DNA from: Branchiostoma floridae
Lineage: Eukaryota; Chordata; Leptocardii; Amphioxiformes; Branchiostomatidae
Assembly: GCF_000003815.2 (NCBI RefSeq)
Contig: NC_049984.1
Location: 9,058,622-9,122,621 of the forward strand
Reading direction: 5' to 3'
Length of the DNA: 64,000 nt
A program made the position numbers and the translations under genes. How positions within the stretch are numbered: the first letter of the stretch is position 1; each line of letters opens with the position of its first letter. The notes beneath the pieces were generated by a model. The model worked only from the letters and a program-made list of their open reading frames with translations, searched no databases and was not told the origin of the DNA. Below, one piece after another: positions 1-64,000 of the stretch.

Positions 1-3000
1 TTCTTCTTGTACTCCTGATAGAAATCCTGCAGCTCGAAGGGCAGGCCGTCTCCCGGGGAGCGGGGGTGGCAGCAGGAGGGTGTGTTGTTCGTCGTAACCC
101 TTCATCAAGCGGAGAATCTGTGGGAAAATTAGGTTGATTATCTTGCCTTAATGCTTGTCAAAATTATTCCAATATGCAGATAACATCATTCTCATAATTC
201 CACTGGGTGCCATAACCGTCATATAAAAAAAAAACATTGTTATAGAAGCCTTCTGAGGATTGTCTTGAACACCTAAATATCTCAAGTGTATATACCTCAG
301 GATTACTGATGCTTCATTGATCATGATACATACCTTTAGATAATTATAAATTCATCTATTTTTCTATCGTGAGGTGGTATTATGGCATCCAGTGGAATTA
401 TTCATGAGAGTTGATGTTACTAACTTAAAGGAAATTTCAGAAAAGTGGTAATGATAAAAACAAAACAGGAAACACATCATCCTCACCTTCTCCTCATCCA
501 GATACTGTTGGTCAAACTCCAGAGAGTAGACCTCGATGGGGAAGGCTGCAGGGTTCCTGAGCATGATCTCCTGCTCATCCCCGCTGCTGTGGGGCAGGAT
601 GGGACCGAACTCCAGCAGGGAGGAGCTGAACTCCAGCCGAGGCTCCTGGCCCTGTCCTGACACCAGCAGCACCAGGCGCCGGCTGCTCTGTGCCAGCTGG
701 ATGGGCAGCCGCTGGTGGTACAGGGTCTGGGCAAGGACAGGGAGAGAGAGATGTATCATGTTGTATGAATACCTTAAAGTTTGTGCTTTTTTATATACAA
801 ATCATCCTAACGTTATATCAGCCGCTGGTGGTACAGGGTCTGGGAAAGGACAGGGAGAGATGTGTCATGTTGTATGAAGAATATCTTAATTTTTTCTTTG
901 TCATAAAGATACAAATCATCCTTTATCACTCAAAGCTTACATAGTATTACAAAGAGAACCAACAATAACAGATGCTAATAATCAATTTAGCAGTGCCTAT
1001 TCTAATTTTGTGCTATCACTTGATTAAACAAATATACATGTAAGCCTCAGGTTTAAGGGCTATGCCTACATGCAATAAGTTACCATGACATTTATTCAAT
1101 TATGGTCATGTTGTCAATATCATGGAATTCTCCTAAAATATCAGGTGTCTCATACCTCCTCTGTTGGCATGAACTTAACCTGCACATTGACCCGTTGTCC
1201 AGGCAACAACACGCCTGATGATGGCATGATCTCAAAATGTCTTGGCTTGGGTTTGTTGTCTGGCCACATCTGACGACGTAAGTGCATGGGAACATGACGA
1301 GCAACCTGAAACAAACAATATCCGTTATTGACTAGTCAAACATTGCTTATGGGAGAAGTGCATAATCTGCAACTATCTTTTGCATCTTTGGCAACATCTG
1401 CACTGCAGTCTTATGAAATTATGGTTGTGTTACAGTAACATTTTTAAAGTGTTTCCTCGTTTTCTCTACTTGACCTGCCGGTACATAGGATTATGATACC
1501 ATATTCCAGCACATGAACTTACATGATTGTTATCTAATGTCAATAATGACTTCAGACCAGAACATGACTTGTTGACAGAAACAACTGCACAATACAGTAG
1601 GCCATTGTTGTCTCAAACATGATCACAGCTCTGTGGGATGGGGCGAGACCTCACCTTTCCTTTCTTCTGCTTCTCCTGAGGCACGGATGACCACTCACAG
1701 CGCACCTGTTTGTGGTTGTACAGCTGCACCGTGATGACCTGACACTGACCGCACTGGACCGTGCCGAAGTCCAACACCTCCTCTGATACCTACGTAGGAA
1801 TGTCCACACATGTCAATATATCATTTTATGTTCACAACAGCGTCACATCTTAAAATCTGAAGTCTAAGTGTTATTGGAAGGTGTTATGGTGACTCAGACG
1901 TTTTTGGGAAATACCTCCTCTGATACGTATGTAGGAATGTTCACACATGTCAATACATCATTTTAATATGTTCACAACAGTGGCACATCTTAAAATCTGA
2001 AATGTAATATTGGAAAGTGAAGTGTTATGGTGACTCAGAGGTTCTTGGAGCACCTTGCCTAAACATATTTATTTGATTAATTGCTCATTGCTACAACCCA
2101 CTATCTTACACAGTTAACTCGGGCTAAGCTTTTCATACCTGCATTTCTGGCATGGTGACAGTGGCTCTCAGGCACAGCATGATGGTGGGTCCACCCTGGA
2201 TGTGGAGCGGCACAGTGGCCTCCACCTCCCCCAGGTCAAGGTTTGCCCCTCGGGGGTCAAAGGTGACCTGGAAGTCCATGGTCTCGTGGTGCGGATAGCC
2301 CGGCAGCGAGTGGATGTGGTGCAGCCCGATGTGGAAGCCGGAGTGGTGCAGGCGAGACTGGTCAGCGCTGAAGGACACTGGGACGTACCCAGTGTTGGTG
2401 ACGCGTACGATGTGTATCCGGACTTCCCCCAACACTACATACCCAAAGTGTAGGAGGTAGTGGGGCAACTCCGTGCTGTAGCAAACAAAGCATGTACATG
2501 ATTAAACCTTAAGTTTCTATAATAGGCTATAACGTTAACGTTACAACTATAGTAATATCATTCCTGGACATGGAAAAAATTTTCTGCTAATATCAAAGCA
2601 AGTCATGTTGTTTTCATATTTTCTGTACTCCACTTCTTACAATGATTGCACGGTTTACACATTACAAAAGTAATTGACTTCAAAAGGTATAAATTATTAT
2701 ACTAACTGGGTGAGTTGTTTGCGCAGCTTCTTCTGGACATTGGGAGGCTGTGCCAGCTTTAGTTTGGGATGAACAGAGGTGGCATGCTGGTGCAGAATCC
2801 TGCGTTCTACCTCCATCTGCAGATCCAGTTCACTGGGCAACTCAGGCTGGGAATACAGAGAGACATTTAGATGAAAATATTGGTACTACAATTGAAAAAT
2901 ATGTAGGAAAAATAAAATCAAACTTCTGTACATCATATATCTACCATGGGTAAAGGAATGATTGAGGTTCAACTTAAGATATTATTCGAGTACTAAATTG

Positions 3001-6000
3001 AATCTGACCTGATCAATGTTTCCAACTTATCAATTTGTTCAACTGTATTGTTATTTATACACAAAAAAGCAGTTACTCAAGCAACTGGGTATGACTTTGT
3101 AAACGATCAGATGTTTCAGATAGCATCCACTATCTTTTGTCAGTGACACTGGAGAAAGTGTTTTCTTATACCCTAACTATGAATGCAAAAGAGCTGAAGA
3201 CAACTTGTATCGTCCCATAGGATTGGATGATTGAATCTAACCTTCACAAACGCAACTGTAATGTTGCTGAATAAGACAATAGCTGACATACCTCTGCTGG
3301 TACAAACACCTCCTCCGTGCCCCCAGCAGGTTGTAGAGACAGCTCACTCTGCGCCCGGCTCACAGGCTCCTGTTTCTGCACCTTGTGCTCCACAGTCAGG
3401 GCCTCCCGGGCCTGCACCATCAGGCTGGTGTAGTGACCGTCCTCGTCAGGCAGGCGGGGAAGGTCGAAGCTCAGGCGGGGAAAGATTCCCTCTCCATGCA
3501 CGGTGATGATGTCAGGCTCAAAGTGAGCCACTTGGATCTACACAATGGGAAAAAGGTGTTAACATATCCGTACACCTGTTGTCATATGGTGAGAATGAGC
3601 TTCAGTGACAAAAAGTTTCTTTCTCACAGCTTTAGTTTTACTTTTAGTTTACCTCTCTTCAACATGAAAGCTTCACCATGACTTCATATTCGTGCCAAAC
3701 TACAGATACTACATAGAAATAAAGAAATGGCAAAAGTCTCTTGGGCCACATGTGAACACCATGGCAACCTTTCCTCACCTGAAACTTCTTGTGGAACTTC
3801 TCAGGAGCTCCTGGTAGGAACTTGAGGGTGAGAGTCTGCTGACTGTTGGCTGCCACTTGACCCTTTGGGAGGAGAAGGTAAAGTTAGAGCTAGAACAAAT
3901 AGCTCTGAAAGGAGAAAACAATGTAGTACAAATGCCAAGTCACACGGATTTGATGGAATGGAAACACAAGTCTCAGTAACATTGTAATAATGCAATACTT
4001 ACTGTGTGGGGGACCAGTACAGGCATGCCTGGAGGGGGGCTGTTCTGTAACATGGGGTCCATGTTAAGGGCTGCAAACTCAAAGTCCACCTTCCCAGTGT
4101 TGTACAGCACGATTTCTGCTTCTGCTACCTGATCAAACAGCTGGCAACACGAACATGGAGTCAGTAACATAGCAACATATATAGCACTAGATACCTATAC
4201 GACGTAACCGCCACATTCAAACACTAAGTCTTGAATATGACAGGCTTGCTGAAAAATGAAGACATAACAAGCCCAGAGTCTTCTGAGAAAGGTTTTGCTT
4301 GTCTACCATTCAGCACTATAGGTGATCGCAATACTACCGTATTACCCAAAAAACTCTTCAATATCTGTATCAGTAATGTACAGTGTTGCTCTTATCTGTA
4401 TCTGTATCTATATACAGTCAAACCTGTATATGAAGACCACTCAAGGGACCCAGCAAAAGTGGTCTTCATACATAGGTGGTCTTTATATAGAAAACAAGAT
4501 GGCGGCAGTAAAGAAAGTGACAAGTATTCAATCAATATGTTCCACAGACTTTATTATCCATGCCTTTAGTACTTATATGTGTGCAAATGCATAGTTCAAG
4601 TACACTAACAATTATTGTAACAAGTTACATGTACAACACTTTTCCAGTGAAGAAACTGACAAGTATTCAATCAATATGTTCCACAGACTTTATTATCCAT
4701 GCCTTTAGTACTTATATGTGTGCAAATGCATAGTTCAAGTACACTAACAATTATTGTAACAAGTTACATGTACAACACTTTTCCAGTGAAGAAACTGACA
4801 AGTATTCAATCAATACGTTCCACAGACTTTATTATCCATGTCGTTACTACTTATCTGTGTGCAAATGCATAACACAAGTACATTGTACACTAACAATTAT
4901 AGTAAAAATTACATGCACAACACTTTCTAGGGATTGTCCATCTCAAATACATGACTTGCATCAATTTAAGAGTCCATGTTGATGTCATACTAGACTCATA
5001 GTCATACAAAACAATGGAGATCAGACATTATCATCTAGAGTTTTTTCAGGAAGCCATCCATGGTGGTTTGCTTTGGCACAATCCTGCGGTCGTTCCATGC
5101 CGCACACATTACATCATCAGCAGTGTTTCCATCAGAGGGGCGTCCAGCCGTCCAATGACGGTCTCATTTCGTTTTGGTCGGCTTGAACGCAAACACAGGC
5201 CGTCCTGATAAAAAATTTGTGACTCACATTTTTGCCGAGAAATCTGTACAAAGTCGATAAATGTAAACCGCAGTTTTGTGTTTTGCATTGAAGCTAGAGG
5301 CTTGGGACGCCGTCCACAGTCGGAAAGCCGCACACTGTTTGTTTTGCTATTGTTAGTGATTGTTGACAATGTGTGTCGGCGGCCTTTAGCATAAGATAAT
5401 CTCATTAAAAACCCGTTTTTCAAGGTCTCAGTTCAGCAAATTTGCCTTGCCGCTATGACCCAGACATTTCGAAAACCTGGCGGTACTCGTAAATTCTGTC
5501 GGACGATTTTACTATAACACTACAACGGTTGTTATTGGGAGAAATAAGACAACACACTAAGTTTTTCTAGATAAACAAGTTTGTCTGTCTCTGTTTTCAT
5601 CGTAAACAGAATAAAACACACACAAACATGTGCTCGGAACGGGGAATCCCCGACCTTCAAGCTCGCGATCGGCGGAAAAATAAAACGTTCACATAAGAGG
5701 TGTTTGACGTAAAAACAACAAGTATACCTTTTCTTCCTTTTGATATGAGTTTTGAGCCCGCAAAATCTCCAAAAACGGCAGTAATTTTCGGGGCAAAATA
5801 ATGCTTACAAAAATGGCGGTCTGAGTTGTTGTTTATCCTAAGCCAATCAGATAGCTAGCTGCCCCTGACGTCACAGATCTCGCGAGTTTTTTTTGCGAGA
5901 GTTTACGATCTTTTCGCCGCCATTACCGCTAGTTACCTCCACGATGTTTTTCGTAATTTCTCAACGCAAATTTCTCGATCTTTGGAAGGTTTTAGATGAT

Positions 6001-6884
6001 CTACAAGTATACTGCAACATAAAAGAGAATATATACAAGTTCTATTTTTTTTCCAAGTCCAAGAAGCGTTTCCAGCCGTTCCGGTTTTAACCGGACTTGG
6101 ACCGAAACTTTTTTACAAGTCTAGTGCCAGGTTCGGCGCGCGGCGTAGTTTGATAGCGGTAAATAATTTATGACAATTACGCTCATTTTTCGCCGTGAAC
6201 ATTAAAGTCACGTGACAAAATCACATGCCGCGGTCGTTTTGGCAGTGTTTGGGTAACATGCGGTCGCCTTTAGTGGCGGTCGAAGTCGCGTTGGACAGTG
6301 GTCGTCATATACAGAAATCTTAATGCTTACGTCTATGGGAAAATTCAAGGGACCGCTTTTCAGCGGTCGTAGTGGACAGTGGGTCGTTATGCACAGGTGG
6401 TCGGTAGACCAGGTTTCACTGTACTGTAAATGCATTTAAGTTTGCAGGGATTTAATTTCCCATTAGCAAGAAAGTGCAGTGTTTGCGGTGGTTTTAAGTT
6501 CTCGGTAGTGCCATACACTGTAGTCACATACTGTAATGAAAAAATTTTTGCAGTGGTTTTAAGTTCGCGGTAAGACTGCCTCCCGAAAACCGCGAACATA
6601 AAATCACCATGTACGTTTCTGCATTTAAAGTAGTCGGTATAACCGCCCTTTGGCATAACACACCACGGACTTACCTGTTTGCCATAATCAATATCAAGCC
6701 CCTCCAGCCTGTATTCCAAGAGGGAGGCCTCGCCTTTCAGCGTCACCTCGTAGGTGGGCCCACCCTCCACCTCGCAGATGGCGGTGGCATTGCAGCCGAT
6801 CCCGGAGTGGCCATAGAAGGTGAAGGACACACGCTGTGTCTCCCCAGGGTGCAGGATCCCGTACAGGGGGAGGATATCAAACAC
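1..6884 (-). CDS. HYDIN: HYDIN coding exons 26-35 (residues 1339 to about 1937; last exon cut by the window edge)
   Basis: Exons 6884-6675, 4140-4003, 3862-3779, 3537-3292, 2846-2707, 2475-2139, 1789-1655, 1305-1156, 726-487, 117-1. Exon 26 encodes an ASH domain (ILPLYGILHPGETQRVSF); exon 31 another (LHFGYVVLGEVRIHIVRVTN); exon 32 begins VSEEVLDFGTVQCGQC. Exon 35 reads ILRLMKGYDEQHTLLLPP and then only stays HYDIN-like if the frame shifts by one base at the C-run (plus strand 62-66), after which it gives a plausible GDGLPFELQDFYQEYKK. Splice-site regions of exons 32 and 34 have been partly tandem-duplicated in their upstream introns. Confidence 0.88.
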
Positions 6885-9800
6885 CTGGGAGCAGGGAACA
6901 ACAGGTTTAACGTCTGGTGTAGCTGTACTCAGTTCAAGAAAAAAATGTCCTGCTTTGTGCGGAAGGATGACCCTGATCTTGGTCATTGGTAGGGAGTGAG
7001 AATATGATAAGGACCCACAGGAGACCATCATTCAGTTGCAGCTGTTAGGTTTTATCCATATGTAGACAGGATGTGATGATTTGTTGTGTTGGTAAGAAAC
7101 TCTTCTGAGAAGAATCAACCCCTTTGGTACTGAATCAGTGGTAGTTCTGCATCAGAGATATTGTAGTCATCCTTAGCCTGGATGCTCCCTTCAAACTTGC
7201 TCTTTTCTCTTTAAGAATAAATATTAACCTGTTTGTAACCAAAATGTGCAAGGCAGACCAGTATTGACCAGCAGATCCTACTATAGCATAAGATTGTATC
7301 AAGAGCTGCCAAAGGAGTGAAGCTGCCTAGGAGTGTGTTTGGCTAACAGTGGCTGATGACTTCCTTTGGCCAGGTGTACTCCTTAGCCAGCTTTGATACT
7401 ATCTTATGCTATTGGTAAATCTGCCTGGAGATTAGACTAAGATTACCTCCTCGATGCCTGTGCTCAGCTGTAGGGTGGGGTCTTCCTTCTGCAGCCATGG
7501 CAACGGAGGCAGGACCTCCCGACGCTCCTCGAGTGTCGGCCTCTCAGCCGTACGACTCACCACGCTCTGCCGACCTGTTTCCGGAGGCAAGTCCTCCACC
7601 ACCATCTCCTCCTCAGCATCCTCAGCACCTATCTCCTCTCTGCTTAGGACCTGTTGTAGGGGAGAGATAGATTAGCAACACTAGACTTTCAACTTGTTCA
7701 AGTCCACATACATTCATTTCCCTTAAAACACCATCCTATCTACACTCTGCTTAGGACCTTTCATAGTGGAGCAACAGATCAGCAACACTGAACTTTCAAC
7801 TTGATCAAGTGAAAATACATTCATTTCTCTCAAAACACATTGCATAAATGACTTAATGCAGGTTTCTATCAATAGTGTAACACATATCAAGCCTACATCC
7901 AAAAAAAGACAAACAGGATGTTCAATATATCTACATGACTTTTGCAGTATTTTCTACACTCTCTATTTTTCTCTTCATGAATCTTTGACGCTGAAGGTGC
8001 ACACGTACCTCTCTGACCATCTCGTCATACTTGTCATCCCCTTCAAGGTCAAAGTCATCTTTTTCAGGCTCTTTCTCACCCCTTCCTGTTTCCATGGCAA
8101 CTGTCTCTCCAAACTCCTCTTCCTCCTCTGGGTGTAACTGAGGTGGGTATAAGTTGTATGATTGTGTTAATGCTTATCCAACACAATGGAGGATTTTATG
8201 GTTAGCTGAAGATAAATCAAAGAAAAGTAACCTTAAAAACTATGTTTGGGAAAAAAGTCATCTGCAGATGGTTGCAGCTTTCCATATTTCAGGTAATCTT
8301 AATTGTTCTGTTTCTACCAAACATTCATTGATGATGTAGTATTTGCTTCCATGTTTATTCTATTTTGTCTGTACCTGAAGTTTGGTGTGTTCTGGCAGCA
8401 CCTGTTGTTCCACTACTTCTCCTTCCTCGGTTTGTCTGCTGAACCTGTATCAACAATATATCATTACAGATGTACTGAAGTAGATGATTCATTTAAAGAA
8501 CAAACAAAACTAAAAGGCAAAAGGAAAGAAGTGAAGAAAGGTAAAACAACACACACAAATAACACAACAGGTGGTAGAAGTAACAAACATGTGACACAGA
8601 AGTGCTCAGTGAAATGACAGATAGCAGGCTTGTACTTATCAGACTGAGGTTTTAACCTGCCCTGAATAGTAATAAGAGCACTGATAATAGGTTACATCAG
8701 CAGAGAAGGGTTAACATGTCAGAAGACCTACTTGATTGCCTGTGTGGGATCGTCCAGCAGAAAGGACCAGCGGTACTTGACAGGCATGGGGCTTTCATTG
8801 GTCACATCCAGGTAACGGGTCACCTCTGTGTCGTTCAAGATGCACCCAAAGTCAATGTCCATCTTTTCAAAGGTCAGGTTGGGGAAGTGGACTTCCGCAC
8901 ACAGCTGGACCTTATCCTGTTGGGAGGGGAGCAACCAGAGACAATTCTCAATGGCAGTTTTTTGTTCTGTCTTTACTTTTTTAGGCAACAGATCACACAT
9001 AATCATACAGTTCTTGTGACTGCAAATAGCATCTGATGGCTATAAGTGGTCACTGAGGTTTCTATGCTCTGGAAAGACATTATGATGTTGACAGATTTGT
9101 CAACCAAAAAGTGACATTATGTACAAAGCTTTGTGACTGGCATGTTGACATCTTTACTATTCACCTCTCTCCAAGTTACAAAAGAAGTTCTTACCTTGCT
9201 GGGATGCTCCTTATAGCTGATGTTTAGATTGCTGATCTCAGTTCGTGAGTGTGCATCGCTGCAGTATGCTGGGTCAAACTGTACTTGGAGCATGATGGTC
9301 TCATTGATGGCCAGAACAAGCTCCTGTCAGAACAAAAAGGTGCATGAAAACAACTCTGTTCTCACTGGCCATTGGTCACATATCATATGTGTTAAAACAT
9401 TCATGCTTATGTTTAAACTTAAGAAACAGCAATGTTTTATTGACTTTTGATTGAAAATGTGGGCTTTGAAGTCAACCACTTTCCTAAACGACAAGCAGCT
9501 ATATACTGTCCTATCAGGAGTTACTTCAAAGTGCTCAAACTTTGCGACTCTTTCCTTGGTGCTGATTCAGTGGTGGTTCTAACAATTCCATGATAAACTG
9601 ATTGCATCTCATGTAATGTTTTCCTCAGTATACAATGCACCATTTCCAGCTTTATAGACAATTTAACCTCCTTCTTGCTGCCTAATAAAACAACCAATAG
9701 TGAATTGGTAGCCAAATGGCTACGTCAGAGTGGCAAAATCTAAATGGAGTAGAAGAGAATTACCGAGTGTGTGATGCAGCGTCCATCTGAAAACAGCAAG

Positions 9801-12800
9801 GCAAAGGGATGGTCCACATCCAGGAGTACAGTCAGGGGCAGTGAAGACATGTTCCTCAGCTCCAGGGGCTGATGCTGCACCTCAAGTACATCTTCTGGGT
9901 TCTGTGGAAGTGACAATGATACAACACAATAATCTAACAGCTCACAAGTGCATAACATAATTCATTAAAATATTTCAAGGGTAAGAGACATGTAAACATT
10001 CCATCCTAAAAACCACTTGCTATGAAATATCATGATTGTGGTGCAGCCCTGAAATTAAGAACATCATTACAGCACACCACATCACATGTTTTGTGTGGTG
10101 GCAGAACCAACATACCTTGTCTATCCTGAAGTTGATGTTGCGAGTGGAGAGGTCCAGCAGTGGAGCGATGAACTCCACGTTGATGTCCATCGTCATGATG
10201 TGCTCCTTTCCGCTGCTCTGACCAATGATAGCGTGGCACAGCATACGCTCCCGCAGGACCTGGGGTCTGAGGTGGCAAGACATGACAATTTTTTAAACAC
10301 TTCAAGGATGCATTGCTGTGTTTGCTTGGTACAAATTGTACGATGGTTTGTATACTGTAATTTTGTGGGGATTTACTTTCACGGTAGCAGGAAAATTGAT
10401 GTTCCCAATGGTTTTAAGTTTGCGGTAGCCCTATAGATGGTTGTCATATACTATAATGGAAAAATGTTTGCGGTGGTTTTAAGTTAGCGGGCAAGTGGCC
10501 ACTGCAAAAACGCAAACATAAAAGTTTGTCATCACACAAATGACTTCAACGTAACTTACTTTTTTGTCAGCCCCTCCAACATGACATCAATTGTTTGCCC
10601 CGGGTTCAGCTCCATACGGTGGGGTTTCAGGTGAAAGATGGGTTCACTTGTCGGACCATTCTGTTAGGAAAGTCAGGTGTCAGAATCACAAATTTGTATA
10701 TGAAAAAAATGGATCTACTGCACTTAGCCAGTCAGTCATCTTGATGAACCACTCAGATAGACTAGAACAATACGTAGTCTTTAGTTATATAGAACTCTTT
10801 ATTACTGTAAGTAAGTGTTACAAGCTATTGCATAGATATTAGTCGATTTTTTTAATGTATGTATGTACTGCCCTTGATCTTGCCATACATTGTATTCACT
10901 ACAATTGTTGAGCAATAAATATTGATTGATTGATCTTTGACAGGTTATTGTATTGTATTTAAGAAACTCCAGAACTAAGAGCACAAAAAGTTACAATTGA
11001 CATGAAGACTACCGTAGTAGGAAATGGTTGATGATAGGAAAAGGAGCATACATCAAAGAGGACCTATCAAGAAAGCCATACCTGGTTGTTGTTGTTGTTG
11101 GAAGTGGCCCTGCGGATGCGGTACATGGGGAACCCCTCGGTGTGCCAGAACAGCTGCTGGTGACGCCGCCCCTTGTTGGTCAGCTGGAAGTGGTACTGGC
11201 AGGGGCTGTCACTGTGGCACAAGAACAGCACAATATCAGCACCACGGCCAGTTGCTGCAATACCCTGTTACATACCTTACTTTTACCTCTCACAGGATAA
11301 CAGAAGGCAAAAGCTGCCTGATTCCTTAAATCAAAATACCTCATCATTGATATAGGATATTTCATAATCTCCAGGCAGATTTACCAGTGGCATAAGATAG
11401 TATCAAAGCTTGTTAAGGAGTATAGCTGGCCAAAGGGAGTCATCAGATAGCCAAACACACTCCTAGGCCAGCTTCACTCCTTTTTGATACTGTCTTATGC
11501 TACCGTAGGATCTACTTGGAGATTAGATCTTCCACTGGAGTACTGCTGGTGACTGTACAGCTCACAGATGTGTCCTTACCTGAAGTGTGGGCCCAGGTGG
11601 ACAGCAGGTGTGATGGGGGGGTTAGCAACAATGGTGGTGCCGTGTCCATAGGCCTGCACCACGATGGTGCGTGGCTGGCTGCTTGGGTACTGGATGTACA
11701 GCTTGTCCTTGAACCTGATGCAGTCGTCCAGGTGTGCTGTGAGGACCAGCTCCTGCGCAGACTCCGGGGGAATCACACCCTTCTGCGGCTCCACCCGCCA
11801 CACAGACCCCGGCCTCATCTGTAGGTATGGGGAGAAAACAATAGATGCATCTACATACTATATGGTGAAAGGGTGAACTGTGACAAGAAAAATGCTTTTC
11901 TTTTGGAAAATGAAGGACAATTTTTGTAGTAACTGAGCATACATACATGCAGCTATACTTAGATAGATATTTGCAAAGCTTGAAATGCCAAATGGCATAG
12001 ATATGATAGTAAAATCTCAAATCAGTATGAATATGTTCTTTAAGGCAAGCTTCAGTACATCTGATTGTAAAATTTCAAATCAATCTCTTCTTCTTGAAGG
12101 CAAGCTTCAGGATATTTGATTGCTTGCTGATTGCAGTTCTGGCCTTGAGTGTTATTTGTGAATCTTGCACTGAGTGAGATATTCTTTCTTTTTTACCATA
12201 GAAACGTTGATAGGTTAAAGCGCTCCAACAGGATATGTACTGACCATCTGTGCAGAAAAGGGTGCTGGTATCAGAGACTCGTTGGACAGCTGTACGGTCC
12301 TGTGAACGTCTGTCAGCACCCGAATATCTCCCCAGTCCAGCTCGGTGGGTGCCACATGCACAACTGGACCCTCTCCTACACAGCACACGTGCACCTGCTG
12401 TATACCACAAATACAACATTGCCAGTAACAAAATTATCAAATCATCATATAGTGACCTAATCAACCCACAGAAAGGTAAGTCTTCAAGCCAGCAAAATAA
12501 AATAAAATACATCTGCTGACTGAATTTTGTCAGGCCACATATATCTGGCACCCTGAACAAATCTGTCTTTTAAAACATTCCCAATGCAACATCCCAAGTG
12601 TAATGACTGTCCTGTATATCTAAACTGTGCTTAACTTGGGAGTTCTGCACTAGAAATCTCAAAACTCAAAACTAGAAATCAAACCAGGTATATCCGAAGA
12701 CCGTGGATTGATGAATTCCACAGCTGTGATATTCATCACTTAGATGATGAATTCCACAGCTGTGAAAATGATGAATTCCACAGCTGTGATATTCATCACT

Positions 12801-15800
12801 TAGATGATGAATTCCACAGCTATGGAATTAATCAATAGTGCTGTGGGATTCATCGATCTACTGATGAATCCAACGCCACTTCCGTCCCTTATACTGGCGA
12901 TCGGCCGTGAGATTCATCGATCTACTGATGAATCCAACGCCACTTCCGTCCCTTATACTGGCGATCGGCCGTGAGATTCATCGATCTACTGATGAATCCA
13001 ACGCCACTTCCGTCCCTTATACTGGCGATCGGCCGTGAGATTCATCGATCTACTGATGAATCCAACGCCACTTCCGTCCCTTATACTGGCGATCGACCGT
13101 GGGATTCATCGATCTACTGATGAATCCAACGCCACTTCCGTCCCTAATACTGGCGATCGGCCGTGGGATTCATCGATCTACTGATGAATCCAACGCCACT
13201 TCTGTCACTAATACTGGCGATCGACCGTGGAATTCATCGATCTACTGATGAATCCAACGCCACTTCCGTCCCTAATACTGACGATCGGCCGTGAGATTCA
13301 TTGATCTACTGATGAATCCAACGCCATTCTCGTCCCTTATACTGGCGATCGGCCGTGGGATTCATCGATCTACTCATGAATCCAACGCCACTTCCGTCCC
13401 TTATACTGGCGATCGGCCGTGAGATTCATCGATCTACTGATGAATCCAACGCCACTTCCGTCCCTTATACTGGCGATCGGCCATGAGATTCATCGATCTA
13501 CTGATGAATCCAACGCCACTTCCGTCCCTAATACTGACGATCGGCCGTGAGATTCATCGATCTACTGATGAATCCAACGCCACTTCCGTCCCTTATACTG
13601 GCGATCGGCCGTGGGATTCATCGATCTACTGATGAATCCAACGCCACTTCCGTCCCTTATACTGGCGATCGGCCATGAGATTCATCGATCTACTGATGAA
13701 TCCAACGCCACTTCCGTCCCTAATACTGGCGATCGGCCGTGGGATTCATCGATCTACTGATGAATCCAACGCCACTTCCGTCCCTTATACTGGCGATCGG
13801 CCGTGGGATTCATCGATCTACTGATGAATCCAACGCCACTTCCATCTCTTATACTGGCGATCGGCCGTGGGATTCATCGATCTACTGATGAATCCAACGC
13901 CACTTCCATCTCTAATACTGGCGCTCGGCCGTGGGATTCATCGATCTACTGATGAAACCAACGCCACTTCTGTCCCTAATACTGGCGATCGGCCGTGGGA
14001 TTCATCGATCTACTGATGAATCCAACGCCACTTCCGTCCCTAATACTGGCGATCGGCCGTGAGATTCATCGCTCTACTGATGAATCCAACGCCACTTCCG
14101 TCCCTAATACTGGCGATCGGCGTGGGATCATCGATCTACTGATGAATCCAACGCCACTTCCATCTCTAATACTTGGCGATCGGCCGTGGGATTCATCGAT
14201 CTACTGATGAATCCAACGCCACTTCTGTCCCTAATACTGGCGATCGGCCGTGGGATTCATCGATCTACTGATGAATCCAATGTCCATTCTGTCACTAATA
14301 CTATAAAGCCTTTGGTCGTCGGATTCATCTATGTAATGATAAAATCTACTGTCTATGGCAGTGCGGATGCTTCTACAGAGAGCTTTGTAATATTTTTTGT
14401 ACTATTCTTTGTTGTGGGACTCACAAATTCTAGCACTTATCGACAGCTGAATGAGCAAGAAAAAAAGTGTACTGAGAACTTTGCATTTATTGGTCACATA
14501 TTCATATTAGCACACATTTGAATAAAGTTACAATCAATCATCAAACCAATGATCATCTGGAAATTCCTGCAAGGAAGATTTTTTTTGTGCTGATTTTGGA
14601 GTTTTGCGCTTTGAGGCATAAACATTTCAACTTGTAATTCAAATGAATTGCTAACCATGTTGTGAGCTGTCCAGTACAGTATAATTGATACAAATCTTTA
14701 TCTGCATGTTTTTTTCTGTTTTATTACATGTATAACACACTATTTACATTGACTCCCGCAAAAAAGCCACTTGGCTGACACATGTAACAATGTCGCTGTT
14801 TCCTAGAATAATATTGATTGTTTATTTGCAAAATAATACTCCTGAGGGCCTGCAGGACCCACCTATTACCAAGTAATTAATGGCTGGATAGCTTTTCCTA
14901 GGTAATAACATTCCAAACATTACCGTGGCGTGAACTAGCATTCCTGTGGACACATTCCTGTACAAATGGAGCTGACAAATGCTAGAATTGCACACAATAC
15001 TAATTAGTAATAGAGTTGCACTGCTCCTGTTGCGTGACCAATAACAAAAGTTGCACAATATACACAAAATACCCTGCACTTACAGTCATCAATATGTAGT
15101 GATAATATCCACGGGCATTCCGTCGCTAATACTGACAATTGACTGTGGACTTTATCAATATGTTGTGATGAAGTCGAACGCAGCGTAGAAAGAAAAAAAT
15201 CACTCAAATCTTTAATACCACCCGCTACCGCAATGACTGATGGGATAGCTTGTGTTCCATTTTGTTCCTTTGTTTTCAGTCACATGCTGAAGATTTTTGT
15301 TCAGCATGTGACATGGGGTGCACTGGAAGAGTAAATTCTTGCACTGGGAATTTTGGGCTAAAGTGTCATTAGTAGAAGTGACTTTTAAAGAAAAGTGTTC
15401 CATTTTTGCACATGGGTGATTTTGGAATAGTCTATTGTTGCATGGGGAGGGAGATGGCTGAAACATGCTGTACTGTAAATGCAGAAACGTTCTCGGTGGA
15501 TTAAATGAACTTCGCGGTTTTCACGGCGGCCACTTCACTGCGAATTTAAAACCGCCGCGAACATTTTTCGATAACAGTAAGAGACTATAGTGCATGTTGC
15601 TACAGTGAAATAAAAAACACCGCAAAAAGTCCATGTTATCTGTTGATATGTTAAATTTTTCAGGCCATTCTTGAGCAGCATGTTGAATAAAGTCTTTATT
15701 TGGCTCCTTATTATCAACAAAATTGTTTAAAGTTTTGAAATGAGTCAAACATTCTTCTGGGTTAATGGCATTATCATCCTTCTGTTGAACATTATCTTCC

Positions 15801-18800
15801 TGTCACAGTGATTTGATTTCCCTCCAAGATTATATTTTTTGTGGATTTTCCTTACTAAGTTTTCTGAGATTGTTTAATTGTATTTCTTTGAAGAGTCTTT
15901 TCTCTGTCTTGATTTTCTTCTTGTACAATTTCAGATTGCAGAAGTATACGTGGCGAACATCAAGTTTCCACAGGCACTTAGAAAACTGAGTGGCTAATTG
16001 TTTTATTTTGTGTTTAAGAGATGCACATGAATGGTTGAACCATGGTTTACTTTTCTTCTTTCTTTTCTTGTTATTGTTGTGGGTAATTTTACGCAGACAT
16101 TTATCAGCTACATGTGTTATTATATCAGAAAATTCTTTTACTGCATTGTCTACGTCACAAAATGACTTAGCAGTAAAGTTTTGTAAGATTTTTTTTATAT
16201 CGGAGGATCCTGTAATGCCTCTGTAAATTTGAGTTTGGAGTTATCATCCCAAATGTACTTAGTTGGTAATGGGTTTGTTGGGGCTTTAGCTTGTTTTACA
16301 TAAGGTGAATAGTTAGTTGAGATAGAGCATCAATTAAACAGTAGTCTGTTGGTTTAGTATTGTTTGTGATTGATTGAAAAACAAAGGAGCATTGGTCAAA
16401 ACAAGTCATAATCCCTTACCACCCAAGCCACAAAGCACAACATTGGGAAGCAGTGAAATTTTCTTGCATACAGTCTGTTGGTTTAGTATTGTTTGTGAGT
16501 GATTGAAAAACAAGCTTGGCCTTTTCTGGCTGGGAAAGTTCGTCTTGTCATTGAAGGGAAACTTGAGAATTCTCACCTACCTGTATAGGCCTAATTTCTG
16601 ACAAGAAAGACTTCAGACAGTGTAACGATCTCAATCGTTGAATTATTGAGAGAGTTTATTTTAGCAATAGAAGGGAGAGTTGAATCCAATGAGCTTTTAT
16701 AAAACTTTAAAAGCTTTTATAAAAGCTCCTTGCTAGAAAAACCTCACGGCCCACTGAATAATATCAACATACGTGTTGCTTCTTTGCTGCGTGGGACACT
16801 TTAGTGATCATGGGACCCCGGGACGAAATGGGCAGCCATAAGCATATCGTTAGTTTATTTACGCATTTTGATCGCAAGGTATACTAGTGCCCAAAATTTT
16901 AATAGCATATAACGACAAGAATGGCGTCGCTTATATCTTTTCGATGATAAAACTGTCCTAATTAGTGTACCATCGATATTTCAAAACAGGGCTAATCTGC
17001 TACACATATTGAATTCCTAATTTACCATATTGTTCGCTACTTTTGAGTAACATATGTCTGCATATTAAGAGGGAATTTCGTTTGTGAACAAAAATCTTCA
17101 GCATGTGACTGAAAACAAAGGAACAAAATGGCACCCAAGCTATCCCATCAGTCATTGCGGTAGTGGGTGGTATTAAAGNNNNNNNNNNNNNNNNNNNNNN
17201 NNNNNNNNNNNNNNNNNNNNNNNNNNNNNNNNNNNNNNNNNNNNNNNNNNNNNNNNNNNNNNNNNNNNNNNNNNNNNNNNNNNNNNNNNNNNNNNNNNNN
17301 NNNNNNNNNNNNNNNNNNNNNNNNNNNNNNNNNNNNNNNNNNNNCTGTATCGATGAATCCCACGGCCGAGCGCCAGTATTAGGGACGGAAGTGGCGTTGG
17401 ATTCATCAGTAGATCGATGAATCTCACGGCCGATCGCCAGTATAAGGGACGGAAGTGGCGTTGGATTCATCAGTAAATCGATGAATCCCACGGCCGATCG
17501 CCAGTATTAGGGACGGAAGTGGCGTTGGATTCATCAGTAGATCGATGAATCCCACGGCCGATCGCCAGTATAAGGGACGGAAGTGGCGTTGGATTCATCA
17601 GTAGATCGATGAATCCCACGGCCGATCGCCAGTATAAGGGACGAGAATGGCGTTGGATTCATCAGTAGATCGATGAATCTCACGGCCGATCGCCAGTATT
17701 AGGGCCGGAAGTGGCGTTGGATTCATCAGTAGATCGATGAATCCCACGGCCGATCGCCAGTATAAGGGACGGAAGTGGCGTTGGGTTCATCAGTAGATCG
17801 ATGAATCCCACGGCCGATCGCCAGTATTAGGGACGGAAGTGGCGTTGGATTCATCAGTAGATCGATGAATCCCACGGCCGATCGCCAGTATTAGGGACGG
17901 AAGTGGCGTTGGATTCATCAGTAGATCGATGAATCCCACGGCCGATCGCCAGTATAAGGGACGGAAGTGGCGTTGGGTTCATCAGTAGATCGATGAATCC
18001 CACGGTCGATCGCCAGTATTAGGGACAGAAGTGGCGTTGGATTCATCAGTAGATCGATGAATCCCACGGCCGATCGCCAGTATTAGAGATGGAAGTGGCG
18101 TTGGGTTCATCAGTAGATCGATGAATCCCACGGCCGATCGCCAGTATTAGGGACGGAAGTGGCATTGGATTCATCAGTAGATCGATGAATCTCACGGCCG
18201 ATCGCCAGTATAAGGGACGGAAGTGGCGTTGGATTCATCAGTAGATCGATGAATCCCACGGCCGATCGCCAGTATTAGAGATGGAAGTGGCGTTGGGTTC
18301 ATCAGTAGATCGATGAATCCCACGGCCGATCGCCAGTATAAGGGACGGAAGTGGCGTTGGATTCATCAGTAGATCGATGAATCCCACGGCCGATCGCCAG
18401 TATAAGGGACGGAAGTGGCGTTGGATTCATCAGTAGATCGATGAATCCCACGGCCGATCGCCAGTATTAGGGACAGAAGTGGCGTTGGTTTCATCAGTAG
18501 ATCGATGAATCTCACGGCCGATCGCCAGTATAAGGGACGGAAGTGGCGTTGGATTCATCAGTAGATCGATGAATCTCACGGCCGATCGTCAGTATTAGGG
18601 ACGGAAGTGGCGTTGGATTCATCAGTAGATCAATGAATCTCACGGCCGATCGCCAGTGTTAGGGACGGAAGTGGCGTTGGATTCATCAGTAGATCGATGA
18701 ATCTCACAGCACTATTGATGATTCCACAGCTGTGGAATTCATCATCTGATGAATATCACAGCTGTGGAATTCATCATCTAAGTGATGAATATCACAGCTG

Positions 18801-21800
18801 TGGAATTCATCAATCCACGGTCTTCAGATATAGCTCATCAAACATACTGTTTACAAAGTGTCAGATTTATGCAACTGGCTGATAAATGTTGATGGAGGTT
18901 AAAGATGAGGGTCCAGCATGTAAAGTTCACTGTGTTGTTTTCATCATTTTTTTTCAAGGTCAGAGGTTAAAGAAAGTAAAAGTTCCCAATTGTTTACCAT
19001 TGGAGGGTCCTGGCTGCCAAAGATGTGGATGTACACAACCTCCTCCGCCTCGTTGAGCTGCTGTGCTGTGCAGGTGAGGGGGATCTCTGTCACCGTGTGG
19101 GGCTGCAGGATCCCCCGCCACTGGGAGCTCTGGTATGTCAGGGTGCTAGCATCATCCACCGCCTGGTGTAAATGGCAAAAAACAGACATGAAAATATTAA
19201 TCACACATCATCTATTATGATAAATGTATCAAGAGAGACCTTTACTAGGCCTAATGTTCATTACACATAGATAAAAACAAGTAAACACACTATTGCATTA
19301 TTTTGGAATAAATCAAATCGTCACCATCAAATTACATATGAAACGAAAGGTGTATTGAGTCCTGTTCATATACCATGTTTGCTAATGTTTGGACCTTTCT
19401 TATAATATCTATTCTACACGTATAACAGTCTTAACAATGTTTGTCTATAACGGTAGATGAACAAATATAAAACATCTGATGTACTGAATACATCCTGGAC
19501 TGACCTGGGGTATGATGTCATATTTGGCAGGTAGTTCGGTGTCATTCAGGATCTTGATGCTGTGTTCGTAAGGGAAGCCCAGGAAACAGCGTCCAAAGTC
19601 CAGCACAGGTGTCACCACAGCTAGGGTTGGCACTATGCACCTGTACAAAACAACATTACATTTGTAAGGTATAGCTATTTTCCAGATAATGAATTGCAAA
19701 TTAGTCTTGTCTCTCCTAAAATTTGAATAAGAAACAAAATCTGATTTCTTTAGGAATTCTGCTTGTTTGAAATACGTGTAATATCAAATATTACAGAAAC
19801 GTGCATTATTGTAGTATCTTCTGATAGATACATACTTGGCCACTATAGGAAGCATGAGGATGCCCTGGCCTACACCCTGTACATCCACCACCAGCATGGA
19901 GTCATACTTCTTCACTGTGTTGGACACCAGAGTCACCTGTGGACACAACAAAGCATCAGTAACTGTGGTGGTATTGTAATAGACATTCAACTTGGATTTA
20001 CACAAAGCAAAGCAGCACAATGCTAGAATAGACTGGGCAATGTTCGCTAAAGATTTCAAACTCTGCTAGTCAAGAGAGAGTAGTTGAAGTTACAATGAGG
20101 ATTCAATACAGATTTTTAACTTATGGTGGACACTGCAATTAGAAGAGCAGTGCATTAAGTAAGGATATAACAAAGGTTTATCTTATGACACTATGTTCTC
20201 AACAAAGCTGCAACACACATTCAGTTTAAAAACAAACAAAGCATTTACCGATTCTAGCCCATCTAATCACATCACCAACACTGTTCCTACATGCATGACC
20301 CTCCTGTTACTGACCTGGACCTTGACTTGGCTCTGTGCAGGGATGGTGCCACTGGAGGGAACAATGATGAACTCCTGTAGTGCCGAGGATACGCTCTGGT
20401 TGGGTTGGTGATCGCTGGCGTGAGTACCGTCCTCCAGGTCCAACAGGCTACATATGCTGCGCTCGCCGGTACCGTCTCCCGGCACGTGCAGACTGAAGGT
20501 CATGGGCACCAGCGCCGTGTTGACTATAGTACAGGTCTGGGTGTGCTGGAAACCTGAAGAAGATATTCCATTTGTCAAATACAATTTTCATTTATCCACA
20601 AATGTGAGTGTGCACATTGTAAAGATTAGTACATTGTAAAGGATACATAAAATTGTTTATTTGGGAGTATTTCTGCTTTTATCTAAATACTTGTGACAAT
20701 GCAGTACTTACCGTAAGAAACAACTCCAAAGTTGAGTCGTGGAACATCAAAATGGAATGTAGGCCCAATCACACAGCCCCTGTAGAACAGATTAATGAAC
20801 TCCAGTTAATGAATACTTCACGCACATACCAATGACAGAGATGGATGTAATCAAATTATTAGGCAATTTGCATATTTTATACTGACTATAGGTAATTTTA
20901 CCTGAAGGACAGCTTTAGCCTCTGTGGGGAGCCATCAATAGCTATGTAGAAGTCTTCCTGGAAGTCACCAAGTGTAGCAGACCTAAGGACAGAAAGTAAC
21001 CTACATTATAACTGTGTAAAATATTGCCCCTGCATCTCAGATTCCATTTATATTTAACACAAGAAACAAATCATGCAATATATCTAAATCCAAGAACAGA
21101 TTGTCACCATCACACTAAGTAAACCAAAGTGTAGACAACAAACATTTTCCTAAAAATGCCTCTTTGCTCTGTTGAACTTTCAACAATACATTTGACCAAT
21201 GGCCGATAAGATATGCAGACCTGAAGGTAATCTGTATGGCCTGGTGTCCATCAGGTAGAACGATGCCCTCTGTTGGGTTGAAGGTGAAGCACAGGCCAAA
21301 ATGCGTGTTGTTGGGAAGGATGCTGAAAATGGCATCAATGTCACCCTTGTTGGCAAGTACAACCTGTGGGTATGAGGCAGGATATACAACATTAAGGTCC
21401 TCAGAGAATGCATTTTATCACATGCAAGACACTTTCTACAAATGGCCAGTATAATAGGGTAAAAGTTTGTTTCAATGACAGGAGGAAGATACAGTCAAAC
21501 CTGTCTATAATGGCCACTCAAGGGACTGGAGAAATGTGGCCGCTATAGACAGGTGGCTACTATAGAGAAAATGCTGATCAATTGACAACGAGCAATAAGT
21601 TACACATGATTTCAGTACCCACTGATTTTTCTCACCAAGTAACATTGTCTCAATCGTCTCAAAATTCAACTGACCCTGCCAAAGTCAAATCTACAGGTGG
21701 CCACAGGTTTGACTGTATTACAATAGCATGAAATATTGGCTATGCTTCAACTTTTCTCACCTCATAGGTGTGAATAGACCCTACAAAGATGTTTCCCATG

Positions 21801-24800
21801 TCCAGCTGCTCAAAGGAAAACTGCACGTTTGGGCCAACTCCGTCTCCGCGTAACCTGAGCGGGAGTCGGGCCTCCCTTCCCGTGATGTCCAGGTACGCCA
21901 CCTGCTGGTACGTCTTAGCCTCCTGCGGCTTAAAGATCACGGAAACCTCCGCCGACTGGTTGGGCCAGATCTCCCCCTCCAGAGGCTCGATCTGGAAGAC
22001 GTCATCGGCGAACAGCATGCTGTCTCCTGAGACAATCCTCCGCCTGTTCTCATAGGTTCTTGTCAACAGGGACATCTTGTCTCTCAGAGTAGGGTCTGTG
22101 ATGCACTCTTCCAGGAAGCGCTCTCTCTCCACAGACTCCTCATGCGAGAGTTCAGAGGTGTAGTGGGTCCTCTGCTGACTCTCCTCCTCCACGGTGGCAA
22201 ACAGCTTCCAGTGGTAGTGGACGATGACATCGCTGCGGTTCACGATGTTGATCGTGCGCTGGTTGGCCATGGAGATGTACGTGTTCTCGATGCGGAGGGA
22301 ACTTTTGTCCAGCCGCACGTTTGCATTCACTGCAACCCCATGCAGCTCAACAAAGACTTGCTCACCTGGGGCAGGAGAAAAGATGATATTTGTAGAGTCA
22401 AAGTCATCAATATACATAGAATATATATGATAGCACAGAAAAAGTCAACAATGTAGAAAACATATGATTTACAACCACTACAACACTCCAGCTGTGCAAT
22501 TTCCCTTACCTGTGTCATACGTGAGCACCAGGTCTGCGACATGGTCCCCTGTGGTTGGAGCTGTGAACTCCACCGTTACCTGCATGCTCTCTCCCACTGG
22601 CAGCACACCACAGGACGGGCTCACACTGAAGGGTCTGTCACAGCCAACAAGACAATCACTTAATATTGCAGTTTGAAAAATATGAAACAAAATTGTCCGA
22701 CATCTCACACTCATCATGCCAAAAATACATGTGTTTTTTAGACACGGATTTACTAGTCTTTCACTGAAGGCTTTTACGGCTGAGGTACACAAATTCAATA
22801 AGCTATATACAGATATTTTAACATTTGTACTAAATATTTGGTAGGTGTCTGACAAGCAAGTAATTCTGGCTGTTACCATCAACATCCTTTACCTTTGTGC
22901 GGCTAGAGAAAAGGTTGCATCTTTGTTGCCAATGTTTCGGACCAGGAGAGTCTGTGTGGCTGTATGTTTCACTGGCCAGGCGGAGAAGTTCACATAGTCT
23001 GGGAAGTCCAGGATGGCTCGTGCTCCAATACAGTGGACGGGAACTACAAACTTCTCCCTCTCTGTTATACACAGCAGTTCGTGAACATAGTCCTGCATTG
23101 GGGTAAAACGTAAAAAAAACTGTCACAGCTCTAAACACTTACTATTTAAATTGACTGAACCTTGTCAAAGTCCTTAACAATACTTCTTCAAGGCAAAAAA
23201 CTTGTATTTGTTCAGGAAAGAACATTTTGATGCACACTTTAGTTGTTGGAGCCTGTCCCTGGTGCTGAAATTAATGTGCTCTTAAGAACTCATCATTATA
23301 TCGTGATTTCATAGCAACTCATGATTTCATAGCAAGCCAACTCAAAGGTACCATGTGCCTACACCATCATTTCTTTATGATGTATAAATTATGTTTTCAT
23401 TCCTTATTCCTTATTGATCATTTGTAATATAACTTCTGTTTAATTAGGATACTATTATAATTTCAACTTATGTGTTATTTCAATCAACTTGATTATGTGT
23501 AAATCAATTATTTCATGCAACCTACATTTGTAGTTCTTGAGGGAGGTCCACTAAAAGCCTCATAGGCTTCTGCCCTCCCCCTGCATGTATTTCTATTTTG
23601 TATTTGTTTTTAATCCATGTGATATGTGCAAATAAAGAACATAAAGAACAAAGAACATCATTTCTGACCACACCTTTTTCTCCAGGGGAGTGAAGAGGAT
23701 GCGGAAGGTGCTTGCCATGCCAGGTGCGACCTTGTCCCCAACATTGTTGGGACTGATGATTTTGAAGTATGGGGAGTCTGTCTGGTACACTTTTACTAGC
23801 CGGGGCACCTGGGCAGAAAAAATGTATCATGATCAATGCTAACTATTAGCCACAAATCCTTATGAGATACAATTTTCAAACAGTTGAAATGGCATAGCTT
23901 GCCATATCAATGAATGAATGATTAAAACCCACAATACAAGTCAGCATTCACCTGTTAGTGTAAGTAATGCTTTCTGATATTTCCCTTATTGCACAACAGA
24001 CTGGTCTATACTTTAAACCGCGTCTAATCTAATACTAAATAGCTAAGAACTAAGCGGTGTATACCCCATCATTGTTCCTCAGCTGCAGTGGGACTTCATA
24101 TGTCTGGTGGGACTCATAGTTCTGGAACCGGATCTCCGACGGAAAAGGCTGGAACATGGCTTCATCTATGTTGACTTGGGAAAACTGTTAAGGAATAAAG
24201 AGATTAATTTAATTTCTTTACAAATTATAAAAAGCTGTTAGAAAATCTTAACTCTTTAATGAAAATTAAGACCAGAATTACTTGCAATGCACTAAGCAAG
24301 TACCTTTTGATGGGTTGTTTCGGCCATGTCCAGGAGTTCCACTATCTGTGGTAGGTGCATCTCATGTGTGTTGGCCAGTTTTCCTGCTGTATCCAGACCC
24401 ATCTCATGGAGGAACTTAGAGGGTGTCATCTGGTGTTTGGGAGAGAACAAATACTACATGTATCAAACAATGGATAGGAGGAGGAGGACCAAGTCAAACT
24501 AAAAAATTACCATCTAGCTAACAGTTAGTGTAGCGTAGCTGGTAGTGCATTCAGCTCAGAATCGAAAGCTCCTGCATTTGATACTGGGCACCATGCCCCG
24601 ACATTGTGCCCTTGGGAAAGGCACTAGATTACACAACTTTCCCTTAAGGTGGAGTGATGCCCATCAAACCTCTTCGGCTAATCTGTCTAATTGTGTGCGA
24701 AAAACACACTACAGATTTGGTGCGCAAATGTGGCAACATCTGCATATTGGTCTCCCGTCAAGAACTGTTAATTTCTTTTTTTTCAACAGTTAGTCACAGG

Positions 24801-25014
24801 TGCCTAAAATATGTCGGATTCATTGTATATATTTCTCAAGGGTTAATGGCTTTTGTCAGGACATACTAACCTTTGGCGGCGGGAGTTCTCCTCGCACGAG
24901 TCGCGGGTTCCTGGGTGCGACCACTTTACTCTGGTAGTTCAGCCTGGGCATGTCTCCTGCCGTCCCCGCTAACCGGCCTTCAGTGCCGCTGCCAACTTGT
25001 GTAGGAGTCGGCAT
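1..25014 (-). CDS. HYDIN: HYDIN homologue (hydrocephalus-inducing protein), N-terminal part, 35 coding exons; continues beyond the left edge
   Basis: HYDIN is a giant protein of the central-pair apparatus of motile cilia, built mostly from ASH/MSP-type immunoglobulin-like domains; the human protein is about 5,100 residues. Here 35 exons, all phase-consistent, give about 1,937 residues. Recognition rests on near-identical vertebrate HYDIN blocks: VAPRNPRLVRGE near residue 38, TPSKFLHEMG near 50, TEREKFVVPV and GARAILDFPD near 185-200, and ILRLMKGYDE near 1899. The start is the ATG at 25012-25014, ten bases after a 3' splice site, so the first exon of the gene is non-coding. Repeated beta-rich modules of about 100 residues fill the rest, with an acidic, low-complexity linker near residues 1205-1340. 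Exons are listed in the four block entries. The largest intron (12395-18997) houses a foldback element. The last exon in the window carries an apparent one-base frameshift. Confidence 0.93.
703..878. repeat. Tandem duplication covering the start of HYDIN exon 34 and its acceptor
   Basis: GCCGCTGGTGGTACAGGGTC TGGG and GACAGGGAGAGA...TCATGTTGTATGAA occur at 705-772 and again at 821-878. The acceptor in the upstream copy is intact, but only about 20 exon bases follow it before unrelated sequence. Confidence 0.75.
1772..2050. repeat. Tandem duplication (about 138 bp) covering the start of HYDIN exon 32 and its upstream intron
   Basis: 1772-1905 and 1910-2050 share CTCCTCTGATAC, GTAGGAATGT, CACACATGTCAATA and TTATGGTGACTCAGA. 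In the second copy the acceptor AG has mutated (ACGTAG to ACATACG), so only the first copy can be used. Confidence 0.75.
4415..6421. mobile_element. Pogo/Tigger-like DNA transposon derivative, about 2.0 kb, TA target site
   Basis: It begins CAGTCAAACCTGTATATGAAG and ends in the inverse of CAGTGAAACCTGGTCTACCG, each flanked by TA, as expected for the Tc1/mariner-pogo group. Its minus strand near 5041-5115 encodes CAAWNDRRIVPKQTTMDGFL and then a stop, resembling the C-terminal end of Tigger/CENP-B-type transposases, joined by a frameshift to the open frame at 5109-5423. I see no intact DDE domain. It sits in the HYDIN intron between exons 26 and 27. Confidence 0.55.
4505..4925 (+). repeat. Three-copy tandem repeat, 139-bp unit, inside the pogo-like element
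   Basis: The phrase GACAAGTATTCAATCAATA recurs at 4519, 4658 and 4797, giving an exact 139-bp period. Copies 1 and 2 are nearly identical; copy 3 is more diverged and carries a small insertion near its end. Confidence 0.85.
6420..6607. repeat. Dispersed hairpin-forming repeat (copy 1)
   Basis: It starts TACTGTAAATGCA, contains GCGGTGGTTTTAAGTTC twice and ends AAACCGCGAACATAAAA. It directly abuts the pogo-like element, in the intron before HYDIN exon 26. Confidence 0.6.
7268..7428. mobile_element. About 160-bp MITE with inverted ends (copy 1)
   Basis: The ends are inverted repeats of about 40 bp sharing GCATAAGATNGTATCAA. It lies in the HYDIN intron between exons 25 and 26. Copy 2 lies 4 kb away. 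Confidence 0.65.
7447..12394 (-). CDS. HYDIN: HYDIN coding exons 15-25 (residues 797-1338)
   Basis: Exons 12394-12245, 11818-11580, 11211-11082, 10660-10560, 10266-10116, 9901-9764, 9323-9195, 8916-8732, 8444-8375, 8137-8009, 7650-7447. Exons 15-22 are consecutive Ig-like modules (ELDWGDIRV; FEKMDIDFGC). Exon 17 ends in five asparagines from a (GTT)n run at about 11087-11101. Exons 23-25 form a charged linker rich in glutamate and aspartate (LHPEEEEEFGE, KDDFDLEGDDKYDE, AEDAEEEMVVEDLP), a region expected to be disordered between Ig arrays. Phases stay consistent through all eleven exons. Confidence 0.9.
10350..10524. repeat. Dispersed hairpin-forming repeat (copy 2)
   Basis: Same family as 6420-6607: GTTTGCGGTGGTTTTAAGTT in the middle and ACGCAAACATAAAAG at the end. 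It lies in the intron between HYDIN exons 18 and 19. Confidence 0.6.
10845..10940 (+). mobile_element. 3' end of a CR1/L2-type LINE
   Basis: TGCCCTTGATCTTGCCATAC runs into GAGCAATAAATATTGATTGATTGATC. A short AATAAA followed by an (ATTG)n tail is characteristic of CR1/L2 3' termini. It lies in the HYDIN intron between exons 17 and 18. Confidence 0.45.
11371..11519. mobile_element. About 150-bp MITE with inverted ends (copy 2)
   Basis: Same family as 7268-7428, shown by GCATAAGATAGTATCAAAGC at the left and its inverse at the right, and by the shared centre (GCCAAACACACTCCTAGG against its complement). It lies between HYDIN exons 16 and 17, about 60 bp from exon 16. Confidence 0.65.
12689..12841. 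repeat. Left outer arm of the foldback element
   Basis: Three copies of GATGAATTCCACAGCTGTG and one diverged copy (CACAGCTATG), separated by ATATTCATCACTTAGAT. Its complement is at 18712-18832. Confidence 0.75.
12842..14310 (+). repeat. Left tandem array: about 23 copies of a 64-bp unit
   Basis: The junction GGCCGTG(A/G)GATTCATC recurs every 64 bp (for example 12904, 12968, 13032). Each unit contains GGATTCATC and its inverse GATGAATCC eight bases apart, then AACGCCACTTCCGTCCCT(T/A)ATAC and GGCGATCGGCC. Units differ at a few positions; some have CATCTC for CGTCCC, and a few near 14120 have single-base indels. There are no variable spacers. Confidence 0.92.
15472..15595. repeat. Related hairpin repeat (copy 3), inside the foldback element
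   Basis: TACTGTAAATGCAGAAACG, then AACTTCGCGGTTTTCACGG and its complement AAACCGCCGCGAACATTTTT form a long imperfect hairpin related to the copies at 6420 and 10350. Confidence 0.5.
15720..16250 (-). pseudogene. Remnant of a LINE (CR1/L2/RTE-type) polyprotein, endonuclease-RT linker
   Basis: The minus strand reads DVDNAVKEFSDIITHVADKC, then KPWFNHSCASLKHKIKQLA, then the end LSKENPQKI with a stop. After the stop, WREIKSL and PEECLTHFKTLNNF continue in another reading stretch. This order (helical linker, PWF-H-x-C motif, NPQK/W-x-x-I, 'ECLTHF') is typical of non-LTR retrotransposons between the endonuclease and reverse transcriptase. Stops and the absence of RT motifs show it is dead. Confidence 0.6.
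17179..17344. other. Assembly gap (166 N) at the inner edge of the right array
   Basis: The run of N falls exactly where the inner inverted repeat should pass into the right tandem array. Inverted tandem arrays are hard to assemble, so gap length and copy number on the right are uncertain. Confidence 0.95.
17345..18711 (-). repeat. Right tandem array: at least 21 copies of the same 64-bp unit, inverted
   Basis: Read on the plus strand the unit is the exact complement of the left array (GATGAATC(C/T)CACGGCCGATCG), with the same T/A and CGTCCC/CATCTC variants. The array starts inside the gap, so its full length is unknown. Confidence 0.92.
18712..18832. repeat. Right outer arm of the foldback element
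   Basis: Complement of the left outer arm, with the palindrome CACAGCTGTG three times, ending GGTCTTCAGATATA. One spacer is shorter than on the left. Confidence 0.75.
18998..19936 (-). CDS. HYDIN: HYDIN coding exons 12-14 (residues 663-796)
   Basis: Exons 19936-19836, 19640-19505 and 19162-18998 encode VTLVSNTVKKYDSMLVVDVQ, then CIVPTLAVVTPVLDFGRC, then AVDDASTLTYQSSQW ... GSQDPPM. These are typical ASH/MSP-like strands: a 'DFG' entry motif and hydrophobic alternation. The donor after exon 14 (ATG followed by GTAAAC) opens the roughly 6.6-kb intron that holds the foldback element. Confidence 0.9.
20315..25014 (-). CDS. HYDIN: HYDIN coding exons 1-11 (residues 1-662)
   Basis: Exons in transcript order: 25014-24871, 24429-24304, 24184-24065, 23808-23674, 23092-22893, 22634-22510, 22365-21761, 21363-21221, 20982-20902, 20779-20712, 20553-20315. 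Exon 1 encodes MPTPTQVGS through GELPPPK. Exon 5 encodes the hallmark DYVHELLCITEREKF block and an ASH-like stretch (LDFPDYVNF ... LLVRNIGNK). Exon 7 is by far the longest (605 bases). It carries two Ig-like modules joined by a charged helical segment (SELSHEESVERERFLEE) and ends in the module GNIFVGSIHTYE. Each splice junction was checked for GT/AG and for reading phase: exons 5, 8 and 9 leave two bases, exons 6 and 10 leave one. Boundaries should be right to within a base or two. Confidence 0.92.
21492..21715. mobile_element. 224-bp MITE sharing termini with the pogo-like element
   Basis: CAGTCAAACCTGTCTATAATG at one end and the inverse ACAGGTTTGACTG at the other, with TA on both sides. The next-inner sequence (CCACTCAAGGGACT) also matches the element at 4415. 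It lies between HYDIN exons 7 and 8 and has no coding capacity. Confidence 0.7.
23530..23662 (+). mobile_element. Likely 3' end of another LINE
   Basis: The stretch runs from GGCTTCTGCCCTCCCCCTGC to a tail of repeated AAAGAAC units. It lies between HYDIN exons 4 and 5. Family assignment is a guess from the tail structure. Confidence 0.35.
24525..24760 (+). mobile_element. tRNA-derived SINE (copy in HYDIN intron)
   Basis: The head GTAGCGTAGCTGGTAGTGCA resembles a tRNA A-box region. The body has CCCTTGGGAAAGGCAC and AATCTGTCTAATTGTGTGCG AAAAACACAC, shared with the element at 40744. It lies between HYDIN exons 1 and 2. Confidence 0.6.
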
Positions 25015-25626
25015 CTTGTCAACTCTGCCAGGGAACAAGAATTTTCCACGAAAAGAGCACCTGGTTATTGATCATCATCAAATGGTTTAATCAAACCACT
25101 CGTATTACACTGTCCCTGTCTGATCCTGTCTATACAGCTACCTGAGATCTCACACTTTATTTGCAAGTGTTCATTGTGATGTTATTTAAAGTCAAAACAG
25201 TTGTGTTGGGTTCTCCTTGATGTGAGTCTGCAACTTGTAGAGTTGCTTGGCGTCTGCCTTTCATCATAAAATAAATGGCAGGAACGAAGGAAGAATACAA
25301 GGTTCTTGATTCCATTGACACAAGTTTTATGAAGAAATGTTTAACAGAAAATGTGAAAAATAATGAAATTACACTAAACGTGACATTCATTGACACTCAC
25401 GTGTGAGGGTAGTTATTACAGCTGTCTCACATACCTATAAAATTGTTTACTCCCTCAATCCAAGCTTTCGATTTCTAGATATCACCACTGCCCCCCTCCC
25501 CAGTCGTTACCAATGGCTGACGTTATTTACATCCAGGTAATCTGTTCATGTGCCACTCGTATCCAACAACAAAAAAGGTAATCTTTTTTGGAGCAAATCT
25601 CAAATCACACAACTGTTCTGCTTACC

Positions 25627-25746
25627 TCAGACCTTTTGATTTTCTTGTAGAACAGTGTCAGGTCAAGAAAAGCACATTATGTAGACCACTTCGCTAGATA
25701 TCCACTGTAAAACTGTCCGGTTGCGAACGGGAGCGCCATTTCCTTC
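25627..25746 (-). other. HYDIN: HYDIN first, non-coding exon (5' UTR); upstream limit approximate
   Basis: On the minus strand TCTGAG is followed by a strong donor (GTAAGC; plus strand 25621-25626), while the first coding exon at 25024 begins with a good acceptor (TGGCAG) ten bases before the ATG. A leader exon ending at 25627 is therefore the simplest model. The transcription start is not directly visible; I place it just below the X-box. Confidence 0.55.
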
Positions 25747-25760
25747 GTCGCTATGGTAAC
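25747..25760. promoter_or_regulatory. RFX X-box in the HYDIN promoter
   Basis: GTCGCTATGGTAAC is an imperfect inverted repeat (GTCGCT-AT-GGTAAC). It fits the RFX X-box consensus (GTNRCC, 0-3 bases, RGYAAC, read on either strand) with one deviation in one half-site. It lies about 120 bp upstream of the leader-exon donor of HYDIN. RFX factors are established regulators of ciliary genes, so site type and gene function agree. Binding itself is inferred. Confidence 0.6.
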
Positions 25761-26329
25761 AAAACTAATATGGCGGCCAATACACTCTCGTGTCCAGGGT
25801 ACTGAACCGCATCGTATGGGCAATACACCACACAGAGTATGTGTTTATAGAGCCTTGCCGAAGATTAAGTATAACCGCAACATCATAAACAGTATAAATT
25901 TAGACTAAAGCTAGATTTTTATATATTAACTTCTCAGACATTATTTTAGCTGCCGATTTGCTATCTTGTTAGCGTTTGCCTGATATGGTCTCGTACCCAT
26001 GGTCCTCAGCGTATCAAAACAAGGAAACTGCAAAACAAAGACAGGTGCAGGTGCCATATCGATTGGTCCTGCGCTAGCTGCAGAAAGGTCAGGCTTTTAT
26101 GACTTATTAGTAATCTAGACCAAGATATGCTGTGTATGCACGTTTGATGTGTGTCTGGTAAGATACTTGGGCAGATGACAAATGCTGTTGAATGTTTTAG
26201 AAGTGCCTGTCACGTACGGGACTAGACCACCCGGCGTTTTCAAGTTCAACCAGAGCGTAAAAGGGAGTGGTCATATTTTACAACAAAGGATTTCCCTTCT
26301 AAACTGCAATAATTTTTCTTCTCTCACAG
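25761..26329. promoter_or_regulatory. Divergent intergenic region between HYDIN and the four-TM gene
   Basis: The two genes are transcribed away from each other, so this stretch should hold the start of the four-TM gene and the distal HYDIN promoter. I see no TATA box. A possible donor for an upstream exon of the four-TM gene lies near 26087 (GCAGAAAG followed by GTCAGG). Nothing else is distinctive. Confidence 0.35.
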
Positions 26330-26465
26330 GAAGATGTGAAGGATGCAATTGAGACGACAAGTTTGCCATGCAGGTGGAGTGAACTCACTTTAAAGTTCTT
26401 GGTGGCTGACTGATCATCCCAAAGTATCACAACACACAATGCACCAACCTTTGCAGTGACATCAG
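26330..26465 (+). other. Non-coding leader exon of the four-TM gene, with upstream ORFs
   Basis: A pyrimidine-rich tract ending CTCACAG precedes it, and ATCAG followed by GTAAGG ends it. Spliced to the acceptor at 27017, it places several short uORFs ahead of the main ATG: a start-stop ATG TGA at 26334-26339, a 16-codon uORF starting at 26343, and ATG CAG GTG GAG TGA in another frame. None joins the main frame. Confidence 0.55.
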
Positions 26466-27031
26466 GTAAGGAACCGACAAGGGCGTACGTGTGGGGAGGT
26501 TATGAATTTGTAAAAGGCACAAAGTACTGCCAAGAAATTCTTGACAGTTTGAAGGATATAGAGGGGTTTTATTAATGTCATTGTTCAGTCACACTTGTTC
26601 ATACTTCGTAAAATTTGATGGTTTAAAAGTTGAAAAGAATGAACAGGTCACTATCACTGCAGAAAACAGTAACACTGTGTAACATGTTAAGTTTCACTGA
26701 ACAATGCATAGCAAAGGCAAATTTTTATTTTGCCATAGGCGTTATAATGTTATGATCAAAGCATATTAAACAAGCATAGCGAACCACACCCTTGAATAAG
26801 TTAGTCATGGCACCAGCACTGATGGACACACCACACCTGTTGTTAATACATGTAACGTTACATGTATCTGCTATTGCTTACCTTACCTTATCTGCTATTG
26901 CTATTAAATCAAAGATAATGACATGTTTCTGTTTTATATTGGTGTCAGCTTGTATCTTGCTTAATATAATCATCAACATACATGTACATTACATATTTGT
27001 TTGTTTTTGTGTTGAAGATAAAACCACAAAG

Positions 27032-30000
27032 ATGACGAGACCAAACTCTTTTAGAAGTGGGTCCACTGTTGGCAGTAGGTCTGTGTTCTCCTCAGTTCAC
27101 TACAAGGTGCACCCATGTGCCAGTGTTCATCCCTACTGCCTGCTGGCAGCTTCAGGTATGATACTGTTTCAAATTCTGAAAGTTGATTGCAATTTTGTAA
27201 CTGCCAGCCAGAGGCCATATTGTTGATAACCTTATGCCATATTGTTTGATAGAACTGGAGGTATTACAGCTGACCCCAGCTGTTGTGAAGTAATCTCCAT
27301 ATGTGTGATGTGAAAAATTGATTTTCTCATATCACTTCTGATTTTTGCTTTTCAGGGATTGTAGTGATCCTGACAGGCCTGCTCCAACTGTGCCTGTACT
27401 TCAGCCTCCGCACACTCACCACATCCCTGCACTACACAGAGGGACCGATACCCACATATGTCAACGCTATTACAGTACGCTCAGTTTCATTTTCTGCTAT
27501 AACATGTAGAGTTGTACTGTGCACATATGATAAGGCAGTAATCTCTACAGTAACACCATATGGTACCAGCATGGCATGCTTTGTTTAATTGGTGGTAAAG
27601 CCCACAGGCAGCTCCTGAGTTTCTATTATTAACAAGAGCCCAGTGGGGTGACTAAATTATTGATTAACACTTTGAACTTTCAAATAGCGCTAAATATGTG
27701 AAATTTTCCGTTTTGTTTTGAATAAAATAGTAGCATGTGTATCATAATTACCGATATTCAGAAATACTTGTGATGAGTACACAAACAACTTATCTATCAT
27801 ACTCAGTTCATTGCTATCAGCTATGGTAACATCATATATCAGATATTCATTCATTTTGTCCTACCTTGCTGCAGCTGGTCTTTACTGGGTCACTGGTGAT
27901 TCTGGTGGCCAGACATCCGGAGAAATATCTGGTGAGTTTGCTGCATCATTAGCTGTATAGAAGTACTCAATCTAAGTCCCTACTGAAGTAGCCTAGTAAA
28001 ATATCTAATTTCTGTACCAATTTTTACATGTACATGTATGATGAGAGAATAAAGTATCTCACAATAAATGAGAAAATCATTTTTATGTTGCATCTATCTT
28101 TCAAAAAGCAGTCTGAAAAATTGTCCAGTGGACATTTATTCTACAGACATAAATCAACCAGTTTGCTTAGGATGTTTGGGGCAGGTGCGGGAGAAGTTCT
28201 CAGACTGGGCGAGTTGCCCATAATGATGTGATTGTGATGCTTGCCAGGTACATTAAGTGTTGGCTTGTTGTTCCTGTCCTCAGCTGATGTTGACCATTGG
28301 TGGCTNNNNNNNNNNNNNNNNNNNNNNNNNNNNNNNNNNNNNNNNNNNNNNNNNNNNNNNNNNNNNNNNNNNNNNNNNNNNNNNNNNNNNNNNNNNNNNN
28401 NNNNNNNNNNNNNNNNNNNNNNNNTGCACCTGTATATCACACACTCAAGAAAGGTATGGATTCCAGAGCTTTTGTTTAGATTTATTAGGTAGCCGATGGC
28501 CTTTTTTTAGTATTAAACTGAAACTTATATTCGATTTGGATTAATTAAAATTGCAACCATGCAATACAGGTGGGTCACAGGAAGCGGTAGACTGGTTTTG
28601 TGATCCACACATTAATACACAGACATACAATGTCATGTAACATTAATACACTAAAAAAACTGGAATATTGAGATGAAATGTTCATCAACAATCAGCATTC
28701 TTGTTTTGTCTTTCAGGATTTATCAATTTTGTTGGAGCTCCAAACTGCCATGTGATAGAGAAGAACCTCCAGAATGTGGTCCTCACCATGTGTGTTCTGT
28801 ATGGGTTTGTGTGTGCAGTCCTGGTCTTCAGTTTCTCTGTGGAGTGCTTTTGGTTGGGAGTCCAGCAGCAGCATGGTAGCATATCACAGGTGAGTTACAT
28901 GGTCAACAAAACACTTGGATATATTTGGATAGTCTAAATATGTTTCTTCTCCTCTATTACCGCAGATGCCTGAAGGAAACTAAAGACACTGCCAGCAAAA
29001 GGAACCCTTTAAGTAATTTTCTTCCTGCTGAAACACGATAGACTGCTCCTATTTTTACAGCGGTAGTATTAGTATCATTTCCTCATATTTATACATATGG
29101 AATTTCAGACATCTGCACGACAGGATGATATCAGTAGATTGGAACCTGGACAAGCAGATTCTGATGATGCTAGCAGCCAGACTGACCGGCCAGTGCGGGT
29201 TCTTAGGGTCCGTCGACACGTTTCCTTAGATAGTAGCAGTGGACACAACTTAACCAGGTACGGGATATTATCACTTGTGCTCTACCTATCATAAAAGAAT
29301 AATAAAGGGACTTCACAGGAGATGCAGTGTAGCTATTAGTGCTGAGAACCCTGGCTCTATTGCTTACTTCCACCTTGTCCTATGATAATTTCTTGTTTGC
29401 ACTGTCTTCTTAGTGAGGAAATAGAGACTCATGACATGACTGTTTATTTCTCCATAGACCAATCAGCCGTACCAGCAGTCTGAGTGGCGTGGACCTGTTA
29501 TCACAGCAGCTACATCAGCAGCTAAGGGATGGTCCAACCAGACATGCACACCACAGAAGAGCAAGGCATGTCTTCTTTTGCATACAGTTCAGTTAGTTGC
29601 CCTATACAAGCTGCCAATACAACCAGTTATTTACATGTAGTATTCCGGGAAGGGATTATTGATAAAAGGTGCAAAAATTCAAGTCTTTTGTCTTGCCAAT
29701 GTTGAGATCCCATGTGAAGCAACGTAACTCCCATATTCTTGTTCTTCAGGGCACGAGCAAGACCTCGAAGGGTGGCTAGCATGGACCACAGACTGCCCCC
29801 TGTTCATAGGCAAGTGGTGCGAGCCCACAGTTTACAGACCCAAGGTCCTCACAGAAACACTGGTCTCCCTCCTATGGGACGCTTACAGTCAGGACAGTCT
29901 GGATCACTGGGTTCCCTGACGGCAGCCTTCCCCCTGGGCTGGCACTATGGGAGGAGGCTGTCATACGTGGCCACAGGACAGAGTTCATACCTAGCCACTG

Positions 30001-30524
30001 ATCCATCTAGTCCTAGTGCTAGAGGCGGCTCTCAGCTGTCCCTAGACATGTCAGACCAGCTCACAGCACCTCCTGACAGACAGCCATTTTCCTTTGACCC
30101 ACCGCCACCCTACAGTCTGGCACCTCCGTATGTGGATCAGCCACCTAAGTACTGTTCGGATGAAGCATTAGGTACAAGTTCAAATCCACTTACAGAAGAG
30201 CTGGAGTCTGACATGGACAGGCCACACACATCACAGGTTTCACAAGCAAGGGACAACTCTGATGACCAGGTACATGATTCAGGACAGCAACCAATCATGA
30301 CATCTCCAGCACCTGATGGAGCAAGAGGAGTTCAAACAGGTACAGCTGAAGACTGTAGGATAGAACTCACAAGTGAGGATACTTCAGTATTAAGAACTCA
30401 TGATGAAAATAGCAGTGAATGTGAGCCTCCCCAACCGCAGCCTTGGGGATCACGGGACAGCCTTAGTTCTCTTTTACGGCCCATGGTCAGACGAAAGTCA
30501 GATATTCCAACTTCAATTGTCTAG
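27032..30524 (+). CDS. Four-transmembrane protein with a long PPxY-bearing C-terminal tail (ENTREP/TMEM255-like architecture; family uncertain)
   Basis: Coding exons: 27032-27155, 27356-27474, 27875-27931, 28284-28453 (interrupted by a gap), 28717-28889, 29109-29257, 29458-29565, 29750-30524. The first exon encodes MTRPNSFRSGSTVGS and leads into TM1 (around LLAASGIVVILTGLLQLCL). TM2 spans exons 2-3 (AITLVFTGSLVILVA). TM3 lies in the gapped exon 4 (LMLTIGG...). TM4 is in exon 5 (VVLTMCVLYGFVCAVLVFSF). The remaining roughly 340 residues are polar, Arg/Ser/Pro-rich and probably cytosolic, with two PPxY motifs (PPPY, PPKY) that normally bind WW domains of NEDD4/ITCH ubiquitin ligases. ENTREP/FAM189 and TMEM255 proteins share the four-TM plus PPxY plan; I see no diagnostic block for either. 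The seventh intron starts with GC. Confidence 0.7.
28306..28424. other. Assembly gap (119 N) inside coding exon 4 of the four-TM gene
   Basis: The exon opens after TCCTCAG at 28284 and resumes as APVYHTLKK followed by a GTATGG donor at 28454. The exon length as drawn (170) leaves two bases, whereas the next exon needs one. The number of N is therefore not the true length. Confidence 0.9.
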
Positions 30525-31007
30525 TTCCTGTCAAACTGAAGCACATATCAATATCAATACTGGCACAAACCCCAATGGTCTACTTTTTGAGCATAGAAAC
30601 TTGCAGAAATAGACCCCAAGTTCCCATTGTGTCCACACCATGATTGATAAAATGTTGTGTTATCAAGTTTTATTGCGCTCCAGAATATAACTTTTATTAA
30701 TTTACTAATACGAAATATTACACTTACTTGAAAGATACTCTGCAAGAACTAGTTTTTACTTTTTTATGCTTTTCATAAATACATTACTCATATTTATTTT
30801 TGTACCATTTATTGTTATATTTTTATACTAGATAGATCTATCTTCCAATTGTATCACTATATTTAAACCTCTGATTGGCTTTTGTCTGAAAATATGAAGA
30901 TGTGTTTTCCTGTATTTGGTGGCCTTATGTGCCTTACGGCACGGGAAGACCTAAGGTAAGGTAAGGTGGTCTTGTTTGCTTAAAGGGGAATGTTATACAC
31001 TGCAGCA

Positions 31008-31013
31008 AATAAA
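31008..31013 (+). terminator. Polyadenylation signal of the four-TM gene
   Basis: AATAAA about 480 bases after the stop codon at 30522-30524, the first canonical hexamer on this strand after the stop. A second AATAAA at 31519-31524 could be an alternative. Confidence 0.5.
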
Positions 31014-31515
31014 TTTCAGTATTTCAGCATAATTACATTTGGTGATTGAATCACACTTGTCTGAAGAACTCTCCAGCTGTGCTCAAGTCTAGGCTACAGG
31101 TGGTACCTCACTGCACTTGGGGCATCAGTGCAGCACAGTGGGGCTCGTTCACTGCGGCACTGTTGTGTTATTTTTACCATTTTTCTATAATTCAGACATT
31201 GCCTAATGCATAATATATAAAAGTATGACTTGGAAGACAACAAAATTTTTAAAAACTTATGAAAATTTGTTCATCTAATATTCATTGAGTTATCTTTCAA
31301 ACTCTGCAGTGCTGTACTGGTGCCCCAAGTGCAGTGAGATACCGCCTTAATGTAATAGTCTCTGTGCTTTCAAGTACTGTGTATAGTGTTTTCTTGTTAA
31401 CCTTCAGCCTGCCTTTTGATACCAAATTTGTATCGGTTCCTAGCTTAGGTAGCAGTGAAAAAGGTTAAAAAATAGCTATCGTCTAACAACCACCAAATAT
31501 ACCAAACCACTCTTT
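31014..31515. other. Spacer between convergent genes
   Basis: This is AT-rich sequence between the 3' ends of the four-TM gene and the ZNRF gene. I see no ORF of note, no repeat and no RNA gene in it. Confidence 0.4.
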
Positions 31516-31535
31516 CCAAATAAACCAAGCCACAC

Positions 31536-31541
31536 TTTATT
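31536..31541 (-). terminator. Polyadenylation signal of the ZNRF gene
   Basis: AATAAA on the minus strand (TTTATT on plus), about 2.35 kb past the stop codon at 33895. It implies a long 3' UTR (about 31520-33894) that is AT-rich and shows no coding signal. Earlier hexamers may also be used. Confidence 0.4.
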
Positions 31542-33894
31542 GCAATGAAAACTGGCTTTGCCCTAGCAAGATCGCACAGTAGTCACATATGCTTGTCACT
31601 TGATGTTTGCAATCATGGAAATTTCCTTTCCCTTCAAGTAAAGACACACTTGACTAGATCATCAGTATTGAATGCAGGACTGTCTATCTGATGGAAGCAT
31701 CATCAGCATGAAATATTTACAGAGCACATTCAGGGTACTGTTACATTGGTAAAAATCACTTTCTTACAGACCGTACAAGATACAAACTACTCAAGATACC
31801 ATCCTTGACAATCCCCTGCAATGTCATCTTAGTATTTCCAATATTTGTTCTTGGTAACCACTTATGCCTCTACCAATGGGCAGAAGTCTTTGTGAAAGTC
31901 CTTTTCATTTGTTTCATTAAAAAAAATCAATACGGTAAATGACTTTCATCAGGACTGAATTCATTTCAGTTTGCGATGGTTGTTTCAATTCAACCAGCTT
32001 GCTTCAATCCAACTAGTACAATCCAACCAGTTTTTGCTTTTTCTTCCTAGTATTTCTGTGGGATAAAAAGTATGTGTAACATTTTTCTTAAAACTCGTCT
32101 AAACAAAAAAAATTTACCACTTGATACACTATACAAATGGTCAGATCAATAAGGTGGATTGTCATACCTACAAGTTTGGTATCCTTTCAGACAAAGGACA
32201 AGATAAATTGTCATCTTTGTTTCACCAACACGTCTGCCCTATATGGGGTCAATGACTTTACTGTGTCTTTTGTACATTGTTGACTATTTTACAGGGCTTA
32301 GAATGTATAAAAAATGTACAATTCAGTACTCGGCATGTTAGTGTTGCAGCAGAAATCTTGCATTAGTTTCCAAATACTGGCCTCTCTAATGTTTACAGAT
32401 ATGAAACTTTATGGAACGCTGACTGTGTTTCTCTGACTTTGACCTGCAGAAAATAGTTGTGCGTTGGGAAGCCCCTACTTTGTGCAGTGCTGCTCTTTGT
32501 TTGAAGCACTCGTGTCACTGTGACTGTTTTAGCCCAAACACTAGTAGTTAAACATTTGATTGATATTGTACCAGTCTGTTTCTCACACAGTCTATTCTTT
32601 GATTCACATTCAGCCTAAACAAGTACATAATATTGTTCACATTGAATGACTGAATGTACATTTAAAATATTCAAGTGCATGCATAAAACAATTTTTATGG
32701 TAAAGCAACATCACATAACTATAACATTAGAGCTGACATGTACAATACATATCTATATCGTGCAATGCTAAGGAAGTCTGTATACAGACCAATTGTCCTT
32801 GTAAAAGCATTTTGCTTAGCATCATTAATCAATAGGTGAACAAATCTTAAAATCCGCTTAAAGAATCAAACAGAACACAAATATACAGAAACTCCTGGGG
32901 ACATGTCATTTGTACACAATCAAAATTTACCTACATGAAAATAATATATAAAACAAGTTTTGGCTTCCTAAGCACAGTCATTTCAAATACAACAATTATC
33001 ATCATATTTACAGCTACTACCTTGGCTGAGAAGGGCCAGACATTGTGGATTGAACCAGGCTCATTATTTGTACTTGCATAAAAGTCAAATCATCCCCACA
33101 ATGTTGGGTCCCTTTCTGGCCTTAACTTCGAAAGACATGTCTGCACATAGCAGTCCCTGGATACAGTTTCTTCACAAAAACTTTAACGACTAAACATTAC
33201 GCTAGTCTTTAACGACCTTGCAGTGACAGATCTACTGTTGCCGCATGCCATACTCGAGCAATCTAAGACATCTGAATTTACAAAAAATCACATCCAAAAT
33301 ACCTACCTTAAGTTTACTGTGTTATCTACTCAAACTCAAAGTCCCTTTTTGCATTAACTTGCATGATGCTCAGCATTTTCAGAATTGTGAAGGATTTGTG
33401 AAGAGACTTTGATTTGAAAAAAAAAAAAAAGTACGGTACCCAAATTTGTTTCTTTCTCTTTCTTTGGTCATCTCTATCAAAAACTGAACTTCTTTGCTTT
33501 GAGCTGATTGGAATTTGACAATTTATTACGAAGCTGAATGTTGGATCTATTTGCCAGTTGGGGGAGGGCCCTCCTCATGTCCCAGGATAGCTCAGTCTCG
33601 GACTAGCGCCCTCTGTCCACAGCAGAGAGCAATGCAGAGCAGCAAACACTGTCCTGTGTCAGAAGAACAACTATATGAGCAATGATGGCTGCACCCATTC
33701 TCCCTACACAACACAATTTTTGTTTGCAGCTCTTATTATTTAGTCTTAAGTCCTACTGACTTAAGAGTGGTCGCATCTATCCGACATGATGCTGTGATTA
33801 TCCAGAGATGTACTTCTGTCCATAGCATTGGGCAAAGGATTCAGAAGAAAGTTGTTCCGTTCTGTACCTCAGTCCTGGGTAGCCTGTCCCCCAG

Positions 33895-36800
33895 TCAGTC
33901 CCCAGGATGCTCTGGACAGGAACGGTTCACCTCAAACCACTTGTCAATACATCTGCAAACAGAACACAACAAGATTAAGTCTATCTCCAACAACATGCCT
34001 ACATTCCTTACCTTCTCCAACAGCATGCCAACATAGTTTATGTCAAATAGACAGGACATTGTATAGGAAAGTAGACAGTATATCACTTTCAGTAGCATAT
34101 GAAAATACATGTAAATAGAAATAAAACACCTAAAAAAATGAACAGCATTTAGAGAAACACAAAAAAAACTGATGGGCTTGTTGTTAGACCCTCATGAAAA
34201 GTGAATGAAGTCAAATCAAAAGCAGCACCATATCTAATCAATGAGCCAATATACTTTGTGTACGACCCATATATTGCTATTGGCACATAACTCACCCTTT
34301 GTGATAGATGCACAGACAGGGCAGGCGCGCTATAGTGTCTCCTTGGGAAAGATCTTCAAAACATATGACACATTCTCCAGCATCAGCAGCAAGAACATCC
34401 TCTGTTCACACAAAACAACAGAAAACATTCAATCAGCTGCACCCGATAAAGGCCCGTCGTTTAACGAGGTACAAGGAAACTCAATACAGAACCTTTATCT
34501 AGCCTCCGGCAACCTAAAAATAGGCTGCCAAAAACCCATCTTTTCAATTATTCAACAAGGTTGGAACAAAGTCAGACGTCATACCAGGCCTGACTTAAAG
34601 TAACCTGTTACCACATGACTTCACAAATCCACCCTTCTGTCACTGCAAGATTGTGTTGAACTTGACTTGTTGTAACTTAACAAATCAAAAATCTCTGAAA
34701 AATGCCATTGCTAAAGAAAACACTCCTAACCATGTATCTGCCTTCTGGCATTTGTATTTGAAACTCTAACATTAATTGAGCTGTAGCATTTTCTAAGGCA
34801 GAGTAATTACAGTGGTGCTACATTGTAACAGCTCGCGTGATGAGGAGACAGCAGGGGCCAGCCTTCGACAAGACACTACACAGGCCTCAGCTTTATGTAG
34901 GCAGAGTTGAAGGCGGCATACAAACAGTCCAGAAATACTATGACATGTATTAAAAGGCCTCTTTCCAGGGATGTTCACATTAATTTTGCTTTTCCATTAA
35001 ACTTGATGATTGATTGTCAACAAAAGGTTTCCAACTGTGCTAAACACTTGATAGTATGAAAAAGCCTGGACTAGATTATACCAACCATGATGGGGTCTTA
35101 CTAATCATAGTGCATGTTGGGAGCATGTTGCCTGGGGAAGGGGACAAAAGAGGGAGGGACCATTATCTCTATTAGCGTGCATCCAATTATGACCTTAGTC
35201 CATCCAAGAAAATTACTTGTTCCTGAGAGAATGAAACATCATAATCATAGTTTATGAAATGTGAGAGTAATGAGTGACTACCTCCTTATCCTGGACATTT
35301 TTATGGGTATTGAATTCCATGCTGATTCACATGATACATTTTCATATTCATAGGTCTTCCTTTTCTTAATTACAAGAAAAGGAATTAAAGATAAGTGTGG
35401 AAAACAAGAAACTGTGTGCTGTGGCCCTGTAGGCAAGTGTGTGTGTAGTTGTGTACATCAAACTTTCAAAGTAATTACTGTTCATCAGCTAAATGACATT
35501 CGGTCTGCCGCAGGTCTAGTTTTTGTTCCATATGGGTGCACACCCCAGTTTATTTTGGGTTTCAATTCCAGGCTGTGCACTCTCAAACCTTCTCTTCCAA
35601 GACATACTTATAAAGCAGAAAAGCTTCTACTTTTCGTAATTTTGGGTGGACAAAATTTCCTTCACATAAAAAATTACTTTCACTTGTGTACTTTCAATAT
35701 GTAATGGATTATTCCAGCAGCTTGCTTGGCCATGGTCACCAAACTATTAACAAATTGGGTGAGCCTTCCTTTTCAAAGTTTCACATGCCAAACACCACTT
35801 TGTGTAATGCAACTGAAGCCTGAAATCTCTCAATTACACAGCTACTGGTTTGGATAATGGCAGTCACATCATTTGCATACAATGTAGCTGCCAGTCACAT
35901 GGATAACACAGAGATCAAGCCTTTAAGGCTAAAGGTGAAATGTGTATCTATGTAGACAACATTAATGATCACTATCTTTCATGTATTGTTGGGGCTGCCA
36001 CCTGCAAATGTCAAATGCCCACCTGCAACCTGCCATTTACAGAAAAAAAAGCAAGCAAAAAAGCACTTGATATGAGGTAAGTCAAAAGAGTACAGGCTAG
36101 CAGTTAATCTTATATTGTATAAAACTGAAAAATAAAGTATTTTGAGGTCAGGCTGTAGTTGCAGCAAGGTGATGATCAGTTGTTCCACGTGGACCTACCA
36201 TTGTAGCTAATCCTGGGTTTGGTCAGGCACATAACAAGGTGGCACTCAATGTCATCAGGAGGCACGAACTTAGAGCAGACGGGACACTTAATCCCTGAAA
36301 CAACAAGGAAGTCTTGGTTAGCATTACAACATGTGACTGTCTGCAGTTACCTTAAAAACCTGTTCCGGACAAAACCAGGATGTTCGAAAGCTTCTGTATG
36401 AGTCTTTATCACACAGAGAAATAAAATATTAATACATATTTGACGTAGTTCTCATGACGACTCTTAGTTCCTCTGGTAACAAATACTTTGGCAGCTTCTG
36501 CTGCTTGGTCAAGTCAGTGTCTGTCACGTAGGCATGTCGGTCTAAGTAAGACTCAGACAAGTTAGAGATAACAGCAACCTGAACTTACACTCAACAGACT
36601 CTCATGGTGCACATCAAATTGCCATGTTTGTAAGAATAAATTCTAGTGAAAACACTTGGAACAATGAGACAAGACATTTATTCAGAATGTATATGGTTCA
36701 ATAGTCACTGCCACTGACACTGGGAAACATAACATGGCAAGTCCATATATGGGGGTTGTCTATACCGTCATAGCAATATTGGGTTTCAACTGGTGATATA

Positions 36801-39050
36801 AACAGTGACGCCAATGGGAAAGCAAGGGCATTAAAGTTCCCCCGAGTTAAGGATAGCATGGCCATAATCAGAAACCAGTTGTAACTACATGTGTATCAAG
36901 AGTGTAAACAGAACATTGTAGTGTACAGTGTAAGCCATCACTGTTGCAATATAGAATCACAATTTGTGGAACACATTTGAAATGCCTGCATCACAGTCAC
37001 AGTCGTTAACATGTCTGACTGAATGTGACATCAATTATAGATCCAGACCCAAGGTCAAAATGTAATTATGGCATTCCAGTAAAACCTCTCCTTGGTCAAA
37101 ACAATCAATTAATTTTGTCATAATTCACACAGTATTTCATAAAACAGAGATTTTATGATTCACTCAGGTTATTTTCTATACAGTATGTTACACATTCTAG
37201 ACTTTGTGATGTTGTTTATTTTTCCATCAAACAATGGCAATCCTGCAGGCTTAAGTTGCTTGTATTCCAAGAATCTTTTCATGTTTAATTTCTACTTATT
37301 CAATCTTATAACAGTGTTTGCAAAAGAGCTCATCGGTATTCACATGCAAATATATGTAATATGCAAATCTAAGCCCACATCTCCATGCTGTCAACAAGCA
37401 GGCAGCTTTCAGACATTCACTTCAGTCCTGTGAGTGTGAAGTGGTGCATTCCACCCTGTACTGCAGAGTGGTGGGGTGAGCCATGGGTCGAGTAGCATGA
37501 GCATGGAGGGTAAAGATCACAATACAATAAGAGCCCTTATAGGGACCAAACTATGCACATATATAGTCTTGTTACTCATGCCTATGATACTCAAAACTCT
37601 TTACTATACTGTCTATACTATAGACAGTGGGTTGATAAAGCTACACTATGTGGCCAGTGATAAGGTACGAAAGTGTGTTGTTTGTTTTTTCTTCTCTTTT
37701 TGCTACTTCCCCCCAAAAAAATTGCTGCAATGCACACTTACAATTGTAAGCATAATGCATTGAATGACATAGAAGACTTGATGCACATGTGCAACCCACG
37801 GGACATGAAACAAACTGGGACAAGAAAAACAAATAACTGCACTTCTTTGTGGGGTCAACAGACTGAACAGTTCTGCTTCTGCCTTCCATATGATAGGTGT
37901 TACATTAAAAAAAATGCATGGGCTTTGTCAGAATCTATGTCTGAGGGTGCCAAGGCATTACACAGACCATTTCTCATCCTTTTCACATTTAAAAGCATGT
38001 TTTGCCTTTTTGACACAGATTTTAAGGACAAAGAATCTCTGGCTTCCTGCAAATGACAATTCTTCTGATCCCTCCCCTTTCTAGCAGCCCACTGTGGACA
38101 TTGAAACTGTGAACAAAGGGTAACATTACCACTCACAATGGAACCATGGCACCACTATACAACATTAACAAACAGTGAAATTGCAATCTCAAGCTTGGTC
38201 ATAGTCCATTTCCTCAATTTGATTATTAAAACTTTGCTCATGTTAGATAAACAGCGGGTAATGGTACCTGCACATTTCACGACGACAAAATCATAAACCG
38301 ATGTGTAAACGGTAACAAATTGTCCATAATTCACTTATGACTCCTACTTAGCCCCGGGTTAGTTAGTTTTCCTGCCAAAAACTTTGCCTAACTGAATTCC
38401 AGTGGTAAAAGTGCCACACATTTAAAGTTTGCAATAAATTTGACTTAGCGTCTTAAGTGCAACGAAAGGGACTGGAACGGCAACCAAAGTGAAGGGCAGT
38501 CGTCCCAACACTCAAGTCAAGGTTGCGAACAAAGTCACGGGAGACAGGTTACTTAGCTAAACACTACTAGTTGACATGCGTTTCCTGTTAAACTAACTGA
38601 AAGTTGGAGCCTGCTTATACACTGGTGGGTGTTATGTCTTATACACAGACCTCCTTGGCAATTTATGGGCACTGTTGTCAACATTTTGCCGAGAAACAAA
38701 TTAGTGTTTATCCTACCACTTAGCAGCGATGGTGCGATCAGCTGCACCGGCAGAGACTGTGCGGCACCCATGGGGAAAAGCCTGCCATCGTCCGGTGTAC
38801 TGTTTTCGCTGTCCGGAGCACTGTATGCGCCGTTTGATGGAATACTCAATGGTTGCGGACCTTGAACACTGCCAAGCGAGCGTGTCCTGTTGCCGATCCT
38901 TGGATGCAGCCCCGAGGCTCCGGGGACATGACCGTGAATCTGGTTGGGGCCAGGCGAGCTCATCGCCACCCCGCCATTATTCCTGGCCGTGGCGCCACCG
39001 CCATTAGAGAAGGTCCTCATGCGTGTGTTCGTACTCTGTTTAGCCCCCAT
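33895..39050 (-). CDS. ZNRF1: ZNRF1/ZNRF2-type E3 ubiquitin ligase, complete, 197 aa
   Basis: Four exons: 39050-38717, 36294-36199, 34401-34296, 33952-33895. ZNRF1/2 are N-myristoylated RING E3 ligases of endosome, lysosome and plasma membranes. The protein begins MGAKQS, the same myristoylation start (Gly2) as the vertebrate members. A Ser/Pro/Gly-rich, probably disordered stretch follows to residue 110, ending SLLSG. Next comes the zinc-finger-like motif with C115, C118, H130 and C134 (CPVCSKFVPP), the linker YNEDVLAADAGE, and the RING from C154 to C191. The protein ends CIDKWFEVNRSCPEHPGD, essentially the vertebrate C-terminus. Phases 1, 1, 2 join cleanly. Human ZNRF1 has 227 residues; the shorter N-terminus accounts for the difference. 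Whether it is the single pro-orthologue of ZNRF1 and ZNRF2 cannot be settled here. Confidence 0.95.
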
Positions 39051-39427
39051 GTTCTCTTACGCAGTCTACAGATATCGGTGCGCCTCAGCAGATGTTTCTG
39101 GCTGCTTTATCAAGATGAGACGGTGTCAAATCCTTGGGAAAGTGTCCGTGTAACAGTGCTTCATCATTGCAGACATCCGCCATGTTTCCTCTCCGTGCTG
39201 ATGACCAAAACACTGTGACATCATGCACAGCTAACCAATCAAAGCCCGGCTTAGGGACGTCTCGTCTCTATGACGTCACGCAAAGGTAACCAATCATAAC
39301 TCGGCTTAGTGAAACATCATCTCTGTGACGTCATTCCTTGGATGGGAACGTTCGCGCATGCGTACTATTCGACTTAGCAACAGGCCAAAATACAAGTTTG
39401 TCGTGAGACTCGAAGAATTCCAGCAAA
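39051..39427. promoter_or_regulatory. Bidirectional promoter of the ZNRF and roadblock genes with a duplicated CCAAT-CRE module
   Basis: The two start codons lie head to head, 377 bp apart. The stretch holds two CCAAT boxes (39235-39239, 39290-39294) and two perfect palindromic CREs, TGACGTCA (39271-39278, 39326-39333). Both CCAAT-to-CRE spacings are 36 bp and the module repeats with a 55-bp period. An NRF-1-like site, GCGCATGCG, is at 39354-39362. There is no TATA box, as is usual for shared housekeeping promoters. Which start each element serves is inference. Confidence 0.7.
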
Positions 39428-41234
39428 ATGGTGGGTTTTTCACATTTTAGAGCAATTGTTCTGTTTCACAGAAACTAACAAAAGATACTGGTACAAGTTT
39501 GGATGTGGAAGAAGCTGTAGAGTGGTGATTGACACATGTTGTGAATGATTTTGTCGTGTTTCGCTAAGAGGAGTATGTTCCACAGATTTGGGGTGGGAGG
39601 GCGGTAGAATATAACACTAGTATGCTATATCAATGTATCGTCAGAAGAAACAAACATTGATGCTCCTGTTTCACACCACAGTCTGAAGTTGAGGAGATGT
39701 TGAAGCGGATCCAGGGCCACAAGGGCGTCATTGGGATCATCGTCGTCAACTCTGAAGGTAACATTTGTTTACCTGACATCACAACACAACAACAGAATCC
39801 GTGTCATGTAAAATGCATGCATTTTTAGGTGTGCAAAATGGAGCCTTTAAGTCTAGAAGTATTTTGGTCTACTTAAGACCCATAGTAGCATTAAGAGTGT
39901 AGTTTAGCTGATAAAGAGCAACTCAAACGTCAAAACCGTGTTACCATAAAGCAGGTGTCCAGCTTTGGCATCATATTATTGTCATTTCTAATTGTACTGT
40001 GTTAGCATTGCTTCAATAAAATAAAATGAATCAAGTTTTTACACATTAAAGTATTAGAGTTGAGCATCCCTCATAAAGTCATAAAGAGCTGCTTAGCTGT
40101 CCACCACTAAAACAGCATTGTCAAACTTGCTCTGGAACATGCATGTAATACCACCCTGGAACACTAGCTGGTGCTTTTGTACTATCTTTTGTTGCACAGT
40201 GTATCAAGTGACATCTTGGCCACAGGTGTTTCAAATAGCCTGGGAATACAGGGAGCTAAAAGCCTTGGCCACTGGACCACCCTTAACTATCTATTTGGCA
40301 TAAAGTATGAATTGTGTCAAGAATCAGAATACTTCTCATGATTTTTTGTACTTTGGGGACTTTCCAGAGGGTACTACAGTTGTATTTTCTTTTGTTACTT
40401 AGCATCCAACAAAATGACCATACATCTGTCCACTTAAGTAATAAGTCACAAGTAATAAGTTATCAACAATATCACCTCAAACTGTGTTCTTGGTCATGTG
40501 CAGGTATCCCCATCAGGACGACACTGGATAACTCCACCACTGTGCAGTACGCAGGTCTGATACACAACCTGTCCAACAAGGCACGCAGCGTGGTACGGGA
40601 CATCGACCCACAGAACGACCTGACATTCCTCCGCATCCGCTCCAAGAAACACGAGATCATGGTCGCACCAGGTAGGGGAGGGGCATGCGGTGGGTTGTGG
40701 GGTTGACTTTACTGTCTTGACACATTGTGAAATATATTACTCCAATGTGGCGTTGTGGCGTAACTGGTAGAGTGTAAGGCTTGGAATCTAGAGGTTCTGG
40801 GTTCGATACTAACCATTCCCCTGGCATTGTTCCCTTGGGAAAGGCACTTTACACAAATTTCCACCTCCTTGGCAGATCTGTCAAAAGTGTGCAAAAAAAA
40901 CACACACATGGACTTAGTGTGCCAATGTTCATCATTAGCCTTTTTCATTACTCCAGTTGCATTTAGGGGCAGACCCATAAGATTAGGGGAAAGAAATGAT
41001 ATTAATTTGTGTCAATGGGAATGATCTTAACATTATTGAGTATTGACAGCTGAACAATTGTAGAATGACTTGCTTAGACTGTAGACCTAGAAAGAATTAC
41101 ATCACCAATCTCCTCTCCCCCAATTGTTCCTGGGGTGTCAATCAATATTACTTGTGCTTACAAATGTTTTTCTCTTTTTTTTTCCAGACAAGGAGTATAT
41201 ACTGATTTGTATCCAGAACCCCAGCGACAATTAG
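39428..41234 (+). CDS. DYNLRB: Dynein light chain roadblock (DYNLRB1/2), complete, 97 aa
   Basis: Four exons: 39428-39430 (only the ATG), 39682-39757, 40504-40671, 41188-41234. Roadblock/LC7 light chains dimerise and bind the dynein intermediate chain, in cytoplasmic dynein and in ciliary dyneins. The predicted protein starts [17 protein letters not shown], has the family core [12 protein letters not shown], and carries [20 protein letters not shown] in its middle, nearly identical to vertebrate DYNLRB. It ends CIQNPSDN. Length (96-97 in vertebrates) and phases (0, 1, 1) fit exactly. The gene starts inside a bidirectional promoter shared with the ZNRF gene. A tRNA-derived SINE sits in the last intron (40744-40945). 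Confidence 0.97.
40744..40945 (+). mobile_element. tRNA-derived SINE in the last intron of the roadblock gene
   Basis: An A-box-like TGGCGTAACTGG and a B-box-like GGGTTCGATAC lie at normal tRNA spacing. The body then shares CCTTGGGAAAGGCACTTTAC and the AAAAAACACACAC stretch with the copy at 24525. The head cannot fold as a functional tRNA. Confidence 0.7.
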
Positions 41235-41850
41235 ACACCTCCACTGTTCACAGCCCAACTTTATATAGCAAGTGCACTACTGCTCTAGTGGGAAGACCAT
41301 CAGCTACAACAATGATTTCTAGATCAAATTGTTTATCTGAAATGGTTGCAAATTAGTGTAAATATTGGTTGAGTTGGAGAGTTATGTTTAGACCCAGACG
41401 CTGTTTTTTGGTGGTAGTGACACGGCATACTTTATATAGGTTAAGTGTTTATTTTAGGTCTTGTATTGTTAGGTATTTGAATGGGATATCCCTTCTGAAA
41501 GTTCTCTTTGTACAGCATTCCCAAATTGTCGTGCACCATTGCTGGCACTCCTTTGATTATTTTTCTAAGCTCCACAATGAGCTTACTTTTGACAATTGGA
41601 ATAGAACATGCTAGTAGTTGTAAGGTCGGCATGCATGCAAAATACCATGAATGACATCAACATGGATTGAGACGAGATCTATGAAGCACTGTACCAAGGT
41701 TAGAATCCTGTACAAGATGCCATATTAAAACCAATTATATATAACTGCACACATAGAAGAACTTGGGAGCATTTGATGTAACAGACTTAGCATGTGCCAC
41801 ATGACTGAACAACTGGTTTATCACAGCTAAGGGGCATTATACCAATTGTT

Positions 41851-41856
41851 AATAAA
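41851..41856 (+). terminator. Polyadenylation signal of the roadblock gene
   Basis: AATAAA about 620 bases downstream of the TAG at 41232-41234, followed by T-rich sequence. It defines a 3' UTR of roughly 640 bases. Confidence 0.5.
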
Positions 41857-41869
41857 AATCTCTCTTTCC

Positions 41870-42640
41870 TTGAAAATTTTTGATCCCATTTGTATCATTG
41901 TTTATCATTGTTCAAAGACAACTTATTTTTCATGAGTTTTAGGAGAAAGCTAATAGGGTATGTGGAGCACATATGTTGAATGTTCTTGCCATGAAGTGGT
42001 ACATATCATTCTCAGGATCCTGTGGAGCACGGAGGACCATTCATCCATCATGTGACCTTGAATAACTGACAAACATTCATATGCAGCTAGACTTGACATA
42101 TTAAGGAAACTACATTCAATTAACCTGTTTGGATGCTTTTAATACCACATAGATACAGTTTACATGTTTTGGTCAGCTGGACACTTTTATATCTGATAAA
42201 ACAGTATTCACCTGTTCCCACACACCTATGCACAGCTCAGACCGATATACCAAATCGGAGCCTTGTTGGCATGTCTTGTAAACACACACATGGCTCAGGG
42301 AAAATGTCAAGCTTGCTCCCCTCCCGAGAGAAGAAATTACCAAAGGATGAAGTTCACGGCTCTCCATGTGTGGGTACCTTACGTTTTGAAGTTCGGTGTG
42401 CAGGCTATATCTAGAGTATGGTGAATAACTGGAACACACAATAAATACTTTCTCCTTGTAATTCTGCAGGATGTACTTGCAACAACTTTTGTAAATGTAC
42501 ATAGGGTAATACCGTAATAGACAAGTATACTGTGTACATGTTTATGACGATTTGCATTCAAGAGTACCATGATACGATAGTCACAGATATCTTTAAAACA
42601 TGAAAACACTGGTAGTGATTGATGAAGGTGTTCCCAATAT
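41870..42640. other. Intergenic stretch between the roadblock and TAL1 genes
   Basis: The two genes converge on this AT-rich stretch. I see no coding, RNA or repeat feature in it. Confidence 0.4.
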
Positions 42641-42646
42641 GTTGAA

Positions 42647-42652
42647 TTTATT
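42647..42652 (-). terminator. Polyadenylation signal of the TAL1 gene
   Basis: AATAAA on the minus strand about 855 bases after the TAL1 stop codon. The implied 3' UTR (about 42630-43507) is AT-rich with a T/GTT-rich tract near 43360-43380. Confidence 0.45.
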
Positions 42653-43507
42653 ACAGCCTTTAAAAAAGTTCAGTTTTACTCAATATTCAAGATAAATCTA
42701 AATGGTCACTTCATCCTTGCTGGATTACATACGATAGTGATTCATGCACAGCAGCATAAACTGTCGTTGTTAGTAGAGGTAGGACGGGTTACCACGCATA
42801 CCAGCAATCTAGAGTGAGTGCTATGATCTCAGCACTGTAGTCTGGAGTGGTAACACTAGGGTATCGGTACATTGAATCATGATTCCCTCCATGTTCTTGT
42901 TTCCTCCCTTTCGTACTTTCAATGTGGATGAAATCGATGTATGGCACAGTTTCGATTATAAGGACTTTTAACTGTGTGCTAAGCTGAGAATGAAATGGTC
43001 AACATAGAAATTTGCGATCCTGACAGAATAACATTTGAGAAAAACGCGGTGGGCAGATTGCGCCATCATGACTTGTGACATGCAATAATGATCTCATGCT
43101 AATAATCTGATTTCTGAAAAAAATGACTATCACTTTGGATAACTCTTCAAAACGGTGCAGTGCACTGACTGAAGTGATTTGACAATTTTTTACAAGTACA
43201 GGTATACGTCACGTCATCTCACTTCATGATGTCCACTGTGGCGAAGTATTCAAACTCACACTCACAGACCGCCTACTCTCCAAGCAGAGGTTAGGCTCCG
43301 GCTAGTTTTTGATGACGTCTTTTTGGCGTATTTATCCGGCTTTCTATCTTGTCGTGTTTTTTTTTTTTGTTGTTGTTGTTTCTTTGTCGTTTGCCTGGCC
43401 GTCGACAGAAAGAAAATCTGACTAAACAGAAATGTCCGATAAGAACGCCTGCAAAGACGTCAAAAAGCAGCCAGAGTGCAGAGTAGAACTCCATCTTCAG
43501 TTCTCAG

Positions 43508-46500
43508 TTAAGCTCCAACCTCGCCGCTGTCGTCCTCTCCTGTGAGAACACCGTTCGCCGTTCCACCGTGAGTCTCGCTCTCAGTGTCCGGGCTACTGGG
43601 CGCTTCGTTCCCGTCTGGGTTGGTGGAGGACGTCGGCAGCTCATGCTCATGCTGGGCGGGGTCCGACTCGCCCTCCGCATCCCGGTCCATGTCAGCGAGC
43701 AGTTTCTGGAGGAAGCGGATATACTTCATGGCTAGTCGTAGAATTTCATTCTTTGATAATTTCTTCTCTGGCGGGTGGGTGGGGACTAATTTTCTCAGCT
43801 CGGCAAAGGCACCGTTGACGTTTTGCTGGCGCCAACGTTCACGCGAGTTGGTGAAAATTCTCCGGGCGATCTTGATGGGGTTTCCGTCCTCGTCGACATC
43901 GACGCCTGACCGACGACGGATGCGGTTCCTGACCTGTATGGCGGCCAGGACGGGGCTGGGGCTCGGCCTCCCGATGCCTGCGGGGTAGCCGGAGGACCAG
44001 ACGCTCACGGTACCGTGGGGGGACGTCGGGGTGGAGCCCACCTGGTTCAGGTAGGTGTAAGGGTGCGGGCGGGCGAGAGGGAAGGGCTGGGGGGCCATGG
44101 CGTCGGACCGGTGCGGAGGGAAGTAGGCGTAGCCTCCGGCTGGTACCACCTGTTTGGAAAAGATAGGTAGACATAGCTGTTTAAGAGGTTTATAGGCAGA
44201 TGAACATAAAACCAAAAACAGGTTTAAGACTTGACCTGGACGTAAAACTATGAAAGACTTGATCTAGACTAGACAAAATGGCACTTTATGACCGTTAATA
44301 CCTACACAGGAAACTATTTTGCGAGTAAAAGAAATTAAAATCGTCTACGATATTTTCATAGTTCCTTCTTAAAGACACCAACAAGGGCATTTTTGAATGG
44401 TTTCATCTAAATTCTTAGATCACTGACATCATGACAACAGAGAAAATCTTGAATTCACCAGGGCAGCATGCCGGCATCGCTATCTTTGAGAAGTGTAACC
44501 TTAGACATAAAATGAGCTTAGATAATTTCGTTGACGAAACAATTTTCTTAAAAATCAATCTACTTAGCCTGTAGGATAAGCAGTTTTCTTACTGAATCTA
44601 AAATGCTTGAAAACGTTTGCTTCTAACCTGTGGAGCTGGGTAGACCCCGCTGTAGTACGTCTCCTGGCCGCGTGGGGGACGTTTCGGCTCGTACAGTGTC
44701 TCCGGGGAGGGACAGTGGCTGCCGTACAGCGTCTCCTGTGCTTGGCGGTAGTTCTCATACACAGTACCTTCAGGAAATGAATATGTATACCAAGATGAAA
44801 TTATTACATCATCCTCGATGAAATTACATTTGTAGTTGAATTATTGAATTGTACTTTATTCATCCTTAAAGATGTTTGGGCAGAAAGTTGTGCAGAAAGT
44901 TGTCTTAGCTCATGGAAACTCAACCATAAATGATTTGACCGAAAGAAGAGCAGAGGAAATACATTCAAAAGATACAATTAAAAAGTTGATGGCGTCTGAA
45001 TTCTAACGTTATATTGATAGCGTGCTAACTTATACGCCTTTTATAACGACCAAATAACTGGCCTAATGGCACGGGCATAGATTTCCGGATATGAAATTAA
45101 AGCCACGTGTGATGGAAAACCACAATTTCTAAACTATAAGGACCATATTCGTAGTTTGTCATCACCACCTAAATCTATGTTTTTTTTTTACGATGACACA
45201 TCAGCAATTATACCTATTATTCCAAGGAGGACTTAGCCTGGGTACCATCCGGAAAGTAGTTCGCTACGGCGTTCATCATATAATATATAGTCGCCGCTCT
45301 AGCTCTGACATTCATTATACACTCTGCTGTTTAGGTCTACGTCACATCACGTGGAATTAAAGCTTGTGGCAATTTATATGCACAAGGCATGCTGTAGAAT
45401 TATATTTGGTCTGTGTTTGTGTTTTTCCTGTCTTTTATACCGTACTTTTCGTTCTCTTAGCCGGGCCCCTTCGTGCCGGACATGTGACGGTAGCCTTAGT
45501 AGTGGGAAAAGAAACACGTAACAGAGCTCTCCATCTGTACATGTACACACTACATTTGTAATTGCGTCTATAGGATGAGCCTTAACACTCAGGAGGAAAG
45601 ACGGGACAGGGATACTGAACAGCGTTGAGGGCGTGAAGGTCACTAAACCACTGACTCCCAGGGAAACAAGGAAACTGAAGCCAGCTGACTGTTCCGGCGC
45701 CAAACAATTACAAATTGAAGATGGCGGCCCGGTTATACTCATATTGTTCTAATCGTCCTCTCACAATGAAGGGTTACGATGCCGCCTTTTAACCAGCCTG
45801 ACCTTTACTGTTAAACATGGCATTCCCTTTGTTTGAGGGGCGTGGAATCTATTCAGTTGGCCATGACTTTTGTCGCCCATTGTCTTGTTGAAAATACACG
45901 TGTGGTTATATGCGTCTTTTCTGTCCAGTTTGTAACGTTACCACGAGATCTATCTTGCTAAAATATAGAGACCACTGATAGCTGTGAAATTAATGCTACC
46001 CTAGAAGAAGCGCAAGGCAAAAACGGTACCACAAATTATATCACAGCAATATTCTAATAAAAAATCTTTTGCCTAAAAACTGTAACATGAATAACAACTC
46101 ACGGCCGTTTGTTAAAGTCACCTTAAAGGTTTACGTTGTCCCGACGGCACAACCTTATACGGTAACGTTACATGGATTTGTTTCTGCCAATTTGCCTTTT
46201 ATTTTAATCATTCTATTACTAGCAATACCTTCCATTATCAGACAAGAAGTTTACGTATCCTACAGGATCACGGTGTTCCCATCTATGGGAAGAACATTTA
46301 TGTGACGCAATATCGCATTTCCGTAATTCTTCAAAAAGAAATATATGTTTTAGAGATCATGAGCCGATGGAAGAATAAAGTGTTACATGTTACATTTTTT
46401 CCTGTTCATAATTTTCGCCTATTGTTGCTATTAGGCATTAGATGTATATTTACCTTTGCGAAGAAGGTTATGTTTTTCAGGATAACATTGTCCCAGCTCC

Positions 46501-46890
46501 GTCATCTCCGGTACCCTACAAGTAGCAACACACGATGGACCTACCTGTCGCCTCGTCACTCTTCTCTCCTTCCCGCGCCTTGTCCTTTTCCCTACTGTCC
46601 TCGACAGAGATGCTAGTGACGTCCGTTCGGTTTTTCACGTCCTCCCCGTTAGGTTTACCTTCTCCGTCTGCTGTCCAGTCCCGAGAGCTGTGTCCTGGTG
46701 TACTCACACTGTCCGGCCGCTCCACGGAAGGGATGCTACCGATATCCACTCCTCTGGATGCACTGATGTTTGCCGGACTCGCAGCTTCCTTTATATCTCC
46801 ACGTCTTTGTTCTTTCTCCGGATGAATCTGATCCCCGGGGCTCGGCTGCACGCTGGCGGGAGAGTGCACCTCTACTTCCGCAGGTTCCAT
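43508..46890 (-). CDS. TAL1: TAL1/SCL-family basic helix-loop-helix transcription factor, complete coding region, 375 aa
   Basis: Three coding exons: 46890-46545, 44767-44628, 44149-43508. TAL1 forms heterodimers with E proteins, binds CANNTG and directs blood and endothelial programmes in vertebrates; amphioxus members are linked to comparable lineages. The bHLH spans about residues 257-315 ([20 protein letters not shown], then [19 protein letters not shown], then [16 protein letters not shown]). It differs from vertebrate TAL1 at only a few places. The N-terminal exon is acidic, Ser/Pro/Glu-rich; the middle exon is Tyr-rich ([13 protein letters not shown]). The tail after the bHLH is acidic. 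The start ATG at 46888-46890 has an in-frame stop upstream. Because a perfect acceptor lies at 46987, an upstream non-coding exon must exist. TAL1, TAL2 and LYL1 share the domain; this protein's long N-terminus best fits TAL1 or the pre-duplication gene. Confidence 0.93.
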
Positions 46891-46986
46891 ATCCGCCTCC
46901 CGATAGGCCGGGCTGGAGGCGCGCCGGTCACGACGGCCGGACGCACGCTGACGCAGCTGAGCTCACTCTCACAGCGCTCGGTCCAC
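46891..46986 (-). other. TAL1: 5' UTR part of the first visible TAL1 exon, starting at a 3' splice site
   Basis: On the minus strand the sequence TTTTGCAG ends at 46987 and is followed by GTGGACCGAGC. This is a strong acceptor. Going upstream from the ATG, the frame reaches a TGA before the acceptor, so this segment is untranslated. The promoter must therefore lie above 47 kb. Confidence 0.65.
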
Positions 46987-49757
46987 CTGCAAAACACAAC
47001 CGCCGGCACCAAACCATCTATCACACAACCCCATATTCATCTATACACAGTACAGTTTAAGTGTGTGATATATGGAGATAGCATTGCTAGGCCCATGCAG
47101 GTCTTTAGAATTTTAATACTGAAATTTCGTTTTCATTTTACATATTTCAGATTGAACCGCGCGCTGATGCGACGACGAGTGAAGTTATTTTCCTGCATCC
47201 CATACATGGTTAGAGTAACCATACTTCACGGACATAAGTATGTCATTAGGTTGCAGGAATATTAAGAATCCGTTTTCCTCTCCAAGGTTACATTAAGGCG
47301 ACTTTGTTGATAATAAAAACAACAGCAACAACAGCAATACATTACATATTGGTGTCAGCTTCAAGCCCAGTGAAATGTGTATCGAAAGTCGTCACTGAGA
47401 TTCAGTTAATTAATCTTTTGCTGGTCGGGAAAAAGATGAATTTGTTACAAGGCGCACAAATCGTTTTAGAGAGTTTTCAGACCTTGGGGAAATAAAGAGC
47501 ACAATCCTAAAATACCCGCTTTCAGCCACAAAGAAGCAAGTATTGGAAATCGTATTGTGATACCGCGTGCGAAAATGCAACAATGCACCTCGAATAAAAC
47601 GCGTATGGGAGTAATTTTTTACAGAGAAATGTATGGATTTTGACGCCTGTCACATTCGGGTGAGAAGAATCTAGATATTCTCGTTGCTATTCTCAGACAA
47701 GAGATTACAAAATAGGCTGATCACATACGTCCCCTTGAAATTGGTCAAAGTATACAAGACAATACAGTACAATTCGACGTTGCATTACAACATATTTCGG
47801 TGTACCATTGTGTCTATCAAACTTGGGTACCACCGGTGTCTATGCACCTGTTCTACAAAAATCGTGATATCTTGCATAAAGCAAGTACATGCTTGCCCAC
47901 TGCTTACTAAAGCCGAGTCCAGCGCTAGAAATAAGCGTGCGGTAATATTGTACAGGTACGGTTTACATGACAGAAAATTTCTACATATGGTTCCGAATGG
48001 AGATGACAGTACAAGTACGCTACTGCACGAATGCATCTGTGCATCATGCAGTTTTAACATTTTCATATTCATTTCTCGATTCGGAAGTTTTGACTTAACC
48101 ATCCACCAAACATTCTGATTTAGTTGACGAGCCATTGATTTTTATCTACAACGTACATTAAGTGTATGGTATATTTCTACATATTCAGCAATATGTGAAT
48201 GTATTCATCACTGTTATTAGTGTGTATGCTGTTTTTCGGACAAGCTCTTGGCATTAGCCGTTACCTATTCCAAAAAGAGTTATATAACGTTAGTTATGTT
48301 TTCGTCTGATCTGAAATAATTTCCGGATTGATTTCATTTTCATAAGTTTAAATGATTTAAGCATCATCAGAGGAAAAAGTCATGTCTCATGCCTGTCTTT
48401 GGGGCGTTTATAACGAATGGTTTAATATGAGGGTTCTGTGGTTAGCCAGAAACATATCATATTATACTGTGATTAACGTTACACATTGGATGTTCTGACA
48501 TTAACCTCCGACCCAATTCTTCACACATCTGTATTTTGATTTAAATTTACGCTAATAATCGTGTGTGTCGTTTACAGCAAGTTTGGAATGGTTGTGATTT
48601 TTCCTGTGTGGCTGCACGGCCCTTTGCTGCGCCTGCTGCTAAACGCAGTGACTGGCGGTGCTTATTGAGGCTGCGTCTTGAATTATACCCCCTTCAGTAA
48701 GACTTGCAAACTACTCCCTAAAACTATCAAAATAGTGTTTGATATTTATGAGGTATTTAGAATTCAAAATGTCGAATGGTAATAAAGACCCCGTATCGCA
48801 AAAGGGAAAAAAAGAAAGAAGGAAACACAGAAATTAAAAGAATATCACACTACTAATTTTTGTAGCTTTTTTCGTTATGGTAGCTTTAAAATTCGATGAT
48901 ACATTGAATGTCCGCTAACTTGGCAAAAAAGTACAAGTCTATCAAACAAGTCAAATCAAACAAGTCTCTTGACTTTGACCTTCAATATCCCAGGATTGTC
49001 TCGCGAAGAGTGAGACACTCGTTCGGACAGAACCAGTTATTGTGGACACAGCGGGTTGGTTTTATGGCTGGATACTGCAGAATGAATAGTACCCAATATG
49101 AACGCTAGAGATACCTTGTTATCTTGAAGACTACCCGCCCCAGACGTCAGTAAATAAACGGCCGGGTGATGTGGGTCCTAAAGCCGTGTCCAGGTCTGGC
49201 GGAAGTCCAGCAGGACAGAGACGGGGTGGCGCGCACGACCAAGGCCCGTCTGACGTCTGCGTCGGCTCGCCGGATGGAACCCTATCCAGGTATGACGTCA
49301 ACAGCTTCAGTTCCTGCCGTGTCCGTGACACTGGTCCAACAATGTCATGTAGGACACGAGGTGTTCTCCGCTGGACTAGTACTAACTGGTGGATCCGAAC
49401 AAGAAGCGATGTTTCTTCAAGCCATCGCCACACAGAGAAATGCAAGTGTTGCACCTGGGATGCTTTTCAAACGGTAGATGCGCGCCAACTGCATAAAAGT
49501 GACTTTCTCCACCGCTATCGCCATCTAACCTGTTCCCGTTGTGACGATCTTTTGTGGGACAAGTCGTTTCTTAGCTTTCGCTTTCTTCCTGCAGTCTATT
49601 CAGAATTCGATCCACGCCAACCTTACAATCACTGTCACGTCATATTATGACGTAGTCAACTCCTACATGCGCACACGTCTTTATTCAGAGCGAAGCGGAC
49701 TAACACATCAGATAGAAACAAACAGGGGCATTAAATTCTTAAGTTTAATCAAGGAGG

Positions 49758-49782
49758 TTTTATCAAGAGTCTCTTGATAAAA
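49758..49782. repeat. Perfect 12-bp inverted repeat with one-base spacer, containing two opposed GATA motifs
   Basis: TTTTATCAAGAG, one T, then CTCTTGATAAAA. Each arm holds TTGATAA, so two GATA-type sites face each other. As RNA it would fold poorly because of the one-base loop; a dimeric binding site is the more natural reading. Confidence 0.6.
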
Positions 49783-50333
49783 TCTACTTGGTTTAATCAG
49801 CTTGGCCTTTTTCCTCCTCATAATGCTTAAAGAGAGAGAGAGGGAGGATTAAACAATGAAGAATTGTATATCAACAATTATCATCTTTTAGGCATTGGAA
49901 AAGAAGCAAAAACACATGAAGCAATCAGAACACAGCATTTTAGGTCTTAAGTCTAGAAAAGAGTTTTTTCTTGACAGTCTGCGGGGTCAATGTTATCGGT
50001 CGATTTGCGAGGAGGTTTTTGGGTCACAGTGAAGAAGATACAAAACGTCGTGACTAATGCCGTGAAGAGCAGGTGCATTCATTGTTTTTCTCGCAGTTTA
50101 CAACACACATTTTTCATTTTACAGAATGTGACAGAATGCCATTTTTTTGCAAAACAAATGTTCAATTCCAAACGTGAAACTTTACAGCACGGTGTCAACT
50201 AAGGCCCGGGGGTGGTACTACAATAAATCCCTCCATCACACTGTGCCATTCCCGAGGACGGTTGGACGACATTAGCATGCACGATGCTCCTTCCCATCAC
50301 CGACTGCCAGGAAAGCCGATCGGCCACGGACGC

Positions 50334-50350
50334 CTGTGCGGCGCTGATAA
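50334..50350 (+). promoter_or_regulatory. Candidate TAL1-GATA composite site (CTG-N8-TGATAA)
   Basis: CTGTGCGGCGCTGATAA matches the CTG-N7/8-WGATAA composite bound by TAL1-GATA complexes in vertebrate blood cells. It lies about 3.4 kb upstream of the TAL1 coding start. The match is direct; function is inferred. Confidence 0.4.
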
Positions 50351-51885
50351 GGCGGGAACAATGGAGGGACGGTTGGGGGATGCGCGGGAGATCGAACTCA
50401 GCTCTGGGCCGCTGAACAGGTGGAACGTTAGACACTGATAAGGGCCTCATGTATGGATGTAAACTCCGCACAGGTTTGCAAAACGGCTTTACCTTAGGTC
50501 CTCCCGTACCCACAGGCACACGGGGCAACGAATTTCAATCTACAGAGGGACACAATTTGGAAATGCGTGGTTCTGGTGATGTAAAAGTAGTCCGGGGATC
50601 ATACTGAAGAAGTGACAGGACGCCTTGTTGCAAAGTGTAAATGAAGCGCTCGTGGTTACAAATATCTGTGCATTTGTGGGACTACATAGAGCGGTATTAA
50701 ACAGTTTGAGGTTGTAGGAACTTCCAGTGTTCTTTCATAAGGTATCAGCGCTGGTTTTATAATATCTATCCACATTAGCGCAACGAGTCCATGATCAGGT
50801 GTATAGAATATGCAAATCCATACAGACTTATGTATGCCTCAGTGTTCATCTTCTTTTCGTGTCGTCACGTATAAGTATATATAGAAACGAAATCAGAATA
50901 AAGGTATGTATCATTATACTAGTATATGTTGTTAAAATATAGATGCATTGTTGGTGTACTCAGCTGAGAGGGGCATAAGCGCGGTATGTATACATGTAGG
51001 CTTTCTTGTGATTTCATTTCACCGGTATTACGATTGATGTTTCTCTTCTATAAATTTCTTTAATTTGATTTATATATTCGCATATATCACATGAATTAGA
51101 AACAAATTGATATACAGAAAAGACATACATACGGGGGGTGGGGTGGCAGACGCTTTTCGTGGGCCTCCCCCATAAACTAGATCGCATGAAATGTTTAAAT
51201 GATACATAATATAATTCAACAAAAGATGACATTTATAACATGAAGTATCCTAACGAAACAAAAGATATTTTACAAATGATCAATAATAAATACAAAACAC
51301 AATTTCTAAATCACATAGAAATAGGTTGGAATTTTACAAAAATGGATCTATATGCTTTTTTTTATTATTTGCCATCAAAATAGGCAAAACAACGAAACAA
51401 GAAAAACAAACAAATCCTGAGGTGAAGGTTAAGCTTGGATGATCAATGAAGTCTATCTTAAGAAGCTTTTTAAAAGTTGGTGATGATTTTCAAAGAAACA
51501 AACGAACAAACGTCTACTCCTTTCTGAGCTCATAAAAATATATGGACCGGACATGTTGCACTGACTTCGGAATAACAAAACAATTTGTAGCTAGTATACA
51601 TTGTGACTGCAGACAAATGCAACTTCTCCCGACAACAGACCTATTTTGACAAAACTCAGTTGATCTCCTCTCTCTCCAAACACTCTCAAAAATGAAGAAT
51701 AAATAAAACCCAACTCGTCTCTATAAACCACTTGGCGCAGGTTCCCGGGGTAACGCGGAGTAATTTATTTCCGCGGCGCGCGTAAACCACAACATGTGTT
51801 CCCGCGTGATAACAAAACCGCGGGTCTCTGGGCGGAGACGGAAGAATGGCCTACATGGAACCCGCGCGCGTGCGGCTGCCACTGC

Positions 51886-51902
51886 CAGATAAGGCGGATT
51901 TC
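51886..51902 (+). promoter_or_regulatory. Second candidate TAL1-GATA composite site (CTG-N8-AGATAA)
   Basis: CTGCCACTGCCAGATAA has the same spacing as the site at 50334. It sits in a GC-rich patch (51720-51910) that could be a promoter. Confidence 0.4.
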
Positions 51903-53315
51903 ACGGCACCTCCACGGCTGTATGAAAATACATATTCATGCTCACTTGCACTGCTGTACGCTCGCAACAATCATCTGAACTGTAACACCTGCTTATGATT
52001 TACAATTCGATATAGTTATATGGCTGTTCTATGGTAATGAGATATTCTCGTAGATTTGTGAACGATCGAAATATTCCACTGACTAAATTCCTACTGTATT
52101 CATTTTGTCAGAAGTTCTATGATAGCAGAAAAAAATCATCGCTGGGCGATATTTTCAAAATATTGCAGTTTGAAACCACCGTCCGCCAACTTGACATGCA
52201 CAAATACCCTGGACATAGGATAAAATCAAACTAGCGTTAACAGAAACATGGAAATGAAATAAATGGCAGAAATGAAAACGTAAAACTGCTTGCTGATTTT
52301 TTGTTCATCCAAATGCGCTCTCTATCAATGTCAGTTAGAACTGCACGTTAGGGAATGTCAGTCGCTGAGGGCTAGGATCTATTGCAATGGTATAGCTGAG
52401 ACCTGGTAGTACAAAGGGTATCTATCATGATGATAAATCTAACAAACTTATGGCGGACCACAGATCATTTAAATGTCTGGGTAAAACAAATGAAGACACT
52501 TTGCGGGCTTCAGTGACAACGTAAGCGCGAGATACTGTGTCCAGAGTTAACCCGTGGCAAAAAAGGGACCAATGTTTGCACAGCATCGTACAGACGATAG
52601 GATTACAATGACGGAGCTCTGCTTGACCTGCTGCTCCACCTGTACGCTCTAGGTCCGACCTTTCAGACTGGTGCGTTATGCAGCACAACGGTATGTCCGG
52701 GTCGTCGAAGCGCGAGGAGCTGCACCAAAAGTCAGGTGAAAAACAACCACGGTAGGTACGTGTTCTACGGTTGTGTGATATCCAGGTCTGACAAACATCT
52801 GTAATCTTGTGAAATCGTTGATAACTGATGTTAAGACCTTAACAACATTATGACATCGATCAGTGAGCGAGAATCAGTATGTATGAACAGTGCCAAAGCC
52901 ATGTAGTCTTTTTCCAAGACCAGCACATTATGTTACGGGCCGGCGTAGGGAAAAAGAAATGGACAAGAAGCAATGCACAGTTTTGTCTCTCTTTGACTTT
53001 GCTTGAAAGATAGCATGATGGGATGAAAACGGAGTCAGCTAAAGGACTTGATCGCTGTACCTGAGCCTCATATAGAGCGACTGCCTCTCAGAGTACTAGA
53101 AGTTGCCGACAACAGATCCGTCTGTACCAAAGTCATTCTTCTACAATGATTTTCTTGTCTTGCACATATACTCTAGATCTTTTAGACGTCATTTACTTCT
53201 GATGATATAAAAGTGGCTGATTTTTTTAGTGTTAACCTTATTTGTGTTGTTAATGTTACAGACTTCCCTAGGTTCCACCTAACATATGTTGACTCCAGGC
53301 TTTTCTTGTTTACAG

Positions 53316-53348
53316 TTCCACTGGAGCGGAGAACTGATGGAGTAAGGA
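53316..53348 (+). other. 5' UTR of the sulfotransferase gene beginning at a 3' splice site, with a two-codon uORF
   Basis: CTTGTTTACAG precedes 53316, so an upstream non-coding exon is expected. A minimal uORF, ATG GAG TAA, occupies 53337-53345, three bases before the main ATG at 53349. Confidence 0.55.
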
Positions 53349-55179
53349 ATGGCGATGCGTCTAAAGAGTTCTTTTCGCTGGCTCGGCATTGCCTTGCTGG
53401 TAATCTGTGTATTGCCGACAGTCGTGTTCTACACCTGGGGTCCCCCTTTCAATGGAGGTACTACTGGTACCACGCAGCAGGGCTCACTTCGGGCCGGACA
53501 GAACGCAGGGTTGCTGGGACACTTCGGCAGTTGGAAACGGTACTTATGGATATTTGTGTTTTCTGAATTAGCAGAAGAGTAGCTTGTCTGAGCGAACTGT
53601 TCATGTAGCTCCAAGACCCTGTCGGTCTTGGAGCTGGAAAGTGTATGGTATGTTGATAACTATTGGGCACTAATGGTCCAGTCAGTGGCAAGGATGCTCC
53701 ACTGAAAAGATCCAGGTCATGAAAAACACCATAGAATAGTAGGTATTTTCAAGGTCCAATGCTGCTGCTATTTTGTATGTGGGAATAAAAAGGTCGCAAG
53801 CCATAACGTTGAATGCAGTACTATGGGCAAGGGGTGTGACACCTCTGACGGCATGGTTCTTTTTCATTGTCAGTACCCAGGAACTAGGATCACAAGGCAC
53901 AAGAAACTTCGCCACCTGTGAGCCGAGAACTGACATTGCGTTCATCAAGACCCACAAAACTGGCGGAACAACAGTGATGCAGATTCTTCACCGATTCGGC
54001 TACCTTCATAACAGCTCTTTCCTCATTCCTCACCACAACATCAACGACCTCTATCCATACGGACTGCTCTATCCACAACTGTACCTCCGTCCCATACAGC
54101 ACGGGCACGGCATCCTAACCTACCACACTGTATACAATAGACCGGCTATCGTAAAACACCTCTCTGAAAATTCAACGTTTTTCACTATCCTACGTGAACC
54201 TTTAAGTCATCTAAAATCCACCTTCAGCTACTACAGGCTGTCCAGACTCATGGACGACTATGAGAGTACAGAGATGGAGGCAATGATAAAGTTTCTAGAG
54301 GACCCCGGGCGGTATGACACCAAGTTTAACACCCAAAACCCTGGTCGGCCCATTTCCTTCACTAGAAATCCCATGGCTCTCGAGCTCGGATTTCCCGTTC
54401 AAAAGTTACGAAATATTACAGGGAATCCGAGTTCTGAAGACATCAAAGATTTCCTGGAAACAATCTCGGGAGAGTTGGATTTGGTTATGATTCTTGAATA
54501 TTTTGAGGAGTCCCTGGTTCTGCTTAGGCGGCTGATGTGTTGGGATCTGCAGGACATTTTGTACCTGAAATACAACAGTTATGAGTATGACAACGTTACA
54601 GTTCCACCTGTTCTCATGGACAGGCACAAACAGTGGGACACAGTAGACTATGCCCTGTACAATCATTTCAATAGAACACTATGGGGAAAGATCCAAAAGG
54701 AAGGCAACGACTTCAGAGAGGAATTACATCACTTCAGAGACATTGAACACAAAGTTCGGACACATTGTTTTTCTCCCAAAGATCAATTACCAACAACTGT
54801 GGAGAGGAGTCCATGGAATGCACAATTTCTGATTGACTCGGAGTTCTGTACATGGCTCAAGGCATCCCATATGTGCTACTGGACATTGTTACGTGACAGA
54901 AGCCTAAAATTCCACATGTCGACTGACGAAAGAAAGACCTCTCCGCTGAAGCAAAAGCCACGCTCGTTCCTCGTGAAGCTATCCAAGAAGCTCCGTGTAT
55001 CCTCTGGTATCCACGCCCCACCCTTCTGTGTGCTGTGTGGGGAAGTCCAGAGGTACTGCAGTGACCATGAGTATGTGTCACACCTGTACCAGGAAGGTCA
55101 TATCTCATCTTCCCTGTCAAGTTCTAATCGTCTGGAACTGCAGGGATGGCATGGGGGAAATCCTCTACCCCCCGCATAG
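53349..55179 (+). CDS. Galactose-3-O-sulfotransferase (GAL3ST family), complete, 498 aa
   Basis: Two exons, 53349-53539 and 53874-55179, joined in phase (CG + T). GAL3ST enzymes are Golgi type II membrane proteins that move sulfate from PAPS to the 3-OH of galactose on glycolipids or glycans, including cerebroside sulfation by GAL3ST1. Residues 11-29 (WLGIALLVICVLPTVVF) form the signal anchor. The 5'-PAPS-binding loop is FIKTHKTGGTT (residues 87-97). The 3'-phosphate-binding motif is TILREPLSHLKSTFSYY (168-184), with R171 and S179. Family blocks SGELDLVMILEYFEESLVLL and MCWDLQDILY follow. N-glycosylation sequons occur at NSS, NST, NIT, NVT and NRT. Vertebrate members have about 400-490 residues; here a C-terminal tail with several cysteines and a low-complexity end adds length. 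The paralogue (GAL3ST1 to 4) cannot be assigned. Confidence 0.92.
53607..53635 (+). repeat. Perfect 12-bp hairpin in the sulfotransferase intron
   Basis: AGCTCCAAGACC, loop CTGTC, GGTCTTGGAGCT. It lies 70 bases after the 5' splice site. It looks like a rho-independent terminator stem but lacks a T-run and the setting is eukaryotic. Confidence 0.55.
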
Positions 55180-55459
55180 CATATACAGATATATAGGTAT
55201 AGATTTAGTGTTCTACATGTAAAGAAATGTAACGTTACAAAATTATGTGAAAAGCTATATGCTAACAGAAACACAAAATAGTTGGAGACAAAATATACGT
55301 ACTTTGCTTGTCTGTTTAAAGAATTTTATTTGAAGGCCAATCAATTGGACCCAGCATTCATAAATACACTGGCAGATGTGAACAGGCATGACCTATTGTA
55401 ATAGGTTGAATATTTGTTTGCAGACTTGGCTGCCATTGATTGACATTGTGTACATTGAA

Positions 55460-55465
55460 TTTATT
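55460..55465 (-). terminator. Candidate polyadenylation signal of POLR1A
   Basis: AATAAA on the minus strand about 290 bases past the POLR1A stop codon (55757-55759); another is at 55325-55330. Either places the POLR1A 3' end inside the sulfotransferase 3' UTR. Confidence 0.4.
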
Positions 55466-55620
55466 CTAATAGCATGTATTGAATCCTAGAAAAGGCACAT
55501 GTGACTTTAACATGCTCACCTGAATGATAGCTTACATGTGGACAAGATTTTCTATGCTTTTGTTGCTATTCTGAGTGAACGGCAGTTGGAGAACGATCTT
55601 TGTAAATGCTTCACTTCTAT

Positions 55621-55626
55621 AATAAA
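55621..55626 (+). terminator. Polyadenylation signal of the sulfotransferase gene
   Basis: AATAAA about 440 bases past the TAG at 55177-55179, followed by a GATGAT-rich tract. Confidence 0.45.
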
Positions 55627-55756
55627 ATGAATAATGATGATGATGATGTTGATACATAACTGTACTCTGATGGGAGTGATGATGTTCATCTCTGATATAC
55701 CCAGCTAGACAGTGAATCCAGTCACCAGCTTATGTGTTAACCAGTGTAAAAGTAAC

Positions 55757-63539
<7,783 letters not shown>

Positions 63540-64000
63540 CTTTTGAGAAGAGTAGAAAAAAAAGCCACATTGTTATTGTGTATCATGATAATTCAGTACA
63601 TTAAAACTTGGCAGGCCTGGTCCAGGTGTGTGGTCAGTCCTGTCCGGTCCATATTTTTTGCCAAATATTTGCCAGAGAGGATGTTTGAGGTCTTTTGGGG
63701 TCATTTGAGGTGTTTAGGCAGACCGGTACAATGGCAGTACTGGGATAAGGTTGTTTTTCTGCCATAGCATTTTTTCCTTTTCTGCAAAAGGTGAGATAAG
63801 ATTAAAGGCACCCAGAGCAGTTTTTGAGTCTTTTGAAATTTAATTTTCAAGAAATTTTTACACACAGTAAGGTTAAATAACACTATCTCATTGCATATCG
63901 ACATTTATTGAGCAAAGATGAGACGTCATTGGGTGGTGAGAACTTATTGAAAATCTGAGCGCTGCACGTGCCATTATTTCAAATTTTCGGAACGCACGTG
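63540..64000. other. POLR1A intron (right edge of window)
   Basis: The acceptor at 63540 (CTCAAAAG on the minus strand) opens the first visible exon. I see no further POLR1A exon before the window ends. Confidence 0.6.

What the first reader, a model, noticed from the sequence alone, without database searches (positions are those of the whole stretch)
12689..18832. A 6.1-kb foldback element made of inverted arrays of a 64-bp repeat, inside a HYDIN intron
The ends, the CACAGCTGTG outer blocks and the 64-bp arrays are all mirrored around a 3-kb centre, so single strands could fold into a stem of about 1.5 kb. No transposase is visible. The architecture resembles Foldback/Galileo elements, but the unit is unlike anything I can name and may be an undescribed lancelet family. 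Its presence in an intron of an essential cilium gene raises the question of effects on splicing and RNA editing.
Basis: partly seen in the sequence, partly recalled or inferred. Interest (0 to 1): 0.75.

Follow-up and report, generated by a model that had tools for sequence, protein, structure and literature searches.

The report
Foldback jumping gene in HYDIN intron
A 6-kb piece of mobile DNA with mirrored arms of repeated 64-letter units sits in a cilium gene; it looks like a gene-less passenger of KDZ transposons, a family for which I found no report of such arms and whose members here also carry a domain resembling the animal gene regulator NRF1.

Summary
The element spans 12685-18836 (6,152 bp, 166 of them N) and is flanked by an exact 7-bp target duplication, ATCAAAC. 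It lies in the HYDIN intron between residues 841 and 842. Eight of 12 other loci compared (one is a second assembly of this same insertion) share its ~3-kb core at 94-99.5%, between convergent 64-bp arrays of varying unit number. Of 16 end pairs, 12 have exact 7-8-bp duplications (0 of 240 mismatched controls). One insertion's unoccupied site was matched at 40 places. So it is a mobile foldback element, not a rearranged satellite. The evidence is against Galileo/P and FB/Mutator. Matching asymmetric termini (CAGGTAT.../GAGCTAT...) and 7-bp duplications bound two elements with KDZ (Kyakuja-Dileera-Zisupton) transposase genes: a 17.3-kb relative with homologous arrays (C19) and a 10.5-kb relative with plain ~780-bp inverted repeats (C11). 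Both also carry an NRF1-like DNA-binding domain. The window copy is best read as a non-autonomous KDZ passenger whose core includes a retrotransposon fragment. Shown: mobility signature, shared termini, genes in relatives. Inferred: that this transposase moves this copy, and that the dyad units are binding sites. Novelty: new variant of a known kind.

The parts
12678..12684 (.). left target-site duplication ATCAAAC
   Evidence: identical to 18837-18843
12685..12708 (+). left terminus, CAGGTATATCCGAAGACC...
   Evidence: conserved at other copies
12709..12821 (+). left outer palindromic blocks (60-bp unit x 1.9, CCACAGCTGTG)
   Evidence: TRF; DNA fold z-score of the unit -7.05
12843..14302 (+). 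left array, 22.8 units of 64 bp; the consensus unit holds a 9-bp dyad GGATTCATC/GATGAATCC
14303..17348 (.). core, ~3.04 kb (includes 166 N here)
   Evidence: shared at 94-99.5% identity to the window by 8 of 12 other loci compared
15086..15175 (+). relic of the 66-bp unit of the sister subfamily (AAGGACC ends)
   Evidence: up to 90% over 90 bp to units of the C17 element
15210..15303 (+). inner inverted repeat, left copy
   Evidence: 97% complementary to 17085-17178
15833..16240 (-). 136-aa open stretch, fragment of a non-LTR retrotransposon ORF (between endonuclease and reverse transcriptase)
   Evidence: 91% identical inside a 1,079-aa open frame; 1,036 aa of that frame were fetched and match RVT_1 and Exo_endo_phos
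17085..17178 (-). inner inverted repeat, right copy
17179..17344 (.). assembly gap of 166 N
17349..18707 (-). right array, 21.2 units of 64 bp, inverted
18725..18812 (-). right outer palindromic blocks
18813..18836 (-). right terminus, GAGCTATATCTGAAGACC... read inward on the minus strand
18837..18843 (.). right target-site duplication ATCAAAC
18947..19207 (-). HYDIN exon-bearing ORF (host), upstream side of the intron
   Evidence: matches 9ijj_4G residues 795-841, E 4.5e-5
12218..12433 (-). HYDIN exon-bearing ORF (host), downstream side of the intron
   Evidence: matches 9ijj_4G residues 842-889, E 3.2e-14

Best explanation
It is a non-autonomous cut-and-paste DNA transposon with foldback architecture, belonging to a lineage of KDZ (Kyakuja-Dileera-Zisupton) transposons that also carry an NRF1-like DNA-binding domain gene. 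SHOWN: the copy inserted with a 7-bp target duplication; near-identical copies inserted elsewhere the same way; the lineage shares asymmetric ends (CAGG-TAT... at one end, GAG(C/G)-TAT... at the other); two complete elements with such ends and 7-bp duplications contain KDZ and NRF1-like genes, one with homologous 66-bp arrays, one with ordinary long inverted repeats. INFERRED: a KDZ transposase made by an autonomous relative recognises these ends in trans, makes a 7-bp (sometimes 8-bp) staggered cut and pastes the element; the 64-66-bp units, built round a conserved dyad (TTCATC...GATGAA) that also lies in the terminal blocks, are extra binding sites for the transposase or its NRF1-like partner. 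They were amplified in tandem between the terminus and the subterminal region, and lengthen or shorten separately in the two arms. The genes were lost and a retrotransposon fragment became part of the ~3-kb core.
For: Target duplications exact in 12 of 16 end pairs (ten 7 bp, two 8 bp), 0 of 240 mismatched control pairs reach 6 bp; a 17th pair, the C11 element, GATAAAA. Empty site: the joined flanks of the C18:485k copy match 40 of 40 scored places over 150/150 bp at 99% with one CTCAATA. Shared core at 8 of 12 other loci. KDZ: 434-aa ORF inside C19:9717k-9734k scores 30.1 bits against PF18758 (cut-off 26.6); four of five fetched relatives pass too (the fifth, cut by N, is under evidence against). 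Intron borders GT-AG, read by eye, between its last exons; no inverted repeats bracket that gene. NRF1-like: 39.1 bits PF10491, cut-off 23.5, E 2.6e-11 to human NRF1 8k3d; C9 copy 32.1 bits (29.4 genome-wide); C11 copy 64.1 bits. C11 element: 10,475 bp, GAGCTAT/CAGGTAT ends, 7-bp duplication, KDZ-homologous and NRF1-like genes. Genome-wide, 5 of 10 PF10491 matches form one host-like NRF1 gene (C5); of the other five, four lie 0.7-8.4 kb from KDZ matches and one in a 98-99% copy of the C11 sequence (C1). A C14 copy with the window's own end type and 64-bp array has, at the same place as in C19, a diverged homologue of an exon of the minus-strand NRF1-like gene region (46%, E 1.8e-11 in a small database; layout). 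Published KDZ duplications are 7 bp (Kyakuja) or 8 bp (Zisupton) (PMC12730594, passages).
Against: No copy with the window's exact end type was found to hold a KDZ gene; the link runs through shared ends, duplications, related arrays and one exon. Pfam scores for the KDZ domain are modest (26.9-34.1 bits against 26.6) and cover 86-124 residues; no CxC zinc domain was found in the ORFs scanned. The C11 KDZ gene is called by homology (58.5%, 41% and 61% stretches); its 94-aa fragment alone gave no Pfam match, and the element holds 983 N. In C19 the two genes lie on opposite strands, in C11 and C9 on the same strand. C9 has a dense cluster of KDZ remnants, so closeness there proves less. Termini are CAG...CTC, not the CA...TG reported for Kyakuja. 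Four of 16 end pairs have no exact duplication. The C14 exon match rests on one typed 100-aa query; the same query also gave a weaker match in the C16 copy (31%, E 1.6e-4) that I take for chance. No binding or transposition was tested.
Confidence: 0.83

Rival explanations
1. A P-superfamily foldback element (Galileo-like): long internally repetitive inverted repeats, 7-bp target duplication, moved by a THAP-domain P transposase.
For: Same architecture and the same 7-bp duplication; Galileo copies are bounded by 7-bp duplications and its tandem repeats hold transposase-binding sites (PMC3573991 and PMC3688188, passages). P-type transposase matches exist in this genome at 3 places.
Against: None of the three P-type matches lies in an element studied; elements with matching ends encode KDZ. 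The 26 C19 ORFs scanned gave no P or THAP match.
Confidence: 0.05
2. A Mutator/FB-type foldback element (FB4, Tm1, Tetris kind).
For: Inverted repeats made of tandem repeats; Tm1 also has different short motifs at its two ends (PMC3169594, passages).
Against: Those make 8-10-bp, mostly 9-bp, duplications (Tm1, Tetris passages); here 7 bp in ten and 8 bp in two of 16 pairs. No Mutator-type match in 26 C19 ORFs scanned.
Confidence: 0.03
3. The KDZ and NRF1-like genes in the C19 element are nested passengers of another transposon, and the foldback family is moved by something unknown.
For: In C19 the genes lie on opposite strands; a shorter C19 relative lacks the whole gene region, as an empty site would, with the junction inside the flanking tandem arrays.
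Against: No inverted repeats bracket the gene region; a second relative (C11:7.77M) lacks it with a different junction; the C11:11.43M element has the same terminal tetramers and a 7-bp duplication as its outermost ends; a C9 locus, present twice as a duplication, links an end of this type to KDZ and NRF1-like fragments without arrays.
Confidence: 0.08
4. A local inversion or rearrangement of a plain satellite, not a mobile element.
For: The arrays are satellite-like and unit number varies.
Against: Convergent arrays, shared core, shared ends and target duplications at dispersed loci, and unoccupied sites for one insertion.
Confidence: 0.01

Closest known systems
Galileo (P superfamily, Drosophila)
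   Same: Foldback architecture, tandem repeats in the inverted repeats, repeat number differs between the two arms, 7-bp duplications, chimeric copies without matching duplications (PMC3573991, PMC3688188; passages)
   Different: Transposase is P/THAP type; relatives here encode KDZ and an NRF1-like domain
Tm1 (Mutator/Foldback, root-knot nematodes)
   Same: Composite inverted repeats with internal repeats, two different short motifs at the two ends, non-autonomous and MITE-like members (PMC3169594; passages)
   Different: 9-bp duplications and a Phantom/Mutator-like transposase
Tetris (Drosophila virilis)
   Same: Foldback with tandem repeats in the inverted repeats, no coding capacity (PMC4079207; passages)
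   Different: ~220-bp unit, 8-10-bp duplications, transposase unknown
Kyakuja and Zisupton (KDZ transposons)
   Same: KDZ transposase domain in autonomous relatives; 7-bp (Kyakuja) or 8-bp (Zisupton) duplications (PMC12730594; passages)
   Different: Kyakuja of that paper lacks inverted repeats and ends CA..TG; Cryptococcus KDZ1-3 have 139-241-bp inverted repeats and 4-8-bp duplications (PMC12810828; passages); no satellite arrays or NRF1-like gene is mentioned in the passages seen
amphioxus mirages (minisatellites)
   Same: Tandem repeats in introns of this animal group with unstable unit number (PMC3087553; passages)
   Different: Mirages duplicate an exon-intron boundary of the host gene; here the array is part of a mobile element

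Membership tests
Foldback elements (structural class) | long terminal inverted repeats made of tandem repeats | tested here: met
Foldback elements (structural class) | mobility: dispersed copies with target duplications | tested here: met
KDZ transposons | KDZ-type transposase gene in the autonomous member with matching ends | tested here: met
   C19 element, relatives; C11 element by homology. The window copy itself has none, and no copy of its exact end type was seen with one
KDZ transposons | 7- or 8-bp target duplication | tested here: met
   12 of 16 pairs
KDZ transposons | CxC zinc-binding domain with the transposase (reported for fungal KDZ, PMC12810828 passages) | tested here: inconclusive
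   no CxC match in the C19 and C11 ORFs given to Pfam, but not every exon was scanned
Kyakuja (KDZ subgroup) | 5'-CA..TG-3' termini without inverted repeats | tested here: not met
   ends are CAG...CTC with long inverted repeats; so it is not filed as Kyakuja
Galileo / P superfamily | P-type (THAP, TNP-like RNase H) transposase in elements with these ends | tested here: not met
   PF21787 at three other places only; none in the 26 C19 ORFs scanned
Galileo / P superfamily | 7-bp target duplication | tested here: met
FB / Mutator foldback | 8-10-bp, usually 9-bp duplication and Mutator transposase | tested here: not met
   7 bp in ten, 8 bp in two pairs; no Mutator match in the ORFs scanned
any known named lancelet repeat (Repbase/Dfam) | sequence identity to a library entry | not testable with these tools
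   libraries not available

The most novel reading that the evidence does not exclude
A two-gene KDZ transposon lineage that captured an NRF1 (host transcription factor) DNA-binding domain: the NRF1-like protein or the transposase reads a dyad motif at the ends, and amplification of that motif into satellite arrays turned gene-less members into foldback elements, so that a transcription-factor-guided transposon made its own binding-site satellite.
Probability: 0.35. Interest if true: 0.82.

Novelty: new variant of a known kind. Interest (0 to 1): 0.66.

Why it matters
The foldback elements I found described belong to Mutator or P, or have no known transposase; here the architecture appears in KDZ, with what look like the stages in one genome: plain inverted repeats (C11), a transposase-bearing member with arrays (C19), gene-less foldbacks (window) and miniature ends (C2). 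That makes the open question of why foldback arrays arise, as extra binding sites or as neutral satellites, directly testable. The NRF1-like domain linked to KDZ genes would be a case of a transposon carrying a host transcription-factor domain, and offers a candidate reader of the repeated dyad.

Tried and rejected
Plain satellite or local inversion: rejected by copies with ends and duplications. P-superfamily and Mutator (duplication length) disfavoured. Giant 42-kb autonomous copy on C5: it is an ordinary copy carrying a 31-kb and a 6.7-kb insertion, the latter with its own inverted ends, TTA duplication and a reverse-transcriptase ORF; no KDZ match in it. The 13.4-kb C17 element of the AAGGACC type: no KDZ match, 2,351 N. 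Exchange between the two arms of one element: inconclusive. Pooled over 295 units, arms of one element differ by 3.53 of 64 bases, different elements by 3.47, units of one array by 3.21; element by element, left and right units are slightly more alike than left units and other elements in 7 of 9. Relation of the core fragment to the retrotransposon nested in the C5 copy: none (blastp best E 1.1); its parent family was found. Rfam: 0 matches at gathering scores in 12000-19500. Structure prediction was not run, because its rule does not list proteins of loci taken with the fetch from genomes.

Limits: the pattern request for GGAGACC-type ends did not complete, so I have no census of that subfamily. 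In one search only 40 of 1,928 candidates were scored, all of one site, so nothing follows for the other 11 joined sites. Of the C19 ORFs I scanned 26; several of 50-110 aa were left out (one search lists them). Ends of loci with a single end were not used in the duplication count.
Full report
WHAT IS THERE. The window holds a foldback element at 12685-18836. Its arms are 64-bp arrays of 22.8 and 21.2 units in opposite orientation, 95% complementary over 1,291 nt in the longest ungapped pairing. The outer blocks are palindromes (CCACAGCTGTG; DNA fold z-score of the 60-bp unit -7.05) and the mirror symmetry reappears inside the core (15210-15303 and 17085-17178). Flush with these ends stand ATCAAAC and ATCAAAC. 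The host gene is HYDIN on the minus strand (9ijj_4G, E 4e-99); the flanking exon ORFs match residues 795-841 (E 4.5e-5) and 842-889 (E 3.2e-14), so the element sits in the intron between them. GC is 0.51-0.52 in the arrays and 0.37 in the core.

IT IS MOBILE. A unit query found 250 matches in the window's genome (513 Mb, 431 contigs); the 150 listed group, by eye, into 13 loci, mostly as + followed by -. Of these 13 (the window and 12 fetched; one, contig C386, is a second assembly of the window's own insertion with the same right flank), 9 have convergent arrays; 4 show one array only or two of one direction (C14:12.12M, C10, C16, C14:14.62M), two of them with large N gaps. Unit numbers differ between arms and copies, for instance 5.8/17.2, 8.8/18.2, 12.8/19.2, 18.8/13.2. 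Eight of the 12 (7 of 11 without C386) share the window's core, 94.0-99.5% per aligned piece; three have no core match and one only a unit relic. The core measures 3,033-3,046 bp in the four copies without large insertions, of which one (C2) is free of N. The end pattern GAAGACCGTGGATTGATGAATTC has 25 exact matches and 89 with up to three mismatches, against 0 for the reversed pattern.

TARGET DUPLICATIONS. For 16 pairs of convergent ends, 12 have exact duplications flush with the ends, ten of 7 bp and two of 8 bp; none of 240 mismatched pairings reaches 6 bp. The four without are C5 (TCAGATC/TCAGATG, 6 of 7), C18:8.95M (right end altered), C11:1.14M and C5:6.02M. Joined flanks of 12 insertions were searched; 40 of 1,928 candidates were scored and all 40 are the C18:485k site, covered 150/150 at 99%, that is a dispersed repeat with one copy of CTCAATA where our copy has two.

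RELATED SUBFAMILIES. Two further end types, GGAGACC and AAGGACC, have the same or nearly the same outer letters (GAGG for GAGC in the AAGGACC type; one C7 end reads CAGGATATCC), 66-bp arrays of a related unit, and 7-bp duplications (TCTCGGA, CCAGACT, GGATTTG, GTCAGCC, GTGGAAG). The window core shares pieces of 50-309 bp at 70-96% with the AAGGACC element on C17. The three unit consensus sequences keep a dyad, TTCATC-loop-GATGAA; single-strand DNA fold z-scores are -3.10, -1.91 and -2.93. GATGAA/TTCATC occurs 98 times in 5,986 nt of the element and 48 times in the other 57,729 nt of the window; only 2 fall in the core. As the palindromic terminal block changes from CCACAGCTGTGG to CCGCG(G/C)CGCGG, the unit stem changes from GTGG/CCAC-like to CGCGG/CCGCG: read here, without a formal covariation test, as the same motif in ends and arrays.

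THE TRANSPOSASE. One GGAGACC member, C19:9717153-9734429 (17.3 kb, duplication CCAGACT), holds a 434-aa ORF that matches Pfam KDZ at 30.1 bits (cut-off 26.6) and no other family. Upstream exons, with GT-AG borders read by eye, were found by comparison with an intron-poor relative. Of five fetched relatives from this genome, four (54-77% identity) match KDZ above cut-off and no other family; the fifth, on C11, is cut by N and a 94-aa piece of it matched nothing. No inverted repeats bracket the gene inside the C19 element; two shorter relatives lack the gene region with different junctions. Genome-wide, KDZ has 12 matches.

THE SECOND GENE. Scanning 20 more C19 ORFs gave one hit: a minus-strand ORF at C19:9720313-9720636 matching the NRF1 DNA-binding domain (39.1 bits, cut-off 23.5), E 2.6e-11 to human NRF1 8k3d. 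Genome-wide PF10491 has 10 matches, all over the cut-off: five in order form one host-like gene on C5; five are elsewhere. Of these five, four lie 0.7-8.4 kb from KDZ matches (C19; C9:1.65M; C9:1.05M; C11:11.44M), though C9 is rich in KDZ remnants; the fifth (C1) lies in a copy of the C11 sequence, 98-99% over its three longest pieces, with an N gap where the KDZ gene would be. The C11 locus is a complete element of 10,475 bp (983 N): ends GAGCTATGTAAGCG and CAGGTATGTAAGCG, inverted repeats of about 780 bp at 90.9%, exact 7-bp duplication GATAAAA, KDZ-homologous and NRF1-like ORFs on one strand (the latter 64.1 bits), and no 64-66-bp array found. So the outer tetramers, TAT and the 7-bp duplication of the window element also mark an array-less KDZ element. 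On C9 two copies, duplicates of each other by their flanks, join an end of the GGAGACC type directly to subterminal sequence that in C19 follows the arrays, with KDZ pieces 2.4-2.9 kb and, in one copy, an NRF1-like piece 1.6-1.8 kb inward.

LINK TO THE WINDOW'S OWN END TYPE. A truncated copy on C14 has the window's end and 64-bp array and, further in and in the same order as in C19 (array, coding repeats, exon), a homologue of the C19 exon next to the NRF1-like one (46%, E 1.8e-11 in a small database; layout). No KDZ match was found in the 15 kb beyond.

THE CORE. Ten of its 11 ORFs of 60 aa or more were scanned and none matches a family above cut-off, but 15833-16240 minus is a fragment of a retrotransposon ORF: 91% identity inside a 1,079-aa frame elsewhere, 1,036 aa of which were fetched and have endonuclease and reverse transcriptase domains.

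HOW IT PROBABLY WORKS. Cut-and-paste in trans by a KDZ transposase on CAGGTAT/GAGCTAT ends. That the arrays offer repeated binding sites is modelled on Galileo, where tandem repeats in the inverted repeats bind the transposase's THAP domain (PMC3688188, passages). Unit numbers differ between arms, so arrays seem to grow separately in each; whether arms also exchange units is undecided (pooled 3.53 against 3.47 differences, but arms closer than others in 7 of 9 elements).

LITERATURE. Passages only were read in PMC12730594, PMC3087553, PMC4079207, PMC3688188, PMC12477816, PMC12810828, PMC3169594 and PMC3573991. Kyakuja 7-bp and Zisupton 8-bp duplications are from PMC12730594; giant KDZ elements with retained nested insertions from PMC12477816. 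No paper on KDZ foldbacks or NRF1-like genes in transposons was recognised in the ten search listings; the library lacks most subscription papers, and Repbase/Dfam were not available. Recalled, from no call: that the assembly resembles Branchiostoma floridae; FB4 of Drosophila.

Noticed in passing
L013, L023, L024, L025, L012 (C5:22433426-22475948): A copy of the element stretched to 42.5 kb by an insert of 31,000 bp without visible target duplication, holding ADAMTS spacer and thrombospondin-1 coding pieces, and by a 6.7-kb insert. Host-gene capture, a rearrangement or a misassembly.
   Followed up: partly
L015 (contig C386, 5,841 bp): Second assembly of the window's own insertion with the same right flank but 11.4 instead of 21.2 right units and a ~108-bp array in the core: perhaps the other haplotype, so unit number may be polymorphic.
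   Followed up: partly
L047 (C2:29979871-29980073): Miniature member of about 200 bp with both end types and an 8-bp duplication CACGTACT.
   Followed up: partly
L020 (C14:14620028-14624028): Composite: a truncated element with the window's end type and 64-bp array lies between 66-bp arrays of the AAGGACC subfamily.
   Followed up: partly
L025/L012 (C5, about 22467.5-22474.2k): 6.7-kb insertion with CACTACCACTGGCC... inverted ends and TTA duplication, containing an open 1,015-aa endonuclease/reverse transcriptase ORF.
   Followed up: no
15471-15626 and 6482-6632: A dispersed repeat in the core recurs in the window, 76% over 157 bp.
   Followed up: no
G000 C19:10311853 and C11:17076605: P-type transposase matches in long open frames (767 and 678 aa), outside the elements studied.
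   Followed up: no
G000 C9:0.39-1.76 Mb: Cluster of many, mostly broken, matches to the KDZ gene.
   Followed up: no
28306-28424: Second assembly gap of the window, 119 N.
   Followed up: no
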